Positions 1-64,000 of a stretch of DNA of 64,000 nt are shown piece after piece (the stretch's first letter is position 1; every line of letters begins with the position of its first letter). Both the position numbers and the translations under genes were made by a program. The DNA is from Gemmatimonadota bacterium (GTDB taxonomy: Bacteria; Gemmatimonadota; Gemmatimonadetes; Gemmatimonadales; Gemmatimonadaceae). Location of the stretch: NCBI GenBank assembly GCA_040388625.1, contig JAZKBK010000003.1:558001-622000 (forward strand), given 5' to 3'. The notes below the pieces were generated by a model. The model did not search any database, was not told where the DNA came from, and saw only the letters and a program-made list of their open reading frames with translations.

Positions 1-3
1 ATT

Positions 4-561
4 TTACCGAGATATTCTTTCCTCTACCTTCTTCCCCGCATGCGTAGCCGCCGCTAGGACGGCCGGTGTTTTGCCTCTCGGAAATACAGTCGCGGACGTT
101 GACCATCTTCCATGTGGGTCGCCGCCAATGATGAAGAGTACGGGTTCGGGACAGTTGTAGAGGTAGGATCCTGCAATGCGTCGCATCGAGTTATGATCTT
201 TGGGGCTGGGTGTCGGAGCCGCACTCGGATGGAAGTGCCACTCGCCGAGATAGAAGCCCTCTCCCTGTCGCCAGTAGTGGTCCAGCATGCGTTGGAGTCC
301 ATTAACGCCTCTGTAGAACCACGTCGAGCCGAACTTCGAGTCAATGGAGGGAGAAGTAACTCGATCTACGATCGCGCAATCGTGCCCATCGCTGTAATGA
401 CCGATGAGAATTCCTCCAGTCTCCCCTGAGCGAGCTCGCACGCACTCTTCGAGCATCAATTTCACACTAGCATCGCCAACGCATAGGCCGAAACGCAAGT
501 CTTCAGACCAGTGTTCCAGATCAGACACTGAGCACACGCCGGAGTCCCAAGAATAGACCAT
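4..561 (-). CDS. cap3: Cap3-like JAB/MPN isopeptidase of a CBASS operon
   Basis: Predicted zinc isopeptidase of the JAB/JAMM family, which in type II CBASS removes the conjugate that Cap2 places on the CD-NTase. The JAMM signature is intact: a Glu in ETGGILIG, then GEWHFHP and a downstream SPKD, giving the E...HxH...SxxD metal site. It is the last gene of the four-gene minus-strand operon. The start is uncertain. ATG at 561 has a purine-rich GGAAG just upstream. GTG at 528 would overlap the cap2 stop by only 8 bases (about 174 residues). ATG at 618 gives a long, unconserved-looking extension. About 185 residues is in the usual range for a stand-alone JAB protein. The family assignment is secure; the role rests on the neighbours. 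Confidence 0.87.
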   Translation of the reverse strand: MVYSWDSGVCSVSDLEHWSEDLRFGLCVGDASVKLMLEECVRARSGETGGILIGHYSDGHDCAIVDRVTSPSIDSKFGSTWFYRGVNGLQRMLDHYWRQGEGFYLGEWHFHPSAAPTPSPKDHNSMRRIAGSYLYNCPEPVLFIIGGDPHGRWSTSATVFPRGKTPAVLAAATHAGKKVEERISR

Positions 562-2365
562 TTTCTTCCACGCGCTCAAATACCACAAGCTCAGATGCAT
601 CCGACTCTGACTGCACAAGCTCTACCAGATGCTGCAGTGCGGATGATGCCAACATCCACACTTCATCACCGCGCGCTGGGAATACCGGATGCCAGCAACC
701 GACACCTTCGCGAGGCCACTCTGCGTCGCGAAACCGCTCTGCTTGTCGATCGAGCCATGGGCGTAACGCAGTCAACATATCCTCCATTAGAAACGATTCA
801 CCGATAGAAAAAAACGAAAATCCCGCCCACGCGAATAGTCCGAGCGAAATCGAGACAAATATCTTCGGGCTGTTCCACCGGTACGTAGACAGCGCGTGAG
901 CTACCGCATTCTCGCCTGTGGCATCAATAATGATGTCCGTCGTGCGCAACAACGCATGGGATACCTCGTCATCTGGGGGGAATGCCTGAGTGATTGCACG
1001 GACTTCAGTACGGGCTGACATTGCGTTGAGCCGGTCCGCGAGTGCTGCGGCCTTAAAGCTGCCTACGTCCGCCAGCGTGAGCGTATGGCGGACGAGATTT
1101 CCCGCCATTACGAGGTCGTGATCGTATACGGTCAGGCGACGCAACCCACCGCGCACCAGCATCTCTCCTATAGCCGACCCAAGCGCACCAGCACCGATCA
1201 AGACCACCTCTGCGTCGGTCAGTACTTCAGGAAGCTGCCCGCGCGCGGCCACTGTATCCGCATGCCAATTTTCGGAATGGAGCCATGTTAGCGAACATTC
1301 GTCACGGAAGGCCGCCAATCGGGTCACGTCGGTGGGGCGTGCTCGTCCGGGTCTGAACCCAGGCGATGACATACCTGTTTCGATAGGAATCTCAGGTAGT
1401 TGTAGCGCCTGCCAGAACATGTTCCTCGCCGCGCCATCCACCACTGCCGGAATCGGGAAGCCAACCAAGAGGCGCGACGCACCGCCAAAGCGTGTGCGCT
1501 CCAGAAGCCGCTGCAGCGCCTCGTCTAGATTGATATCTTGCTCGGCTGCTGCTCGGCGAAGTTCACCCCAAGTCATCGGAGCCTTCCACGGCTCGATGTG
1601 CGGGGTTCCATTGAACCGAAGCCACAATCCATCTTCGGACGGACGCTCAGGATCGTTGATATAAGTACCCCAACGTGGCGCGTACACCTCGCGGCCTCCC
1701 GGATCGTGGAAGCTTTTCGCGACCAGCACCGGTGGCCGCTGCCGAAGCCGCACTAGTCTGACCACACCATAGCGGGCCTTCTCACCATCCCATGTCTCCA
1801 GCGAATCGACGTTCTCGCCGAACGCGACGAGCGGCTTCGGTAACGAGCCGAAGTCCGGGAGCTCGAATGGGTCACCGGGCCGAACGAGCCCGCCACACGC
1901 CGCCACTTCAAGCCATCGGCGTGTTCGCTCCAGCCGCCAACGTAGGCGCCCGGCGACTGAAAATGGTTCCCGGTCGACGCCTTGGCGGCCCAAGGCACGC
2001 ACGCCCGTGTCGACGCAGATTCGCCCAGTTCGCCAAGGGCGACCGACGTTGGCTGGACGGTTCAAAAGCTGGTGCGGAAATGTGGCTTCGACACTGTTCC
2101 GCATGGCCGGCTGGAGATGGATGTAACCCCACGGATATGTGGCTTCGACAAGCACCACCCAGTCGCTTCGCCTGGGCACACCGTGCCCTTCAGTAGGAAT
2201 GGTGAATCGACAGCTTATCGTCCAGCAGCGCTCGACAGTGTTCCATTGCCACGCCTCGAGCACATCGACGCCATCAAGCACCTCAAGTGCGTCACGCGCA
2301 TCGTTGAGTGCTTGCGAAGGTACAGGCGCTGCTAACTTGGGCGACAGCGGACGCCTTAACCCCAT
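521..2365 (-). CDS. cap2: Cap2-like E2-E1 fusion, ubiquitin-ligase-like
   Basis: Predicted two-domain conjugating enzyme. The N-terminal E2-like part (about 1-160) carries a candidate catalytic Cys117 in GRICVDT. The C-terminal E1/ThiF-like adenylating domain (about 380-614) has the nucleotide loop GAGALGS at 391-397, and Cys557 in EGVGCWHPVF as the likely E1 thioester cysteine. In characterised type II CBASS, Cap2 adenylates the C-terminus of the CD-NTase, transfers it through the E1 and E2 cysteines and conjugates it to a target, which primes the synthase. ATG at 2365 overlaps the CD-NTase stop by 10 bases, so translation is probably coupled. The length of 614 residues fits Cap2. Fold and family are clear; the cysteine assignments come from motif position. 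Confidence 0.92.
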   Translation of the reverse strand: MGLRRPLSPKLAAPVPSQALNDARDALEVLDGVDVLEAWQWNTVERCWTISCRFTIPTEGHGVPRRSDWVVLVEATYPWGYIHLQPAMRNSVEATFPHQLLNRPANVGRPWRTGRICVDTGVRALGRQGVDREPFSVAGRLRWRLERTRRWLEVAACGGLVRPGDPFELPDFGSLPKPLVAFGENVDSLETWDGEKARYGVVRLVRLRQRPPVLVAKSFHDPGGREVYAPRWGTYINDPERPSEDGLWLRFNGTPHIEPWKAPMTWGELRRAAAEQDINLDEALQRLLERTRFGGASRLLVGFPIPAVVDGAARNMFWQALQLPEIPIETGMSSPGFRPGRARPTDVTRLAAFRDECSLTWLHSENWHADTVAARGQLPEVLTDAEVVLIGAGALGSAIGEMLVRGGLRRLTVYDHDLVMAGNLVRHTLTLADVGSFKAAALADRLNAMSARTEVRAITQAFPPDDEVSHALLRTTDIIIDATGENAVAHALSTYRWNSPKIFVSISLGLFAWAGFSFFSIGESFLMEDMLTALRPWLDRQAERFRDAEWPREGVGCWHPVFPARGDEVWMLASSALQHLVELVQSESDASELVVFERVEENGLFLGLRRVLSV

Positions 2366-3480
2366 CGCTCCCCGGACGTTGGAATGATCGTCGGTCCGCC
2401 CCGTGGAGAATACCCGCCGCCGTCACCTCCTTCATTATTCCCGCCGCGCGCAGGCCCAAGCGGAAATGTCGTGCCGAAGAGTTTCTGCCAAAGCTGCGTC
2501 GCCGTTTCGCGAGAGTCGCTATCGAATGCCTGCCTCGCGATGGCCGCCGCAGGCTTCAGCTTCTCATAGAACACTTTGAAGTCGGCGGGAGTGAGACGAT
2601 GAAGAACATTGTGAGCTGGCACCCCATGATCCGAAACAACGGGGATGCGCTCGAGCGCGACGTCAACTTCATAACGGCGCACCATCTCTTCGAGCGCCAA
2701 TGTCACACCTTCCGCGATGCTCGAAATACCGTTCGGACAGCAGACGCCGATCAAATGCTCGGCCGGATATCCTTTGGGATATTTTGGTTCTGGATTGATC
2801 CGTCTCCACCACTTCACCGCTTTCACTACGTTCACGTAGTGCCCGCTGCACTGCCTGTTCTTCTCCCAGGTGAACCGAATCTGCTCTAGCGGATTCGTAT
2901 CGTCCCACCCCTGAGCATCGCGATCAGGAATGCGAAGCGGGTCGAGTTTCCACTGTGGGGTCTGCCCTGCGCGCTGTAGGCTATTAGCACGCATCGCGCT
3001 CGGTACCCAGTCCAGCGACGGTTGCCAATCTTCCTCGTCTAGCGCCGCTTCAGAACGAATACTTTCGGCGCGGAGTGCTTTGGCGAGTATCTCAGACGGG
3101 GCTGACGTCACCACAACGTCAAGGCTCACTTGGGACATCGTAATGCCAATCGAGCGGCCTTGGAATTCCCATTTCCCCGCATAATGCGTGTTAAGAAAAG
3201 GAACGAAGACATTCATCGCCTGTTGTGGCGTGTACTCGGCCTCAGACAGCGTGGTAACAACGACAATGTCCACGTCAGCACGGTTGTCATTCTTGGGCCG
3301 CGTCGCCGTTTTGCGTCGGTAGCTGCCTTGCAGAAAATCGCCGATGATGACGCCTTTCATCGTTGCATGGCTGTTGAGACGCTCCCGTAATAACCGGTGG
3401 GCATCTCGCAGTTCGGCTTCTTGACTTGTCGTCAGCCGAATATCTGCGAGGAACTTGTCAAACTGAGATTTTAGATCCAC
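2356..3480 (-). CDS. CD-NTase, CBASS cyclic oligonucleotide synthase
   Basis: Predicted cGAS/DncV-like nucleotidyltransferase that makes a cyclic di- or trinucleotide alarm signal on phage infection. The active-site pattern is complete: GSYRRKT at 52-58 (G-S loop), Asp69 and Asp71 in ADVDIVVV, and the third metal ligand Asp121 in VSLDVVV. The last 35 or so residues form a Gly-rich flexible tail ending in ERWG. A C-terminal glycine is what a Cap2 E1 would adenylate. The start is GTG at 3480, with GGAGGGG about 9 bases upstream inside cap4, overlapping the cap4 stop by 23 bases. Pairing with a SAVED effector suggests a clade D-like enzyme making a cyclic trinucleotide, but clade and product cannot be fixed by eye. 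Confidence 0.93.
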   Translation of the reverse strand: MDLKSQFDKFLADIRLTTSQEAELRDAHRLLRERLNSHATMKGVIIGDFLQGSYRRKTATRPKNDNRADVDIVVVTTLSEAEYTPQQAMNVFVPFLNTHYAGKWEFQGRSIGITMSQVSLDVVVTSAPSEILAKALRAESIRSEAALDEEDWQPSLDWVPSAMRANSLQRAGQTPQWKLDPLRIPDRDAQGWDDTNPLEQIRFTWEKNRQCSGHYVNVVKAVKWWRRINPEPKYPKGYPAEHLIGVCCPNGISSIAEGVTLALEEMVRRYEVDVALERIPVVSDHGVPAHNVLHRLTPADFKVFYEKLKPAAAIARQAFDSDSRETATQLWQKLFGTTFPLGPARGGNNEGGDGGGYSPRGGPTIIPTSGERWG

Positions 3481-5044
3481 GGGCAGGTACCCCTCCAGAA
3501 ATCGTGGTTAATGGAAACGGTAGAGACACAGAAGGTGTATACGCCGTGGGCTGAGTCCGATCGAAGTCGTGCTCATACATTATGCAGCGCCCCCAGACAC
3601 GCGCGACCTGGCCCAAAAAGAACATCAGTCCGTTGGGGGCTGCGGCAAAGACGTGCACTACTGTGTTGCGCGGACGTTGCTGTTGCGCTGCTGCAACTAT
3701 CTCAGCCGCGTCGTCAGCCAAGCGACGCGCGTGCGCTGCATCGCGAATCGATCCGCTGCCAGTACCACTACACGGATTTAATTCAATGATTTGTCCAACG
3801 GCTGGCAGATGCTCGCGAATGAACAATTCGGCCTCGGCGATCGCCGCCCGCGACACGCTCAGGACGACCGCGACATCGGGTGCGCCGGTAAGTTCGATAA
3901 CACGCTGTGTCCAGACATGCTCGTCATGGCATGGGGGGCCGTCGGCAAGACACCATGTCGTGCGCCCGTTCACACCGCGTTGGACCGGGTTAGCAACGAC
4001 ACCCGTCTTCGGATCGAGGCACCACCCTGCGGTGAATGCAACGGACAAGTGCGTATCCAGATGCAGGTCGACCGCTTCCGCACCGTTTATCGCATCTTGG
4101 AGGTAGTCCCGCACCGCTGGTGCCAACTGTTTGTTCCAAAGCGATGCGTCGCGGATATTCCGACCATCAAAATGCGGCAAGAGACACAGAATGCGCTCTG
4201 TTTCGTCGTCCATGTTTTCCGCCCAACGCCGAAAGCTCCGAATCCCGATCTGACGACCTGCCTCTCGCGCTGTCGCAGGTCGCGGCTGATGTAAGCCTTC
4301 TCGGGCAATCACCTCGGCAAGTTGGTCGCGTGTAAACTGACGCTGTCCTGCCTGCATCAATTTTCCCGGCAACCCATCGTACAGATTGGCCACTTTCCCA
4401 TCAGGATATGGCCTCATCCCAGCGTTGATCAGTAGCGGATTCAAGTACCTGAGCAGTCCGTCGAGCGGTGGATGGCTCGTCCGAATACGCAATGTCCGAA
4501 GCACCAGAAACAGCTCCTCGTCAGTACTAAGACCGAGGTGCGACCGCCACATGGCGCGCGTGCGTCCCATCTTGCTCTTTGGGCCACCGGCTGCCAATCG
4601 GTCAAGGCGCAGGGACTCGTTTGCGTTGCTGTAGAGTTCTCCCAAGACGTCGTCGTGGGCAATCGGCCACGGTGCAAGGATGATGAACCTCGCCTCGCGG
4701 CCGGTAGGCGCGTGCCGCCGCTGGGCGTCGCGGAGCCGTTGCAGGAGCGAAACCATCTCAGCTCCGATAAAGGCTGGGTCGGTCAGGGCTGCTGCAGTGA
4801 ACGCGCCATCCTGGGCGACGTGAAACTTGACCTGGAAGTAGTCCGCACGGACGTCGGGGTCCGTCCCGTCACGGTGCGTACCACCATAGAACACCGCGAC
4901 GTCGTCAAAGACACGTATCCCATCGACTTCAAATCCCACGGCCGTGACAATGGGGTTGTCCTGGAATAATCGGGTCGCCTCCGTCCAAAAGACTCGGGCT
5001 TGATATTCGTCGCCTTGGAGACGCGGAACGATTGCGTTCGCCAT
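3458..5044 (-). CDS. cap4: Cap4-like effector: DNA endonuclease fused to SAVED sensor
   Basis: Predicted CBASS effector. The N-terminal domain (about 1-150) resembles the Cap4/DUF4297 nuclease: GDEYQARVFW near residue 11, Asp47/Asp48 in FDDVAVFY, and QVK at 71-73, giving a PD-(D/E)XK-like D...QxK site. The C-terminal SAVED domain (about 330-495) shows the typical stretch beginning HVFAAAPNGLMFFLG at 464, followed by a YEHDF motif. In characterised homologues SAVED binds a cyclic di- or trinucleotide, and the protein assembles and degrades double-stranded DNA, killing the infected cell. It is the first gene of the operon, so the effector is transcribed ahead of its own synthase. The upstream region is described in the next entry. 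Confident in both domains; the ligand is unknown. Confidence 0.9.
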   Translation of the reverse strand: MANAIVPRLQGDEYQARVFWTEATRLFQDNPIVTAVGFEVDGIRVFDDVAVFYGGTHRDGTDPDVRADYFQVKFHVAQDGAFTAAALTDPAFIGAEMVSLLQRLRDAQRRHAPTGREARFIILAPWPIAHDDVLGELYSNANESLRLDRLAAGGPKSKMGRTRAMWRSHLGLSTDEELFLVLRTLRIRTSHPPLDGLLRYLNPLLINAGMRPYPDGKVANLYDGLPGKLMQAGQRQFTRDQLAEVIAREGLHQPRPATAREAGRQIGIRSFRRWAENMDDETERILCLLPHFDGRNIRDASLWNKQLAPAVRDYLQDAINGAEAVDLHLDTHLSVAFTAGWCLDPKTGVVANPVQRGVNGRTTWCLADGPPCHDEHVWTQRVIELTGAPDVAVVLSVSRAAIAEAELFIREHLPAVGQIIELNPCSGTGSGSIRDAAHARRLADDAAEIVAAAQQQRPRNTVVHVFAAAPNGLMFFLGQVARVWGRCIMYEHDFDRTQPTAYTPSVSLPFPLTTISGGVPARGSKISV

Positions 5045-5605
5045 GTCAGAGATGACGGCTAGGGAAACTGAGCTACTGCGGTTGACACTGGGTATCGATA
5101 ATATACCGAAAAAAACCCGGCACTACCTCCTTATGAATCCGTGTTAGGCCCTCGCTGCCTCACCGCACAATTAGGAAGGTCTGGTCTCTTCTAATCGGCG
5201 CCATGGTGGTGCCTTTCGATTTTTGTGAGGAACCAGCCTGCAGCAACCGGGGGCAACCGGCCTTAATTGGCGTGCGGATCCAGGGGCCCGTCAGCCGCCC
5301 CGACGCATGGCTAGGCTGTCTAGAGAGCTACAGGGTCGTCGACGTACCCATTCCACATCTCTCGGTAGCTTGGCCGTCTGGATTGTGTCCTCAACCTAGG
5401 GAAAATGTCCCAAAAAGGCGCGCAAATGGCCTGTGACGGAGCTAGGGACCTAGTGATAAGATTCACACACATTTAGACTTCAGTGAATATTTTTCGCGAC
5501 TAGTGAATAAAGTGGGCCTTTTTTTTGCCTACCTACCTTGCATTCGCCTTGAGTGACTAATTGTCTAATAAAGAATTAAAAAGTGAAGGAATTTCACGGG
5601 GTGTG
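5045..5605. promoter_or_regulatory. divergent control region between CBASS and fic
   Basis: About 560 AT-rich bases separate the two divergent genes, and no convincing gene lies here; a 77-codon frame at 5203-5436 has no family features. GGTAT at 5091-5095 and ATACC at 5103-5107 form a small inverted repeat around an AT-rich core about 50 bases before the cap4 start. Close to fic, AGTGAATA occurs at 5482-5489 and again at 5502-5509, about two helical turns apart, with a related TAGTGATA at 5451-5458. These look like possible operator half-sites. GAAGGA at 5585-5590 could be the fic ribosome site. No promoter is assigned firmly. Confidence 0.4.
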
Positions 5606-7519
5606 ATGTCTTTTCACGGGCGGCCACTCCATGAGCCTGCCTCGCCTGCTGGCTACGCCGGGCTCATTCGCCTATATGACCTCCAGCTCCCCCTGCCGCC
5701 GCGGCTAGCGGCCGTGGCGGAGCGGCACCATCCACGGTCGACTGCCGAATGGTTGCTGGTGACCCCCAGACACAGACCTGAGGAGACACTGGCAGGGCAG
5801 TTGGAGTTTGCGCTCAAGTGGGAGGGCGTTGATCTCGGCGTAATCAACGCTCTGACCAAGATTGTCCCCCCCGCAGAATTTGAGGCGCTCATCCGAGCAA
5901 CGCCGACCGGCAGCTACGCACGGAGGATTTGGTTCTTGTACGAGTGGCTCACTGGCCAAACACTGGCACTTCCGAATGCGGGGAAGGTCCGCGCGGTGCC
6001 CGTGCTGAACCCGGCTCAGCAGTTTGCCCTTTCGAGGGGGGCCATGTCGACACGCCACCGCGTCATCGACAACCTTCCTGGTACGCGTGCGTTCAGCCCA
6101 CTCGTACGCAGGACTCAGGCCCTCAATACAGTTGCCGCAAAACAGTTAAACCGCCGAGCTCGCGAAGTACTGGGCCGCACGCATGGCGACGTCATTGCGA
6201 GAGCTGCGGCATTTCTGCTCCTGAGCGATAGCCGCTCCTCGTTCGACATCGAAGGCGAGCGTCCTTCGCGCCAGAGGACTGCGCGCTGGGCGCAGGCGAT
6301 CGGGCAAGCTGGCGCTCGACCGTTGAGTCTCGACGAACTCGAACGCCTCCAGCAAATCGTCATTGGCGATGCTCGCTTCGTCCATCTCGGGCTGAGGGAA
6401 GACGGCGGCTTTGTTGGCGATCGTGACCGTCTCACCCAGGAGCCGCTGCCCGAGCACATAAGCGCACGTGCCAAAGACCTCCGCGATCTGCTTACCGGGG
6501 TCGTCGAGTACGTATCCCGCGCCGTTGCAGGAGGTCTCGACCCTGTAGTTGCAGCAGCGACCGCGGCGTTCGGATTTGTGTACATCCATCCATTCGAAGA
6601 CGGCAACGGTCGACTACACAGATGGTTGATCCATCATGCGTTGGCAATCACTGGCTATAATCCGCCCGGCGTAGTCTTTCCGGTAAGCGCAGCAATCCTT
6701 CGCGAGCTGGATGCCTACAAGCGCGTGCTCGAATCATACTCCAAGCCGCTACTTCCCTACATCAACTGGGAGCCGACCGAGCGCGGCAACGTGAACGTGC
6801 TGAACGAGACCGCTCAGTATTACCGATACTTCGATGCCACTGCGCATGCAGAGTTTCTGTATGAATGCGTCGCTACGACGGTGGAGCGTGACCTTCCGGA
6901 CGAGGTAGCGTATCTCGAAGGTTATGATCGATTCGCGACACGAGTACAGCTGATTGTAGATTTGCCAGCCCGCATGGTCGAGCTACTGCATGGCTTCCTG
7001 CAGCAAGGACACGGTCATTTTTCCAAACGCTCGCGCCAAAAGGAGTTTGCTTCACTTACGGGAGATGAAGTCAGCAGCATCGAGCAATTATACGCGGAGT
7101 GCTTCACGCGCGAACTCGCATCAAGCACACCAGTGACTCAGGATAACATCGCTGCAGCTACATCATCGTCATCACCGTCATCACCTACTGCAGCTGTGTT
7201 CTCATCACTCCCAATATCGTCGCAACGGGAGCAGCTCGTCGCCATGGCACGCAAGCTTGTCACTCCGGTCGACATTCCAGCGCTGATTGCGGAAGGAGTT
7301 ATTGCGAAAGAGCGCGGCGCATGGTACGAAGTGCTCGATGGGAAAAGGTTGCCGGAACACGTCACTGCGCAAATTCACGAGTTCCGGTTAGAAGTCGGAG
7401 AACAAGGGCAGCAACGTCAATTCGTGAAGATCCCACCGGTTCGTAAAAGAGCTGTGCGTCTGTATCGAGAACTCACGGGAGAAGACGCGCCCATCGTTTC
7501 CCGGCAACCGCGCACATAG
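5606..7519 (+). CDS. Fic family protein (class II, probable AMP transferase)
   Basis: Predicted Fic-domain enzyme that transfers AMP (or another NMP) to hydroxyl side chains of target proteins. The catalytic motif HPFEDGNGR is complete, with His328 counted from ATG 5606. An inhibitory-helix motif of the S/TxxxE(G/N) type, SSFDIEGE, lies upstream in the chain, placing it in class II Fic proteins with built-in autoinhibition. A Ser-rich linker near residue 520 leads to a C-terminal region of unknown role. ATG 5606 follows GAAGGA; an in-frame TTG at 5561 would add 15 residues. It stands alone, diverging from the CBASS operon. It could be a toxin-like defence protein or a regulatory AMPylator; no separate antitoxin gene is seen. 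Confidence 0.88.
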   Translation: MSFHGRPLHEPASPAGYAGLIRLYDLQLPLPPRLAAVAERHHPRSTAEWLLVTPRHRPEETLAGQLEFALKWEGVDLGVINALTKIVPPAEFEALIRATPTGSYARRIWFLYEWLTGQTLALPNAGKVRAVPVLNPAQQFALSRGAMSTRHRVIDNLPGTRAFSPLVRRTQALNTVAAKQLNRRAREVLGRTHGDVIARAAAFLLLSDSRSSFDIEGERPSRQRTARWAQAIGQAGARPLSLDELERLQQIVIGDARFVHLGLREDGGFVGDRDRLTQEPLPEHISARAKDLRDLLTGVVEYVSRAVAGGLDPVVAAATAAFGFVYIHPFEDGNGRLHRWLIHHALAITGYNPPGVVFPVSAAILRELDAYKRVLESYSKPLLPYINWEPTERGNVNVLNETAQYYRYFDATAHAEFLYECVATTVERDLPDEVAYLEGYDRFATRVQLIVDLPARMVELLHGFLQQGHGHFSKRSRQKEFASLTGDEVSSIEQLYAECFTRELASSTPVTQDNIAAATSSSSPSSPTAAVFSSLPISSQREQLVAMARKLVTPVDIPALIAEGVIAKERGAWYEVLDGKRLPEHVTAQIHEFRLEVGEQGQQRQFVKIPPVRKRAVRLYRELTGEDAPIVSRQPRT

Positions 7520-7840
7520 ATTCGCATTGACACGACGAAACCAGCTCGCGGCTCATATCCACCGCACGCCTTTCCTCAACTCAAATCGCAGTGACGCACG
7601 ATCGACATCGAATGCAACAGCTTGAGATCCGTCGCCACTGAACGGGGTTCCTTGTGGGTCACTTGACAATCCGGTGTAGCGTATATGTATCGCATATATC
7701 TATCGATCGCGCGATTTCGATACCGCGTCGCCGCTGACACGCGTCCCTGTCGTCCAGTTGTCTGCTATCTTGACGGTTAGGTTGTAGGATCTGCCAGATC
7801 GCAGGCCTGGTCCATATGCGACTAGGGCGGTTTAGCACAG
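7520..7840 (+). promoter_or_regulatory. intergenic region with candidate promoter and dyad
   Basis: These 321 bases hold no recognisable gene. TTGACA at 7663-7668 resembles a -35 box. It is followed by a very AT-rich stretch at 7681-7700 that could contain the -10, though no hexamer sits at ideal spacing with a good match. The same stretch is a dyad: TATATG at 7682-7687 and CATATA at 7693-7698, separated by 5 bases, overlapping the presumed -10. This is the arrangement expected of an operator for a repressor. It lies about 140 bases before the DnaB-like gene. Confidence 0.35.
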
Positions 7841-8860
7841 ATGTCCCATTCAGGGGACTCGGAGCGTCATTCCATGCCACCAGCGAAGACCCGCGGCCCG
7901 GCGCCGCAGGGCGGCGTAGTATTGCCAGAGGCGAGCCCGCCCACCAACGCGTCTCACTTAATTAGCGACCGTAAGGAAGTCTTTTATGAGACAATGGTTC
8001 AGCTCGAACGTCTAGTCAGTAATCCAGAACATGCCGGATTCATTCGTACTGGCTTGCACGATGTCGATAGCCTTATCACCGGATTTTCAGCGGGCGATTT
8101 GGTCGTAGTTGGAGGCCGTCCAGCGATGGGCAAGACCAGTTTTGGTCTCGGTTTAACGGTTCGCGCAGCACTCGACCAAGCGACGCCTACCGTTTTCTTT
8201 TCCCAAGAGAGTTCAGCCGAGGCGTTAATGACCCGCGTCATTGCTGCAGAAGCACACGTAAATCAAACGTGTGTACGCACCGGAAGACTCCACACCGATG
8301 ACTTCATGCGCATGGGACGCGCCGCCGGACTACTGTCGCAGGCACCTTTATGGTTCGAATCACTATCGAATGCCACGCTAGCGTCTCTTCGAGAGCGAAT
8401 TTCGGCACTGGTCCAGAATGCCGGCGTTCGTCTAGTCGTGATTGACTATTTGCAATTATTCGAAACCTTGGGCGCGGAGTCGCGGCACCAGGGAGTCGCT
8501 GCAATTTCGCGCGGCTTAAAGAATCTTGCACGTGAGTACAAAATCTCGATCATCATATTGTCGCAATGCTCCCGTGCGCCCGAACAAAGATCAGGGTTCG
8601 ATAAACGTCCGCAACTCCCTGACCTGCGAGATTCCGGCGCAATTGAGGACGATGCAGACATAGTCATGTTCCTTTATAGGCGGGAATACTACGACGTTCT
8701 GGATGGTCGCGACCCGAATGAACCCAATCGATGGGGTGAAATATCAGCCGGTCGCGCAGAGGTAATTATTGCAAAACAACGCAATGGGCCGACTGGGACG
8801 GCATTTGTCGCCTTTGACAGATCCTACTCCCGTTTCGACAATCTTCCGACATCTTCGTAA
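7841..8860 (+). CDS. DnaB-type helicase domain protein lacking the N-terminal domain
   Basis: The protein matches the C-terminal RecA-like helicase domain of replicative DnaB. It has Walker A GRPAMGKT, the H1a-like SQES (DnaB usually SLEMS), Walker B VVIDYLQLF, an LSQCSR stretch, and the H4 region RPQLPDLRDSGAIEDDAD ending in YRREYY. The DnaB-typical IAKQRNGPTG is also present. At 339 residues it is about 120 shorter than DnaB. The helical N-terminal domain that recruits primase and shapes the hexamer is absent and replaced by a Pro-rich leader (about 1-45); the linker helix (about residues 46-60) seems kept. All ATPase motifs look functional, so it is a domain-reduced paralogue, not a decayed dnaB. 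ATG 7874 is an alternative start. It lies 151 bases before the nuclease-like gene. Confidence 0.85.
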   Translation: MSHSGDSERHSMPPAKTRGPAPQGGVVLPEASPPTNASHLISDRKEVFYETMVQLERLVSNPEHAGFIRTGLHDVDSLITGFSAGDLVVVGGRPAMGKTSFGLGLTVRAALDQATPTVFFSQESSAEALMTRVIAAEAHVNQTCVRTGRLHTDDFMRMGRAAGLLSQAPLWFESLSNATLASLRERISALVQNAGVRLVVIDYLQLFETLGAESRHQGVAAISRGLKNLAREYKISIIILSQCSRAPEQRSGFDKRPQLPDLRDSGAIEDDADIVMFLYRREYYDVLDGRDPNEPNRWGEISAGRAEVIIAKQRNGPTGTAFVAFDRSYSRFDNLPTSS

Positions 8861-9011
8861 CGAGAACCTCGTCAGAGCGGTTTACCGGATCCGCTCATCT
8901 ACATGACGCTTAGTCGCGTCGGCGGATTCGGTCTCAACCTGTAACGGATATCGAGTATCAATATGGTCGACACGTGGATTCTGGCTTTTTGACTTTCGGG
9001 AACTTGACCGC

Positions 9012-11192
9012 GTGGGTGTAGGCGACGAAAGTACGCCGACGATCCTGCCTTTTGAGCAGCGTCTCATAGCCATTCAGACGCTGATCAAGCAGGTCGATCC
9101 CGTCACATTTCTAGGGATTACGGCGCTACGAGAGCTTCTGCATTATTCTGCCGATGGTCCTGGAGAGGAAGAGAAACATGGAAAGGCTCAGGTGGCGACC
9201 GAGCTTTTTCAGGCCCTTGCTCTACAATTTCCTGTATCATCGTTTGCTTCCCGGCCCCCGTCTCTCAACGACATCCAGCACATACGGGCAGAGCTAGATG
9301 CGCTCCTCCACCTCTTTTATGAGCGGCGACGACCTAGCGCACGACACGACGGAGTAGATCTGTGGCAGGCAGTCATGGTCGAAGATCTACGACGGGAAAC
9401 GCAGCTCATTCGTAACTGGGGACACTTCGAACAAGTCATACGAATTACGCAAGAGCTTTTCAGTGTCACCGATCCGCAGCTATATCAAGAATGTGGCGTC
9501 ACGGTTCTCGCACTAACAAACATGCTGGTCAGGATGGCAGAACTGATCACGGCACGGCTTAGAGTTCGACGGAGCGTCGTGCAGTGTGTTCGCGATGCCG
9601 GCGACCTTGCAGCAATCGTACAGTGCATAGAGTCCGCTCCAGATGGAATATTCCGGACGGAGGATATCGAGCGCATACGTGCAAGTGATACGATGGAAGA
9701 AGCACGCGATTACGTCAGTTATTGCTTCCACACCACGATTGCAAACGCTTTCATGGTATCGCTCGACGACTTCGCCGGCGCATACAAAGAGCCTGTTGAC
9801 CGCCGGCAGTTAAAGGCTGTGTTAGATGCCTGGAGCTATGAATTTGGAGAGCTTCATAATCAGCAACCGGAACATTTCTTCTTAGCCAATCCAGTATGGG
9901 GTCGACCGTTCATTCGCATAACACCCTCGAACTATTTTCTTCCGATTGGCGACCTTTTGCAAGGCTTTCTCATCGAGATGTGTGAGGCGGTTGTCAACGC
10001 TAGCTCATTACACGAAAAGTACCGTAAAATACGGAGCTCATATCTTGAGAAGCGCGTGGAGCAGTTGTGCCAGCAAGCCCTATCTCCAGGAGATGTGTAC
10101 AGAGGTGTTTTGTGGCAAGATCCCCAGGATGGCGCTACATACGAGAATGACATCCTAGTTCACTTGGATTCCTGCATCGTTATTATCGAGGCAAAATCAC
10201 ACTCGATTCGAGATGCGCGGCGCGGTGGAGATAAAAGCTTGCGAGCCGCCATCAATGACACCATTGTCGCACCAGCCGAACAAGGGCGTCGATTCGAAGC
10301 GTACCTCATGTCATCTCCTGGGGTCCGTAGGTTGTCGACGCGCGCAAGAACGCAATTTCAGATTGACACCAGCCAGATTGTCAGGACTGTCTGTATTAGC
10401 GTCACGCTTGAAAGCCTCGGCTCACTGAACGCTAGATGGTCGCACCTTGTGGAAGCAGGTTTCATTGACCCGCAACTGATACCCACACCATCAATTCCCT
10501 TAGCCGACTTAGAGAATGTCTTCGATCTCCTGCCGGACGCCGCCACTCGTCTGCACTATCTGCTGCGTCGTGGCGAGCTAGCGGCACACGCGAATATTTA
10601 TGGAGATGAAGCTGACTTTCTCGCACTCTATTTGGATACGACATTCAATATCGGCGATTTCGAATTCTCGAGCAATTTGCTCGACATATGGGGGCTCTCA
10701 CACAAGATCATGAGGTATTTTGTAGCTGGTATGCGAGGTCAAGTAGTTGAAAAACCTAAGTTGCGTTTGACGAAGCGATGGAGTGCTGCACTCGAACGCC
10801 TGCAGCGAACACGTCCACCCAAATGGGTTGAAGTCACCTTTGCCTTATTGGAAGTACCGCCCTCCGCCCAAAGTGCATTCAATGAGCGTATAAAGGACAT
10901 CAGGGCAAATGCATCTAAGCGAAAAAAACACGTTTCTCTAGGATCGTTCCATATGCACGGTGGTCCCACAGCACGCCCCTTCGCATTAGGAGGAATCGTC
11001 TATCGGCAGATCGATCGAGCAAAAGCAGAGGATTTTGCGTTTGTCACAGCCGCCGAAGCGATGGAACAGGCAGGTGTGACGGCTGCATTAGTTATCGGCG
11101 AAAACATGACGACGCAGGATTTTCCGTATACGATTTTGGGGCTTGTGGGGACTAGTCTCGCGCGCCGACCTATTCGTTCGGATGTGCGCTAG
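9012..11192 (+). CDS. large protein with PD-(D/E)XK nuclease core
   Basis: I do not recognise the family. The central part has a clear PD-(D/E)XK arrangement: Asp380 in ENDILVHL, 13 residues on Glu393 in IIEAKS, and Lys395, followed by a QGRRFEAY stretch like the fourth motif of such nucleases (NERD and restriction-type). The N-terminal 360 residues look mostly helical and may recognise a partner or DNA. The C-terminal 300 residues, basic around 580-650, have no motif I can name. No signal peptide or membrane segment is seen. The only usable start is GTG at 9012. Same strand and spacing suggest it works with the preceding DnaB-like helicase. Sequence is clearly more AT-rich than core genes. 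A DNA-cutting role is inferred from the motif. Confidence 0.7.
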   Translation: MGVGDESTPTILPFEQRLIAIQTLIKQVDPVTFLGITALRELLHYSADGPGEEEKHGKAQVATELFQALALQFPVSSFASRPPSLNDIQHIRAELDALLHLFYERRRPSARHDGVDLWQAVMVEDLRRETQLIRNWGHFEQVIRITQELFSVTDPQLYQECGVTVLALTNMLVRMAELITARLRVRRSVVQCVRDAGDLAAIVQCIESAPDGIFRTEDIERIRASDTMEEARDYVSYCFHTTIANAFMVSLDDFAGAYKEPVDRRQLKAVLDAWSYEFGELHNQQPEHFFLANPVWGRPFIRITPSNYFLPIGDLLQGFLIEMCEAVVNASSLHEKYRKIRSSYLEKRVEQLCQQALSPGDVYRGVLWQDPQDGATYENDILVHLDSCIVIIEAKSHSIRDARRGGDKSLRAAINDTIVAPAEQGRRFEAYLMSSPGVRRLSTRARTQFQIDTSQIVRTVCISVTLESLGSLNARWSHLVEAGFIDPQLIPTPSIPLADLENVFDLLPDAATRLHYLLRRGELAAHANIYGDEADFLALYLDTTFNIGDFEFSSNLLDIWGLSHKIMRYFVAGMRGQVVEKPKLRLTKRWSAALERLQRTRPPKWVEVTFALLEVPPSAQSAFNERIKDIRANASKRKKHVSLGSFHMHGGPTARPFALGGIVYRQIDRAKAEDFAFVTAAEAMEQAGVTAALVIGENMTTQDFPYTILGLVGTSLARRPIRSDVR

Positions 11193-11420
11193 AACAGTAT
11201 TAACAGCGATTGAATGGAGTCTGCACGGATTTAGGTGAAGATCTCACAGCAAAATGACTCATCTCCGCTTGGCAGCAGTGGGCGCTCCTACCTACTTCGC
11301 GCGGTACAGCGTGCCGGCTCACCCACGCGAACTCTCTCAGCACGACTGTCTCAACTAGCACCCGACTGCGAGCAGTCCACTTACCGCCGGAAGTTCACCG
11401 AAAAGGGCGCGATTTTCGCC

Positions 11421-11647
11421 GCGGCTGCCCCAGCGCGCGTGCTCTCGAACGATGCAGCACTCAACCGGTGTCTCGCCATTGCGGGGCTCGGCGTGCCGCT
11501 CACTTTCGAGGGTCACGTACGCGGCGACGCAATCGAGCGCGGCAGCTCGTCTCGATCCTCGAAGAGTTCTGCGCGCCGTTTCCCGGCTACTACCTGTACT
11601 ACCCGCAGCGGCAACTGGCGGCGCATAACGAGGCACGTGCTCGCTAG
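11421..11647 (+). pseudogene. LysR-type regulator, C-terminal remnant with frameshift
   Basis: Two adjacent frames together read as the end of a LysR substrate-binding domain. Frame one (11421-11542) gives VLSNDAALNRCLAIAGLGVP, the usual stretch before the last strand. After a one-base frame change near 11540, the next frame (11543-11647) gives QLVSILEEFCAPFPGYYLYY and PQRQLA, ending at TAG 11645-11647. This is the family's typical Gly-Xaa-Leu-Val...Tyr-Pro tail. The DNA-binding half is missing; 11193-11420 holds nothing I can name. It is a decayed fragment, consistent with turnover at the island edge. Confidence 0.65.
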
Positions 11648-11696
11648 GCTGGTGGTTGCGATATCTCTCCCCATGGCACCTAGTCCGAATGCGCGC

Positions 11697-12149
11697 TCAG
11701 TCTTCGGAGCGCGGCCGCCCATTACTCATAAGACCTAATTCAAGATTCTCGAATCGCTCGTTTACCCAGCCTCGCGCGATCTCCAGCGACGAGGAGAGTT
11801 TGTTCCCCATCGCCAAGGTGTCTTCCGCATCTAACAATTCCTTCGCTAGCGCGATGCACCAATCCATGGCATACTCCGCCTCGTTGAGCGGCAACTGCTT
11901 GGTGCCATGTTGCCCGTTCACAACGTCACATACTCGGTTCCACCGGCTACGAAGCGTGCTCCAGTCGTCTGCAAGTTCTCCTGTGGACCGGACCGCTGAA
12001 TCAGGCAGCCGGAAACGCAAGGCATCGAGCGCCCTCGTACGCTTCGCCTGCTCGCGGTCGTGCTCAGCATTATGCGTCTTGCAGAGGCCACCGAGGTAGG
12101 GCGCGAGATCACAGCCCGAGCGAGAGCACGTACGGCAAGATCGCTTCAT
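11697..12149 (-). CDS. small Cys-rich protein with putative zinc finger
   Basis: A 150-residue protein I cannot assign to a family. The N-terminus carries CRTCSRSGC and then GGLCKTHNAEH, a CxxC...C...CxxH arrangement like the zinc-binding head of some phage and HNH-type proteins; no HNH catalytic pattern follows. The rest is predicted helical and charged, with a Trp-rich middle. Composition and codon use look like a real gene and unlike the antisense frames around it. It sits between the LysR remnant and the tRNA and belongs to the island. A mobile-element accessory or DNA-binding role is possible but unproven. Confidence 0.5.
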   Translation of the reverse strand: MKRSCRTCSRSGCDLAPYLGGLCKTHNAEHDREQAKRTRALDALRFRLPDSAVRSTGELADDWSTLRSRWNRVCDVVNGQHGTKQLPLNEAEYAMDWCIALAKELLDAEDTLAMGNKLSSSLEIARGWVNERFENLELGLMSNGRPRSED

Positions 12150-12630
12150 GGTCCCGTCAAGAATGAGGGCGCAGGGCTAAAAGTCAGACGGGTCCTTTGC
12201 ACACGGCAATTGCGCTGGCTGCCGCCGGCTCACGAAGTTTGTCATCGTCTTTGGGACTTTTCAACTGCTGTGATTACGCATCGTGGCTTTGCTTGGTGGA
12301 GCTCAAAGAATAATTCGCGGGCACGCAGTGTTTCCCATCGGTTGATCCATGCACCTGTAGGTAGAGCACTACTGATGCCGGTCTCTTTGCTACGAAGCGT
12401 CCGAATGACCGGCATGGTTTATTTGGGTCACTACAGCACGTTGAATGACACATTCTCGCCTGCCGGTGTTTGGGATTGCAGCAGCGGACGCGTTGTCCGG
12501 ACACGGACGATGTGTTCGATTGTGCTGACTCAATCAGGGAAACCGTGGCTTCGTACCCTGTTTTGTACCCAGTCCGATCGCACGACGATGGCGCTGCGCT
12601 CTAAATTGGCTTCCCACAATCACTTACAAG
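12150..12630. other. island edge without a recognised gene
   Basis: About 480 bases between the small Cys-rich gene and the tRNA. Frames on both strands (for example 12274-12504 minus) have no family features. I see no integrase, and no second copy of the tRNA 3' end in the window, so the attachment site cannot be confirmed. GTACCC occurs twice at 12556-12573 around a short T-rich core, with no further structure. Confidence 0.4.
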
Positions 12631-12702
12631 AGGCACCGGTCAGAATCGAACTGACGAATAGGAGATTTGCAGTCTCCCGCCTTACCACTTGGCCACGGTG
12701 CC
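12631..12702 (-). tRNA. tRNA-Cys (anticodon GCA)
   Basis: Read on the minus strand, the acceptor stem GGCACCG pairs with CGGTGCC and is followed by a U discriminator. The anticodon loop holds GCA (complement of TGC at 12668-12670), flanked by a GGAGA/TCTCC stem. The T arm contains the GTTCGATTC-like loop. CCA is not encoded. It separates the accessory island on its 3' side from core-type genes, the usual place for island integration. Confidence 0.95.
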
Positions 12703-12770
12703 GTTTACTGCCAACGGTCAGTCTCCAAACCTAACCGGCTCCCCGCCTCCTTCCCACCCCATCCGTCCCG

Positions 12771-13457
12771 TCAGCTACCCATGAGCTGGCGCAGCATTGC
12801 CAGGTTCAGAGAGTGGCCGCCGTTGAACGGATGCATCGCGTATGGTACCCCGCTGCTCTCGAGAACGGCGCGCTGCTCTTCCACCGCGTCCTCGCCGATG
12901 AACCTGTCCCGGGTCCCGTACACCATATCGATGGTCAGGTGCGGCCTTCGCTCGGAGAGCGCACGCAGATTTACGTCCTGGGGGATGGCGTGGGCCCACG
13001 GAACCAGATGATCGATCACCGCCGACCCGCGCGCCGCCCACCGGCAAACCGCCGGTCCGCCCTGCGAGAAGCCCAGCGCGTGCACGCGGATCTGGTCGCG
13101 GTCCACTCCACGGTTCGCCAGCTCCTCCAGTATCCGCTCGTACAGCCTGTCAAGATAGTTGACAATGTCAACTATCTCCGTTTCCCTGTCCTCGCGGGTC
13201 AGCCACAGAGCGCCGACCTTGCTGGCGCCCGAATGACCTGGCCGCGTATCGAGGTAGAACCTGGATAGACCCTCCGGCACCGCTATCAGCCGCGAATCGG
13301 CTTCCAGGGGTTGAAACGGGACAGCAAAATCAGCCGCCAGTTGGCTGAAGCCATGCAGAACTATCCACACGTCCCGAACGAGCGGGTTCGGAGTGCCTAT
13401 CTGATAGTAGCGCGCGGTCTTTACGACCGGAAAATGGATCGGTGTGAGTGGTTGCAT
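12771..13457 (-). CDS. alpha/beta hydrolase, phospholipase/carboxylesterase-like
   Basis: Cytosolic serine esterase of the phospholipase/carboxylesterase (YpfH/acyl-protein thioesterase-like) group. WIVLHGFSQLA near the N-terminus forms the oxyanion side, LGFSQGG gives the nucleophile elbow, an Asp in YGTRDRF and a His in NGGHSLN complete the triad. No signal peptide. ATG 13457 is preferred; the longer frame begins with TTG at 13481. TATAAT on the minus strand (13481-13486) gives a plausible -10 just upstream. It diverges from the sensor kinase gene. The substrate is unknown. Confidence 0.85.
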   Translation of the reverse strand: MQPLTPIHFPVVKTARYYQIGTPNPLVRDVWIVLHGFSQLAADFAVPFQPLEADSRLIAVPEGLSRFYLDTRPGHSGASKVGALWLTREDRETEIVDIVNYLDRLYERILEELANRGVDRDQIRVHALGFSQGGPAVCRWAARGSAVIDHLVPWAHAIPQDVNLRALSERRPHLTIDMVYGTRDRFIGEDAVEEQRAVLESSGVPYAMHPFNGGHSLNLAMLRQLMGS

Positions 13458-13582
13458 CTGAAGTTGGTCAGTCAGGCCCAATTATAGCGTTATCCCAGCC
13501 TCGAAGGCTGGCCAACCCGGGACATGTCGGGCGCACCAGCCAGCGGCGAATTCACTCGCCCGCCAATTCTACTCAATCCGAC

Positions 13583-15439
13583 GTGTCGCTTCGTCTCAAG
13601 CTCACAGCCGCCCTCGGGGTGGCACTCGTAATTCTGCTCGTGGGTGTCGCGTCGCTCTATGCCCTGCGGCAATCGACCAACGCCGCAGCCGCGGTCGAGC
13701 ACTCCGAGATGGTTCGGGTGCAGCTGGAGCGCGCGCTCACGACCATCGTGAACGCCGAAACAGGCCAGCGCGGCTACCTCATCACGCAGGACACCAACTA
13801 CCTCGCACCGTACACGTCCGCGCGCACGGATCTGGACCACGAGATTGCATCGATCCGCGCACTCACCGGAGACAGTCCGCTCCAGCAGCGTCGCATCGAT
13901 TCGCTGGCGCTCATAGCGGACGCCAAGCTGGTCACGATGAATGAAACCGTAGTGTTGACGCAATCGGGCAATCGCGACTCCGCGCTCAAGATCGTGATGA
14001 CCGGACGCGGCGCCGAGTTGACGCGCCGCGCACGCGGCGTGATCGACGAGATGGAAGAGACGCAGTCAGAGCAGCTCACGGAGCGCATCAACATCTACAA
14101 CAGCCGAAAGCGCGCCGTAACGCTCGTGACGGTCATCGGCAGTCTGCTCGCCGCCACGCTCTCCATTCTCACGATGCTCTGGCTGCGCAGCGGGATAAAG
14201 CAACTGGAAGCGGCCAAGGATACGATCGAGGAACAATCGGCCGAGCTGGGAGACGAGCTGACCAGGTCGCAATCGCTCAGCGACAGGCTTGCGGCCAGCA
14301 ACGATGACCTGCAAGAGGCGAACACCGCAGCTGAGAGTGCGCGTGTCCGCTTCGAGCAACTGCTGCAGTCGACGGACGAGTCGATTTTCGGAATGGACGC
14401 CGCTGGCGTGTGCACCTTCATCAACGCGTCCGGCGCACAGCTGCTCGGCTACGAGCGTAATGAATTGCTCGGCAGGAACATACATGAAGTATTGCACCAT
14501 CACCACGCCAACGGATCCCCGTACCCGCTCGAGCAATGTCCGATACACAAGGCCATCGTCGATGGAACTTCGGTTCGAATTGCAGATGAGGTATTCTGGA
14601 CTCGCAACGGCCGGGCGGTGCCGGTGGAATACACTTCGTCGCCAATCCTGAGCAGCGGACGAACTGTTGGAGCGGTGATCGCCTTCAACGACATTACCGC
14701 TCGCAAGCGCGCCGAGCGCGAGCGCGAGCGTCTCATCGGCGCGCTTGCGCGCAGCAATCAGGAGCTGGACCAGTTCGCGTACGTTGCATCGCACGATCTC
14801 AAGGCGCCGCTACGCGGCATCGCGAACCTGTCGCAATGGATCGAGGAGGACCTGGGCGAGAGCGTTCCACCGGACGTCTCGGAGAAGATGGCACTCGTGC
14901 GAGGCCGTGTGCAGCGCCTTGAAGCGCTGATCGACGGCATTCTGCAGTACTCCCGCGCCGGCCGCGTGCGCTCGGCGGTCGAGCAGGTCGACGTGGGGCT
15001 GCTCGTGAAGGACGTGGTCGAGCTGCTGGCACCACCGCCAGACATCACCGTCACCATCGAACCTGGCATGCCGACGATCGCGACCGAGCGCACGCCACTT
15101 CAACAGGTTTTCATGAACCTCATCAACAACGGGATCAAGTACAACCGGCGTCCGGGTGCCCGAATCACTGTGTCGTCGCGCGATGCCGGCAGCATGTATG
15201 CATTCAGTGTGGCGGACAACGGCCCGGGCATCGAGCCGGAATATCACGATCGGATCTTCGGAATCTTCCAGACGCTCGAATCGCGTGACCGGGTCGAGGG
15301 TACTGGCATAGGACTATCCGTCGTAAAGAAAACGGTCGAGCTGCACGGTGGATCGGTTACCGTGCATTCCGCGCTCGGAGAAGGCGCGACCTTCACTTTT
15401 GAATGGCCCAAGAGCACCGAGGAGACAACCGCAGCATGA
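13583..15439 (+). CDS. membrane sensor histidine kinase: CHASE3-PAS-HisKA-HATPase
   Basis: Predicted receptor kinase. From GTG 13583 the chain opens with a membrane segment (about 6-28), then a periplasmic CHASE3 domain containing NAETGQRGYLIT, a second membrane segment (about 170-192), a coiled coil, and a PAS domain (about 245-370) with FEQLLQSTDESIFGMD. The phosphoacceptor is His404 in YVASHDLKAPLRG. The ATPase domain has NLINNGIKYN, VADNGPGI and GTGIGLSVVKK. The family resembles phytochrome-type (Cph1-like) kinases that signal to Rcp1-like regulators, and the next gene is one, overlapping by ATGA. A longer frame from 13448 lacks a family-like N-terminus, so the GTG start is chosen. Confidence 0.88.
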   Translation: MSLRLKLTAALGVALVILLVGVASLYALRQSTNAAAAVEHSEMVRVQLERALTTIVNAETGQRGYLITQDTNYLAPYTSARTDLDHEIASIRALTGDSPLQQRRIDSLALIADAKLVTMNETVVLTQSGNRDSALKIVMTGRGAELTRRARGVIDEMEETQSEQLTERINIYNSRKRAVTLVTVIGSLLAATLSILTMLWLRSGIKQLEAAKDTIEEQSAELGDELTRSQSLSDRLAASNDDLQEANTAAESARVRFEQLLQSTDESIFGMDAAGVCTFINASGAQLLGYERNELLGRNIHEVLHHHHANGSPYPLEQCPIHKAIVDGTSVRIADEVFWTRNGRAVPVEYTSSPILSSGRTVGAVIAFNDITARKRAERERERLIGALARSNQELDQFAYVASHDLKAPLRGIANLSQWIEEDLGESVPPDVSEKMALVRGRVQRLEALIDGILQYSRAGRVRSAVEQVDVGLLVKDVVELLAPPPDITVTIEPGMPTIATERTPLQQVFMNLINNGIKYNRRPGARITVSSRDAGSMYAFSVADNGPGIEPEYHDRIFGIFQTLESRDRVEGTGIGLSVVKKTVELHGGSVTVHSALGEGATFTFEWPKSTEETTAA

Positions 15440-15864
15440 GCATCGAACGAACGCTGAATCTGGTCCTCGTCGAGGACGACGAGATTGACGTAATGAATGT
15501 CCGACGAGCTCTGGAGCGCGCGCACGTGACGAACCCCGTGTTCGTGGCGCATAATGGGCTCGAGGGATTGGAGCTGCTTCGCAGCGGCACCGTGCCGAAG
15601 GATCGGCGGCTCGTGCTGCTCGATCTCAACATGCCCAGGATGAATGGAATCGAGTTCCTCCGCGAGCTCCGGAAGGATCCAGCGCTTCGTTCCACACCCG
15701 TGGTAGTGCTGACCACGTCGGACGACGATCGCGACAAGATACAGGCATACGATCTGAACGTGGCCGGATATCTGCTCAAGCCGGTGACGTTCGTCAACTT
15801 CGTGGATGTGATGGCGGCGCTCAACAAGTACTGGGCTCTGGTCGAGCTGCCCGAAGTGCGTTGA
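15436..15864 (+). CDS. Rcp1-like single-domain response regulator
   Basis: A receiver domain alone, 142 residues. The acidic pocket is VEDDEID, the phosphoacceptor Asp is in LLDLNMPRMNG, the switch Thr in VLTTS and the conserved Lys in LLKPVTF. There is no output domain. Rcp1-type regulators take phosphate from the phytochrome-like kinase encoded upstream; the ATGA overlap with that gene supports pairing. Probably a phosphotransfer or protein-interaction intermediate. Confidence 0.92.
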   Translation: MSIERTLNLVLVEDDEIDVMNVRRALERAHVTNPVFVAHNGLEGLELLRSGTVPKDRRLVLLDLNMPRMNGIEFLRELRKDPALRSTPVVVLTTSDDDRDKIQAYDLNVAGYLLKPVTFVNFVDVMAALNKYWALVELPEVR

Positions 15865-15903
15865 CACGTCACCGGTGACTTCGTGCCCTATCCTGCGTTG
15901 ACC

Positions 15904-17400
15904 ATGCAACCGCTGTCGATCCTGCTCGTTGACGATGACGAGGTGGATCGACTCGCGCTTCGTCGCGCGCTCGGCAAGGCGAACCTCGGCGAGCTCGTGA
16001 TCGTCGAAGCGGAGCGGGCACGCGATGCGTTCACGCAGATCACGAGCAAGTCGTTCGATTGTGCCTTCTTCGATTTCCGTCTGCCCGATAGCGACGGTGT
16101 GGCGTTGTTGCGCAATGTGCGGACAGCGGGCGTGAATACTCCCGTCATAGTGCTGACGGGATTCGGCGATGAGCAGACGGTACTGGATGCAATGAAGGCT
16201 GGTGCCACCGATTACGTCGCCAAGTCGGCCGTATCGCCGGAACGTATCGGACAGGTAGTACGCTCAGCTGTGCGACTGGCCGCGGCGGAGCGCCACGCGG
16301 ACGCGGCCCGGGCGGCACACGAGCGTTACGCGAATCAGCTGGTTGGGTTGGCTGACGCAGCAGTCGCGGTCAACCGGGCGGAGAACGTTCGTGACCTGCT
16401 CGACGCGGCCGCCATGCACGCATGCCTCATCACAGGCGCGCCGGCGGCATGTGTCACAATTGCCGGCAGCGCGATGAACGATCTTTCCGATGACGATGAC
16501 GATGGCGGCTGGTATTCGGTAGACGGTGATGCGCGGCGGGACATATCCTCGCCAATAGAGGTTCCTCTCCCCGGTCGCGGCGATGAGACCATCGGCAACA
16601 TCATGCTGGAGGTGTGGGCAAATCGAGGAAGCGATGCCGCGGTGGTGAATCAGCTTGCGCGTCTGGTTGGTGGCGCACTCGAGAACGTCCGCCTCTATCG
16701 CGCCGCCCAACGCGCGACTCAGGCGCGGAATGACGTGCTGGCAATCGTCTCACACGATCTACGCAATCCGCTGCACACGATCGTTCTCAGTGCATCGTAC
16801 CTGGCCGATGTGTTTCTTCCGGACCTGCCGGAGGCGGCACTTCAGCAGACGCAGATCATACGGCGCGCGGTCGATCGCGCAAACCGGTTGATTCAGGACC
16901 TGCTCGACGTCTCACGAATCGAAGCGGGGGGATTCTCCGTCGTCACTGAACCGATCGCGCCCGAACTGCTGCTCGCTGACGCATTGGAAGCGATGGCGCC
17001 CACCGCTGCCGCCGCAAATGTAGAGCTCACCTGTTGCAGTGACGATGCCGATCTGCCCGACGTGATGGCAGATCGCGAGCGGCTGCAACAGGTGTTCAGT
17101 AATCTCATCGGAAACGCGGTAAAATTCACACCGGCCGGTGGAAGAATAGACGTCACGGCGAGCGCCGATGGCCCATACAATGTTCGCTTCTCCGTTCGTG
17201 ACAGCGGACCGGGAGTGAGTCCGGAGAATTTGCCGCACATCTTCGACAGGTTCTGGCAGGCGACTCATGGTGTGCGTACCGGCGCGGGCCTGGGACTCGC
17301 GATCGCCCGGGGTATCGTCGAAGCCCATCATGGCACGATTCGGGCGCGTAGCGAACCGGGACAGGGCGCCGAGATCGTGTTTGATCTACCGGTGGCATGA
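15904..17400 (+). CDS. receiver-histidine kinase hybrid (REC-HisKA-HATPase)
   Basis: Soluble signalling protein of 498 residues. It starts with a receiver domain (about 1-125: LLVDDDEVD, Asp in FFDFRLPDSDG, VLTGFG, and a Lys in VAKS). A middle region of about 140 residues (130-270) has a weak GAF-like character. The kinase core follows, with His in IVSHDLRNPLHT, NLIGNAVKFTP, VRDSGPGVS and GAGLGLAIARG. No membrane segment. The chosen ATG at 15904 begins MQPLSILLVDDD. The order REC before kinase suggests it takes phosphate from the upstream kinase and continues a relay. Confidence 0.88.
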   Translation: MQPLSILLVDDDEVDRLALRRALGKANLGELVIVEAERARDAFTQITSKSFDCAFFDFRLPDSDGVALLRNVRTAGVNTPVIVLTGFGDEQTVLDAMKAGATDYVAKSAVSPERIGQVVRSAVRLAAAERHADAARAAHERYANQLVGLADAAVAVNRAENVRDLLDAAAMHACLITGAPAACVTIAGSAMNDLSDDDDDGGWYSVDGDARRDISSPIEVPLPGRGDETIGNIMLEVWANRGSDAAVVNQLARLVGGALENVRLYRAAQRATQARNDVLAIVSHDLRNPLHTIVLSASYLADVFLPDLPEAALQQTQIIRRAVDRANRLIQDLLDVSRIEAGGFSVVTEPIAPELLLADALEAMAPTAAAANVELTCCSDDADLPDVMADRERLQQVFSNLIGNAVKFTPAGGRIDVTASADGPYNVRFSVRDSGPGVSPENLPHIFDRFWQATHGVRTGAGLGLAIARGIVEAHHGTIRARSEPGQGAEIVFDLPVA

Positions 17401-17441
17401 ACGACGCATAGCGTCGGCCCGCACGTACAGACGCAGCAGCG

Positions 17442-20384
17442 CTACGAAGCTTGTACGGTAGCTGTTGCGTTCAGTGCTTCGCGTACTTTCGCGGTGAGAC
17501 CTTCCGGCGTGAATGGCTTCTGAATGAATGCACTTCCGTAATCGACCAGCCTCTGACGAAGCGACGTCTGTTCGGTATAGCCCGACATCACCAGCACCGC
17601 GACGTTGGGCTCGCGCTCCCGGATCCGCGCCGTCAGCTCGCCGCCACTCATCTCCGGCATGATCATGTCAGTCAACAGGAGGTCGATGCCGTGCCCGATC
17701 CTGTCGTGAATTGCGAGCGCCTCGCCACCATCGGCCGCTGCGTAGATGGTGTAGCCCGCACGCTCCAAAATGCGGGTCGCCGTCGTGCGCACTGCGTCAT
17801 CGTCCTCGACGAGTAGAATTGTCTCTGCGCCACGCGTGACCGTGCTCACCGGTGCCGTAGCGACGTTCACCGCTGGCGCCGATTGTACAAGCGGCAGATA
17901 GACCTTGAATGTTGCGCCGATGCCCGGCTCGCTACGCACGGTGATATAGCCGCCGGACTGTGTGATGATGCCATGTGCGGTCGACAGGCCAAGTCCGGTT
18001 CCCTTTCCGTACTCCTTGGTCGTGAAGAACGGCTCGAAGATCCGCGACTGCATCGACTCCGGGATACCGCAGCCTGTATCGCTCACAGCGAGTGTCACGT
18101 AGTCACCCGGCTTGGCACCCGCGCACTCACTGCCGTCCGCGCCGTCGAGCGTGGCATCTCTGGTCTCGATGACGAGCTCGCCGCCTTCGGGCATTGCATC
18201 GCGGGCATTGACGATGAGATTCATCAGTACCTGCTCCAGCTGGCCCGGATCCGCGTTGACCCATCCAAGCGACCGATCGAGTGTCATGATCACCTTTATA
18301 TCGGCCGGCAGGACGCGGCGGAGCATCTGCTCCATTCCTTCCACTACGTCGTTGAGATCGAGCACGCGAGGCTCCAGCATCTGCTGGCGACTGAACGCAA
18401 GCAGCTGACGCGTGAGCACGCCAGCACGATCGGCTGCGCTCATTATCTCCTTGATGTCGGGGCGAATCGGCTCGTCCTTGGGAAGCTCGGAGAGAAGTAT
18501 CCCTGCGTATCCGGTAACGACGGTCAGAAGATTGTTGAAGTCGTGCGCGATTCCGCCGGCGAGCTGGCCGACGGCGTCCATCTTCTGAGCATGCCGCAAC
18601 TGAGCCTCGAGCTTCGCACGCTCGGAAAGATCCGCGGCCAGCAACACAAAGCCGCTCGGTTCCGAATGCGCGTTTCTGACAACGCCGACCGAAAGACTCA
18701 GATCGACCAGAGAACCATCGCGGCGCATGCGCTGTGCGTGGACATCGATGAACCGCCCTTCGCGCAATGCGCGTGTGCGACTGCGCGCAATTTCCGGCAG
18801 CATCGTTTCCGACGCGAGTGGGTATGGCTTGCCGATGACTTCCTCTGCCGCCCACCCGAACAATCGCTCGGCGGCACCGTTCCACTGCAGCACCTGGAGG
18901 TTCAGATCCGTCGCAATTATCGCCACTGGCGAACTGTCGAACAGAGCTCGAATGAACTCGTTCGATGCGCGCAATGCGGTCTCCGCTTCCTTGCGCGCGT
19001 CGATGTCGCGACTTGCAGTCACGAGCTCGATCACGTTGCCCCACACCGGATCGCGTATTGCACGCCCGGTGGTTTCCAGCCAGATGGAACGACCATCGGC
19101 GTGACGCAAGCGATGCTCCACACGATACGCACCGTTCGTCACCCGCAACTGGTCGAGGATCTGATCCATCGTGGTTGGATCATCGTCGCTGCTCAACTCG
19201 GTGAGATGACGACCTTCGAGCTGGCGCGGCCGATAACCCAGAGTTTGATACACAGCGGGCGACACGTACACGATGCGTCCATCCGGAGCATGGCGCACTA
19301 TGATGTCCGTCGCGTTGTCAGCCAGTAGTCGATACCGAACTTCGGATTCCGCTGTTTCCCGATGCTTGCGCTCACGCGTTGTCTGGCGGCGCGCGATCGT
19401 GATGATCGCGATCATGAAGATGATCGCCGCAGCAGTTGACAGTTCCGTAGCGAGCCTCGAGTCTACTGACGCGAATACGACGTCTGTCAGTTCTCGCCGG
19501 CGCAGCCCCCACGGCATACCGTCGATGCGCGTCGCGAATTCGACACGCGATCCAGAGACCAGGGCGGTGGTGTCCGGCTGTATCAGGAAAGACGCGCGCG
19601 CCGAACGAGGCGCCAGTGCCGCCGGCCATGCCCCCTCGAGTCTCCCACGCATCCGATCCGGAGTCAGCGTGACTTCGTAGATCGAATCGTCGATTCCGGC
19701 GACGAGAGAAGCTGCTTCGGTTGCAGTGCGGTCTGACCACGCCGAGATGTCAGTCAGCAGCGGCGCAGCATCGCTGGTGAGCACTACCGACCCGATGATC
19801 CGACCGGTGATCGGGCTCTGGCCGGTCCGTGGTGGAGCGGCAATGACGCGGTGCGCGAATGCGACCGCGAGTTTCTGCGGGGCCAGTGGGAATGGTCCGA
19901 CTATCCGCCCGGAATCGGTAGCGAGCGATGCCATCGCCGCCTTTCGAACCGCGGCAGGCGGGGGTTGAGAGGAAATTGTTCCGACAACATTTCCCCGGCG
20001 GTCCAGGAGCCAGACTCCGTTGAATCCATGGAGCTGGTTGAGCGTTGTCATGCTCTGCGTCAGCCTGCTCCTGATGGAATCTGGCGACGGTACGGGATGC
20101 GTCGGCCGCGGAATACCAAACAGCTCGCTGCTCTGACCAGCCGAGATCGCCAGCAGTTTCGCATCGGCTTGGCGCGGCCGGAGCCAGTTGGATGCGTTGG
20201 CGCCGGCGAGGCGAGCGATCATGGACGACCGCGTTGCCCAGGAGTGCACGGAATCCTGACGGAGGATATGCCGGCGCAGAGCAGCAGCGGATGCGAAACT
20301 GACCGTAGTCGCCGCAATTATCGCGACGGTCCGCCATGGACGGCTACGGAATGATTCCACAAGCTGCAACTGGTCCTCAGGCAT
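17442..20384 (-). CDS. large hybrid histidine kinase: TM-PAS-PAS-HisKA-HATPase-REC
   Basis: A 980-residue hybrid kinase. An N-terminal membrane helix (about 18-36) and a second (about 313-330) enclose an extracytoplasmic sensor region of some 280 residues that I do not recognise. Two PAS domains follow (about 345-470 and 475-595). His614 lies in QLAGGIAHDFNNLLT, the ATPase has NLIVNARDAMP, VSDTGCGIP and GKGTGLGLSTAHG, and a C-terminal receiver holds Asp906 in LLLTDMIMPEMSG and a Lys in IQKPF. It is convergent with the preceding signalling genes and has no separate output gene beside it. Signal unknown. Confidence 0.9.
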   Translation of the reverse strand: MPEDQLQLVESFRSRPWRTVAIIAATTVSFASAAALRRHILRQDSVHSWATRSSMIARLAGANASNWLRPRQADAKLLAISAGQSSELFGIPRPTHPVPSPDSIRSRLTQSMTTLNQLHGFNGVWLLDRRGNVVGTISSQPPPAAVRKAAMASLATDSGRIVGPFPLAPQKLAVAFAHRVIAAPPRTGQSPITGRIIGSVVLTSDAAPLLTDISAWSDRTATEAASLVAGIDDSIYEVTLTPDRMRGRLEGAWPAALAPRSARASFLIQPDTTALVSGSRVEFATRIDGMPWGLRRRELTDVVFASVDSRLATELSTAAAIIFMIAIITIARRQTTRERKHRETAESEVRYRLLADNATDIIVRHAPDGRIVYVSPAVYQTLGYRPRQLEGRHLTELSSDDDPTTMDQILDQLRVTNGAYRVEHRLRHADGRSIWLETTGRAIRDPVWGNVIELVTASRDIDARKEAETALRASNEFIRALFDSSPVAIIATDLNLQVLQWNGAAERLFGWAAEEVIGKPYPLASETMLPEIARSRTRALREGRFIDVHAQRMRRDGSLVDLSLSVGVVRNAHSEPSGFVLLAADLSERAKLEAQLRHAQKMDAVGQLAGGIAHDFNNLLTVVTGYAGILLSELPKDEPIRPDIKEIMSAADRAGVLTRQLLAFSRQQMLEPRVLDLNDVVEGMEQMLRRVLPADIKVIMTLDRSLGWVNADPGQLEQVLMNLIVNARDAMPEGGELVIETRDATLDGADGSECAGAKPGDYVTLAVSDTGCGIPESMQSRIFEPFFTTKEYGKGTGLGLSTAHGIITQSGGYITVRSEPGIGATFKVYLPLVQSAPAVNVATAPVSTVTRGAETILLVEDDDAVRTTATRILERAGYTIYAAADGGEALAIHDRIGHGIDLLLTDMIMPEMSGGELTARIREREPNVAVLVMSGYTEQTSLRQRLVDYGSAFIQKPFTPEGLTAKVREALNATATVQAS

Positions 20385-20577
20385 CAGATTGTCCTGGGAA
20401 ATAAAAAGTGCTTGGCTCGGACTAAGACAGTCAAACGGATGCTTACGCTACGGCCGGATCTCCTTCTGAGGTCTCGGCGCCTTGCAACCAGACTTGACCG
20501 CTGCTGGTAATCGGCAGCGCAGTTTCCACTCGATCACCACATGCCCAATCTATCTCCCCTTATTCCGCCCGCCATCG

Positions 20578-21162
20578 CTAGACGCGATCCTTCGGCCGCA
20601 GGACCAGACCCAGGCTCACAAGGGCCAGTATCAGTGCAATCCATTGCACCCACTGCACGGAGGTTTCGGAGGTTGCTGGTGCCGACGAGGCGATCGAATC
20701 AACGGGCGCGATAGTCGTGACGGACGCCGGGGTCCTGGACCCTTTCTCACCAGTCCAATCGACGCGCTCGATGCCCGTGTAGGTCTGGTAAACCGGCCAG
20801 ATCAGTTGCGTTGCCGTCTTGGGGTTCGCCGCCATGAAGGGGAACTCCACAAATCGTTGCGGCGCGAGCGTGCCTGTCCACACCGCCCCCACGATTCGTT
20901 TCGCGGAATCGGTAAGAATCTGGAGCTGCCATCCGGGAACGTCCTCGAACGCGGTGATGCGCACTCCATCGGGGAAATGGATCTCCACCCGTGTCGTGGC
21001 GACCGCCTTCTCATTCGGAACACGCAGCACGTAACGCTCGTACGCGCCGCTCGCAGATTTCTTGGGATACACGACAGCGTGCGCCAACGCGATCGACGGC
21101 GCTAGCGATGCAATCGCGCTGACCAGTATGAGTACATGAATCAAGCGACGCCGGACGTTCAT
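20578..21162 (-). CDS. YcnI-like DUF1775 copper-associated membrane protein
   Basis: Exported protein: signal peptide ending at ...SIALA, then a mature chain starting HAVVYPKKS, whose N-terminal His is the expected copper ligand of DUF1775/YcnI domains. The domain (about 25-150) contains ERYVLRVPNE and GWQL stretches seen in the family. A C-terminal membrane helix (VQWIALILALVSLGLVL) anchors it. ATG 21162 overlaps the copCD stop by ATGA. Family members sit beside CopC/CopD genes, as here, and are thought to hand copper across the envelope. Confidence 0.88.
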   Translation of the reverse strand: MNVRRRLIHVLILVSAIASLAPSIALAHAVVYPKKSASGAYERYVLRVPNEKAVATTRVEIHFPDGVRITAFEDVPGWQLQILTDSAKRIVGAVWTGTLAPQRFVEFPFMAANPKTATQLIWPVYQTYTGIERVDWTGEKGSRTPASVTTIAPVDSIASSAPATSETSVQWVQWIALILALVSLGLVLRPKDRV

Positions 21163-22484
21163 TGATCGGATGAGTGAATGTGTGAAGAAGAGTGCACTAC
21201 CGCGTGATGTGGAGGCGATACATACGCGAGCAATCCTCCAAGCAACACGACGATACACATCACCGCAACTTCGCTGCGTATCGCAGTGGTAAAGCGGCCG
21301 GAAATGGCGGCTCCGCTTGCCAGACGGGGCAACACCCGATACCGATGATTAGCGCCGAAGGCAAGGAGAACAAGAAGTCCCACGATCTTGGCGAGCAACA
21401 CTGCGCCATACGCAGACCGGAACAGATCCCATGGCGATGACATGAACAGCAACGCTTGCAATACGCCAGAAAGGATTACCACGATTGCGGCAACAAGCGC
21501 AATCGTCGAGACACGCAACGCATCACGCATGAATGTGTCCGTCGCGTCACGATCATACGCAATGAGGTAGAGCAATGCGCCGAGCCACGCACCACCCGCC
21601 AGAAGATGCAGTGCCCTTGCAGGCTCCGTCCAGATCGGATCGATTGCAGCCGAATGACCGCTCGCACCGCTCACGATGAGCGCAGCGACCGCGAACAACA
21701 GCGCAAGCCGCTGACGCCTCGCGATCGCGACCGCCCAGAGAACGAGAATGGTGAGGCCGGTACGCCAGATCTCGATTTTTCCTATGCTGCTTGCCAGGAG
21801 CGCCGACGTCGAATCGCTGCCAAGCCGGTGATCCGGCGTCGCATTGATGATCCAGGCGCCGAAGTGCAGCGCGAGCAGTATCGCCGCAGCGATCGATAGT
21901 CGAATCGCAAGTCGTGCTGGTCTGCGCTGCACGAGCTCGGCCGCGGTACGCGGCCACGAGAGGCAGAACAGCAAACCCATGACCGCCATGAGACAGCCGA
22001 GCCCGAGCCCGCGTAGCGCGGCAGGCACTACTGGAGCTCCGATCACCGTCGGGCCCCATGTGGACGGTGCGTTCAGAGCGACGGGAGAAGCCGGCGGAGC
22101 CTGTTCAGCGGAGTTGCCTGTCCAGAAGATGATGTTCCCCTCGACTGGATGACCGTCAGCCGAAACGACTCGCCATACAAGCCGATAGGATCCCGGTGCG
22201 AGCGATTCTACCGGTGCAACTATCGCGTGCACGTCGTGCGGGTCTCCGGCAACGGCGAGCCGTGTAATGCTGCCGTCGTCTGCGACGAGCGACAGTTGCG
22301 CCAGCGTCGGCTCGATTTCCTCACTGAACAACAGACGCACGCGCGACGGGCTGACGGACAGATGAGCATTCGCGGCCGGCTCGGAGCTTACGAGTGAGGC
22401 ATGCGCGTGCGCGACCGATCGCGTGGCAAACAGCATGACCAGACTACCGAAAACGACGAATGCGGCAGTCTGCACACGGGCCAT
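21159..22484 (-). CDS. CopC-CopD fusion, copper import protein
   Basis: A fused periplasmic CopC domain and CopD membrane domain, moving copper into the cell. The signal peptide ends ...SVAHA and the mature chain begins HASLVSSEPA, with the N-terminal His expected as copper ligand. DPHDVHA and SADGHPVEGN give further His ligands. Eight or so membrane helices follow in the CopD part, with His and Met residues in helices and a C-terminal run of His (PPHHAVVH...HIH). Start ATG 22484 gives a clean signal peptide; ATG 22544 lies directly after the receptor stop and is the coupled alternative. Middle of a four-gene copper operon. Confidence 0.9.
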   Translation of the reverse strand: MARVQTAAFVVFGSLVMLFATRSVAHAHASLVSSEPAANAHLSVSPSRVRLLFSEEIEPTLAQLSLVADDGSITRLAVAGDPHDVHAIVAPVESLAPGSYRLVWRVVSADGHPVEGNIIFWTGNSAEQAPPASPVALNAPSTWGPTVIGAPVVPAALRGLGLGCLMAVMGLLFCLSWPRTAAELVQRRPARLAIRLSIAAAILLALHFGAWIINATPDHRLGSDSTSALLASSIGKIEIWRTGLTILVLWAVAIARRQRLALLFAVAALIVSGASGHSAAIDPIWTEPARALHLLAGGAWLGALLYLIAYDRDATDTFMRDALRVSTIALVAAIVVILSGVLQALLFMSSPWDLFRSAYGAVLLAKIVGLLVLLAFGANHRYRVLPRLASGAAISGRFTTAIRSEVAVMCIVVLLGGLLAYVSPPHHAVVHSSSHIHSSDQ

Positions 22485-22545
22485 GAAGCGCGCGTACGCA
22501 GCATGTCGTGGACCCGTTCGTTTGACACCGGCGACGCCTGGCATA

Positions 22546-24885
22546 CTACAGCGAGTACTTCGCGCCTGCCACAACGGTACGCTGCGGGAATGGATGAAAC
22601 AGAAAGTACTTTCGGCCGAGAAGATTATCGACTCCGACAGACGCTCCCCAGTGACGATCGATCCGGTAGTTTGCGCGCGCATCCATCACGAACCATTCGC
22701 TGAATCCCTGATACGTGTTGGGGTTGACGTCGGTGTTGTCCAGCGTTGTAAACATCTTGCCGCTGTAGCGCCCCGCAAGCGAGAAGGCGACTCGCGCGTC
22801 AGGGTGATAGGTGGTCAGGAACGTTGCGCGCCACTTTGGTATGTTCGGCAGAAACTTGCCCACCGCGGTACCCGCCGGCGCCGACGCGCTCGCACGTCCC
22901 GAGAGTGCCAGCGTACGTGCGTCGAGATATGTCACGCTTCCGGAAAGATCCAGTCCGTGAAAGAGAATCCCCGTGCTGTTACCCGTCAGCTCGACACCAC
23001 GCGCCCTTACATGATCCACGTTGGAGAGAAACGAATACAAAGTCGCCGAGCTCGGCACGAGGGGAAGGAACTGCGAGATGATCGCGTCGTGCACGTCGTC
23101 CTGGAACAGCGACAGCTGCACATCTCCGCGATCGAAGGAACGCCTTGCACGCAGCTCGGCGGCAAGATCGTCATCCGGCTTCAGATCCGGATCCGGAGAG
23201 GTGAACGTCGCGCCAGTCGAGACGAGCTGATACAGCTCGGCGGGTGTTGCAAAGCGATACGCCTTCGCGACAGACGCTGTGATCTTCAAATCCGGAGCCG
23301 CATCCCACGCAAGCACCGCCTTGGGCGAGAACTTGGACGATGTGACCGTGGGCTGAACGATGCGCGTGGATCCGTTCACGTTGAAGCCGTCGTAACCGCG
23401 CCAATCCTCGTAGCGACCACCCAGGGTGAGATTCACCGTCGGGCTCACGAGCCACGCCTCCTGCGCCCATAAAGCGTAAGTGCCCGTCTTGCCGTCGCCC
23501 TCGGTGGAGACGGTAGTGAGCGGACCATTGCGCCAGTCGGGGGTGTTGAACGTCGGGTTCGCCAGTGCGTAACGATCCGCGTGCGCACCGAAGGTCACGG
23601 TATGTGTTGCACCTGGCCCACCGCGATGCCACGCACCCTTGAGATCCAGCGTGGACCAGCCCGTGCCATCCATCGCGGCGACCTTGCCAGCGGTTCCGAA
23701 CGACGCACCGCCAGACACGGCCGCCGGTGTCCGCTGTCGATCCTTGTCGTACTGATACAGCGTCCCAACCGCTTCGAAGTCCCAATCGCTCTTCGTGTCG
23801 GTCCGAAGCGAGAAACTCTGCGACGTATGCGTCTGGTCGAGATCGTAGAAGCCGCTCGCGAATCCCGACTGCCCGCCAAACGTCGGTTGACCCGAGTCTG
23901 CCAGATACGTATCGACGCTCGACTTTCCGTCATTGTGCCAGAAGCCGATCGTGTACGCCGCACGAAGCACCGGCGTGATATCGTAGGCGAGCTTGATTTT
24001 CGCGTTGGTCATGCCGGTGTGAAGCAGACCCGAAGCACCGGTTACGTGGGTCGGCGCACCGAGCTTGTTCGCGCTCGCATAACCGCCAGTCGCACCAGCC
24101 GGCACGCTCGAGCTCGTAACATAGAGCAGCGGCTGACTCTGACTGTTCTCATAGCTACCGCTTGCCCAGAACGAGAATCTGCCGAACCGGTCGCCGACGG
24201 TGGCATTGGTGAGCGAGGTCCCGAAAGCTCGGTCGGTCCCATAGAGATTGTAGTGCTGCAGCGCCTGGGTCTGCTGTACCGACCCTTCGAGCGAGCTCGG
24301 CTGGCGCGTCGTGATCTCCATCACTGCACCCATCGAATTGCCCGGGTACGCTGCCGAGTAGGGCCCGTACATGATGTCGATGCGCGAAATCTCCTCGGGA
24401 GATATTAGACCCCATCGTGGTCCACCGATCGTGTTGTTGTTGGCGATCAACGCGGAAAGGGGAACGCCATCGGCGTATACGAGACTGCGCGCACTGGAGC
24501 TCACTCCCCAGACTCGTGTCCCGATGGTCGCCTGCGTATCACCGTAGTTCCGTTTGCGAATGTACAGGCTCGGCAGGTACTTAACCGCATCTTCGGGATC
24601 GACAATATTGACCGTCTCCTTGGCCTTCTGGGCCGTGATGCTCGCCGTCACTGGCAACGTGAGAAGCTGGAGTGGAGCAACGTGCGTTTCGCTACCACGC
24701 TTCGCCGTGACCTGAACGGCGCGGAGCTTCGCGGTGCTGTCGCGGGTGGTGGTGTCATGCGCTGTCTGTTGCGCAGCCGGAGTGACCTGGGCACGGAGTC
24801 GTCCCGGATGCGTCAACACGCACGCAACAGCAATCAGCAGCACCAGGTGCAGCTTGAATGTCCTACCCGACAATTTCGAAATCAT
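22546..24885 (-). CDS. TonB-dependent outer-membrane receptor, probably copper-linked
   Basis: A 779-residue outer-membrane receptor. The signal peptide ends about residue 32 (...GRLRA). A TonB-box-like VQVTAKR is near residue 60. The plug domain has VKYLPSLYIRKRNYG, the ADGVPLSA loop and IDIMYGPYSAAYPGNSMG. The remainder is a beta-barrel, ending in the aromatic-type C-terminus ...GAKYSL expected for outer-membrane insertion. Its stop lies next to the possible copCD start, so they are co-transcribed. The neighbours point to copper or a copper chelate as cargo; the sequence alone does not show the ligand. Confidence 0.9.
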   Translation of the reverse strand: MISKLSGRTFKLHLVLLIAVACVLTHPGRLRAQVTPAAQQTAHDTTTRDSTAKLRAVQVTAKRGSETHVAPLQLLTLPVTASITAQKAKETVNIVDPEDAVKYLPSLYIRKRNYGDTQATIGTRVWGVSSSARSLVYADGVPLSALIANNNTIGGPRWGLISPEEISRIDIMYGPYSAAYPGNSMGAVMEITTRQPSSLEGSVQQTQALQHYNLYGTDRAFGTSLTNATVGDRFGRFSFWASGSYENSQSQPLLYVTSSSVPAGATGGYASANKLGAPTHVTGASGLLHTGMTNAKIKLAYDITPVLRAAYTIGFWHNDGKSSVDTYLADSGQPTFGGQSGFASGFYDLDQTHTSQSFSLRTDTKSDWDFEAVGTLYQYDKDRQRTPAAVSGGASFGTAGKVAAMDGTGWSTLDLKGAWHRGGPGATHTVTFGAHADRYALANPTFNTPDWRNGPLTTVSTEGDGKTGTYALWAQEAWLVSPTVNLTLGGRYEDWRGYDGFNVNGSTRIVQPTVTSSKFSPKAVLAWDAAPDLKITASVAKAYRFATPAELYQLVSTGATFTSPDPDLKPDDDLAAELRARRSFDRGDVQLSLFQDDVHDAIISQFLPLVPSSATLYSFLSNVDHVRARGVELTGNSTGILFHGLDLSGSVTYLDARTLALSGRASASAPAGTAVGKFLPNIPKWRATFLTTYHPDARVAFSLAGRYSGKMFTTLDNTDVNPNTYQGFSEWFVMDARANYRIDRHWGASVGVDNLLGRKYFLFHPFPQRTVVAGAKYSL

Positions 24886-25085
24886 TTATATGGCTCTGAA
24901 AACGGCCGGTGCCACTTGCGCGCACCTTCCGTGAATCGGTCATGGAACACGACGCCGGGCGTCAAATTGGCGCACTGGTCGTGGTCGAGTGATGTGATGT
25001 GATGATGTTCGTACGAGTGACGCGGCCGCGTTCCATTGCGCGTGCACCGTACGAGAACTACGCTGTCGAGCTGCTTGTCAGCGCG

Positions 25086-25508
25086 TCAGATAGAGAGCGC
25101 TACAGGGGGGCCGTTGGCGAACGGGTGCGCGTACGGCACCGTCGCAACGGGCGTGCTCACATCACACGACGGTGCGATCGTCGCGTATTCCACGGTCCTA
25201 CTGCCAGCCACGTCCGCGTGCGCGGAAGCCGGCACCAACACCGGCGGCGCACAACAACAATCGCTGAGACAGGTGCAGGTTGTGCCAGACCCCTGCGACG
25301 GCGTTTCATGATGACCAGTGCGCTGGGCAGTGCCGCTCTGCGCCGTGATATCGCCAGCCATCCCCGGCATTTCGGGCATGCCAACCATCTGCGCTGCGCT
25401 GCCACCGTGCATGGCGCACGGGTGCAGCATCATGGGCTCGGTCAGTGCAACACCGAGCCAGATGCCCCACATGGCAGTAACGATGCGAATCCAGAGAGCG
25501 CGTCGCAT
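25086..25508 (-). CDS. exported His/Met/Cys-rich protein heading the copper operon
   Basis: About 140 residues, starting MRRALWIRIV with a probable signal or anchor helix (to about residue 25). The mature part is crowded with soft-metal ligands: MMLHPCAMHGG, MVGMPEMPGM, a His-rich patch, then CTCLSDCCC. No family is assigned with certainty; it recalls the small DUF2946-like proteins seen next to copper receptors. It lies 200 bases before the TonB receptor on the same strand. A periplasmic copper carrier or sensor role is inferred. The longer frame from 25700 reads through the divergent gene's leader and is not used. Confidence 0.65.
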   Translation of the reverse strand: MRRALWIRIVTAMWGIWLGVALTEPMMLHPCAMHGGSAAQMVGMPEMPGMAGDITAQSGTAQRTGHHETPSQGSGTTCTCLSDCCCAPPVLVPASAHADVAGSRTVEYATIAPSCDVSTPVATVPYAHPFANGPPVALSI

Positions 25509-25698
25509 CCTGAAACTTACAGAAGAACCTTTGCAAAAGACATCCTCGCCCGATCGGGCATGGTGCGCCCGGGGAGAATCGGTGGGGAAACCGCCGACAA
25601 AGTGGTCAGGCAATCTCTGACCGGATGATGATCTTCGGCTCCTTCGGGCGGCCCGGCCCGGGGTGAGCCAGTCGTTCCAGCCGTCGGACGGAGGTATC

Positions 25699-26319
25699 AT
25701 GCGAATGGTAAATTCCGGGATGATCCTGAATCAGCTGTTCACCGATCTATTTATCCCGGGTGTATCGATCGCAGAGAAGGTTCTGCGCACCGTTCTGGTA
25801 TACGGCTTTCTCATCATCCTGCTGAGGGTAGCCGGCAAGCGTACTCTCGGGCAGGTCACATCGTTCGATCTCGTAGTTCTGCTGTTGCTGTCGAATACCG
25901 TGCAGAACGCGATAATCGGCAACGACAACTCACTCCTTGGTGGTCTGATTGGTGCAGTTGTGCTGATCGTGGGTGACTACGTGGTTGTCAGGGCGTTGTA
26001 CAATCACAGAAAGTTGGATCGCGTAATCGAAGGAGCCACGTCGGTGCTGGTTCACCACGGCAAGTTCGTGGACGCAAACATGAAGCATCAGTTGATCACG
26101 CGGGCGGAACTCGAGGCCGACATGCGCAAACAGGGCATCGCGCACATGTCAGATGTGCGCTGCGCGCGAATCGAGACTGGCGGTGCAATCACTTTCGAGC
26201 TCGAAAGCCCTACGGAGTATGAAAAGCATCTCACTGATCTCGTCACGCGACTCGAGCGAATCGAAAGCATGCTGGAAAGACTGGAAGCGTCCGGCAGTGA
26301 TCAGCAGGCGGACCCGTAG
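25699..26319 (+). CDS. DUF421/YetF family membrane protein
   Basis: Inner-membrane protein with two to three helices in the first 100 residues (including VLRTVLVYGFLIILLRVAG and LLGGLIGAVVLIVGDYVVV). KRTLGQVTSFDLVVLLLLSNTVQNAI is the DUF421 hallmark; the cytosolic domain that follows (about 110-200) has the family's LVHHGKFVDANMK and a region RKQGIAHMSDV. Strong GGAGG at 25690-25694 serves ATG 25699 or ATG 25705. Function of the family is not established; some members are linked to spore or envelope phenotypes. Confidence 0.88.
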   Translation: MRMVNSGMILNQLFTDLFIPGVSIAEKVLRTVLVYGFLIILLRVAGKRTLGQVTSFDLVVLLLLSNTVQNAIIGNDNSLLGGLIGAVVLIVGDYVVVRALYNHRKLDRVIEGATSVLVHHGKFVDANMKHQLITRAELEADMRKQGIAHMSDVRCARIETGGAITFELESPTEYEKHLTDLVTRLERIESMLERLEASGSDQQADP

Positions 26320-26334
26320 CTGCACGGAGCACGA

Positions 26335-26601
26335 GTGAGGATCTGGCACGGACGACACGCTGCGCCGCTCGTAGCCATCTGGCTGCTCGCGTTGATCGTC
26401 GCGGCGGTCCTGTACAGGATCGAGGACATACAGCCTGCGCTGTCGGATCTCATCCGGCCAGTCTACGTCATCCTGCTTGGGCTGGCCTTGCTGGTCACCT
26501 GGAAGTGGTTCCGCGCGCGCGCAAGCGGGAAGCAGCACGATCGCAGACAGGGTGATCGCAGACATGCGGACCGGCGCGAGGACAGCGACGCCGATCCGTG
26601 A
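26335..26601 (+). CDS. small two-helix membrane protein
   Basis: 88 residues from a GTG start with GGAG 9 bases upstream. Two hydrophobic helices (about 10-26 and 41-58) are followed by a basic/acidic tail rich in Asp-Arg pairs (QGDRRHADRRED). It lies 16 bases after the DUF421 gene on the same strand, so the two are probably co-transcribed. No family recognised. Confidence 0.6.
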   Translation: MRIWHGRHAAPLVAIWLLALIVAAVLYRIEDIQPALSDLIRPVYVILLGLALLVTWKWFRARASGKQHDRRQGDRRHADRREDSDADP

Positions 26602-26606
26602 TCATG

Positions 26607-27848
26607 CTACGCCGCTACGGCGTTCGTCACTCCGGTGAGCTGCTCGTTGACCCAGGTCAGAGATTTGGTATAGAGCCAGGCCATCTGCATCGGAAGCACT
26701 CCCAGCGATGACGCGAGCACATCAACCTGGTCCCACTCGCCACGCTGGTACGCATCGGCCAGCAACAACGGCTCGGCGTACGGACCACTTCCCTCCATTA
26801 CAGCCTGGCGGATCTCGTCCGACACGCTGACGCGCGCCAGCACGTCGCGCATTGGCATGCGCAGAAGCACGTCTAGCATGGAGAACAACCCGGTCATGAA
26901 CAGGGCCTGCGGATGGCGCACCTGCGGACTGGATTCCGCAATCAGCTCGCACAACCGCGCGCGCAACAGCGCCGCGTACACCAGCTGATCGGTGACGTCG
27001 TTGCCTGTCACCATCGACGAGACCATGAGCAACGCGAGCCAGCGATACAGCATCTGGCGCCCGACCATGCGGATCGCATAGCCGATCGAGTCGATTCCGC
27101 GGCCGCCAACGGAGGCTGAATTCACGATCCGCAACAACTTGTAGGTGAGCGTCGGATCGGACCGGAAGCCGCTTTCGATAGCTGCATCCGGAGTCTCGTG
27201 GTCGCGCAACATGTTGAGCAAACGCACCATCGCTGTCTGTCCTACCTCGATCTCCTTGCGCGTCACGAGCTCGGGACGGCGATAGAAGTATCCCTGAAAG
27301 AGATCGAAGCCCAGCTGCATGCACTCCTGGTGCATGTCCATGGTCTCGACGCGCTCTGCGAGAATCTGCACGTTGAACGGCCGCAAACGCCGCATCAATG
27401 CCGCGAGCTCGCCCGGCTTTCTATGCAGTACGTCGAGCTTGACGATGCCGACGGTGTGAAGCAATGCGTCGAAAGACGGATCGTCCACGTAGTCGTCGAG
27501 CGCGAGCTGGTATCCGCTCTGCGTGAGGCGCCGGCAGGCCGAGACGACTGCGGGGTCGTTTCCGACTGTTTCGAGTACTTCGATCACGACTTTCTGCGAC
27601 GGGAGAAGCTCGACCTGACCATCCAGCAGGAACTCGCGCGTGCAATTCACGAACGCGCGGTGGCCGTCGGTGAGGTCGTCGAGACCGATATCGAGGAAGG
27701 AGTGAATCACGGTATCGGTGCACATCGCGTCTGCGGCGGCACCGTCCGCGATCGTGGACAGCGCCGTATTCCGGTACAGGAGTTCGTATCCGGAGAGCCG
27801 GTCGTGCCGGTCGAAAATTGGCTGGCGTGCAACAAATACGTCAATCAT
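26607..27848 (-). CDS. EAL-HDOD signalling protein, EAL degenerate
   Basis: A YuxH-type protein with an N-terminal EAL-like domain (about 1-205) and a C-terminal HDOD domain (about 200-400). EAL is replaced by IEVLE; the ALDDY, KLDVL and ERVET stretches persist and the domain ends in QGYFYRRPE. Loss of the leading Glu-Ala-Leu pattern and of several ligands suggests it binds rather than cleaves c-di-GMP. HDOD is shown by DPTLTYKLLRIVNSA and YAIRMVGRQML; such domains mediate signalling without HD phosphohydrolase activity. Soluble, single gene. Confidence 0.88.
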   Translation of the reverse strand: MIDVFVARQPIFDRHDRLSGYELLYRNTALSTIADGAAADAMCTDTVIHSFLDIGLDDLTDGHRAFVNCTREFLLDGQVELLPSQKVVIEVLETVGNDPAVVSACRRLTQSGYQLALDDYVDDPSFDALLHTVGIVKLDVLHRKPGELAALMRRLRPFNVQILAERVETMDMHQECMQLGFDLFQGYFYRRPELVTRKEIEVGQTAMVRLLNMLRDHETPDAAIESGFRSDPTLTYKLLRIVNSASVGGRGIDSIGYAIRMVGRQMLYRWLALLMVSSMVTGNDVTDQLVYAALLRARLCELIAESSPQVRHPQALFMTGLFSMLDVLLRMPMRDVLARVSVSDEIRQAVMEGSGPYAEPLLLADAYQRGEWDQVDVLASSLGVLPMQMAWLYTKSLTWVNEQLTGVTNAVAA

Positions 27849-27969
27849 GGCGTGCCAACGATTAAGGGCTCCGATAATTGGTGAATCTCATCTAATTATC
27901 GGCTTCGTGGCGCACGGAGTCGCACATTATGCATCCGTTTGGCACGCCAGCCTGCACTACCGACGCCGA

Positions 27970-28281
27970 CTAGGCGGCCGACTTCAGGGCGGCGAAGAGG
28001 CCTCCGACCGCGCGGATCACGTCTTCATTACCCTCGCGCATGAGGGCGGCGAGAATGTGCTTGCAGACCGTGTCGCGCCACAGATAATCACCGCAGTCGC
28101 AACGTGGGTGCGCCGCTGAATAGAGGTCGACCCAGTGCTCCGACTGCCCACCGACGATGCGATAACGGCCGTGTCCTACATGCTCCGCGCGCAGTCCGAG
28201 TGCCCGCTCCAGACGAACAACGTCAGCTCCCGGGCCCTCGAAATCCAGCGCCGGCAGCAACCCAATCTGATCTCGTTCCAT
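27970..28281 (-). CDS. SWIM zinc-finger protein
   Basis: 103 residues with a C-terminal SWIM finger: CDCGDYLWRDTVCKH, the CxC...CxH ligand set. The N-terminal half is a small alpha/beta region (LLPALDFEG...). ATG 28281 has AAGGAG 8 bases upstream, so it is preferred over GTG 28308. SWIM fingers bind nucleic acid or protein; the function here is unknown. Confidence 0.8.
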   Translation of the reverse strand: MERDQIGLLPALDFEGPGADVVRLERALGLRAEHVGHGRYRIVGGQSEHWVDLYSAAHPRCDCGDYLWRDTVCKHILAALMREGNEDVIRAVGGLFAALKSAA

Positions 28282-28370
28282 CGCACTAACTCCTTCAATA
28301 TCAATCACTTACCGAACTAGATTGATACCCGGAACATCAGATTATGTTGCCTCGAACGATCGTTCGACCG

Positions 28371-29429
28371 CTACCTCCCGACACCGGCAAACATGACCGG
28401 GCCGGTGGGCGCAGGCATGCCTCCGTCCGGCTCTTCGGTCACTGCGACTCGGCGCAGAGTACCGGGCGCCATCGGGTGTTTGGAAGCCACCACTGCCGAG
28501 CCGGTGGAGTCCGGCATGAAGGTGCCGAGCGAAACAGGGGTCGTAGTTCCGCGTGCAATCAGCCACACCTGGTAGACCTTCCCGCGGGCTGGTGGTTTCA
28601 CGTTGGATGCGTACAGTATGAACATCTGCTTCTTCTGGTCCCAGAACATGCGGGCCATGGGCGAGGCATCGGCGTAGCTCATCAACTCGATGACGCGAGT
28701 GTGCATTCCGGTCAGTGCGGAGATGAGACTGTCCTTTTGTGCGATCGAGATTCGCAGCTGAGCGACCTGCGCCTCGAGACTGGAATCGTGCACCGCGCTC
28801 GCGGTCTGGGCACCGCCCGCCTGTGATCGGTTCCGCCAGCTGTAAATACCGAACGCCGCGATGGCCAGCGCAGCTGCGATGGCCAGGCCGCCAAATATCC
28901 GTCCCATCGGCAGGCGGCTGCGCGGCTCGAACGGAATCACGTGTAACGGAGTGTGTCGAGCCTGGGCATTTCCATGCGATGCCGGCGGCGCCTGGTGGCG
29001 CGAGGGCGATGACGACGCAGGTCTAGTCGGCCTGACCGTGCTGGCCGCCTGCTGAGCGCTCTCTACCGAGGCCTCGGACGACTGCGTCTTGCGCCCGATA
29101 TTGGTTGCGGCCGCGCGTGCGACGAGCCGCGAACGAATCCCTGCCGAGCGGCCGCGATTCATTTGTTGCATGGGCGAGAGCCGCGCGAGCTCGGCGACTA
29201 CTGCTTCCATGGCGGCCAGCTCTGCGGAGACAGCCGGATCTACCGAGGCGGCGGTGTAGAGATCTGCTTCTTCGCGCGGCCCGAGCGCGCCGAGCGCGGC
29301 ACCGGCGACGTCGAACGCGGGCTCCGACTCGTTGGGCGGAGTCGGAGACACGGGATGCGCGACCTCGTTGCCGGCGTTTGCATCCTGCGGGGGCGGGGAC
29401 GCGTTATTCGGCTCGTTTACGTCGCTCAT
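28371..29429 (-). CDS. RskA-like anti-sigma factor
   Basis: A single-pass membrane anti-sigma factor. The cytosolic part (to about 165) contains AALGALGPREEADL, typical of RskA, with no HxxxCxxC zinc site. One membrane helix lies at about 173-192 (IFGGLAIAAALAIAAFGIYSW). The extracytoplasmic RskA domain follows (about 200-352), with KVYQVWLIARG and a C-terminal PTGPVMFAG. It is a little longer than usual, from a Pro/Ser-rich linker. It overlaps the sigma gene by ATGA and is expected to hold that sigma at the membrane. Confidence 0.9.
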   Translation of the reverse strand: MSDVNEPNNASPPPQDANAGNEVAHPVSPTPPNESEPAFDVAGAALGALGPREEADLYTAASVDPAVSAELAAMEAVVAELARLSPMQQMNRGRSAGIRSRLVARAAATNIGRKTQSSEASVESAQQAASTVRPTRPASSSPSRHQAPPASHGNAQARHTPLHVIPFEPRSRLPMGRIFGGLAIAAALAIAAFGIYSWRNRSQAGGAQTASAVHDSSLEAQVAQLRISIAQKDSLISALTGMHTRVIELMSYADASPMARMFWDQKKQMFILYASNVKPPARGKVYQVWLIARGTTTPVSLGTFMPDSTGSAVVASKHPMAPGTLRRVAVTEEPDGGMPAPTGPVMFAGVGR

Positions 29430-30094
29430 GCTCTGCTCTCCCGCAGGCCCATCAACTTGTCCCGCAATTTCTGCATGCCGAGCCGCATTCTGGTCTTGAT
29501 GGTGCCGAGCGGCTCGCCGAGGAATTCGGCGATTTCGGATTGGCTGAAGCCGCGGAAGTAAGCCAGGTCGAGTGCGCGGCGCTGGTCTTCGGGAAGCTCC
29601 TGCAGCGCTGCGTGTATCAGAATCCTGCGCTCGTTGCTTTCGACGTCCTGTGAGGGATCTGGAGCGGGGTCGCGAAGAATGCTCAGATCGGCGGTGATGT
29701 CCTCGCGGTTGCGCTTGCGACTACGGAGCCGATCGAGCGCGCGACTGCGTGCGATGGTCAGAATCCACGTTCGCACAGTACCACGCGAAGCGTCGTATGA
29801 CGAAGCACGCTGCCACACCTGCCAGAATGTTTCCTCCACGACGTCCTCCGCACCATCAGCGTCCTTGAGGAGATGAGCAACCATCGAGTAGACTGTCTGC
29901 GCCCAGCCATCGTACAGGGCTGCCAGAGCTGATTCATCGCCTCCCGCTATCCGCCGGACGAGGGACAAATCGTCGCTGGGCGTAGCGATGGCTGGTCGTG
30001 TGGTGTACGCCGGATCCTGCCGCGACGGATTCATTGCGAGGGAATCTATCCCGCCACGCCCGGGTGGGCCATGCGGCGGAGCGTGCGGATTCAC
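29426..30094 (-). CDS. ECF sigma factor, SigK-like
   Basis: Extracytoplasmic-function sigma factor. Region 2 (about 65-130) reads ALAALYDGWAQTVYSM then DVVEETFWQVWQRA; region 4 (about 155-215) reads LPEDQRRALDLAYFRGFSQ and EIAEFLGEPLGTIKTRM. ECF sigmas lack regions 1 and 3, as here. The ATGA overlap with the RskA-like gene fits a SigK/RskA pair that responds to envelope or redox stress. ATG 30034 is an alternative start, since the first 40 residues are Pro-rich and not conserved-looking. Confidence 0.92.
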   Translation of the reverse strand: MNPHAPPHGPPGRGGIDSLAMNPSRQDPAYTTRPAIATPSDDLSLVRRIAGGDESALAALYDGWAQTVYSMVAHLLKDADGAEDVVEETFWQVWQRASSYDASRGTVRTWILTIARSRALDRLRSRKRNREDITADLSILRDPAPDPSQDVESNERRILIHAALQELPEDQRRALDLAYFRGFSQSEIAEFLGEPLGTIKTRMRLGMQKLRDKLMGLRESRA

Positions 30095-30216
30095 CGCGAC
30101 GGAGCGCGTTACGAAGGGAATCCGTTCGCGTCCCTATAAAGGAAGATGCCGAGCGAGCGGCCCCGGGACGATGTTACGACGTCGACGATCGCCGCTCAAA
30201 ATGGAGAACAGGTGGC

Positions 30217-30375
30217 ATGGCAAAGATCCTTGGTATGACAGGCTCGTTCGTTTGCAGCTCGGTAGGATGGTGGCTTGGCGCGTTCGTCGGCACGATGACA
30301 GCGTGCATGCTGTCGATCGTTGGCGTCGGCGTGGGGATGTATATCGGCCGCCGGATAGCGAACGATTTCTTCTAG
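30217..30375 (+). CDS. small glycine-rich membrane protein
   Basis: 52 residues, MAKILGMTGSFVCSS..., with AGGTGG just upstream of ATG 30217. Two Gly-spaced hydrophobic helices (VGWWLGAFVGTMTACMLSI and VGVGVGMYIG) give a glycine-zipper look. It is short, but the RBS, clean hydrophobic composition and position in a gap between genes support a real gene. Role unknown. Confidence 0.6.
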   Translation: MAKILGMTGSFVCSSVGWWLGAFVGTMTACMLSIVGVGVGMYIGRRIANDFF

Positions 30376-30462
30376 TATCTCATACAGTGATCCTGCAGTA
30401 ATTCGATCCAGCGAGCGCCAAGGAGATTGCCCGCATCGCGTTGACTCATGCAAGGTTTGAGC

Positions 30463-31077
30463 ATGATGAAAAGACGATCGTTGGTGCGAGTGTTGTGCGG
30501 CTGTGTGATCGCCGTTTCGTCCGGTGGCGCCGCCGCGCCTGGCAGCACGCTGCTTCTGGCGCAGGGCTCGACATCCACAAAGGGCCTGGTAAATGTGACG
30601 GGGGAGTTTCGCGAGGACGGATCGTGTCAGGTCTTCGCGGACGGCAGGCCAGTTTTCAATCCATCTGACAGTGCGCAGACGACGTACATTCACGACGCGA
30701 CGATGAATCTTGCGCCGCGCGGATTCGATGCGCATGAATTGTGGTGTGCGCCAAGCGGCCCTCGGCAGCCCACCATACCTCCGATCGATCTCGAGGCACG
30801 CTCGTTCGTGGTTCTACTTTACGCGCCGAGCGGACAGCTGGCGCAGCCTCGGACGTATGACGTGCGATCCGGCATACCTACGTCGGAGGCCGCGAATCGT
30901 CTCGTCGGTGCAGGGTTGTTCGGAATGAGTCCTCAGGTGACAGTCGACTCGTTGCCAATCCAGATCGGGCTGGTATATCTGATGGGAATTCGGGGGACGG
31001 TGGACATAATCCGTGTCGACGCCAACAGGGTGGTGGCGAAGTTCGCATTCGGTGCCCAACCGGCGCGATCACTATGA
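30463..31077 (+). CDS. exported protein of unknown function
   Basis: About 204 residues with an N-terminal signal peptide (MMKRRSLVRVLCGCVIAVSS...LLLAQ). The mature part is predicted beta-rich, with two Cys that may pair (DGSCQVF and ELWCAPS). AAGG lies 7 bases before ATG 30463; ATG 30448 and 30466 are alternatives. I do not recognise a family. It stands alone between the small membrane gene and glnA. Confidence 0.6.
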   Translation: MMKRRSLVRVLCGCVIAVSSGGAAAPGSTLLLAQGSTSTKGLVNVTGEFREDGSCQVFADGRPVFNPSDSAQTTYIHDATMNLAPRGFDAHELWCAPSGPRQPTIPPIDLEARSFVVLLYAPSGQLAQPRTYDVRSGIPTSEAANRLVGAGLFGMSPQVTVDSLPIQIGLVYLMGIRGTVDIIRVDANRVVAKFAFGAQPARSL

Positions 31078-31147
31078 GCGCGGTGTAGCAGTGAGATGAC
31101 GCGCCGGTGTCCGGGCCTGTGACGCCAGACGCCGGATGCGACCGCGA

Positions 31148-32470
31148 TCAGTATTTCGCGAGGTAATTGTCCAGCTCCCACTTGCTCACCTGCATCATGT
31201 ACTCGCGCCACTCCTCGCGTTTTGCGGCGAGGAAGTGGCGTGTGACGTGCGGGCCGAGCGCGTCACGGATGACGTCATCCTTCTCGAGCTCGTCGCAGGC
31301 TTCGTTGAGATCGTGAGGAAGGTCGTCGATGCGCAGACGCCTGCGCTCGCGGTGTGACATCTCCCAGATGTTCTCGTTGACAGGCTCGCGGTAATCGGCG
31401 CGCGTTTCGATGCCGTCAAGGCCGGCGGCGAGCATCACAGCGAGAGCGAGATACGGATTGGCCGAAGGATCTGGCGCGCGGTGCTCGACGCGCGTGCCGA
31501 TCTTGCGACGCGCGGGAATGCGCAGCATCGGAGATCGATTGCGCATCGACCATGCGACATTGGCCGGCGCTTCGTATCCGGTGAGGAGCCGCTTGTAGGA
31601 GTTTACGAGCGGGTTTGTTATCGCGGTGCACGCACGCGCGTGCTTGAGCAGACCACCGATGTAATGAAGGGCGGTCTCGCTGAGCTCGTACAGGCCGGCT
31701 GCATCATAGAATGCGTTGTCGTTGCCGCGGAACAGCGACTGGTGCGTGTGCATGCCGCTGCCGCTCTGACCGAAGATCGGCTTGGGCATGAACGAGGCGA
31801 CGAGGCCGAACTGCTGGGCCACGTATTTGACGACAAACCGGAAGGTCGTGATGTTGTCGGCGGTGCGCAGAGCATCGGCGTAGCGAAAGTCGATCTCATG
31901 CTGACCGTGCGCCACCTCGTGATGCGCGGCCTCGACTTCGAAGCCCATCTTTTCCAGTGCAACGACGATCGCTCTGCGCGCGTCCTCGCCCAGGTCGGAT
32001 GGAGCGAGGTCGAAGTAGCTCCCGACGTCGTGGGTGGTGGTGGAGACGTTACCACCGGCACCTGGCCGGAACATGAAGAATTCGGCCTCCATACCGGCAT
32101 TCATCCGGAAGCCCATGGCCTCCGCCCTGGCGACGGCTCGCTTGAGAACCCAGCGAGGATCCCCCTCGAAGTGATCGCCATCGGGGGTATGCACGTCGCA
32201 GATGACGCGGGCGACCCGGGCATCGGGGTCCCCCCACGGATAGACCTGGAAGGTGGAGAGGTCCGGGACCAGGAGCATGTCGGACTCCTCGACGCGTACG
32301 AACCCTTCTATTGAAGAGCCGTCGAACATGATATCGCCGTCCAGGGCCTTCTCGATCTGGGAGGAGGGGATTTCGACGTTCTTGTTGATGCCCAGGATAT
32401 CGGTGAACTGGAGCCTGAGGAATCGGACACCTTGTTTCTTTGTGATGTCCAAAATTTCCTGTTTTTGCAT
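31148..32470 (-). CDS. glnA: glutamine synthetase type I (GSI-alpha)
   Basis: ATP-dependent ligation of ammonia to glutamate. The 440-residue chain has the GSI order: beta-grasp domain with MFDGSSIEGFVRVEESDM, then the catalytic domain with AEFFMFRP, GQHEIDFRYADA, GSGMHTHQSL, NSYKRLLTGYEAP and the latch-loop region RIPARRKIGTR. Length and C-terminus resemble the Bacillus-type GSI-alpha; the adenylylation Tyr segment of GSI-beta is missing, so control by GlnE is not expected. It diverges from glnN across 111 bases; no GlnR- or NtcA-type site is obvious there. Confidence 0.96.
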   Translation of the reverse strand: MQKQEILDITKKQGVRFLRLQFTDILGINKNVEIPSSQIEKALDGDIMFDGSSIEGFVRVEESDMLLVPDLSTFQVYPWGDPDARVARVICDVHTPDGDHFEGDPRWVLKRAVARAEAMGFRMNAGMEAEFFMFRPGAGGNVSTTTHDVGSYFDLAPSDLGEDARRAIVVALEKMGFEVEAAHHEVAHGQHEIDFRYADALRTADNITTFRFVVKYVAQQFGLVASFMPKPIFGQSGSGMHTHQSLFRGNDNAFYDAAGLYELSETALHYIGGLLKHARACTAITNPLVNSYKRLLTGYEAPANVAWSMRNRSPMLRIPARRKIGTRVEHRAPDPSANPYLALAVMLAAGLDGIETRADYREPVNENIWEMSHRERRRLRIDDLPHDLNEACDELEKDDVIRDALGPHVTRHFLAAKREEWREYMMQVSKWELDNYLAKY

Positions 32471-32581
32471 TATTTAGCCCGGTTTGCTTGCGATTGACGA
32501 CCTAAATATGCAGATTGCTACCCTGCTTGTGCAAGTTTAGCAAATTCCTCATAACACCAGGCCTAGCCGCCGCCTCCAAAA

Positions 32582-34795
32582 ATGCCTACCGCCCGCCAGT
32601 TAGCTGTCCAGGACATCTCCGCCCGCATCACCGACGAATCATCGACGCCGGTGCCCCTCCGCACGTCCGAGTACTTCGGCGTCAATACCTTCGGCGCGCG
32701 CCAGATGCGCGAGAAGCTGCCAAAGGAGATCTACGTCAAGCTCCTCTCGGCGGTCCGCCAGGGAAAGAAACTCGACCGTGACATCGCGCCGACAGTCGCG
32801 CAGGTGATCAAGGATTGGGCTGTCTCGCGAGGAGTGACTCACTTCACCCACTGGTTCCAGCCCCAGACCGGACTGACAGCGGAAAAGCACGACGCATTCC
32901 TCACCTTCGACGACGAGTTGGAGCCGATGGAATCGTTCTCAGCGGCGCAGCTCATTCAGAGCGAGCCGGACGCATCGAGCTTTCCGTCGGGCGGATTGCG
33001 CGCAACGTGGGAAGCGCGCGGTTACACGGCATGGAATCCTGCAAGCCCGGTGTTCATCGTCGAGAGTGCCGGGGCGCGCACGCTCTGCGTTCCATCGGTG
33101 TTCATCGGCTATAACGGCGAGGCGCTCGATGAGATGACGCCGCTGCTGCGCAGCTCCGACGTGCTGTCACAGAAGGCGACCGAGCTGCTCGAGCTGATGG
33201 GCGACCGCGGCGTACGGCGAGTCTACACGACACTCGGCGCGGAGCAGGAATATTTCCTGATCGATCGCACCCTGTTTGCGATGCGTCCGGATCTCGTGAT
33301 GGCTGGCCGCACGCTCATCGGCGCTGCACCATCACGCGGGCAGCAGCTGGAGGATCACTACTTCGGCGGAATTCCTGAGCGCGTGCAGGCGTGCATCGCA
33401 GAAGTGGAACACGAGCTGTACAAGCTGAGCGTGCCTATCGTCACGCGGCACAACGAAGTTGCGCCGTGCCAGTTCGAGATGGCGCCGATGTTCGAGGAAA
33501 CCGACATCGCGGTGGACCACAATCAGATAGTGATGGCGACGCTGCGGCGCATCTCACTGCGTCACGGGCTGCAGGCGTTGCTCGCTGAGAAGCCATTTGC
33601 TGGTGTGAACGGAAGCGGCAAGCACTGCAACTGGTCGATGGCTGTGCGCTCGGACGATCCGGCAGTCGATGGGGTCAATCTTCTGAAGCCAGGGAAGACG
33701 CCGCATCAGAACATCCGCTTCCTTCTCTTCCTCGCGGCAGTGCTGCAGGGCGTGAACAAACACGCAGGGCTTCTGCGCGCGGCGATCGCGACGTCCGGCA
33801 ACGAGCACAGACTCGGTGCGAACGAGGCGCCGCCGGCCATCATCTCCGTATTCATGGGATCGATGCTCACGCGCGTGATCGACGAGATCATCGAGGGCAA
33901 GAGCACCAAGAGCGCTGATCAGCAGATGATCGGACTCGGCGTCGCCAAGCTGCCGGAGATCGAGAAGGACAACACCGATCGCAATCGCACCTCACCGTTC
34001 GCATTCACGGGCCAGAAGTTCGAGTTCCGCGCGGTCGGCTCGAGTCAGAGCATCGCCTTCCCGATCGTTCTCTTGAACGCAGCGGTCGCAGAGGCCATCT
34101 CGGATATCACGGAGGAACTTCGTGAGGAGCTGAAGGACGGCAAGCGTGACTCCAAGTCGATCGACGACGCCGCGCTCAAGGTCGTGCGCAAGTCGTTCAA
34201 GGCGAGCACGCCCGTCCGGTTCGAGGGAAACAACTACTCCACCGAGTGGGTGAAGGAAGCGGAGAAGCGCGGACTGCTGAATCTGCGCCGGACTCCGGAA
34301 GCGTTGCAGCAGCTCGAGACCAAACAATCACGCAAGACCCTCACTTCGCTCGGAATCTTCACGAACGAGGAGCTCGATTCGCGTTATCACGTCCGGCTCG
34401 AGCGCTACACCAAGGACATGTTGATCGAGCTCCATACGCTTCGCGAGATGGTCGACACATGTGTCATCCCGGCGGTACTTGGCTACGCCGGATCGCTCGC
34501 CAACGCGGCGGCGCAGGCGAAGGCCGCCGGAATCGCGGTCATCCCGCAGATCGGAATCGCCAACAAGGTCGGCGCAAAGATCGAGGAGCTGCTCAAGCGA
34601 CACGACAATCTTGTAGGCGTGATTGCGAAGGCTGAATCGATGCACGACGATCCGGGTGCGCAGGCAAAGCTGCTCACGAGCAAGGGCGCAGAAGCGATGG
34701 AAGCCGTGCGCGAGAAGTGCGACGAGCTGGAGCTCATGGTGTGCGACAGTGATTGGCCGCTGCCGAAGTACCGCGAGATGCTGTTCCCGGTCTGA
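32582..34795 (+). CDS. glnN: glutamine synthetase type III
   Basis: GSIII, a 737-residue member of the long hexamer-forming type. Family marks include YFGVNTFGARQMR near the N-terminus, THWFQPQTGLTAEKHDAF, TLGAEQEYFLID, CQFEMAPMFEE, NGSGKHCNWSM and GNEHRLGANEAPP. Full length for the family. It is divergent from glnA, so the cell carries two unrelated enzymes for the same step under a shared intergenic region, probably for different nitrogen supply. An intrinsic terminator follows directly. Confidence 0.96.
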   Translation: MPTARQLAVQDISARITDESSTPVPLRTSEYFGVNTFGARQMREKLPKEIYVKLLSAVRQGKKLDRDIAPTVAQVIKDWAVSRGVTHFTHWFQPQTGLTAEKHDAFLTFDDELEPMESFSAAQLIQSEPDASSFPSGGLRATWEARGYTAWNPASPVFIVESAGARTLCVPSVFIGYNGEALDEMTPLLRSSDVLSQKATELLELMGDRGVRRVYTTLGAEQEYFLIDRTLFAMRPDLVMAGRTLIGAAPSRGQQLEDHYFGGIPERVQACIAEVEHELYKLSVPIVTRHNEVAPCQFEMAPMFEETDIAVDHNQIVMATLRRISLRHGLQALLAEKPFAGVNGSGKHCNWSMAVRSDDPAVDGVNLLKPGKTPHQNIRFLLFLAAVLQGVNKHAGLLRAAIATSGNEHRLGANEAPPAIISVFMGSMLTRVIDEIIEGKSTKSADQQMIGLGVAKLPEIEKDNTDRNRTSPFAFTGQKFEFRAVGSSQSIAFPIVLLNAAVAEAISDITEELREELKDGKRDSKSIDDAALKVVRKSFKASTPVRFEGNNYSTEWVKEAEKRGLLNLRRTPEALQQLETKQSRKTLTSLGIFTNEELDSRYHVRLERYTKDMLIELHTLREMVDTCVIPAVLGYAGSLANAAAQAKAAGIAVIPQIGIANKVGAKIEELLKRHDNLVGVIAKAESMHDDPGAQAKLLTSKGAEAMEAVREKCDELELMVCDSDWPLPKYREMLFPV

Positions 34796-34813
34796 TTACC
34801 GGTGATGCTGGGG

Positions 34814-34854
34814 AACCGGGGAGACGATGCTGTCCATTGTCTCCCCGGTTTTTT
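34814..34854 (+). terminator. intrinsic terminator after glnN
   Basis: A perfect 12-base-pair stem, AACCGGGGAGAC (34814-34825) with GTCTCCCCGGTT (34839-34850), around a 13-base loop and followed by a T run. It starts 19 bases after the glnN stop and ends at the converging decarboxylase stop. Confidence 0.9.
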
Positions 34855-36374
34855 CATGTGGAGAGCGACCCCGGCTTCATCTCGGCCGTTACTTCCCTTC
34901 CGAACCGTAGCACGCCGTCGATCAGTACATCGATATCGGACATGCGTGCGCGGTGGTTCACGTTCGCAATCCGAATCGCGAATTTGCCATCGATGATCGT
35001 GCTGGATGGAACGGCGAGCCCGCATTCCTGAATGCGAAGCAGCACCTCGGTATTGATTGCATCGAGCATGTCTTCGGAGATGCCAGCCGGTGCGTAGCGG
35101 AGGCACGCGATGTTGAGTGGCGCGGGCGCGAGCAGCTCGAGATCCGGGTGCGCTTCGACACGCCCGGTGAGATATCTGATCTGCGCGACGTTCTGCTCGA
35201 CCATGCGCACGAGCTTGTCGACGCCATCGGCCTTGAGCGACAACCAGGCCTTGAGCGCCTTGAAGCCGCGCGTGAGATCGATGCCGCGATCGGCAAACGG
35301 CAGACCGCCGGCAATGACGCCTCGCGTCGCGGCGGCCAGATAGCTGGCTGGTGCCGCGTACGTTGCCACGTGCACTTCCGGATCACGCACGAGCACGCAG
35401 GCGCACTCGAACGGCAGATCGCCCCACTTGTGCAGATCGAAGCCGAGTGAATCGGCACGCTCGAGGCCTGCAACTTGTGGGCGCAGTTCATCCGACAGGT
35501 AGGCGAGTGCGCCGAATGCGCCGTCGACGTGGAACCACAGATTCTCGCGCCGACAAAATTCGGCGATCGCAGTGAGATCGTCTGATGCTCCCGTGTTCAC
35601 CGTGCCAGCCGTGCCGACGACGCAGAACGGTATCATTCCAGCGGCGCGATCCGCCGCAACCATTTCGGCGAGCGCCGCCATTTCGATTCGGTAATTCGAG
35701 TCCACGGGCACACGCCGGAACGCTCTGTCGCCCAGGCCCATGAATTCGGTGGCCTTGCGCGCCCAGCCGTGAGTCTCGGAAGATCCGTAGAACACGAATG
35801 GACCGCGCTGTGGCGCGTCCGGCCATTGTTGTACACCGTCCTCGCGCACGTCGATGCCCAGCTCGCGCGCTTTCGCAAAGCGCGCAACGCCGAGTGCGAG
35901 TGTGCTTGCCATGGTGCCACCGGTAACGAGAACTCCACTTCCGCCTGGCATTCCGAGCAGTTCAGCCAGCCAGTCTATCAACTGTTGCTCCACCAGCGCC
36001 GGCGCCTGATTGAAACCAGCCATGTGCGGATTCAGTCCGGAGGCGAGCATGTCGGCCATCATGCCGAGCGGCGTTCCGTTTCCCTTCACCCAACCAAAGA
36101 ATCGCGGGTGCAGATTGCCGTCGGGATACGGGAGCACGTTCTGAACGAAATGGCGATACGCCGCTTCCGCACCGACACCAGTGCGAGGGACCGGCTCCGC
36201 GAGTGCCTCTCGGACCGATGCCGGCATCTCACGCCATGCGGGTTGCTCGCGCAGGCTCTCCAGATGAGTGAGCATGTCGTCCACCATGCGGTGCGACAGC
36301 GCGCGAAATTTTTCCCATTCTTCTGGTGAAGCCGGGTCGAAGGTTTCTTCAGGCGGATTGTTGGGGGACGTCAT
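34854..36374 (-). CDS. PLP-dependent group II amino acid decarboxylase
   Basis: About 506 residues, resembling aromatic-L-amino-acid and tryptophan decarboxylases. HPRFFGWVKG, GVLVTGGTMASTLAL, FHVDGAFGALAYL and the PLP lysine Lys316 in GFDLHKWGD are all present. The substrate is not shown by the sequence: aromatic amino acids, or 2,4-diaminobutyrate, are possible. ATG 36374 (MTSPNNPPEE) is preferred over the in-frame 36536, whose leader is unlike the family. It diverges from an ArsR regulator. Confidence 0.9.
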   Translation of the reverse strand: MTSPNNPPEETFDPASPEEWEKFRALSHRMVDDMLTHLESLREQPAWREMPASVREALAEPVPRTGVGAEAAYRHFVQNVLPYPDGNLHPRFFGWVKGNGTPLGMMADMLASGLNPHMAGFNQAPALVEQQLIDWLAELLGMPGGSGVLVTGGTMASTLALGVARFAKARELGIDVREDGVQQWPDAPQRGPFVFYGSSETHGWARKATEFMGLGDRAFRRVPVDSNYRIEMAALAEMVAADRAAGMIPFCVVGTAGTVNTGASDDLTAIAEFCRRENLWFHVDGAFGALAYLSDELRPQVAGLERADSLGFDLHKWGDLPFECACVLVRDPEVHVATYAAPASYLAAATRGVIAGGLPFADRGIDLTRGFKALKAWLSLKADGVDKLVRMVEQNVAQIRYLTGRVEAHPDLELLAPAPLNIACLRYAPAGISEDMLDAINTEVLLRIQECGLAVPSSTIIDGKFAIRIANVNHRARMSDIDVLIDGVLRFGREVTAEMKPGSLST

Positions 36375-36522
36375 CTCGTATTGGTTCAGATCTGCATCGC
36401 AAGCGACGCGCGATGCCTGAAAGAACATAGCGGGCGGAGGGTAAAATTCGCCAATGCTGTCCGGCGGGGCATTTAGCCGACGGGACTGGATATTGCGTAA
36501 CCATCTTGTTACATATCTCTGC

Positions 36523-36897
36523 ATGCCTCGTGTCATTCCCCGGACAGACCCGTTCCACGCGGTCGCAGATCCAACGCGGAGGGCGATCCTGGACCGCCTG
36601 CGGCGCGGTGCCGCGCCTGCGAGCGAGATCGCGGCCGGTTTCAGGATAAGCCGCCCCGCAGTATCGCGACATCTGCGGGTATTGCGCGATGCGCGGCTGG
36701 TGCGGGAGCAGCGCCGCGGCGGAGTCGATGGGCGACAGCGCGTCTACGAGCTCACGCCGGTCCCGCTCACCGACGTTGCGAAGTGGATTGCCGGCTACCA
36801 GAAGTTCTGGCCATCCAACCTCGCGAATCTCAAACGGCATGTCGAGGGTAGCACGGATTGGACCTTCGATCGCCCACCGGAAAAGCCTCAGTCATGA
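36523..36897 (+). CDS. ArsR-family winged-helix regulator
   Basis: 124 residues. DPTRRAILDRLRRGAAPASE and ISRPAVSRHLRVLRDARLV form the ArsR winged helix; there is no Cys-based metal site, and the tail FWPSNLANLKRHVE is that of the SdpR/AHSA1-linked group, in which the next gene usually encodes an SRPBCC protein. Here only a short frame follows, overlapping by ATGA. Confidence 0.88.
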   Translation: MPRVIPRTDPFHAVADPTRRAILDRLRRGAAPASEIAAGFRISRPAVSRHLRVLRDARLVREQRRGGVDGRQRVYELTPVPLTDVAKWIAGYQKFWPSNLANLKRHVEGSTDWTFDRPPEKPQS

Positions 36898-37031
36898 ACG
36901 ACGCAGCGACCCTGGCGCTCGCAGGAGCTCCGCACGTCGAGAAGGACGACGCACGCGCTAGCGGCGCGTGCCCATCTGCGCCTCGTAGCATCTGTCACGC
37001 ACGATCGATCAACACACAACTCATAGAGTGA
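36894..37031 (+). CDS. short frame after arsR, possible remnant
   Basis: A 45-codon frame, [19 protein letters not shown]..., starting in ATGA overlap with arsR and ending on the A of the clpP ATG. In this ArsR group an SRPBCC (AHSA1) gene normally follows, often with a similar start; here it stops after 45 codons with a low-complexity Ala/Arg/Ser composition. It may be a truncated leftover or a coincidental frame. Confidence 0.25.
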
Positions 37032-37663
37032 TGCCGACCCTCTACACACCTTACGTCACCGAGCGCTCGTCTCGCGGAGAACACACATACGATGTGTTTT
37101 CGCGACTCCTCATGGATCGCATCGTCTTCCTGGGGACACCGGTCACCGACGACGTCGCGAACGTCATCATAGCGCAGCTGCTCTTCCTGGAAGCGGACAA
37201 TGCGGAGCGGGACGTACATCTCTACATCAATTCGCCCGGCGGATCGGTATCAGCCGGACTCGCGATCTACGACACCATGCAATTCATGAAGGCGCCCGTG
37301 AACACGATCTGCATGGGATTCGCGGCGAGCATCAGCTGCTTTCTGCTCGCTGGCGGACGCGCCGGCAAACGATCGGCGCTACCGCACTCGCGCATCATGC
37401 AGCACCAGCCGTCACAGACTGGTGGTGGCGGCACCGCATCGGATGTCGAGATCCAGGCGCGCGAGATCGTGTTCCTGCGCCGCAAGGTGAACGAGCTCAT
37501 GGCGAAGCATACCGGGCGTCCGGTGGAGCAGATCGAGCACGACTTCGATCGCGACAACTACATGTCCGCCGAACAGGCAAAGGAATACGGCATCATCGAC
37601 CACGTTGTGACGCACAAGGGCGAGGTCATCGAAGCGAGTCGAGAGCCGGCGACTACGGTGTAG
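37031..37663 (+). CDS. clpP: ClpP-family serine protease, divergent copy
   Basis: Proteolytic subunit of Clp. The triad is in place: Ser100 in [16 protein letters not shown], His125 in SRIMQHQPS, and Asp175 in [14 protein letters not shown]. The fold marker [18 protein letters not shown] is intact and the length is usual. Residues around the site deviate from the common CMGQAASMGA and SRIMIHQP, and no clpX or tig lies nearby, so this is probably an extra copy. ATG 37031 is chosen; GTG 37028 immediately precedes it. Confidence 0.92.
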
Positions 37664-37988
37664 CCGGCACTTTCCCGTTCGGTGTCAGCTTGTCGATGGC
37701 CCCCGGAAGCACCTGAGCCAGCTTGGCGGAGAGCTCTTCCGGGGGGATGCCGAACTTTGCCGCAAGTTGCGTCATGGCATCCGAACCCAGCGCCGCGTGG
37801 AGCTGGTCTCCGGTTATCGGCTCGTTCGTTCCGGTGCCGACCCACGACTTCACGGTATTGCCCAGCCCCTGCGACTCCAGCTGGCTGACGATCCCCTGCA
37901 CGCCGCCGTGCTTCTCGATCAGGCCGTTGACGACAGTTGCCATCTCGGCGCCGACGACGCCACCCAGTAATCCGTCGAACATTCCCAT
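37653..37988 (-). CDS. YidB/DUF937-like protein
   Basis: 111 residues, [16 protein letters not shown]..., with [27 protein letters not shown] and [21 protein letters not shown], the YidB pattern. Cytosolic, helical; function not established. The last 11 bases overlap the clpP 3' end tail to tail. Confidence 0.85.
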
Positions 37989-38016
37989 GGTTTCTCCCGG
38001 TTCGGAGGTGGTCCCG

Positions 38017-38979
38017 TCAGTCGGACGGGGTGATCTGAAGTTGCGCGTCGTTCCCGTCCTTCGCTACCGCGCGTCCGACGATTATGGTGATGTTGTCCGT
38101 GCCACCGCCATCGAGCGCATCCTGCAGCAATCCTTCGCACGCCTCGCGCGCGGACGTCATTCCGCGAAGCCGCTCGGCGATCCGCGCGTCGGAAACGTGC
38201 TTGGTGAGACCATCGCTGCAGATGAGATGAATGTTCTCCCAACTTGCCGCGAGGCGTGTGACCACCGGTGCAGTCTGCTCGCCGCCCAGCGAACTGGAGA
38301 GCACGTTCGCCCAGGGCGACGCGAGTGCTACCGGGCGCGTCATCACTCCCTGGTCGATGAACTCCTGCGCCATCGTCTGATCACGCGTGATCTGCGTCAG
38401 CACGTTGTTCCGGAACAGGTAGTAACGTGAATCGCCAACCTGGAGCAGATAGATCCACGGCCACACGCCGATCCACAACGTCAGTGTCGTAGCCATTCCG
38501 CGCAGGTCGCTATCATCGCGCGCGCGCTGCAGCACCGCGTCGTGACTGGTTATTGCGGCCTTCTGCAGTACGTTCACAAAGTCCTCTGCCTGTGCGTCGG
38601 ACTGGTAGTAGCAGAGCGCGCTGTGTATCACGTATTGCGTGACCGCTTCGAGCGCTATCCGACTGGCCTCCTCACCAGCGAGCTGTCCGCCCACCCCGTC
38701 GGCAACCATCGCGATGAAGCCGGCGCGCTCGTTGCTCGCACGAAGCTGCTCGGCTTCCGGAAGTGAAGTCGCCTTGATGTCGAGATGCTTGCGGAGGGAC
38801 CCCAGCAGGAAATGATCTTCGTTAGTCTTGCGAACCTTGCCGGGGTGCGTCAGCCCCCATACATCGATCTCTTCATCGAGCGGCTTGCGCGGCGTGGACG
38901 ACTCGTCATCATCTGCCACTTGCAGTTCACCAGGTATGAAGCTGTGAGTCAGGCCGGCAGCGCCGGGCGAGAGGGCCAA
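38017..38979 (-). CDS. PP2C-family serine/threonine phosphatase
   Basis: Metal-dependent protein phosphatase, 320 residues. WGLTHPGKVRKTNEDHFLLG, MVADGVGGQLAGEEAS, ICSDGLTKHVSDARIAE and GGTDNITIIVGR are the PP2C motifs with the metal-binding Asp residues. The first 40 residues are variable, and the true start may be further in. The partner kinase is not in the window. Confidence 0.9.
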   Translation of the reverse strand: MALSPGAAGLTHSFIPGELQVADDDESSTPRKPLDEEIDVWGLTHPGKVRKTNEDHFLLGSLRKHLDIKATSLPEAEQLRASNERAGFIAMVADGVGGQLAGEEASRIALEAVTQYVIHSALCYYQSDAQAEDFVNVLQKAAITSHDAVLQRARDDSDLRGMATTLTLWIGVWPWIYLLQVGDSRYYLFRNNVLTQITRDQTMAQEFIDQGVMTRPVALASPWANVLSSSLGGEQTAPVVTRLAASWENIHLICSDGLTKHVSDARIAERLRGMTSAREACEGLLQDALDGGGTDNITIIVGRAVAKDGNDAQLQITPSD

Positions 38980-39021
38980 AATGCCGACAATGGCGAATAT
39001 ATGCCGGGTACCGACGGGTAG

Positions 39022-39705
39022 CTACCGCGAGTCCTGGGAGAGTCGGCCCTGGTTGCGCCTCTTCACGCGCACGTAGTGCCGATGGGCCTTTTCGCGCGAG
39101 CCGCACGTTTCCATGCTGCACCAGCGGCGGAGGCCGTTGCGGCTGCGATCCACGTAAACCCAGCCGCAATCCTTGCCGGCGCACACACGCACCGAGTCGG
39201 CAGAATCCGACGCCAGCACATGTGTTGCATTCCAGATGATCGGCCACTCGATGCAGTCCAGTCTGTCACCCATTCCGCTCCAGTAGAACCGCGCGCGTCC
39301 GCGCTCGGCACCAATGCGTCGATGCTGGAGGGCGTCAGAAAGCCGACCGCCAAGCGCGGTAACGGAACTGTTGAACGCATCGCTGACGCGCGCTCGTCCG
39401 TGCGCTCGAGCGGTCGCGTTGAAGGCACCGTGAAGGATTCCGCGCAACTCACGCGCGCTGGCCAGCGCGCGATCGGCCTCGTCCCTGTCGCGACGCGCGC
39501 GACTGCGTAGCTTCCGCGCAACGCGCGCATCGACAACTCCCGCCTGCACGGCCCACCTAACGAGCGATTCGTAGTCGGACAGCAGATCCACGAGCAACTC
39601 GTCGCCATTCCACTCCGCAGTGTTCACGAAGTCGAGGCTCGGTTCTCCACCTATGAGCCTGAATCCGGGCGGCTCACCTTTTCGCGGCGCTGGACTGCCA
39701 GTCAT
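39022..39705 (-). CDS. CGNR zinc-finger / ABATE-domain regulator
   Basis: 227 residues. The N-terminal ABATE domain (DUF1470) has GGEPSLDFVNTAEWNG. The C-terminal CGNR finger reads CAGKDCGWVYVDRSRNGLRRWCS plus METCGSREKA, where GNR is replaced by GSR. Putative transcription factor. ATG 39705 is used; the longer frame upstream is an antisense reading of the EamA gene. It diverges from that transporter, its most likely target. Confidence 0.88.
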   Translation of the reverse strand: MTGSPAPRKGEPPGFRLIGGEPSLDFVNTAEWNGDELLVDLLSDYESLVRWAVQAGVVDARVARKLRSRARRDRDEADRALASARELRGILHGAFNATARAHGRARVSDAFNSSVTALGGRLSDALQHRRIGAERGRARFYWSGMGDRLDCIEWPIIWNATHVLASDSADSVRVCAGKDCGWVYVDRSRNGLRRWCSMETCGSREKAHRHYVRVKRRNQGRLSQDSR

Positions 39706-39734
39706 GACTGGAATATATAACCGGTATAACCGCC

Positions 39735-39764
39735 TTGACAGGTGTGAGAGGCAGGCGATAGTAT
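39735..39764 (+). promoter_or_regulatory. sigma-70-type promoter for the EamA gene, with repeats
   Basis: TTGACA at 39735-39740 and TAGTAT at 39759-39764 with an 18-base spacer, about 55 bases before the transporter ATG. Immediately upstream, TATAACCG occurs at 39716-39723 and 39725-39732, forming a 9-base-step direct repeat that is also nearly palindromic around CCGG. It sits where the divergent CGNR regulator could bind. Confidence 0.6.
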
Positions 39765-39822
39765 ACGACCAGTTAGATCGGCCAAACAGGTAAGAATCCG
39801 TTACTGCCAGGGAAGTATTCGA

Positions 39823-40806
39823 ATGACCGTTGCCGCTCGGAAAGAGGATGCGCCTGCACGCCCCGCACACAATGTCGAGGCCGCCGGCAGTTCCGGGCGC
39901 GGCATGGCCTACCTGGCGCTCGCCGCAGCCGGCTGCTCGTGGGGGACGGGTTTCTACTTCGCCAAGGTCGCGCTCACGGAGATGGGCGTCGGCCACATGC
40001 TGGTGTACCGCTTCGCGTTCGGATGCCTTGGCTTGCTGCCGGTCGCGTTCCGCATTCGCGCGCTCCCGCGAGCGTCCGACGTCCCGTTCTTTTTCGTAGC
40101 GGCCGCACTCTACATACCGATCCAGTTTCTGGTGCAGTTCGAAGGGCTCGCACGCACTACTGCCTCGCACGCATCGTTGATGGTGGGCACACTCCCCCTG
40201 ACACTTGCGATAGCCGCGGTCATATTCACGAAAGAGCGCCTCGATCGTGTCGGATGGTCGATGATAGTCGTCTCGACGATCGGCGCGATACTCATCGTGC
40301 TCACGGCACATGAGGCGAACGGCGCCGCCGGTGGACCAAGCCTGATCGGCGACCTGCTCGTGCTCGGCTCGCTGTTCGCGGGCGTCGCATGGGTGCTGGT
40401 CACGCAACGCGTGATGCACGCGGGGCACGGCTACTCCGCGGTCGCGATGACTGTTTACGTGGTTTTTCTGGGCAGCGCGATGCTATTCCTGTGGGTGTTC
40501 GTCGCCGATGGCCCGCCTCCCGTGCATCTCTCCACGCACGTATGGCTGGCGCTCGCGGCCCAGGGATTCCTCGCGACGACCGCGGCAACACTGCTCTGGA
40601 ACTGGGGCCTCAGGAGAGTACCGGCGGCCCGGGCCGGCATCTTCGTCAATTTCGAGCCGGTAGTGGGGTCGATACTCGGCGTCACGCTGCTAGGCGAGTC
40701 GCTGGGACCGGTTGCGATCTTCGGGGGCCTTCTGATCGTCGGTGCGGCCACCATATTCTCACTGAGAAAACCGGCCACACACGAGGCTCGGAGCAGGGTC
40801 GCGTAA
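39823..40806 (+). CDS. EamA/DMT-superfamily membrane transporter
   Basis: 327 residues, ten predicted helices in two EamA repeats. AAGCSWGTGFYFAKVAL opens repeat one and LSTHVWLALAAQGFLATTAATLLWNWG and FEPVVGSILGVTLLGE belong to repeat two. Such proteins export small metabolites, often amino acids; the substrate is unknown. It shares an intergenic control region with the CGNR gene. Confidence 0.92.
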   Translation: MTVAARKEDAPARPAHNVEAAGSSGRGMAYLALAAAGCSWGTGFYFAKVALTEMGVGHMLVYRFAFGCLGLLPVAFRIRALPRASDVPFFFVAAALYIPIQFLVQFEGLARTTASHASLMVGTLPLTLAIAAVIFTKERLDRVGWSMIVVSTIGAILIVLTAHEANGAAGGPSLIGDLLVLGSLFAGVAWVLVTQRVMHAGHGYSAVAMTVYVVFLGSAMLFLWVFVADGPPPVHLSTHVWLALAAQGFLATTAATLLWNWGLRRVPAARAGIFVNFEPVVGSILGVTLLGESLGPVAIFGGLLIVGAATIFSLRKPATHEARSRVA

Positions 40807-40881
40807 GGCTACGCCATCCTCGGCATCGGGTGCGGCTTCAACGACGTATTCATTGCGTCCCTTCCAGCCACCGCAACGATC

Positions 40882-42588
40882 ATGTACAAGCTTGCATCAT
40901 TCAGTCTGACACGACAATTCAGTACGGTCGCACTGTTGTCCGCATGCGTCCTGGCTCCAACAGCGCAGTTGACCGCGCAACGCGTTGAAGTCTCCTTTCC
41001 CTCGAGCGTGCACGCGACGCCGATCACCGGACGCCTCATCCTCATCGTCGCGCGCGACTCCGCTCGGGAGCCGCGTTTCCGTGCGGGCAGCTATGGTGGA
41101 ACGCAGCCATTCTTCGGACTGGACGTTTCCGCACTCGCTCCCGGAGCGAGCGCAACGATCGACGCGTCGACGGCCGGATATCCATTCACACTCGCACAGC
41201 TTCCTGCCGGAGATTACTACGTACAGGCGGTGATGAACGTGTACACACAGTTCCATCGTGCGGATGGACACGTCATCTGGGGGCATATGGACCAGTGGGA
41301 GGGACAGCACTGGAACACGTCGCCCGGAAATCTCGTGAGCAATGTGCAACGCGTGCACGTCGACGCTGCCAATCCAATGAACCTCAAGCTGTCGCTCTCG
41401 CGCGTGCTTCCACCTGTAACGATGCCCGTGGACACAAAGTGGGTCAAGCACGTAAAGATCCAGAGTAAACTGCTCTCCACGTTCTGGGGCCAGCCGATAT
41501 TCATCGGCGCGACGATCCTTCTTCCCAAGGATTACGACAGTCATCCCAACGCGCACTATCCCGCGATCTATCAGCAGGACCACTTCTCGCTCGCGCCGGC
41601 ATTTGGATTCACGACCGACAGCGGTGCAAACTACGCAGCAGAGCGTACAATGCTCAAGGCGCGCACGGATGGTCGCGAGCCCGGATTTGATTTCTACAAG
41701 TCGTGGAACTCGAGCAACTTCCCGCGCATGATCGGCGTCAAGTTCCAGCATCCGACGATGTACTACGATGATTCGTACGCGGTCAATTCACAGAACAACG
41801 GCCCGTACGGCGATGCGCTGCTCACCGAGTTGATCCCGTACATCGAGTCGCACTTCCGCGCGATCCCAAAACCCTACGCGCGCGTGCTCACCGGTGGCTC
41901 GACGGGCGGATGGGAATCGATCGCGCTCCAGGTACTGCATCCGGATTTCTTCAACGGAACGTGGACGCTGTATCCCGACCCGGTTGACTTCAGCCGCCTG
42001 CAACTGGTGGATGCGTATGCCGACACGAGCGCCTTCGTCGAGAACGAAAATCCAATCGTTGTGACGCCACGCTATATGAGTCGCTCATCCGAAGGCCAGC
42101 CTCAAACGACGCAGCGCGACCTGAGCAAGATCGAGTCGGTGCTGGGCAGCCACGAGCGCTCCGGCCAGCAGTTCAATGCATGGGACGCGGCATGGGGACC
42201 CGTCGGCGCCGACGGATATCCGCGCCCGCTGTGGAACAAGACCACCGGCACGATCGATCGCTCGGTCGCAACATACTGGCGCGACCATTTCGACCTGCGC
42301 TACATCCTGTCGAAGGACTGGGCGACCATCGGTCCCAAGCTGCAGGGCAAGCTTCACGTGTACGTCGGCGACATGGACAACTACTATCTGAACCTCGCCG
42401 TCTATCGCCTCAACGACTTTCTCCCATCGACTTCGTCACCCAGGTCAGACGCGGTATTCCAGTACGGCCGCCCGATGAAGGGCCACGGCTGGCAGCCGAT
42501 GAGCGACGCCGAGATGGTCCGCATGATGTCGAAGCGCATCACGGAATCGGCACCGAAGGGCGCGGATGTGACGTCGTGGAAGTACTGA
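40882..42588 (+). CDS. secreted esterase-like protein (esterase D fold)
   Basis: 568 residues with a signal peptide (…VLAPTAQLTAQ). The C-terminal half is an alpha/beta hydrolase of the esterase D group: Ser in TGGSTGGWES, and YPAIYQQDHF and YIESHFRAIPKPYARV typical of these. The N-terminal half, about 200 residues, is a beta domain. A His near the end (KGHGWQPM) may complete the triad. Target substrate unknown. A hairpin repeat array follows its stop. Confidence 0.78.
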   Translation: MYKLASFSLTRQFSTVALLSACVLAPTAQLTAQRVEVSFPSSVHATPITGRLILIVARDSAREPRFRAGSYGGTQPFFGLDVSALAPGASATIDASTAGYPFTLAQLPAGDYYVQAVMNVYTQFHRADGHVIWGHMDQWEGQHWNTSPGNLVSNVQRVHVDAANPMNLKLSLSRVLPPVTMPVDTKWVKHVKIQSKLLSTFWGQPIFIGATILLPKDYDSHPNAHYPAIYQQDHFSLAPAFGFTTDSGANYAAERTMLKARTDGREPGFDFYKSWNSSNFPRMIGVKFQHPTMYYDDSYAVNSQNNGPYGDALLTELIPYIESHFRAIPKPYARVLTGGSTGGWESIALQVLHPDFFNGTWTLYPDPVDFSRLQLVDAYADTSAFVENENPIVVTPRYMSRSSEGQPQTTQRDLSKIESVLGSHERSGQQFNAWDAAWGPVGADGYPRPLWNKTTGTIDRSVATYWRDHFDLRYILSKDWATIGPKLQGKLHVYVGDMDNYYLNLAVYRLNDFLPSTSSPRSDAVFQYGRPMKGHGWQPMSDAEMVRMMSKRITESAPKGADVTSWKY

Positions 42589-42603
42589 AGGGGTAAAGGG
42601 AAA

Positions 42604-42702
42604 TGAAAAACGGGGTCAGAGTCATATTTTCGCGAAGGCGTGAAAAACGGGGTCAGAGTCATATTTTCGCGAAGGCGGAAAATATGACTCTGACCCCGTT
42701 TT
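42604..42702. repeat. tandem 37-base repeat with 25-bp inverted copy
   Basis: Two identical 37-base units, 42604-42640 and 42641-42677, each containing GGGGTCAGAGTCATATTTT. Directly after comes an inverted copy of the first 25 or so bases (42678-42702), pairing perfectly with 42644-42668 around a 9-base loop. The unit resembles the widespread REP-like palindrome bearing GGGGTCAGAGTC that is spread by REP-associated transposases. It also separates two convergent genes and could stop transcription from both sides. Confidence 0.88.
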
Positions 42703-42708
42703 CAGTTT

Positions 42709-43920
42709 TCACGCTGCCACGTCGACGTGTTTCATGTTCGGCAGGAAACCCGTGAGCAGTCCAACGGCTGGCAGGTACGAGCAGACCTTGTACACAAAGT
42801 CGATGCTCGTGTGATCGGCGAGCTGGCCCAGGAATGCTGCGCCAATCCCGCCAACACCGAACGCGAGGCCAAAGAACAGACCGGAGATCATTCCCACCTT
42901 TCCCGGCACCAATTCCTGCGCGAACACGATGATCGCTGAAAATGCCGATGCGAGCACGAGACCAATCACCACGCTCAGGATCTCGGTCCAGAACAGATTT
43001 GCGTACGGCAGCAGCAGCGTGAACGGAAGCACGCCAAGTATGGAGCACCAGATCACGAGCTTCCGGCCGTACCGGTCACCGATCGGGCCGCCGATGATCG
43101 TGCCGGCGGCAACGGCGCCGAGAAACACGAACAGGTGGATCTGCGAGCTCTGCACCGATACGTGGAACTTGTTGATCAGGTAGAACGCGTAGTAGCTGGT
43201 GAGACTCGCGAGATAGAAATACTTGGAGAACAGCAACGCCATGAGGATGGCCAGCGCGAACCGCACTTTCCCACGCGACAGCGTGACGTGATCAGCAGTG
43301 ACTTTCCCCCGTACCGGCGAGACAACCGATCGATTTGCGCTGTACCAGGTGCCGACGTTCCACAGTACGATGATTCCGATGAGCGCCGCGGCGGAGAACC
43401 ACGCAATGCTCGACTGTCCGAACGGAAGGACTATGAACGCAGCGAGCAGTGGCCCGATGGCAGAGCCGGCATTTCCGCCGACCTGAAACATCGACTGCGC
43501 AAATCCATGCCGCCCACCGGACGCCATGCGCGCGACACGCGACGATTCCGGATGAAACACCGACGAGCCGACGCCGACCAGCGATGCCGCGACCAGCAGC
43601 GCGGGAAAACTCGCGGCTCTCGACAACAGCAGCAGACCGAGCAAGGTGAAGCTCATGCCGGCGACGAGCGAGTAGGGCTGCGGCCGATGATCGGTGTACA
43701 GGCCAACCAGTGGCTGCAGCATCGACGCAGTCATCTGATATGCAAGCGTGATGAGTCCGATCTGCGCGAAGTTGAGCCTGTAGCTCGTCTTCAGCATCGG
43801 GTAGATCGCCGGCAGGAGCGACTGCATCATGTCGTTCAGCAGATGACAGAATGCAATCGCTCCCAGGACCTTGATGGCCGCGCCGGTGGTCGCGCCAATT
43901 TCCCTGCTCCTGGTCGCCAA
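42709..43920 (-). CDS. MFS exporter, fosmidomycin-resistance-like
   Basis: 403 residues, twelve predicted helices, resembling Fsr. FCHLLNDMMQSLLPAIYPML in helix 1 and HPESSRVARMASGGRHG after helix 4 are typical, and GGPIGDRYGRK gives the MFS loop. The name reflects the family; drug export here is not shown. The stop lies 7 bases after the repeat hairpin. Confidence 0.88.
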   Translation of the reverse strand: MATRSREIGATTGAAIKVLGAIAFCHLLNDMMQSLLPAIYPMLKTSYRLNFAQIGLITLAYQMTASMLQPLVGLYTDHRPQPYSLVAGMSFTLLGLLLLSRAASFPALLVAASLVGVGSSVFHPESSRVARMASGGRHGFAQSMFQVGGNAGSAIGPLLAAFIVLPFGQSSIAWFSAAALIGIIVLWNVGTWYSANRSVVSPVRGKVTADHVTLSRGKVRFALAILMALLFSKYFYLASLTSYYAFYLINKFHVSVQSSQIHLFVFLGAVAAGTIIGGPIGDRYGRKLVIWCSILGVLPFTLLLPYANLFWTEILSVVIGLVLASAFSAIIVFAQELVPGKVGMISGLFFGLAFGVGGIGAAFLGQLADHTSIDFVYKVCSYLPAVGLLTGFLPNMKHVDVAA

Positions 43921-44003
43921 TCAGTTCTCGCGTGTCGTCAATCAGTTCACCAGCAATATCGCGAGATGCATGGCCACAAGGGCAGTCTCTCTGATGCCCG
44001 ATC

Positions 44004-44459
44004 CTACCGTCTGCCCTGCAGGACTGCGATTCCGGAGCTTATAGTGACGACGAGCAGCATGATCGAAACCAGAATCGTCCCGATCCCTATCGATACATGC
44101 GACGTCAGCGCTGCGTTTCTTCCAGCATCGTGGCCGACGGTCAGTATCGCGAGCGGAATCATCACGACGCCTATCAGGCCGAGCAACGCGTCTGCCACCA
44201 GCGCTCGGCTCTCACGCAGAGCCAGCGACGCCGCTACGCCGACGATCGGAACCAGGAACAACACCAGCGCGAAGATGTTCAAACCGAAATCCGTCTTGGT
44301 CAGGAAGAGCAGTGTTTCGGGCTCTCCCGAGCCGGCGAGTGACAGACGCACGAACGGAAAGAGAAGCATGAACGCGAGTGTGACGGCGAATATCGTACCG
44401 GCGACGGGTGGCACCATCGCATGAAAATGCCTCGGCCGGTTGGAACCTGCGTATTCCAC
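44004..44459 (-). CDS. small four-helix membrane protein
   Basis: 151 residues with four hydrophobic helices (about 16-35, 55-78, 86-108 and 118-142). No family recognised. It lies about 84 bases after the MFS start in the same orientation (upstream of it), so it may share the transcript. Confidence 0.6.
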   Translation of the reverse strand: MEYAGSNRPRHFHAMVPPVAGTIFAVTLAFMLLFPFVRLSLAGSGEPETLLFLTKTDFGLNIFALVLFLVPIVGVAASLALRESRALVADALLGLIGVVMIPLAILTVGHDAGRNAALTSHVSIGIGTILVSIMLLVVTISSGIAVLQGRR

Positions 44460-44539
44460 GACTACCTCCTTGACTGTGGACCTCTCGAATCATCGTGCAT
44501 CGGGCGTGCTCGCGCTAGCGGAGAAGTACACAACAAAGC

Positions 44540-44566
44540 AAAAAGGGCGGCCATCACTGGCCGCCC
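44540..44566 (-). terminator. intrinsic terminator, minus strand
   Basis: Nine-base-pair perfect stem GGGCGGCCA (44545-44553) / TGGCCGCCC (44558-44566) with a 4-base loop. On the minus strand it is followed by a T-rich run (plus strand AAAAA at 44540-44544). It ends the transcript of the gene with stop at 44593. Confidence 0.88.
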
Positions 44567-44592
44567 CGAATCGTTACGCCGTCGACGGTTCG

Positions 44593-45234
44593 TTACCAGC
44601 CAGTCGGCGACCAGCCGCTCGCGAAGAGACCGGTGCTCTGCAACCATGGCATCTCCGCCAGGGCACCATCGCCAGCCAGCTCACCGAAGCTCCGCACAGG
44701 GATGAACGGATCCGGAATCGCCGCGGCCAGAAATTGTGCTGTCGCCGGATCGGCGACGGGTGCCGGGCTGATGGTGATCGAAACGCACTGGGTTCCGTCG
44801 GCTGCGGTCACCACCGGAAGCCGAATCGTGGTACGCTCGCCCGGCGCGAGCGCCGGTATCGTCGCCTGTCTGGCCAGACTGAGATGGTCACGCGGTGCGA
44901 CCGAAACCATCGAAACAGGGGCCGCGATCGTTCCACGGTTCTCGATCACCAGAGTGACCACGTCCGATGCAGCGTGCGCGGCCTCCGAGGGCATTACCGC
45001 CGACACTATCGCCAGTGAGTAGTCGCCACAGTCGGGAGTGCAGTTTCGCGCAGAGGAGTTGGCTGGGGAGCTGGCAGAGCGCGTCTGCGTGGATCGATCG
45101 GGCGATGCCGGCTGCGCGGACACACGAACCGCAGAGGCGGAGCGCCGGACGTTTCGTTGGGCAAGGAGCTGTGAAGGTGCCAGTAGCGAGGCGATGGCCA
45201 ATGCAACGCCCAACGGCGATCCAAAAGTGCGCAT
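44593..45234 (-). CDS. exported protein with CARDB-like region
   Basis: About 213 residues from ATG 45234: signal peptide MRTFGSPLGVALAIASLL...LLAQ, an Arg/Ser-rich linker, then a beta-sandwich-like part with VTLVIENRGTIAAPV and LAPGERTTIRLPV, a pattern of CARDB-type adhesion or scaffold domains. A CTPDCGDY pair may form a disulphide. Function unknown. The intrinsic terminator follows. Confidence 0.6.
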   Translation of the reverse strand: MRTFGSPLGVALAIASLLAPSQLLAQRNVRRSASAVRVSAQPASPDRSTQTRSASSPANSSARNCTPDCGDYSLAIVSAVMPSEAAHAASDVVTLVIENRGTIAAPVSMVSVAPRDHLSLARQATIPALAPGERTTIRLPVVTAADGTQCVSITISPAPVADPATAQFLAAAIPDPFIPVRSFGELAGDGALAEMPWLQSTGLFASGWSPTGW

Positions 45235-45368
45235 ACAATACCGGGGTTGAAGTCTTCCCTGGTAAGTGTCGGCTGGATCGGTCACGACTTGACCAGCGTC
45301 CCTCCATGGGAATACTTCGCCATCGTGCAAGGAGCTTCTGGCACATTACAAGCAGCATTTTCTCGGCC

Positions 45369-46007
45369 ATGACAAAATCCACAGCAGCGATCTGTATCCT
45401 TGCGACAGCACTCGGTGCGTGCAGTCGCAGCGCCGTGCAAAAGGAGGATACCTCCGCCGGAGCACCGCCAACTCAGTCCGGAAGCGCACAGACCATGGCC
45501 GCAACAACGCAACAACCAACAGGGAGCAGTGCAATGACGTTCAAACTCACGTCGTCCGCGTTCGTGGAGGGCGGCAACATTCCCACCAAGTACACCTGCT
45601 CGGGCGAGGATACATCACCACCGCTCGCATGGTCCGACGCTCCGGCGGGAACGCGCAGCTTCGCTCTCATTGTAGATGATCCCGACGCACCGGATCCAGC
45701 CGCGCCCAAGATGACCTACGTGCACTGGGTGGCGTACAACATCCCGCCCGCGACGACCATGCTCGCTGAAGGAGCCGGCAAGGGTGCGATGCCCGCGGGA
45801 ACCGGCAAGGGCTACAACGACTGGAAAAAACCTGAATACGGCGGCCCATGCCCTCCGATCGGACGGCACCGCTACTTCTTCAAGCTGAGCGCGCTCGACA
45901 CGACACTCGATCTCTCACACCCGACCAAGGCCGACCTGGAGGCCGCGATGAAGGGCCACGTGCTCGGCACCGCTCAAGTGATGGGTACCTACCAGAAGGC
46001 CAAGTAG
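45369..46007 (+). CDS. PEBP family lipoprotein (YbhB/YbcL-like)
   Basis: 212 residues. A lipoprotein signal, LATALGACS with Cys as the lipidated residue, is followed by a flexible linker and a full PEBP domain from about 55: GGNIPTKYTCSGEDTSPPL, LIVDDPDAPD, THW-like YVHWVAYNIP and GPCPPIGRHRYFFKLSALD. Bacterial homologues are phosphatidylethanolamine-binding-like proteins of uncertain role. The start at ATG 45369 is the one that yields the signal peptide. Confidence 0.9.
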   Translation: MTKSTAAICILATALGACSRSAVQKEDTSAGAPPTQSGSAQTMAATTQQPTGSSAMTFKLTSSAFVEGGNIPTKYTCSGEDTSPPLAWSDAPAGTRSFALIVDDPDAPDPAAPKMTYVHWVAYNIPPATTMLAEGAGKGAMPAGTGKGYNDWKKPEYGGPCPPIGRHRYFFKLSALDTTLDLSHPTKADLEAAMKGHVLGTAQVMGTYQKAK

Positions 46008-46114
46008 CAGCGACCTCGCGAAGATGTGACAACTCGCGTAACAGCTCGTGTAACGCGAGTGCAACAGCTCTGGATCGTGGCGGTCCGGCGCTCTCTGCGC
46101 GACATTATACCGCC

Positions 46115-47026
46115 ATGCACACGATCTCATTCGCAACGAGCGCGGCGCGACGTATCCTCCGCGCCGCGCTCGTGCTGGCTCCGTTAGCGATCGCTCCGCT
46201 CGCAACAGCTCACGCACAGCACGCAGACACGACAGCGCTGCGACACGTGCTGGACTCCATCGCCGACGCGCACCATGGCACGGTGGGCTACAGCGTGATC
46301 GACCTCGACGACGGTGATCGCATCTCGCGACGTGGCGACGAAACTTTCCCTACCGCATCGCTAATCAAGGTCGGAATACTCGTCACGCTCTACGATCAGG
46401 TAGCGAAGGGCAACATATCGCTCGATGACCTCGTCACCGTTCTCAAGATCGATCAGGTGCCGGGGTCGGGAATCGTGCAGTTCCTCCACAACGGAACCGA
46501 GCTATCGATCCACGACGCGGCGTGGCTGATGATCACGCTGAGTGACAATACTGCGACCAATCTCATCCTCGATCGCATCGCCATACGCCCCATGTGGGAC
46601 AAGATGGAATCACTCGGCCTGCATCACACCAAGGTGCATGCGAAGGTGTTCAAGCGAAACACAAGCGTCGCGATGGACAGCTCCGTCAAGTACGGACTTG
46701 GTGTCACGACACCGAACGAGATGGCGCACCTCTTCGAGCTCATGGCCGCCGGCAAGGCTGTGAATCCGCAGGCCGACTCGGCGATGCTCTACATACTCGA
46801 GCACAACGAGGACCAGACTCTGCTGCAGCGCTACCTCGATGGCGTGCGCGCCGCTCACAAGACGGGAGCGGACGACGCCATCCGCACCGAATGCTCGCTG
46901 TTCTACCTCCGGCATCGCGTGGTCGCGTGCGTGTTGACCAAGGACAACAAGGACACTCGCTGGATACTGGACAGCGAGCCTCAATTGACGATGGGTCGCA
47001 TGGGCTACGCGATATTCCAGGCCTGA
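46115..47026 (+). CDS. class A beta-lactamase-like serine hydrolase, exported
   Basis: 303 residues from ATG 46115 with a signal peptide (…LATAHA). The active-site set is partly that of class A enzymes: Ser82-x-x-Lys85 in TASLIKVGI, Ser143-Asp-Asn in LSDNTATN, and Lys249-Thr-Gly. The omega-loop ExxLN glutamate needed for deacylation is not found where expected. It may therefore be a penicillin-binding or peptidase-like relative, not an efficient beta-lactamase. Confidence 0.82.
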   Translation: MHTISFATSAARRILRAALVLAPLAIAPLATAHAQHADTTALRHVLDSIADAHHGTVGYSVIDLDDGDRISRRGDETFPTASLIKVGILVTLYDQVAKGNISLDDLVTVLKIDQVPGSGIVQFLHNGTELSIHDAAWLMITLSDNTATNLILDRIAIRPMWDKMESLGLHHTKVHAKVFKRNTSVAMDSSVKYGLGVTTPNEMAHLFELMAAGKAVNPQADSAMLYILEHNEDQTLLQRYLDGVRAAHKTGADDAIRTECSLFYLRHRVVACVLTKDNKDTRWILDSEPQLTMGRMGYAIFQA

Positions 47027-47121
47027 GGACCGGCTCCGCGCCCGCCTGCGGCAAAATGATTCCACCGGCAGGTTTCCACGATCACATATAGGACGTACTC
47101 GCGTCTAGATTTACCCGCACG

Positions 47122-47991
47122 ATGTCATCAGATCAGCCACAATCCACGCCGTCCGCCTGCCCGCGCTGCTCAGCGCCGGGCACGGGCCGCTTCTGCACCG
47201 AATGCGGCGCACCGCTCAACAGCGCTCCGTGCGCCTCGTGCGGTCAGCCACTAACTCCAGGCTCGAAGTTCTGCCACCACTGCGGCGCCATAGCCGGCGC
47301 GGCCGCCGCTCCAGCTGCGACCGGCGGCGGAGCGACCCTGGCCAACACGCTTCCCTGGGCAGTTGCCGCTATCGCCTTTCTCACGCTCTTCGCGATGCTC
47401 GCGAGCCGAGGATTCAACGCCAAGCGCGGATCCTCCGTGGACGCGCCGATGAACGCGCTGCCCAACCCCACGGTCGACGCCGGTCCGGCCGGCGCGATGG
47501 GCGGCGGGGATCCATCCGCTGCCCCGTTCGCGGGCGCCGCTGGCGCAGCAGGTGGCGCTCGCGCCCCGGACATCTCGCAGCTTTCCCCGACCGATATCGC
47601 CAACCGGCTATTTGATCGCGTTATGCGACTAAATGATCAGGGGAAGGCCGACTCGGTCGCCTTCTTCGCCCCGATGGCGGTGCAGGCCTATCAGATGGTG
47701 GAGCAGGAGCAGGGTCATCCGCTCGACGCCGACCAGCGCTTCGACGTCGGACGCATTGGCGAGGTCGCCGGCGCGCTGCAGATCGCGAAGGCCCAGGCGG
47801 ACACGATTCTACAGCAGCACCCGGATCATCTGCTGGGCCTGCTGCTGGCGGCGCAGGCTGCCAAGCTGTCGGGCAACACTGCTGCGCTCAACCAGTACAA
47901 GGCCACGTTCGAGCGGGTCAAGGCGCGGGAGCTTGCCAAGAATCTGCCGGAGTACAAGCGACACAAGGCAGACATCGACGCCGGCGTGTAA
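47122..47991 (+). CDS. zinc-ribbon membrane protein with TPR-like tail
   Basis: 289 residues. Two zinc ribbons at the N-terminus, CPRCSAPGTGRFCTECG and CASCGQPLTPGSKFCHHCG, precede a single membrane helix (about 75-92), a Gly/Ala-rich linker and a helical C-terminal region (about 155-289) that resembles tetratricopeptide pairs. Role unknown. It is 31 bases before mqnD and probably shares its transcript. Confidence 0.75.
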   Translation: MSSDQPQSTPSACPRCSAPGTGRFCTECGAPLNSAPCASCGQPLTPGSKFCHHCGAIAGAAAAPAATGGGATLANTLPWAVAAIAFLTLFAMLASRGFNAKRGSSVDAPMNALPNPTVDAGPAGAMGGGDPSAAPFAGAAGAAGGARAPDISQLSPTDIANRLFDRVMRLNDQGKADSVAFFAPMAVQAYQMVEQEQGHPLDADQRFDVGRIGEVAGALQIAKAQADTILQQHPDHLLGLLLAAQAAKLSGNTAALNQYKATFERVKARELAKNLPEYKRHKADIDAGV

Positions 47992-48022
47992 GGCCCGCCC
48001 CCAAACGCATAACACTCACTAA

Positions 48023-48853
48023 ATGACGACGATCCACCTCGCCCACTCGCCCGACTCGGATGACGCATTCATGTTCTACGCACTCGCGTCGGGCAAGATC
48101 GAGACTGATGGCATCAAGTACGTGCACGAGCTGCAGGACATAGAATCGCTGAACCAGCGGGCGCGCCGAGCGGAGTTGGAGGTTACGGCCGTGTCGATTC
48201 ATGCGTATGCGTATCTGTCCGATGCCTACGCGTTGCTCCCGCACGGCGCCTCCATGGGCGACCGCTACGGGCCCAAGCTCGTAGCCCGGACGCCGATGAC
48301 GCGCGAGGAAACCATCGGCAAGCGCATCGCCATTCCCGGGCCGCTCACCTCGGCATATCTCGCACTCAGGCTTTACCAGCCCGATTTCATCCCGGTCCCG
48401 ACACATTTCGACAAGATCGAGCAGGCGGTGCTGGGCGGCGATGTCGACGCCGGCTTGCTGATTCACGAAGGGCAGCTAACGTATGCCGATGACGGACTGC
48501 ATCTTGTCGCAGACATGGGCGAGTGGTGGTTCCAGGAGACCGGCCTTCCGCTTCCACTGGGCGGAAACGTCGTGCGCAAGGACCTTGGGCCGGAGCTGAT
48601 AGCGAGGGTTTCGCGGCATCTGAAACAGAGCATTGCCTATGGCCTCGATAACCGGAAGGCAGCGCTGGACCACTCGATGACGTACGCCCGTGGGCTCGAG
48701 CGCGACAAGGCGGACGAGTTTGTCGGCATGTATGTGAACGACTGGACACTTGACTATGGCCCGCGGGGACGCGAGGCTGTTAAACTGCTCCTTGACCGTG
48801 GCGTGAAAGCGGGTATCATCACGCGCGACGTACAAGTCGAATTCGCGGACTGA
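48023..48853 (+). CDS. mqnD: 1,4-dihydroxy-6-naphthoate synthase (menaquinone, futalosine route)
   Basis: Converts cyclic dehypoxanthine futalosine to 1,4-dihydroxy-6-naphthoate in the alternative menaquinone pathway. 276 residues with a periplasmic-binding-protein fold. HSPDSDDAFMFYALASG, ELEVTAVSIHAYAYL, PGPLTSAYLALRL, GLLIHEGQLTYAD and PLGGNVVRKDLG match MqnD. No other mqn gene lies in the window. ATG 48023 is clear. Confidence 0.95.
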   Translation: MTTIHLAHSPDSDDAFMFYALASGKIETDGIKYVHELQDIESLNQRARRAELEVTAVSIHAYAYLSDAYALLPHGASMGDRYGPKLVARTPMTREETIGKRIAIPGPLTSAYLALRLYQPDFIPVPTHFDKIEQAVLGGDVDAGLLIHEGQLTYADDGLHLVADMGEWWFQETGLPLPLGGNVVRKDLGPELIARVSRHLKQSIAYGLDNRKAALDHSMTYARGLERDKADEFVGMYVNDWTLDYGPRGREAVKLLLDRGVKAGIITRDVQVEFAD

Positions 48854-48993
48854 TCGCCTGCACGTAATCGGCACGCATGGTAGTTGCGACGAATAATTGA
48901 GATCCTGATCGAAGTGCAATGTCGCGTGTATAGAAGGCACGCGACGTGCAACGCGCGACAGAGACATCTGAAATCCCCAGACAGGAGAGGGCA

Positions 48994-49992
48994 ATGCCCA
49001 GCAGAGACGAGGTGCCAGAGACGTTCCGCTTCGCGGACGACGATGACGACGACCTCGGCGGATACGGTGGAGGCAGTCGGAGCCGCCGTTCACGTTACGA
49101 CGAAGACGATGATGACGAAGGCGGCTGGAGCATAAACAGCGACAACAGCGACCAGCTCTGGGATAGCGCAGAAGACATCGACGAGGATGACGAGGACGCC
49201 GTCGAGGGCGAAGCGGGTGTCGAGGACGAAGAGCCGGATCTGTTTCCCACGAGCGCTGCCCAGAACATGGGGATCGAGGACATCGACGACGATGAAACCG
49301 GTCCACTCGTGCGCGCTCCGGGGCGCCGCGGCCGTCCGAAAGGCTCGGGCAAGAAGAACACTTCTTCCGGCGGCAGCTCGATCTTCGAATCGCTGGACTC
49401 GTCGCTCAGCATCCCGCCCAAGACCCCGATCGTCGACGACGACATCGAGGAGCTCGAAGACGAGCTGGATGATCTGGATGACGTCGATATCGACGAGGTA
49501 ATCATCATCGAGCCGATTGCACCCAAGTCGGCCGCAAAGAGCGCCGGCAAGGCGACGCCAGCCAAGTCGGCGACCAAGTCCGGGGGGAAGCCGGCACCGA
49601 AGCCAGCTGTGAAGCCAGCTGCGAAGCCGGCGGCGAAAACTGCGGCGAAAACGGCTCACAAGGCAGCGAAATCAGCTCACAAGACCGCTGCCAAACCCGC
49701 GGCGAAAAAGGCGGCAAAGCCTGCTGCAAAGTCGCATTCGAAGGCCGCTTCCAAGCCCGCCCCGAAGAAGACCGTTGCCAAGAAGGCCGCTACAAAGAAG
49801 ACATCAGGCGCACACAAGGCCGCCAGTAAGACGACAGCGCGGAAGTCTTCGACTCATAAGGCTGCGGCGCGCAAATCGGCGCCGGCGGCAAGGAAGTCGG
49901 GAAAGACTTCCGCTAAAAAGAGCGCCAGTCACAAGACGACTCATAAAGCCGGCCGCTCCTCCAGCCGGTCCGCGGGGCGCTCGCGGCGCTGA
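48994..49992 (+). CDS. AT-hook and histone H1-like DNA-binding protein
   Basis: 332 residues with an acidic first half and a strongly basic second half. An AT-hook, RRGRPKGSGKK, lies near residue 110. From about 185 the chain is a Lys/Ala/Pro repeat region, with many copies of AAKPAAK-like units, resembling histone H1 tails and bacterial H1-like proteins. The N-terminus is packed with Asp and Glu (about 10-90). Strong AGGAGAGG precedes ATG 48994. Likely a nucleoid or regulatory protein (compare CarD-linked AT-hook proteins); the exact role is inferred. Confidence 0.82.
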   Translation: MPSRDEVPETFRFADDDDDDLGGYGGGSRSRRSRYDEDDDDEGGWSINSDNSDQLWDSAEDIDEDDEDAVEGEAGVEDEEPDLFPTSAAQNMGIEDIDDDETGPLVRAPGRRGRPKGSGKKNTSSGGSSIFESLDSSLSIPPKTPIVDDDIEELEDELDDLDDVDIDEVIIIEPIAPKSAAKSAGKATPAKSATKSGGKPAPKPAVKPAAKPAAKTAAKTAHKAAKSAHKTAAKPAAKKAAKPAAKSHSKAASKPAPKKTVAKKAATKKTSGAHKAASKTTARKSSTHKAAARKSAPAARKSGKTSAKKSASHKTTHKAGRSSSRSAGRSRR

Positions 49993-50029
49993 TTTCGATC
50001 GGATTCGTTACACAGGTAGCGATCGACGA

Positions 50030-50056
50030 GAAGGCCCCTTCGGGGGCCTTCTTCGT
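50030..50056 (+). terminator. intrinsic terminator after the AT-hook gene
   Basis: Perfect 9-base-pair stem, GAAGGCCCC (50030-50038) / GGGGCCTTC (50043-50051), closed by a TTCG tetraloop and followed by a short T-containing stretch. Confidence 0.82.
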
Positions 50057-50152
50057 ATCATTCATTCGTACGATTCGGCATTTTCAACCTCATCCGCGCG
50101 GCCCGGTATGTGCCAGCGGTAGAGGGACAGACACTTCGACGACGCTCCGACC

Positions 50153-51241
50153 ATGGCTCGACACCGCATTGAACCTCATCGTCACGACGACGATGGTGAC
50201 GAATTGAGCAACGACGACGGCTCTTCCTTCTTGCGCAGGTTGCTGGTATCGGGCGGCGCGCTACTCGGTGCCGCGGCGGCCTACAACGCGTACGCCAAGC
50301 GCGGCGTCGACAGGATTCCGAATTTCATAGGTGGCGAGGAAGGCGGCTGGAGCTGGCGCGGCCGGCGGATATCGTTCACAAAGCGGGGCGAGGGGCCGGC
50401 GCTGCTGCTGATCCATGGAATTCATGCGGCGGCCTGGTCTTTCGAGTGGCGCCACAACGTCGATTACCTGGCCCGCGATCACACGGTCTACACGATCGAC
50501 CTGCTCGGCTTCGGCCGGTCCGACCGGCCCGCGATCCGCTACACCTCGCGCACGTACATCGCTCTAATATCCGACTTTGTCGCCCAGGTAATTGGCGGAC
50601 CGTGCATCCTGGTAGCAAACTCGCTCAGCGCAGCCTATGCGATAATACTGGGAGCGCGTGACCCGCACCGTTTCCCGGAGCTGGTGCTGATCCAGCCGAC
50701 CGGACTGACGCGTCTCAACGGTGCACCAGGTGTGGGCGGCGACGCTGGCCGCATGGCGATCGATACGCCGGTGGTGGGAACGGCTGCGTTCAACGCCCTC
50801 GTATCGCGGCGCAGCCTCAGGCATTTTCTGGAAGAGGCCTATGCGGATAACACGCTCGTGACCGACGAGCTGGTCGCCACCAGCTATGACGTCTCGCATC
50901 AGCGCGGGGCTCGACATGCGCCGGCGGCGTTCATCGCGGGCCATCTCAACATCGACGTGCGGCGAGCGCTCCGACGCCTGCATCAGCCGGCGCTGTTATT
51001 TTGGGGCGAGGAGGCGCAGATCGCGCCTGTGGAAGAGATCCGGGGATTCAGAACGCTCAAGCCGGATTTCGACGTCCACATCCTCTCGCCAGCCGGCGAT
51101 CTACCGCAGGACGAGCGTCCAGACGATTTTAACGTTATCCTATCCACATGGCTGAATCGCCGGTTGCCCTCCTCCGCGCCCACGCACGACACGCTCCCTG
51201 GAATGCCAGAGGGCTCGCCGCTCACGCCGCCAGTCTTGTAG
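50153..51241 (+). CDS. alpha/beta hydrolase, membrane-proximal
   Basis: 362 residues. LLIHGIHAAAWSFEWRHNV, LLGFGRSDRP and Ser in LVANSLSAAYA (where GxSxG is replaced by ANSLS) match haloalkane-dehalogenase-like and related hydrolases. A nearby Asp (in the region FWGEEAQI) may serve as the acid; no His is obvious at the usual position. A weak hydrophobic stretch near 28-42 is present. Its last 94 bases overlap the MerR-like gene start in a different frame. Confidence 0.75.
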   Translation: MARHRIEPHRHDDDGDELSNDDGSSFLRRLLVSGGALLGAAAAYNAYAKRGVDRIPNFIGGEEGGWSWRGRRISFTKRGEGPALLLIHGIHAAAWSFEWRHNVDYLARDHTVYTIDLLGFGRSDRPAIRYTSRTYIALISDFVAQVIGGPCILVANSLSAAYAIILGARDPHRFPELVLIQPTGLTRLNGAPGVGGDAGRMAIDTPVVGTAAFNALVSRRSLRHFLEEAYADNTLVTDELVATSYDVSHQRGARHAPAAFIAGHLNIDVRRALRRLHQPALLFWGEEAQIAPVEEIRGFRTLKPDFDVHILSPAGDLPQDERPDDFNVILSTWLNRRLPSSAPTHDTLPGMPEGSPLTPPVL

Positions 51242-51693
51242 ACTCGGCAGGCATTCGTCCGACCAATGCGTCGGCACGTGCAGCGCCGTCCGCGCGATCG
51301 GTTCGTTTCTACGTTTCGGCGGGATTGATCGATCGCCCGCAAGGTACCGGCACGGCAGCAACGTATCATTACCGGCATCTGCTGCAGCTACTGACCGTCA
51401 AGATCAGACAGCGCGAAGGTCAATCGCTGGATGCGATCAAGAAGGAAGTTCTGACACTCACGGGCGACGTGCTCGAGAAGCGCGTGGCGGGATCACTCGA
51501 ACCAGCACTACTCGTTCGCGCCGATGAAGTCGTGATGCAGGGCGACGAACCGGCGACGTGGCGCCGAGTGCTGGTCGCGGATGGTATCGAGCTGCACGTG
51601 CGGGAAGATTCCGGCGCTGCGGACGACGATGTCGTGATGGCGATGAGAGAAGCGGTGCGCGCTGCGATCGGAAGGAACGGTACGCGCGCGTAG
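51148..51693 (+). CDS. MerR-like HTH regulator
   Basis: 181 residues. APWNARGLAAHAASLVDSAG opens a family-typical N-terminal segment, followed by VRFYVSAGLIDRPQGTG and YHYRHLLQLLTVKIRQREGQ, the MerR-type winged helix and following helix. No Cys metal site. It overlaps the hydrolase end by 94 bases; the conserved N-terminus argues that ATG 51148 is right, so the overlap is real. Confidence 0.8.
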   Translation: MAESPVALLRAHARHAPWNARGLAAHAASLVDSAGIRPTNASARAAPSARSVRFYVSAGLIDRPQGTGTAATYHYRHLLQLLTVKIRQREGQSLDAIKKEVLTLTGDVLEKRVAGSLEPALLVRADEVVMQGDEPATWRRVLVADGIELHVREDSGAADDDVVMAMREAVRAAIGRNGTRA

Positions 51694-51742
51694 GGCGCGG
51701 ATATATCCGCGCCTGGCCCCTTCGCGCGCAATCGGAATCGGA

Positions 51743-52693
51743 TCACGCGACGACGGCTTTCTCCTCCCGATTCCACACCGTAACAATGAAGCCGATCAGA
51801 ATTATCACACCGCCCGCGAGCGTGGTCCATCTCGGAATTTCGTGAATCCCGGGCAATAGCGCTGCGAGTATCGTTGCGCCGACGGGTTCGCCGAGCATCG
51901 TGAGGTTGACGATGTAGGCAGGCAGATGCTCCAGGGCCCAGTTCATTCCCGTATGACCGAGCAGCATTGGCCCGAGTGCGAGCGCGACGAAGATCATGAG
52001 ATCGCGCGGTGGCTGAGGCGCGACGTGTATTCCCGTGACGCCGGCTATGCACAGCAGTGTTACGAGGGCCGCGCTGTACACCAGTGCAACGTACGACCAT
52101 GCGCCCAGCCGCGAGCGCAATCTGCGTCCGACGACCATGTACAGCGCAGCCGCAAGCGCGGCACCCACGGAGAGCGCGTTCCCCAGCAGCGGGTTCGGTG
52201 TTGCAACCGTCGCGGCGCCATTCATGAAATCCGGCACGGTTATCGAGATAGCGCCGAGCGTGGCGATGGTCAGACCGACAATCTGCCGCCGGCTCGGCGC
52301 TTCGTGCGCGATGAAGATCGACAGGATCGCGACGAAGCCGGGCTGAAGACTCGTCACCAGCGTAGTGGACGCTGCAATTGTCGTGAGATGAAGCGAGGCA
52401 TTCCAGGACCAGAAATGCAGCGCCAGCACCGCGCCCGCGCCAACGGCGAGGAACCATTCGAAGCGCTCGAGCCGCGCGAACTGTCGCCACTCGCCGGTCG
52501 CCGCAAGCAACACGCCGATCACGACGAGCGAGAACGCGATGCGCCCAATGGCAATCGCCAGTGGATCGGCGGATGACAGTCGCGTGAGCGGTCCCGCAAC
52601 GGAAATACCGAGCAGCGATGCACCCAGCACCCAGCCGGGCGTAATTCGCGGTCCGGTGCGCTCGGCGATCGTGGCGTTAGTCGGGCGATCCAT
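51743..52693 (-). CDS. EamA/DMT-superfamily transporter, second copy
   Basis: 316 residues, ten predicted helices. PGWVLGASLLGISVAGPL, SWNASLHLTTIAASTTLVTSLQP and LEHLPAYIVNLTMLGEPV are EamA patterns in both repeats. ATG 52693 (MDRPTNATI) is chosen. It is convergent with the MerR-like gene. Substrate unknown. Confidence 0.88.
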   Translation of the reverse strand: MDRPTNATIAERTGPRITPGWVLGASLLGISVAGPLTRLSSADPLAIAIGRIAFSLVVIGVLLAATGEWRQFARLERFEWFLAVGAGAVLALHFWSWNASLHLTTIAASTTLVTSLQPGFVAILSIFIAHEAPSRRQIVGLTIATLGAISITVPDFMNGAATVATPNPLLGNALSVGAALAAALYMVVGRRLRSRLGAWSYVALVYSAALVTLLCIAGVTGIHVAPQPPRDLMIFVALALGPMLLGHTGMNWALEHLPAYIVNLTMLGEPVGATILAALLPGIHEIPRWTTLAGGVIILIGFIVTVWNREEKAVVA

Positions 52694-52890
52694 GCGCCAA
52701 GATAACAGCACAACGGGCACTCGTGCTGCTCGGTGACTCAAAGAGATTGCGATCGAACCACATCGCAGATATTTCCGCAACGGCGCGACTCGACGCGGCG
52801 AAGAGAGTCATGCATGAGCAGCTGGCGGCGATTTGCATTCAGCCTGTCATTGCTTGCCCCGCGGGTGTCTGACCGCTACTCTCTCCGAAC

Positions 52891-54030
52891 GTGGATACGC
52901 TTCGCAGTTTCAACACGCCCGCATGGGGCGAAGACCTTTCGTCCGTCTCGTTCCCGAAATTCGAAGGCGACACGGAAACGGATGTGTGCGTCGTGGGGCT
53001 CGGTGGCTCCGGGTTGTCGTGCATCCACGAGCTGCTCCGACTTGGACAGCGCGTCGTCGGTCTCGATGCGAACTCCGTCGGCGGCGGTGCCGCGGGACGT
53101 AACGGCGGCTTTCTACTCGCCGGTCTCTCCGCCTTCTACCACGACGCCGTCGCTGCGCTCGGCGATGCACGCGCGCGGCGCATCTATCAGCTCACGCTCG
53201 ACGAGATGGACCGCATCGCTGAGGACGCTCCTCAAACCGTACGACGTTGCGGCTCACTGCGGCTCGCGAGCTCTGACGCAGAAGAGGGTGATTGCGCTCT
53301 GCAACTGGCCGCAATGCGCGCCGACGGACTTGCAGTCACGCCATATGCTGGTCCCGACGGACGCGGTCTCCTCTTTCCCGCGGATGGTTCGTTCAATCCG
53401 CTCGCGCGCTGTCGCACTCTCGCACAACGTGCAGTGGAACTCGGCGCCACGCTGCACGAACAGTCGCGCGCAGTATCACTCGGCAACGGCGAGGTGCGCA
53501 CGAGCGACGGCCGCGTGCGCTGCAAGCATGTCATCGTTGCCGTGGACGGACATCTCGAGCTGCTGCTCCCGGAGCTTGCAGGGCGCGTGCGTACCGCGCG
53601 ATTGCAGATGCTCGGCACCGACCCTGCACCGGACGTCGACATTCCGCGTCCTGTGTACAGCCGATGGGGCTACGACTACTGGCAGCAGCTGCAGGATGGC
53701 CGCATCGTGATCGGCGGGTGCCGGGACAGATTCGTTGAAGATGAATGGACGACCGACACCGATCCGACGAGCGAAGTGCAGCAGTGCATCGAGCGCGTCC
53801 TGCGCGATACTGTCGGCGTGACGCAGCAAGTACGACACAGATGGGCCGCCGCTGTTTCGTACTCGTCAGGAATCCTGCCTGTGATGGAGCAGGTGCGACA
53901 GGGAGTGTGGGCGATCGGTGGCTACAGCGGAACGGGAAATGTGATCGGGGCGTTGTACGGGCGAATGGTCGCGCAGATAGCGGTCACGGGACAGTCCGAC
54001 CTGCTTTCCGCGCTGGCACCGAACGCGTAA
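52891..54030 (+). CDS. FAD-dependent oxidoreductase (DAO family)
   Basis: 379 residues from a GTG start. VCVVGLGGSGLSCIHELLRLGQ is the Rossmann FAD loop, and VGGGAAGRNGGFLLAG and a C-terminal YSGTGNVIGALYGRMVA (FAD-binding) are typical of the D-amino-acid oxidase fold (DadA/GlyOX/PuuB-like). The substrate is an amine or amino acid by family; none can be named. Confidence 0.88.
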   Translation: MDTLRSFNTPAWGEDLSSVSFPKFEGDTETDVCVVGLGGSGLSCIHELLRLGQRVVGLDANSVGGGAAGRNGGFLLAGLSAFYHDAVAALGDARARRIYQLTLDEMDRIAEDAPQTVRRCGSLRLASSDAEEGDCALQLAAMRADGLAVTPYAGPDGRGLLFPADGSFNPLARCRTLAQRAVELGATLHEQSRAVSLGNGEVRTSDGRVRCKHVIVAVDGHLELLLPELAGRVRTARLQMLGTDPAPDVDIPRPVYSRWGYDYWQQLQDGRIVIGGCRDRFVEDEWTTDTDPTSEVQQCIERVLRDTVGVTQQVRHRWAAAVSYSSGILPVMEQVRQGVWAIGGYSGTGNVIGALYGRMVAQIAVTGQSDLLSALAPNA

Positions 54031-54080
54031 TCAGTTCCAGCACAGTCGTCATCTTCGCGTGCAAACGGGATGACGAGGTA

Positions 54081-58234
<4,154 letters not shown>

Positions 58235-58250
<16 letters not shown>

Positions 58251-59626
58251 AACTTCTCCGCCCCCCACTCGATCGTCCTCTCGTACAGCGACCGGTGCTC
58301 CCACTCGGGCAGCTTTATCTCCTTGGAGTACTTGAGATCGTCCATGAAGACCGAATCCATCTCGGTGCCGAAGTCGGCGCCGAGCACGTTGAGATTGGAC
58401 TCGTTGTTGAACGCAAGCGAGCGGTTGTCGAAGTTCATGGAGCCGACGGATGACCACAATCCATCCGCAACGATCGTCTTGGAGTGTATCATCGTCGGAG
58501 TGTACTCGTAGATGTGCACACCGCCGCGCAACATCTGCTCATAATATGCCCGCCCTGCGAACACCGTGGTTTTCACATCGCTTCTGTCGCCAGCGGTGAT
58601 CACACGCACATCGACTCCTCGCTTGACAGCATCGATCAGCATCGTGCGGAATTCCGCGTCCGGCACGAAGTACGAATTGGTTATGTAGAGAGTCTTCTGT
58701 GCGCTCGCGATGGTCAGTGCGAGAAAACGCTCTGCGATCGTGCTGCCGACCGCCGGAGTGGTGTACATCAATCCGGCGACCGTATTGCCTACCGGCTCGA
58801 AGATAGCGGGCGGGAAGAACGTATCGCCGGTGAGCAGCATTCCCGTAGCCTCGGCCCATCCCGCGGCGAATGCAGCCTGGAGGGCAGCGACAGCCGGCCC
58901 CTCGAAGCGCACGTTCGACTCGCGCCACTGGTTCTCGTGATGGCCGTCACCCTGCCAGTAATCGGCGAGACCAAAGCCGCCCGTGTACGCGATGTGACCG
59001 TCGATCACCACCGCGCGCACGTGCGAGCGCGTTGCCGCGCGATTGAGTGTGTACCACCGGATACTCCGCAGCCACGCAACGCGTGCACCCGCGGCACGCA
59101 GCTTCTCGACGAAATCGGTCTTGCGCAGCGGACCGGATCCAAACGCGTCGAGCAGTACCAGCACGCGGACTCCTGCACGCGCACGCTCTATCAGACGATC
59201 CCTCATCTCATCCGCGACCTTGCCAGGCTCGGAGTAATACATCTGCACCGTGAGCGTGTGCTTCGCAGATGATATGTCGTTCCATAATCGCGGATACGTC
59301 CCGTCACCGTTCAGGCAGAGCGTAACCGCATTACCGCGCGAGAAGTGGGTGCTGGTGTACAGCTCCATCGCTTCCGCGAAGAGCGAATCGCCTACCACGG
59401 GCGGTCGATCGGCGGTGCCTGGAGCTATCACCGTGCGCACTGGCGTACCATGCGTTACCGACAGAACGCCAATCAGCACCAATGCGAGAACGACGACAGT
59501 GACCGCTATCTCGCCGGCGTACGTCAGAAGTGCTATCAATGATCCGTCACTCGGCTTGTGAATGGTCTGGTCTCCGGTTGCTCGACGCCACAGGTTCGCC
59601 ATTCCCCTATTCACTTCCCGTTCCAC
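58235..59626 (-). CDS. phospholipase D-like (cardiolipin synthase-type) protein
   Basis: About 463 residues. One N-terminal membrane helix (about 35-58) precedes two PLD domains. The second HKD is intact (MIHSKTIVADGLWSSVGS). The first reads SHVRAVVIDGHIAYTGG: His and Asp remain but the Lys is Arg, an unusual change at a catalytic position. Cardiolipin-synthase members need two HKD motifs. Start uncertain: GTG 59626 or ATG 59602. It is translationally coupled with lhr. Confidence 0.86.
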
Positions 59627-59667
59627 TTCCCTCTTCCAAGCGTGCCGGCATCGCCTATTCTATAGGT

Positions 59668-60528
59668 ATGCATCTGGCAGTGCCCGGCCGACGGCCGACG
59701 AGCAAGACAGTCGCCCTCGACCGGTCGCTCGAAGCCCTTCCCCTCTTCCGCCTCAGCGACTCGGCGGACGAGGGTGCCATAACGTACACCCCCCCGGGGG
59801 GTGGCCGCTGGCGCGTGCTGCCTGCACCCGGCGACAGGCTACCGGGTACCTTTGATCAGGACGTTTACGTCGAGATCCTGCACCGCTTCGGGGAGGCTGG
59901 CTTCCCCGCCGATGGTGTCGTTCGCTTCACGCTTCACTCGTTCCTCCGATCGATCGGCCGAAAGGTGGACGGCCGCACCTACGAGCAGCTCAGATCCGCG
60001 TTGAACCGGCTGGAGCGGACGAGACTTGAATCGAGCGGCGCTTACCAGATTGCTTCCGAACGACCGTTCGAAGGGACTTTCACCATTCTCAGCTCGGTCA
60101 CGATCCAGCGGCGCCGATTGACGGATCGGGACCAGCTGGCGCTTTTCTCAGCACTTTCGGCCTCGGAGCCTGGCGACGCCCGGGTAGTCGTATCACCGCA
60201 GCTTCGCGCCAACATCGCGGCCGGCAACACCATCTCGCTCTCGCTCCAGCAGTATGGCAGTCTGTCCAACCCGGTCGCTCGCCGGCTCTACCGTCTGCTG
60301 GCAACGGCCAGATCGCAGGACCACATAACCTGGCGCATCTCTCTTGGCCTATTGGCTTCGCAATTGCCTCTTACTCAGCGATATCCTTCTCATCTGCAGC
60401 GGGTATTACAACCGGCGCACGAGATGCTTATCGCCGCGGGACTCCTTAGAGACGCATCGTTTCACCAGCTCGACCGTGAGTGGCACGTGGACTACGTGCT
60501 GGCAACACGGAACACTATAGCCCCGTAG
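59668..60528 (+). CDS. plasmid-type replication initiator A (RepA-like)
   Basis: 286 residues resembling the plasmid RepA (replication initiator protein A) family. Typical patterns: GTFDQDVYVEILHRFGE, FLRSIGRKVDGRTYEQLRSALNRLERT, and a second winged-helix half, NPVARRLYRLLATARSQ, then HLQRVLQPAHEMLIAAGLL. Such initiators bind iterons at plasmid origins; I see no iteron array here. ATG 59668 is used, with a TATTCTATAGGT -10-like stretch just before it. It diverges from the PLD-like gene. It may be an inherited or domesticated chromosomal copy. Confidence 0.72.
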   Translation: MHLAVPGRRPTSKTVALDRSLEALPLFRLSDSADEGAITYTPPGGGRWRVLPAPGDRLPGTFDQDVYVEILHRFGEAGFPADGVVRFTLHSFLRSIGRKVDGRTYEQLRSALNRLERTRLESSGAYQIASERPFEGTFTILSSVTIQRRRLTDRDQLALFSALSASEPGDARVVVSPQLRANIAAGNTISLSLQQYGSLSNPVARRLYRLLATARSQDHITWRISLGLLASQLPLTQRYPSHLQRVLQPAHEMLIAAGLLRDASFHQLDREWHVDYVLATRNTIAP

Positions 60529-60541
60529 TTTTACAACCACT

Positions 60542-62140
60542 ATGCGTAAACCTCGCGTCCTACACCTGGCCGTCCTCGGGACGGTCGTGCTCCCCCTCGT
60601 TGTAGGGGCCTTTGTCTATCAGAAGCACGAAACTGTCGCCAGCGCTCAGCTGCTCGACGAAGTGCTTAGAATCACTGCCTCGCGCTACGTCGATAGCGTC
60701 GGCGCCAATGCGCTCTACGAGAAGGCCGCAACCGGCCTCGTGAAGGAGCTGAACGACCCCTATTCCGTCCTGTTCACCAAGAAGGAATTCGACCAGTTCA
60801 GCCAGCAGACGGGCGGCAAGTACGGCGGAATCGGCATGGAGATCGCGCCGACCAGCGGCTTCATCACCGTGCAGCGCGTATTCCCGCACACGCCGGCGTC
60901 AGCAGGCGGCGTGATGGAAGGCGACAGGATTCTCCAGATCGATACCGCAAACGCACGCGGCTGGACCAGCGCCCAGGTATCGGACAAGCTCAAGGGCGAT
61001 CCCGGCACCAAGGTGAGTGTCAAGTTCGGGCGCGCCGGCGTGGCCGATCCGATTCCGGTGACGTTCACGCGCGCCATCGTACACATCCCCGCAGTTCCAT
61101 TCACGCTGGTGTTCGGAAACGTCGGCTACATCCCGTTGCAGCAGTTCAACGAGACCGCGACGCAGGAAGTGAGCGACGCGATCTCCGACGTCACCAAGGC
61201 CGGTGCCAATCGCATCGTCTTCGACATGCGCGGCAACCCGGGCGGCTTCCTTGACCAGGCGATCTCCACCAGCAACCTGTTCCTCCCGCAGGGCCAGTCC
61301 ATCCTGAGCGTTCGCGGACGCACGGGTGAAGTCGAGGCGTACAGCGCGACCGACGCGCCCAAGGAGCCCAAGATCCCGATAGTAGTGCTCGTCGATGGCC
61401 ATACGGCATCCGCGTCGGAGATCGTCGCCGGCTCGCTGCAGGATCACGACCGCGCGCTGATCATGGGCACCACGTCGTTTGGAAAGGGTCTCGTCCAGAG
61501 CCTCTTCAAGCTGGATGGTGGCTACGCGCTCAAGATGACGACGGCCAAGTGGTATACGCCGAGTGGCCGGTCGATTCAGAAGGAACGCAAGCTGCTGCCG
61601 GACGGAGAGTTCGTGGAAGTCATGCCGGACTCGCTCGAGACCGACTCCATGCGTCGTGCGCGTCCGCAGTACAAGAGTGACGCGGGCCGCATCGTGTACG
61701 GCGGTGGCGGCATCACGCCTGACATCATCGTCAAGCCTGACACGTTGAGCACGCCGGAGCAGGACCTGCTCAAGAGCCTCGCGCCAAAGTCCCAGATCTT
61801 CGCGCAGGCGATGCAGGATTACGCCGCCGAGATGAAGGGCAAGGTGAAGCCCAACTTCACGGTGACGCCGGAGATGCGGAACACCTTCCTCGCGCAGTTG
61901 AAGAAGAAGGGTGTCACGGTCGATTCGACGTTGCTTGCGAAGGGCGCCGGAACCGAGCTCGACCGCATCATCGGGCAGCGCATCACGACGATGGCGTTCG
62001 GCGATTCCGCGGCCAAGCGGAAGTATCTCGATGACGACAATCAGCTTCAGAAGGCGATCGCGGCACTCAAGGGCGTACAGAACACGCAGGGACTTTTCGC
62101 TCTGGCGCAGAAGGCGCAGGGCATGGCATCGAACCGGTAA
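60542..62140 (+). CDS. C-terminal processing peptidase, S41 family
   Basis: 532 residues. N-terminal signal or anchor helix (about 9-24), a PDZ domain (about 95-180, with GIGMEIAPTSGFITVQRVFP), then the S41 protease core. DMRGNPGGFLDQAI is typical, Ser290 in TASASEI is the nucleophile and Lys315 in SFGKGLVQ the general base. A C-terminal helical extension of about 120 residues follows. Periplasmic protein processing or quality control. It is 13 bases after the initiator gene. Confidence 0.94.
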   Translation: MRKPRVLHLAVLGTVVLPLVVGAFVYQKHETVASAQLLDEVLRITASRYVDSVGANALYEKAATGLVKELNDPYSVLFTKKEFDQFSQQTGGKYGGIGMEIAPTSGFITVQRVFPHTPASAGGVMEGDRILQIDTANARGWTSAQVSDKLKGDPGTKVSVKFGRAGVADPIPVTFTRAIVHIPAVPFTLVFGNVGYIPLQQFNETATQEVSDAISDVTKAGANRIVFDMRGNPGGFLDQAISTSNLFLPQGQSILSVRGRTGEVEAYSATDAPKEPKIPIVVLVDGHTASASEIVAGSLQDHDRALIMGTTSFGKGLVQSLFKLDGGYALKMTTAKWYTPSGRSIQKERKLLPDGEFVEVMPDSLETDSMRRARPQYKSDAGRIVYGGGGITPDIIVKPDTLSTPEQDLLKSLAPKSQIFAQAMQDYAAEMKGKVKPNFTVTPEMRNTFLAQLKKKGVTVDSTLLAKGAGTELDRIIGQRITTMAFGDSAAKRKYLDDDNQLQKAIAALKGVQNTQGLFALAQKAQGMASNR

Positions 62141-62160
62141 GCCGCATCGAACAACGCGCC

Positions 62161-63288
62161 GTGACAGACGAAACTGAAGCGCGCGCGGCCGAAGTCAGCG
62201 TGATGCGCCACTCGCTGAGCCTTGCAATTCTTGCATTGCTCGCGGTGGTCTACACGCTGTACTTTGGCCGCGCGTTTTTCATCCCCATCTTCTTCGCCTT
62301 CGAGCTCAGCTTTCTGTTGAGCCCGGCGATCAGGTGGTCGCGGAGAGTACTGCACGTTCCCGCGCCGCTCACAGCCGGCGTACTGATACTCGCGCTCGCC
62401 GGCGGCCTGGGCCTCGGCGTGTACGAGCTCGCGGCGCCCGCGCAGGGATGGCTCACGTCCGCGCCAGCGACGCTCAAGCAGGCCGGCGACAAGCTCCACA
62501 AGATCATGAAGCCGATGGAGCAGGTGTCGCGCACCGCCGAGCAGATGGACAAGGTTACCAGCGTATCCGGCAATGGCACACCGACGCGCACCGTTGTTGT
62601 GGCGGGACCGAGCATGGGATCGCGCTTTTTCGGAACGACGCAGAGTATCATCGGGGCGTTGCTCGAGGTGCTCGTACTGCTCTTCTTTCTGCTGGCAGCG
62701 GGCGACCTCTTTTTGCAGAAGACGATAAAGGTTGCGACGGGGCCAGGGAGCCAGCAAGTGGCGATCGAAGTGGCTCGGCAGATCGAGGCGTCGATATCGC
62801 GTTATCTCGTGACGTCGGCGTTGCTCAACGTCGCCGAGGGTGCCGTGTTCACCGGCATCATGTATCTGCTCAAGATGCCGAACCCGTTTCTGTGGGGCGC
62901 ACTTGTAACCTGTCTCGAGTTCATACCGTACATCGGCGCGCTCACGCTCGTTGCGATTCTCACCATCGCATCGCTCACCGTGTTCGACAACGTCGCGCAC
63001 GCGCTGATCGTGCCCGGGAGCTTCGTCGCGCTGAACATGATCCAGGGCAACCTTATCGGGCCGATGGTGATGGGCCATCGTCTGTCTCTCAACCCCGTCG
63101 CGATATTCATCGGAGTCGCGTTCTGGTGGGAGATCTGGGGGATCGCCGGCGCATTCATCGCGGTCCCGATGTTGGCGTCGCTCAAGATAGTGTGCGATCA
63201 TGTAGAGTGGCTTTCGGGCGTTGGCGAGTTCCTCGGCCAGCGCGACGCGGATGAGCGACGGATCGCGGTACGACCCGCAACAACGTGA
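62161..63288 (+). CDS. AI-2E family transporter (PerM/YdiK-like)
   Basis: 375 residues from GTG 62161. About eight membrane helices; the family-typical EAxxALxxPFLWGALxxLLEFIPYIG-like stretch is present as NPFLWGALVTCLEFIPYIG, followed by GNLIGPMVMGHRLSLNP and FWWEIWGIAGAFIAVPMLA. Export of small molecules or ions; autoinducer-2 transport is shown only for some members. 20 bases after ctpA, probably one transcript. Confidence 0.92.
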   Translation: MTDETEARAAEVSVMRHSLSLAILALLAVVYTLYFGRAFFIPIFFAFELSFLLSPAIRWSRRVLHVPAPLTAGVLILALAGGLGLGVYELAAPAQGWLTSAPATLKQAGDKLHKIMKPMEQVSRTAEQMDKVTSVSGNGTPTRTVVVAGPSMGSRFFGTTQSIIGALLEVLVLLFFLLAAGDLFLQKTIKVATGPGSQQVAIEVARQIEASISRYLVTSALLNVAEGAVFTGIMYLLKMPNPFLWGALVTCLEFIPYIGALTLVAILTIASLTVFDNVAHALIVPGSFVALNMIQGNLIGPMVMGHRLSLNPVAIFIGVAFWWEIWGIAGAFIAVPMLASLKIVCDHVEWLSGVGEFLGQRDADERRIAVRPATT

Positions 63289-63291
63289 GAG

Positions 63292-64000
63292 ATGGCGACT
63301 ACGAAGAAGAAGACAACGGTAAAGGCGGCTGGAAAGACGGAGAGAAAGTCAGTAAGCAACGCACCTGAGAAGTTCACCGGATTCAGACCTGCGGCACTGA
63401 CCTTTCTGCGCGGCCTGGCGCGGAACAATAAGCGCGAGTGGTTCGAGGCGAACCGGTCGCGATACGAAACTGAAGTCAAGCGACCGCTGCAGGTGCTGGT
63501 CGAGGAGATCGACGCGCGGCTCGGCGAGATTGCGCCGGAGATGGTGGGGAATCCCAAGCGGTCGATATTCCGGATCTATCGCGACGTGCGGTTCTCGAAG
63601 GACAAGTCGCCGTACAAGACAAACGCTGCGGCGTGGTTCTATCATCGCGATGCGGGGCATGCTGTTGGTACTGCTGCCGTGCACGGTGGAGCTGGGTTCT
63701 ATTTTCAGATCGCACCGGGGGAGTGTATTGTTGCGGGCGGGATCTGGATGCCACCTGCGGCCGCCTTGAAGACACTGCGTGAAGCAATCGCGGATGATCC
63801 GGATGCGTTGAGATCGATACTGCGGCAGCCTGCGTTCAAGCGCGCGTTCGGTGCGTTGAGCGATGAGGCGGTGTTGAAGCGGACGCCGCGCGCGTTCGAT
63901 CCGGAGCATCCTGCTGCTGACCTGTTGCGGTACAAGTCGTTCACGGTGAGTCGCGAGCTTTCGGAAGACGACATGTCGAGTGCAAAGCTGCCGGACACGG
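63292..64000 (+). CDS. DUF2461 family protein, cut off by the window end
   Basis: At least 236 residues, with no stop before the window end. A Lys-rich leader (about 1-28) precedes FRPAALTFLRGLARNNKREW, YETEVKRPLQVLVEEIDARL, FRIYRDVRFSKDKSPYKTN and GGAGFYFQIAPGECIVAGGIW, the DUF2461/TIGR02453 pattern. Function not known. ATG 63292 lies 3 bases after the transporter stop. Confidence 0.88.
   Translation, partial: MATTKKKTTVKAAGKTERKSVSNAPEKFTGFRPAALTFLRGLARNNKREWFEANRSRYETEVKRPLQVLVEEIDARLGEIAPEMVGNPKRSIFRIYRDVRFSKDKSPYKTNAAAWFYHRDAGHAVGTAAVHGGAGFYFQIAPGECIVAGGIWMPPAAALKTLREAIADDPDALRSILRQPAFKRAFGALSDEAVLKRTPRAFDPEHPAADLLRYKSFTVSRELSEDDMSSAKLPDT

What the first reader, a model, noticed from the sequence alone, without database searches (positions are those of the whole stretch)
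7841..11192. Domain-reduced DnaB helicase next to a PD-(D/E)XK nuclease: candidate unnamed defence pair
A DnaB-like protein that keeps the ATPase motifs but has lost the primase-binding N-terminal domain is followed, 151 bases on and in the same direction, by a 726-residue protein with Asp380, Glu393-x-Lys395 and a trailing Gln/Tyr motif. Both are AT-rich relative to the core, and lie between CBASS/Fic and a tRNA. Helicase plus nuclease is a common design in phage defence, but I cannot match this pair to a named system. Association is inferred from position only.
Basis: inference. Interest (0 to 1): 0.8.

Follow-up and report, generated by a model that had tools for sequence, protein, structure and literature searches.

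The report
Lone antiphage-type nuclease beside stray DnaB
A bacterium carries, inside a 69-kb mobile island inserted at a tRNA gene, a nuclease related to known single-gene anti-phage proteins, next to a cut-down copy of the replication helicase; the two genes look like separate passengers rather than a two-part defence system.

Summary
In detail: 7841-8860 encodes a DnaB linker helix plus ATPase domain with no N-terminal domain, and 9012-11192 a PD-(D/E)XK protein with D380, E393-x-K395 and Q424. The proposed pair is not supported. None of 64 loci holding a homologue of the 726-aa protein has a DnaB gene in the stored flank (up to about 9 kb each side), although the same query finds true DnaBs at E 1e-60 or better.

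The 726-aa protein belongs to an unnamed, widespread, apparently single-gene nuclease family. It reaches the GAPS1 anti-phage family by profile-profile comparison (E 1.3e-6, all catalytic residues aligned). Its model also matches the solved defence protein Upx over both the helical and nuclease parts (Z 12.7). It is below every curated family cut-off.

The helicase is a fast-evolving paralogue of DnaB. Its nearest relatives are chromosomal DnaBs of the same genus (about 50% identity), and all ATPase motifs are kept.

Both genes lie at the right end of a 68.7-kb tRNA-Cys island, whose empty site is seen in a 94%-identical sister genome. The island has its own integrase, metal-resistance genes, type II CBASS, a Fic protein and Abi-alpha. 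Most likely the nuclease is a solo defence cargo and the DnaB fragment separate cargo of unknown role.

The parts
7841..8860 (+). P0001: NTD-less DnaB paralogue, 339 aa (linker helix about 44-66, RecA-like ATPase domain 68-334)
   Evidence: PF03796 3.5e-81; 63 of 86 invariant DnaB positions kept, including all ATPase motifs; long branch 2.1
8114..8137 (+). Walker A of P0001 (GRPAMGKT, residues 92-99), without the intein found at this site in the genome's own DnaB
   Evidence: sequence; alignment
8861..9011 (+). 151-bp gap between the two genes; no terminator-like site; one promoter-like match at 8814-8842, no excess over shuffles
9012..11192 (+). P0002: 726-aa nuclease: helical N-domain (about 14-290), PD-(D/E)XK core (about 334-465), helical and alpha/beta C-terminal part
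   Evidence: AlphaFold2 model pLDDT 87.8, pTM 0.88; family alignment A3
10149..10196 (+). codons of catalytic D380 (10149-10151), E393 (10188-10190) and K395 (10194-10196)
   Evidence: conserved in 49 homologues
5561..7519 (+). Fic protein, 652 aa, PADLOC candidate PDC-S24 (4e-188); neighbouring cargo
4..5044 (-). type II CBASS: JAB, E1-E2, CD-NTase, SAVED nuclease; neighbouring cargo
12615..12672 (.). right attachment repeat (3' half of tRNA-Cys), direct repeat of contig C3:501884-501942, 68.7 kb to the left
12630..12702 (-). tRNA-Cys (GCA), integration site of the element
   Evidence: empty site in genome G143

Best explanation
The two genes are independent cargo at the tRNA-proximal end of a 68.7-kb integrated island. 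The 726-aa protein is a single-gene PD-(D/E)XK nuclease of the broad type that includes GAPS1 and Upx: a large helical domain in front of a restriction-endonuclease-like core, with an extra C-terminal part. It most likely works alone: the helical domain senses something made by an infecting phage, or holds the nuclease in check, and the core then cuts nucleic acid using D380, E393 and K395 with a metal ion. The 339-aa protein is a diverged, N-domain-less DnaB paralogue that can probably still form a ring and hydrolyse ATP; its own task is unknown. Shown here: the island, the homologies, the catalytic residues, and the lack of conserved pairing. Inferred: nuclease activity, anti-phage effect, sensing by the helical domain.
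For: No DnaB in 61 homologous loci (910 kb of flank; 53 with at least 3 kb on both sides) or in 3 further loci from the same phylum-level search; best tblastn E 0.38 against 1e-60 or better for real DnaBs. No recurrent neighbour beyond scattered tyrosine recombinases in 5 loci. GapS1 model hit in 5 of 49 family members, best 8.8e-6; hhalign to a GapS1 alignment E 1.3e-6, probability 90.7, with E346, D380, E393, K395 and Q424 aligned to E284, D316, D329, K331 and Q362 (alignment A2 gives E 1.9e-6). Fold match to Upx (9wuf): Z 12.7, 393 residues; N-domain alone Z 12.0, 246 of 323 residues, next row Z 7.0. Upx is listed as a defence system with nuclease mechanism (PMC10855318) and as Gao Upx (PMC13249269). 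Defence genes near some homologues: two Gabija loci, AriA, Old, RT. Island: direct repeats, integrase PF00589 2.6e-17, empty site in sister genome.
Against: No activity of any kind is shown. The Upx match was not seen by sequence, and helical folds can give Z up to about 13 by common arrangement. P0002 itself does not hit GapS1, only its relatives do. The two genes share the lowest GC3 of the island (0.53 and 0.52), which could mean joint acquisition. No PADLOC hit for P0002.
Confidence: 0.7

Rival explanations
1. A lineage-specific two-gene system: the DnaB paralogue joins or mimics the replication fork and the nuclease cuts when phage attacks or remodels the replisome.
For: Same strand, 151 bp apart; the two genes have matching, unusually low GC3; P0001 keeps its whole ATPase machinery despite fast evolution.
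Against: No DnaB at any of 64 homologous loci; no orthologue of P0001 closer than about 50% identity found in 288 order genomes, plasmids or phages, so co-occurrence has no second case.
Confidence: 0.12
2. The DnaB fragment is a replication gene of the mobile element itself (autonomous replication of the excised island), and the nuclease is unrelated defence cargo.
For: Integrated element with its own tyrosine integrase; a DnaB RecA core without its N-terminal part was active as a helicase in a mycobacteriophage case (PMC4523182).
Against: It lies at the far end from the integrase; no replication initiator or primase was identified next to it; nearest relatives are host DnaBs of the genus, not plasmid or phage ones.
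Confidence: 0.12
3. The DnaB fragment is a decaying duplicate of chromosomal dnaB without function, and the nuclease alone matters.
For: Truncated, very long branch (2.1 changes per site), 23 of 86 invariant positions lost.
Against: Intact 339-codon frame; all ATPase, arginine-finger and sensor residues kept, losses concentrated elsewhere.
Confidence: 0.2
4. The 726-aa protein is a general DNA repair or housekeeping nuclease, not a defence protein.
For: Weak NERD similarity below cut-off; many homologous loci sit among ordinary genes.
Against: Rare and patchy: 5 of 288 order genomes and 5 of 395 phylum genomes, on plasmids and in islands, related to GAPS1.
Confidence: 0.15

Closest known systems
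GAPS1 (NCBIfam NF047931, antiphage_GapS1)
   Same: Single gene; PD-(D/E)XK core preceded by a shared pre-nuclease stretch; all five catalytic-type residues align; hhalign E 1.3e-6.
   Different: GAPS1 is about 455-520 aa; P0002 is 726 aa with a longer helical front and an extra C-terminal part, and has E-x-K where GAPS1 has D-x-K. Below the GapS1 cut-off.
Upx (PDB 9wuf; listed as a Gao defence system)
   Same: Helical domain plus nuclease domain superpose over 393 residues, Z 12.7; N-domain alone Z 12.0.
   Different: Upx is 1212 residues and seems to hold a second helical domain (770-1108 also matches the N-domain); no sequence similarity was detected.
NERD nuclease-related domain (PF08378)
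   Same: Same D...E-x-K...Q nuclease core, residues 346-433.
   Different: 17.4 bits against a cut-off of 22.1; the rest of the protein has no counterpart.
Replicative helicase DnaB
   Same: P0001 keeps the linker helix and the full ATPase domain; about 50% identity to DnaBs of its own genus.
   Different: No N-terminal domain; 23 of 86 otherwise invariant positions changed; below the DnaB equivalog cut-off (306.8 against 385.25 bits).
RecA-core-only DnaB relatives of mycobacteriophages (PMC4523182)
   Same: DnaB ATPase core without the N-terminal domain; a truncated Wildcat Gp80 core kept helicase activity.
   Different: P0001 is a host-type paralogue, not evidently from that phage clade (no close phage match).

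Membership tests
Conserved helicase-nuclease defence pair | Both genes co-occur next to each other in independent genomes | tested here: not met
   0 of 64 homologous loci hold a DnaB in the stored flank; positive controls at 1e-60 or better
GAPS1 (NF047931) | Score above the curated cut-off (320 bits) | tested here: not met
   No match for P0002 and none in its genome at E up to 10
GAPS1 (NF047931) | Detectable homology over the nuclease core with catalytic residues aligned | tested here: met
   hhalign E 1.3e-6 and 1.9e-6, 160-165 columns; reference GapS1 sequence verified at 1.3e-119
GAPS1 (NF047931) | Protects against phage as a single gene | not testable with these tools
   needs plaque assays
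Upx | Upx fold: helical domain plus PD-(D/E)XK nuclease | tested here: inconclusive
   Z 12.7 (rmsd 4.8, 393 aligned) full model; Z 12.0 (rmsd 4.7, 246 aligned) N-domain alone, next row Z 7.0; Foldseek itself gave no E below 0.001
Upx | Sequence similarity to Upx | tested here: inconclusive
   No PDB sequence match to Upx with profiles A2, A3 or A5; presence of 9wuf in that sequence copy was not verified
NERD (PF08378) | Score above gathering cut-off 22.1 | tested here: not met
   17.4 bits; 7 of 49 family members match at E up to 0.1
PD-(D/E)XK nucleases | D, (D/E)-x-K and trailing Q conserved, on the right fold | tested here: met
   A3 invariants and near-invariants; model matches Nt.BspD6I, Can2 and McrC cores at Z 6-11
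Replicative DnaB | N-terminal (DnaG-binding) domain present | tested here: not met
   No PF00772 at this locus; the genome's full match is on C1, no remnant upstream
Replicative DnaB | Intact Walker A/B, catalytic Glu, sensor and arginine finger | tested here: met
   G97 K98 T99, E123, D202, Q242, R245, R263, K312 and R314 kept
tRNA-integrated genomic island | Flanking direct repeats of the tRNA 3' end, own integrase, empty site in a relative | tested here: met
   Repeats C3:501884-501942 and 570615-570672; integrase C3:509258-510541; G143 flanks contiguous

The most novel reading that the evidence does not exclude
The N-domain-less DnaB paralogue acts as a decoy or guarded replisome part: it inserts into host or phage replication rings, and when a phage hijacks or displaces it the adjacent nuclease is released. 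This would be a two-gene defence that monitors the replicative helicase and has arisen only in this lineage.
Probability: 0.08. Interest if true: 0.75.

Novelty: new variant of a known kind. Interest (0 to 1): 0.42.

Why it matters
The nuclease defines a widespread family (about 60 genomes or plasmids from many phyla found here) that PADLOC, Pfam and NCBIfam do not name, and it links two separately described anti-phage proteins, GAPS1 and Upx, as probable branches of one group. That makes a short list of single-gene candidates directly testable. The DnaB fragment is an unusual case of a host replication gene duplicated, trimmed and rapidly diverged on a mobile island.

Tried and rejected
Pair hypothesis: tested with 64 loci and rejected as a conserved system. 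Phage origin of the nuclease: no match in phage records or viral contigs. Phage or plasmid origin of the DnaB fragment: best matches only 38-42% identical, below host-genus DnaB; viral contig scan empty. Recurrent third partner: none. SEC-C tail: present only in a more distant branch, absent in the 49 closer homologues. PDB sequence searches for the nuclease gave only chance hits. E. coli genomes: no DNA match. One search used a query file holding several proteins, so its output mixes queries; it was replaced. In one search, the two steps of the script that used that file (blastp against own DnaB, extraction of DnaB segments) were affected at most by weak extra rows; the blastp was repeated cleanly. 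Promoter and terminator scan: no excess over shuffles.

Full report
Observation. Both genes exist as described. P0001 (7841-8860, 339 aa) and P0002 (9012-11192, 726 aa) lie on the + strand 151 bp apart. P0001 matches the DnaB C-terminal domain at 3.5e-81 from residue 68 to 334 and no N-terminal domain. P0002 has D380, E393-x-K395 and Q424 at the stated positions. In an alignment with 48 homologues E346, D380, K395 and Q424 are invariant, and E378, E393 and R427 are at least 90% conserved. In nine more divergent sequences E346, E378, D380, E393, K395 and Q424 are all invariant.

Setting. The window is part of contig C3 of a 3.84-Mb genome whose family also contains a Gemmatimonadetes MAG. The tRNA-Cys at 12630-12702 is an integration site. 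A 59-base copy of its 3' half lies 68.7 kb to the left at C3:501884-501942. In sister genome G143, 94% identical in the flanks, the sequences left of that copy and right of the tRNA are contiguous and overlap by the repeat, which is the empty site. The element therefore spans about C3:501884-570672, up to window position 12672. It carries a tyrosine integrase (C3:509258-510541, PF00589 2.6e-17), a resolvase-type recombinase, Schlafen AlbA_2 and Abi_alpha proteins. By reading of the translations it also holds many metal-resistance and efflux genes. It further carries type II CBASS and a Fic protein matching PADLOC candidate PDC-S24. P0001 and P0002 are the last two clear genes before the tRNA.

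Is it a pair? Homologues of P0002 were collected from species genomes (55 loci) and plasmids (7 hits, 6 loci used). Of 61 loci, 53 have at least 3 kb on both sides, with 910 kb of flank in all. None contains a DnaB. A clean repeat with tblastn, adding three more loci from the same phylum-level search, gave a best E of 0.38, while five true DnaB loci scored 1e-60 or better. Clustering of neighbours within 6 kb found no recurrent partner; the most frequent family is tyrosine recombinases in five loci. P0002-type proteins therefore occur without a DnaB neighbour nearly everywhere. In the window the two genes do share the lowest GC3 of the island, 0.53 and 0.52 against 0.63 on average, so a local joint acquisition cannot be excluded.

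What the nuclease is. P0002 hits no PADLOC or NCBIfam family and only a sub-threshold NERD match. The AlphaFold2 model from 49 sequences is confident (pLDDT 87.8, pTM 0.88): a long helical domain, a PD-(D/E)XK core around residues 334-465, and a further helical and alpha/beta C-terminal part. The best structural match among chains re-aligned by VIA-align is Upx, Z 12.7 over 393 residues, above nicking endonucleases that cover only the core at Z 10.7. The helical domain alone again picks Upx, Z 12.0 over 246 of 323 residues, with the next row at Z 7.0. The second match falls on residues 770-1108 of Upx rather than the first part, which suggests that Upx has two related helical domains (inference). 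Foldseek itself gave no E below 0.001, so this fold link is good but not proof. Upx is listed among nuclease-type defence systems (PMC10855318) and as Gao Upx (PMC13249269). At sequence level, five of 49 family members hit the NCBIfam GapS1 anti-phage model, best 8.8e-6, over a segment of about 170 residues in the one member inspected (L052). A GapS1-like protein named by a structure-based survey (PMC12774648) lies in a Klebsiella prophage; the record was fetched and its GapS1 gene found at 1.3e-119. An alignment of five such proteins matches the P0002 family by hhalign at E 1.3e-6 and 1.9e-6, with all five catalytic-type residues aligned. The family is rare and patchy: 5 of 288 genomes in the order and 5 of 395 in the phylum. 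It is absent from phage records, and some homologues sit near Gabija, AriA, Old or reverse-transcriptase genes. No control neighbourhood set was scanned, so enrichment in defence islands is not shown.

What the DnaB fragment is. P0001 begins at the linker helix of DnaB and keeps the full ATPase domain. No N-terminal remnant lies upstream. Its closest relatives among 288 genomes of the order are the chromosomal DnaBs of its own genus, 48-50% identical; plasmid and phage relatives are 38-42%. In a tree it is one very long branch (2.1 changes per site), so its exact place is unsure. Of 86 positions invariant in 33 other DnaBs it keeps 63, including Walker A, catalytic Glu123, Walker B, Gln242, Arg263, Lys312 and Arg314, and loses 23, with clusters at 172-175, 188-189 and 216-218. 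A DnaB core without its N-terminal region can still unwind DNA in a mycobacteriophage example (PMC4523182). It is therefore probably an active ATPase that no longer docks primase (inference). Its task is not known.

Conclusion. The most likely reading is two separate cargo genes of one mobile defence and metal-resistance island. One is a solo nuclease related to GAPS1 and Upx but outside the curated limits of any named family. The other is a trimmed and diverged DnaB paralogue. The novelty lies in the unnamed nuclease family and its link between two known systems, not in the pair.

Noticed in passing
L108 (contig C1:636001-645000), dnaB about C1:639190-642012, - strand: The genome's own full-length dnaB is interrupted in frame at its P-loop by an intein-like insert of about 486 aa (begins Cys, ends His-Asn); the three other genomes of the genus have dnaB frames of normal length (494 aa). 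The island copy P0001 lacks the insert.
   Followed up: partly
contig C3:501884-570672 (window 1-12672 is its right end): 68.7-kb island in tRNA-Cys carrying copper/RND/mercury-type efflux and resistance genes (recognised by eye from translations) together with CBASS, Fic, Abi_alpha and Schlafen-type proteins.
   Followed up: partly
window 5561-7519: Fic protein matches PADLOC single-gene candidate PDC-S24 at 4e-188.
   Followed up: no
window 11193-12610: 1.4 kb between the nuclease and the tRNA has only weak ORFs; the 167-aa one hits no Pfam family. Possibly decayed sequence at the attachment end.
   Followed up: no
contig C3:505031-508136: A resolvase-domain protein (PF00239, 7e-8) followed by a 630-aa protein with zinc-ribbon-like and coiled-coil sequence: looks like a serine recombinase split into two frames.
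   Followed up: no
L006, L011, L012, L014: A more distant branch of the nuclease family ends in a SEC-C zinc-binding motif (NDPCxCGSGxKxKKC), absent from the window's branch.
   Followed up: partly
contig C3:502134-503122: A GNAT-like protein next to a small DUF1778-like protein at the left end of the island, resembling a toxin-antitoxin pair (by eye).
   Followed up: no
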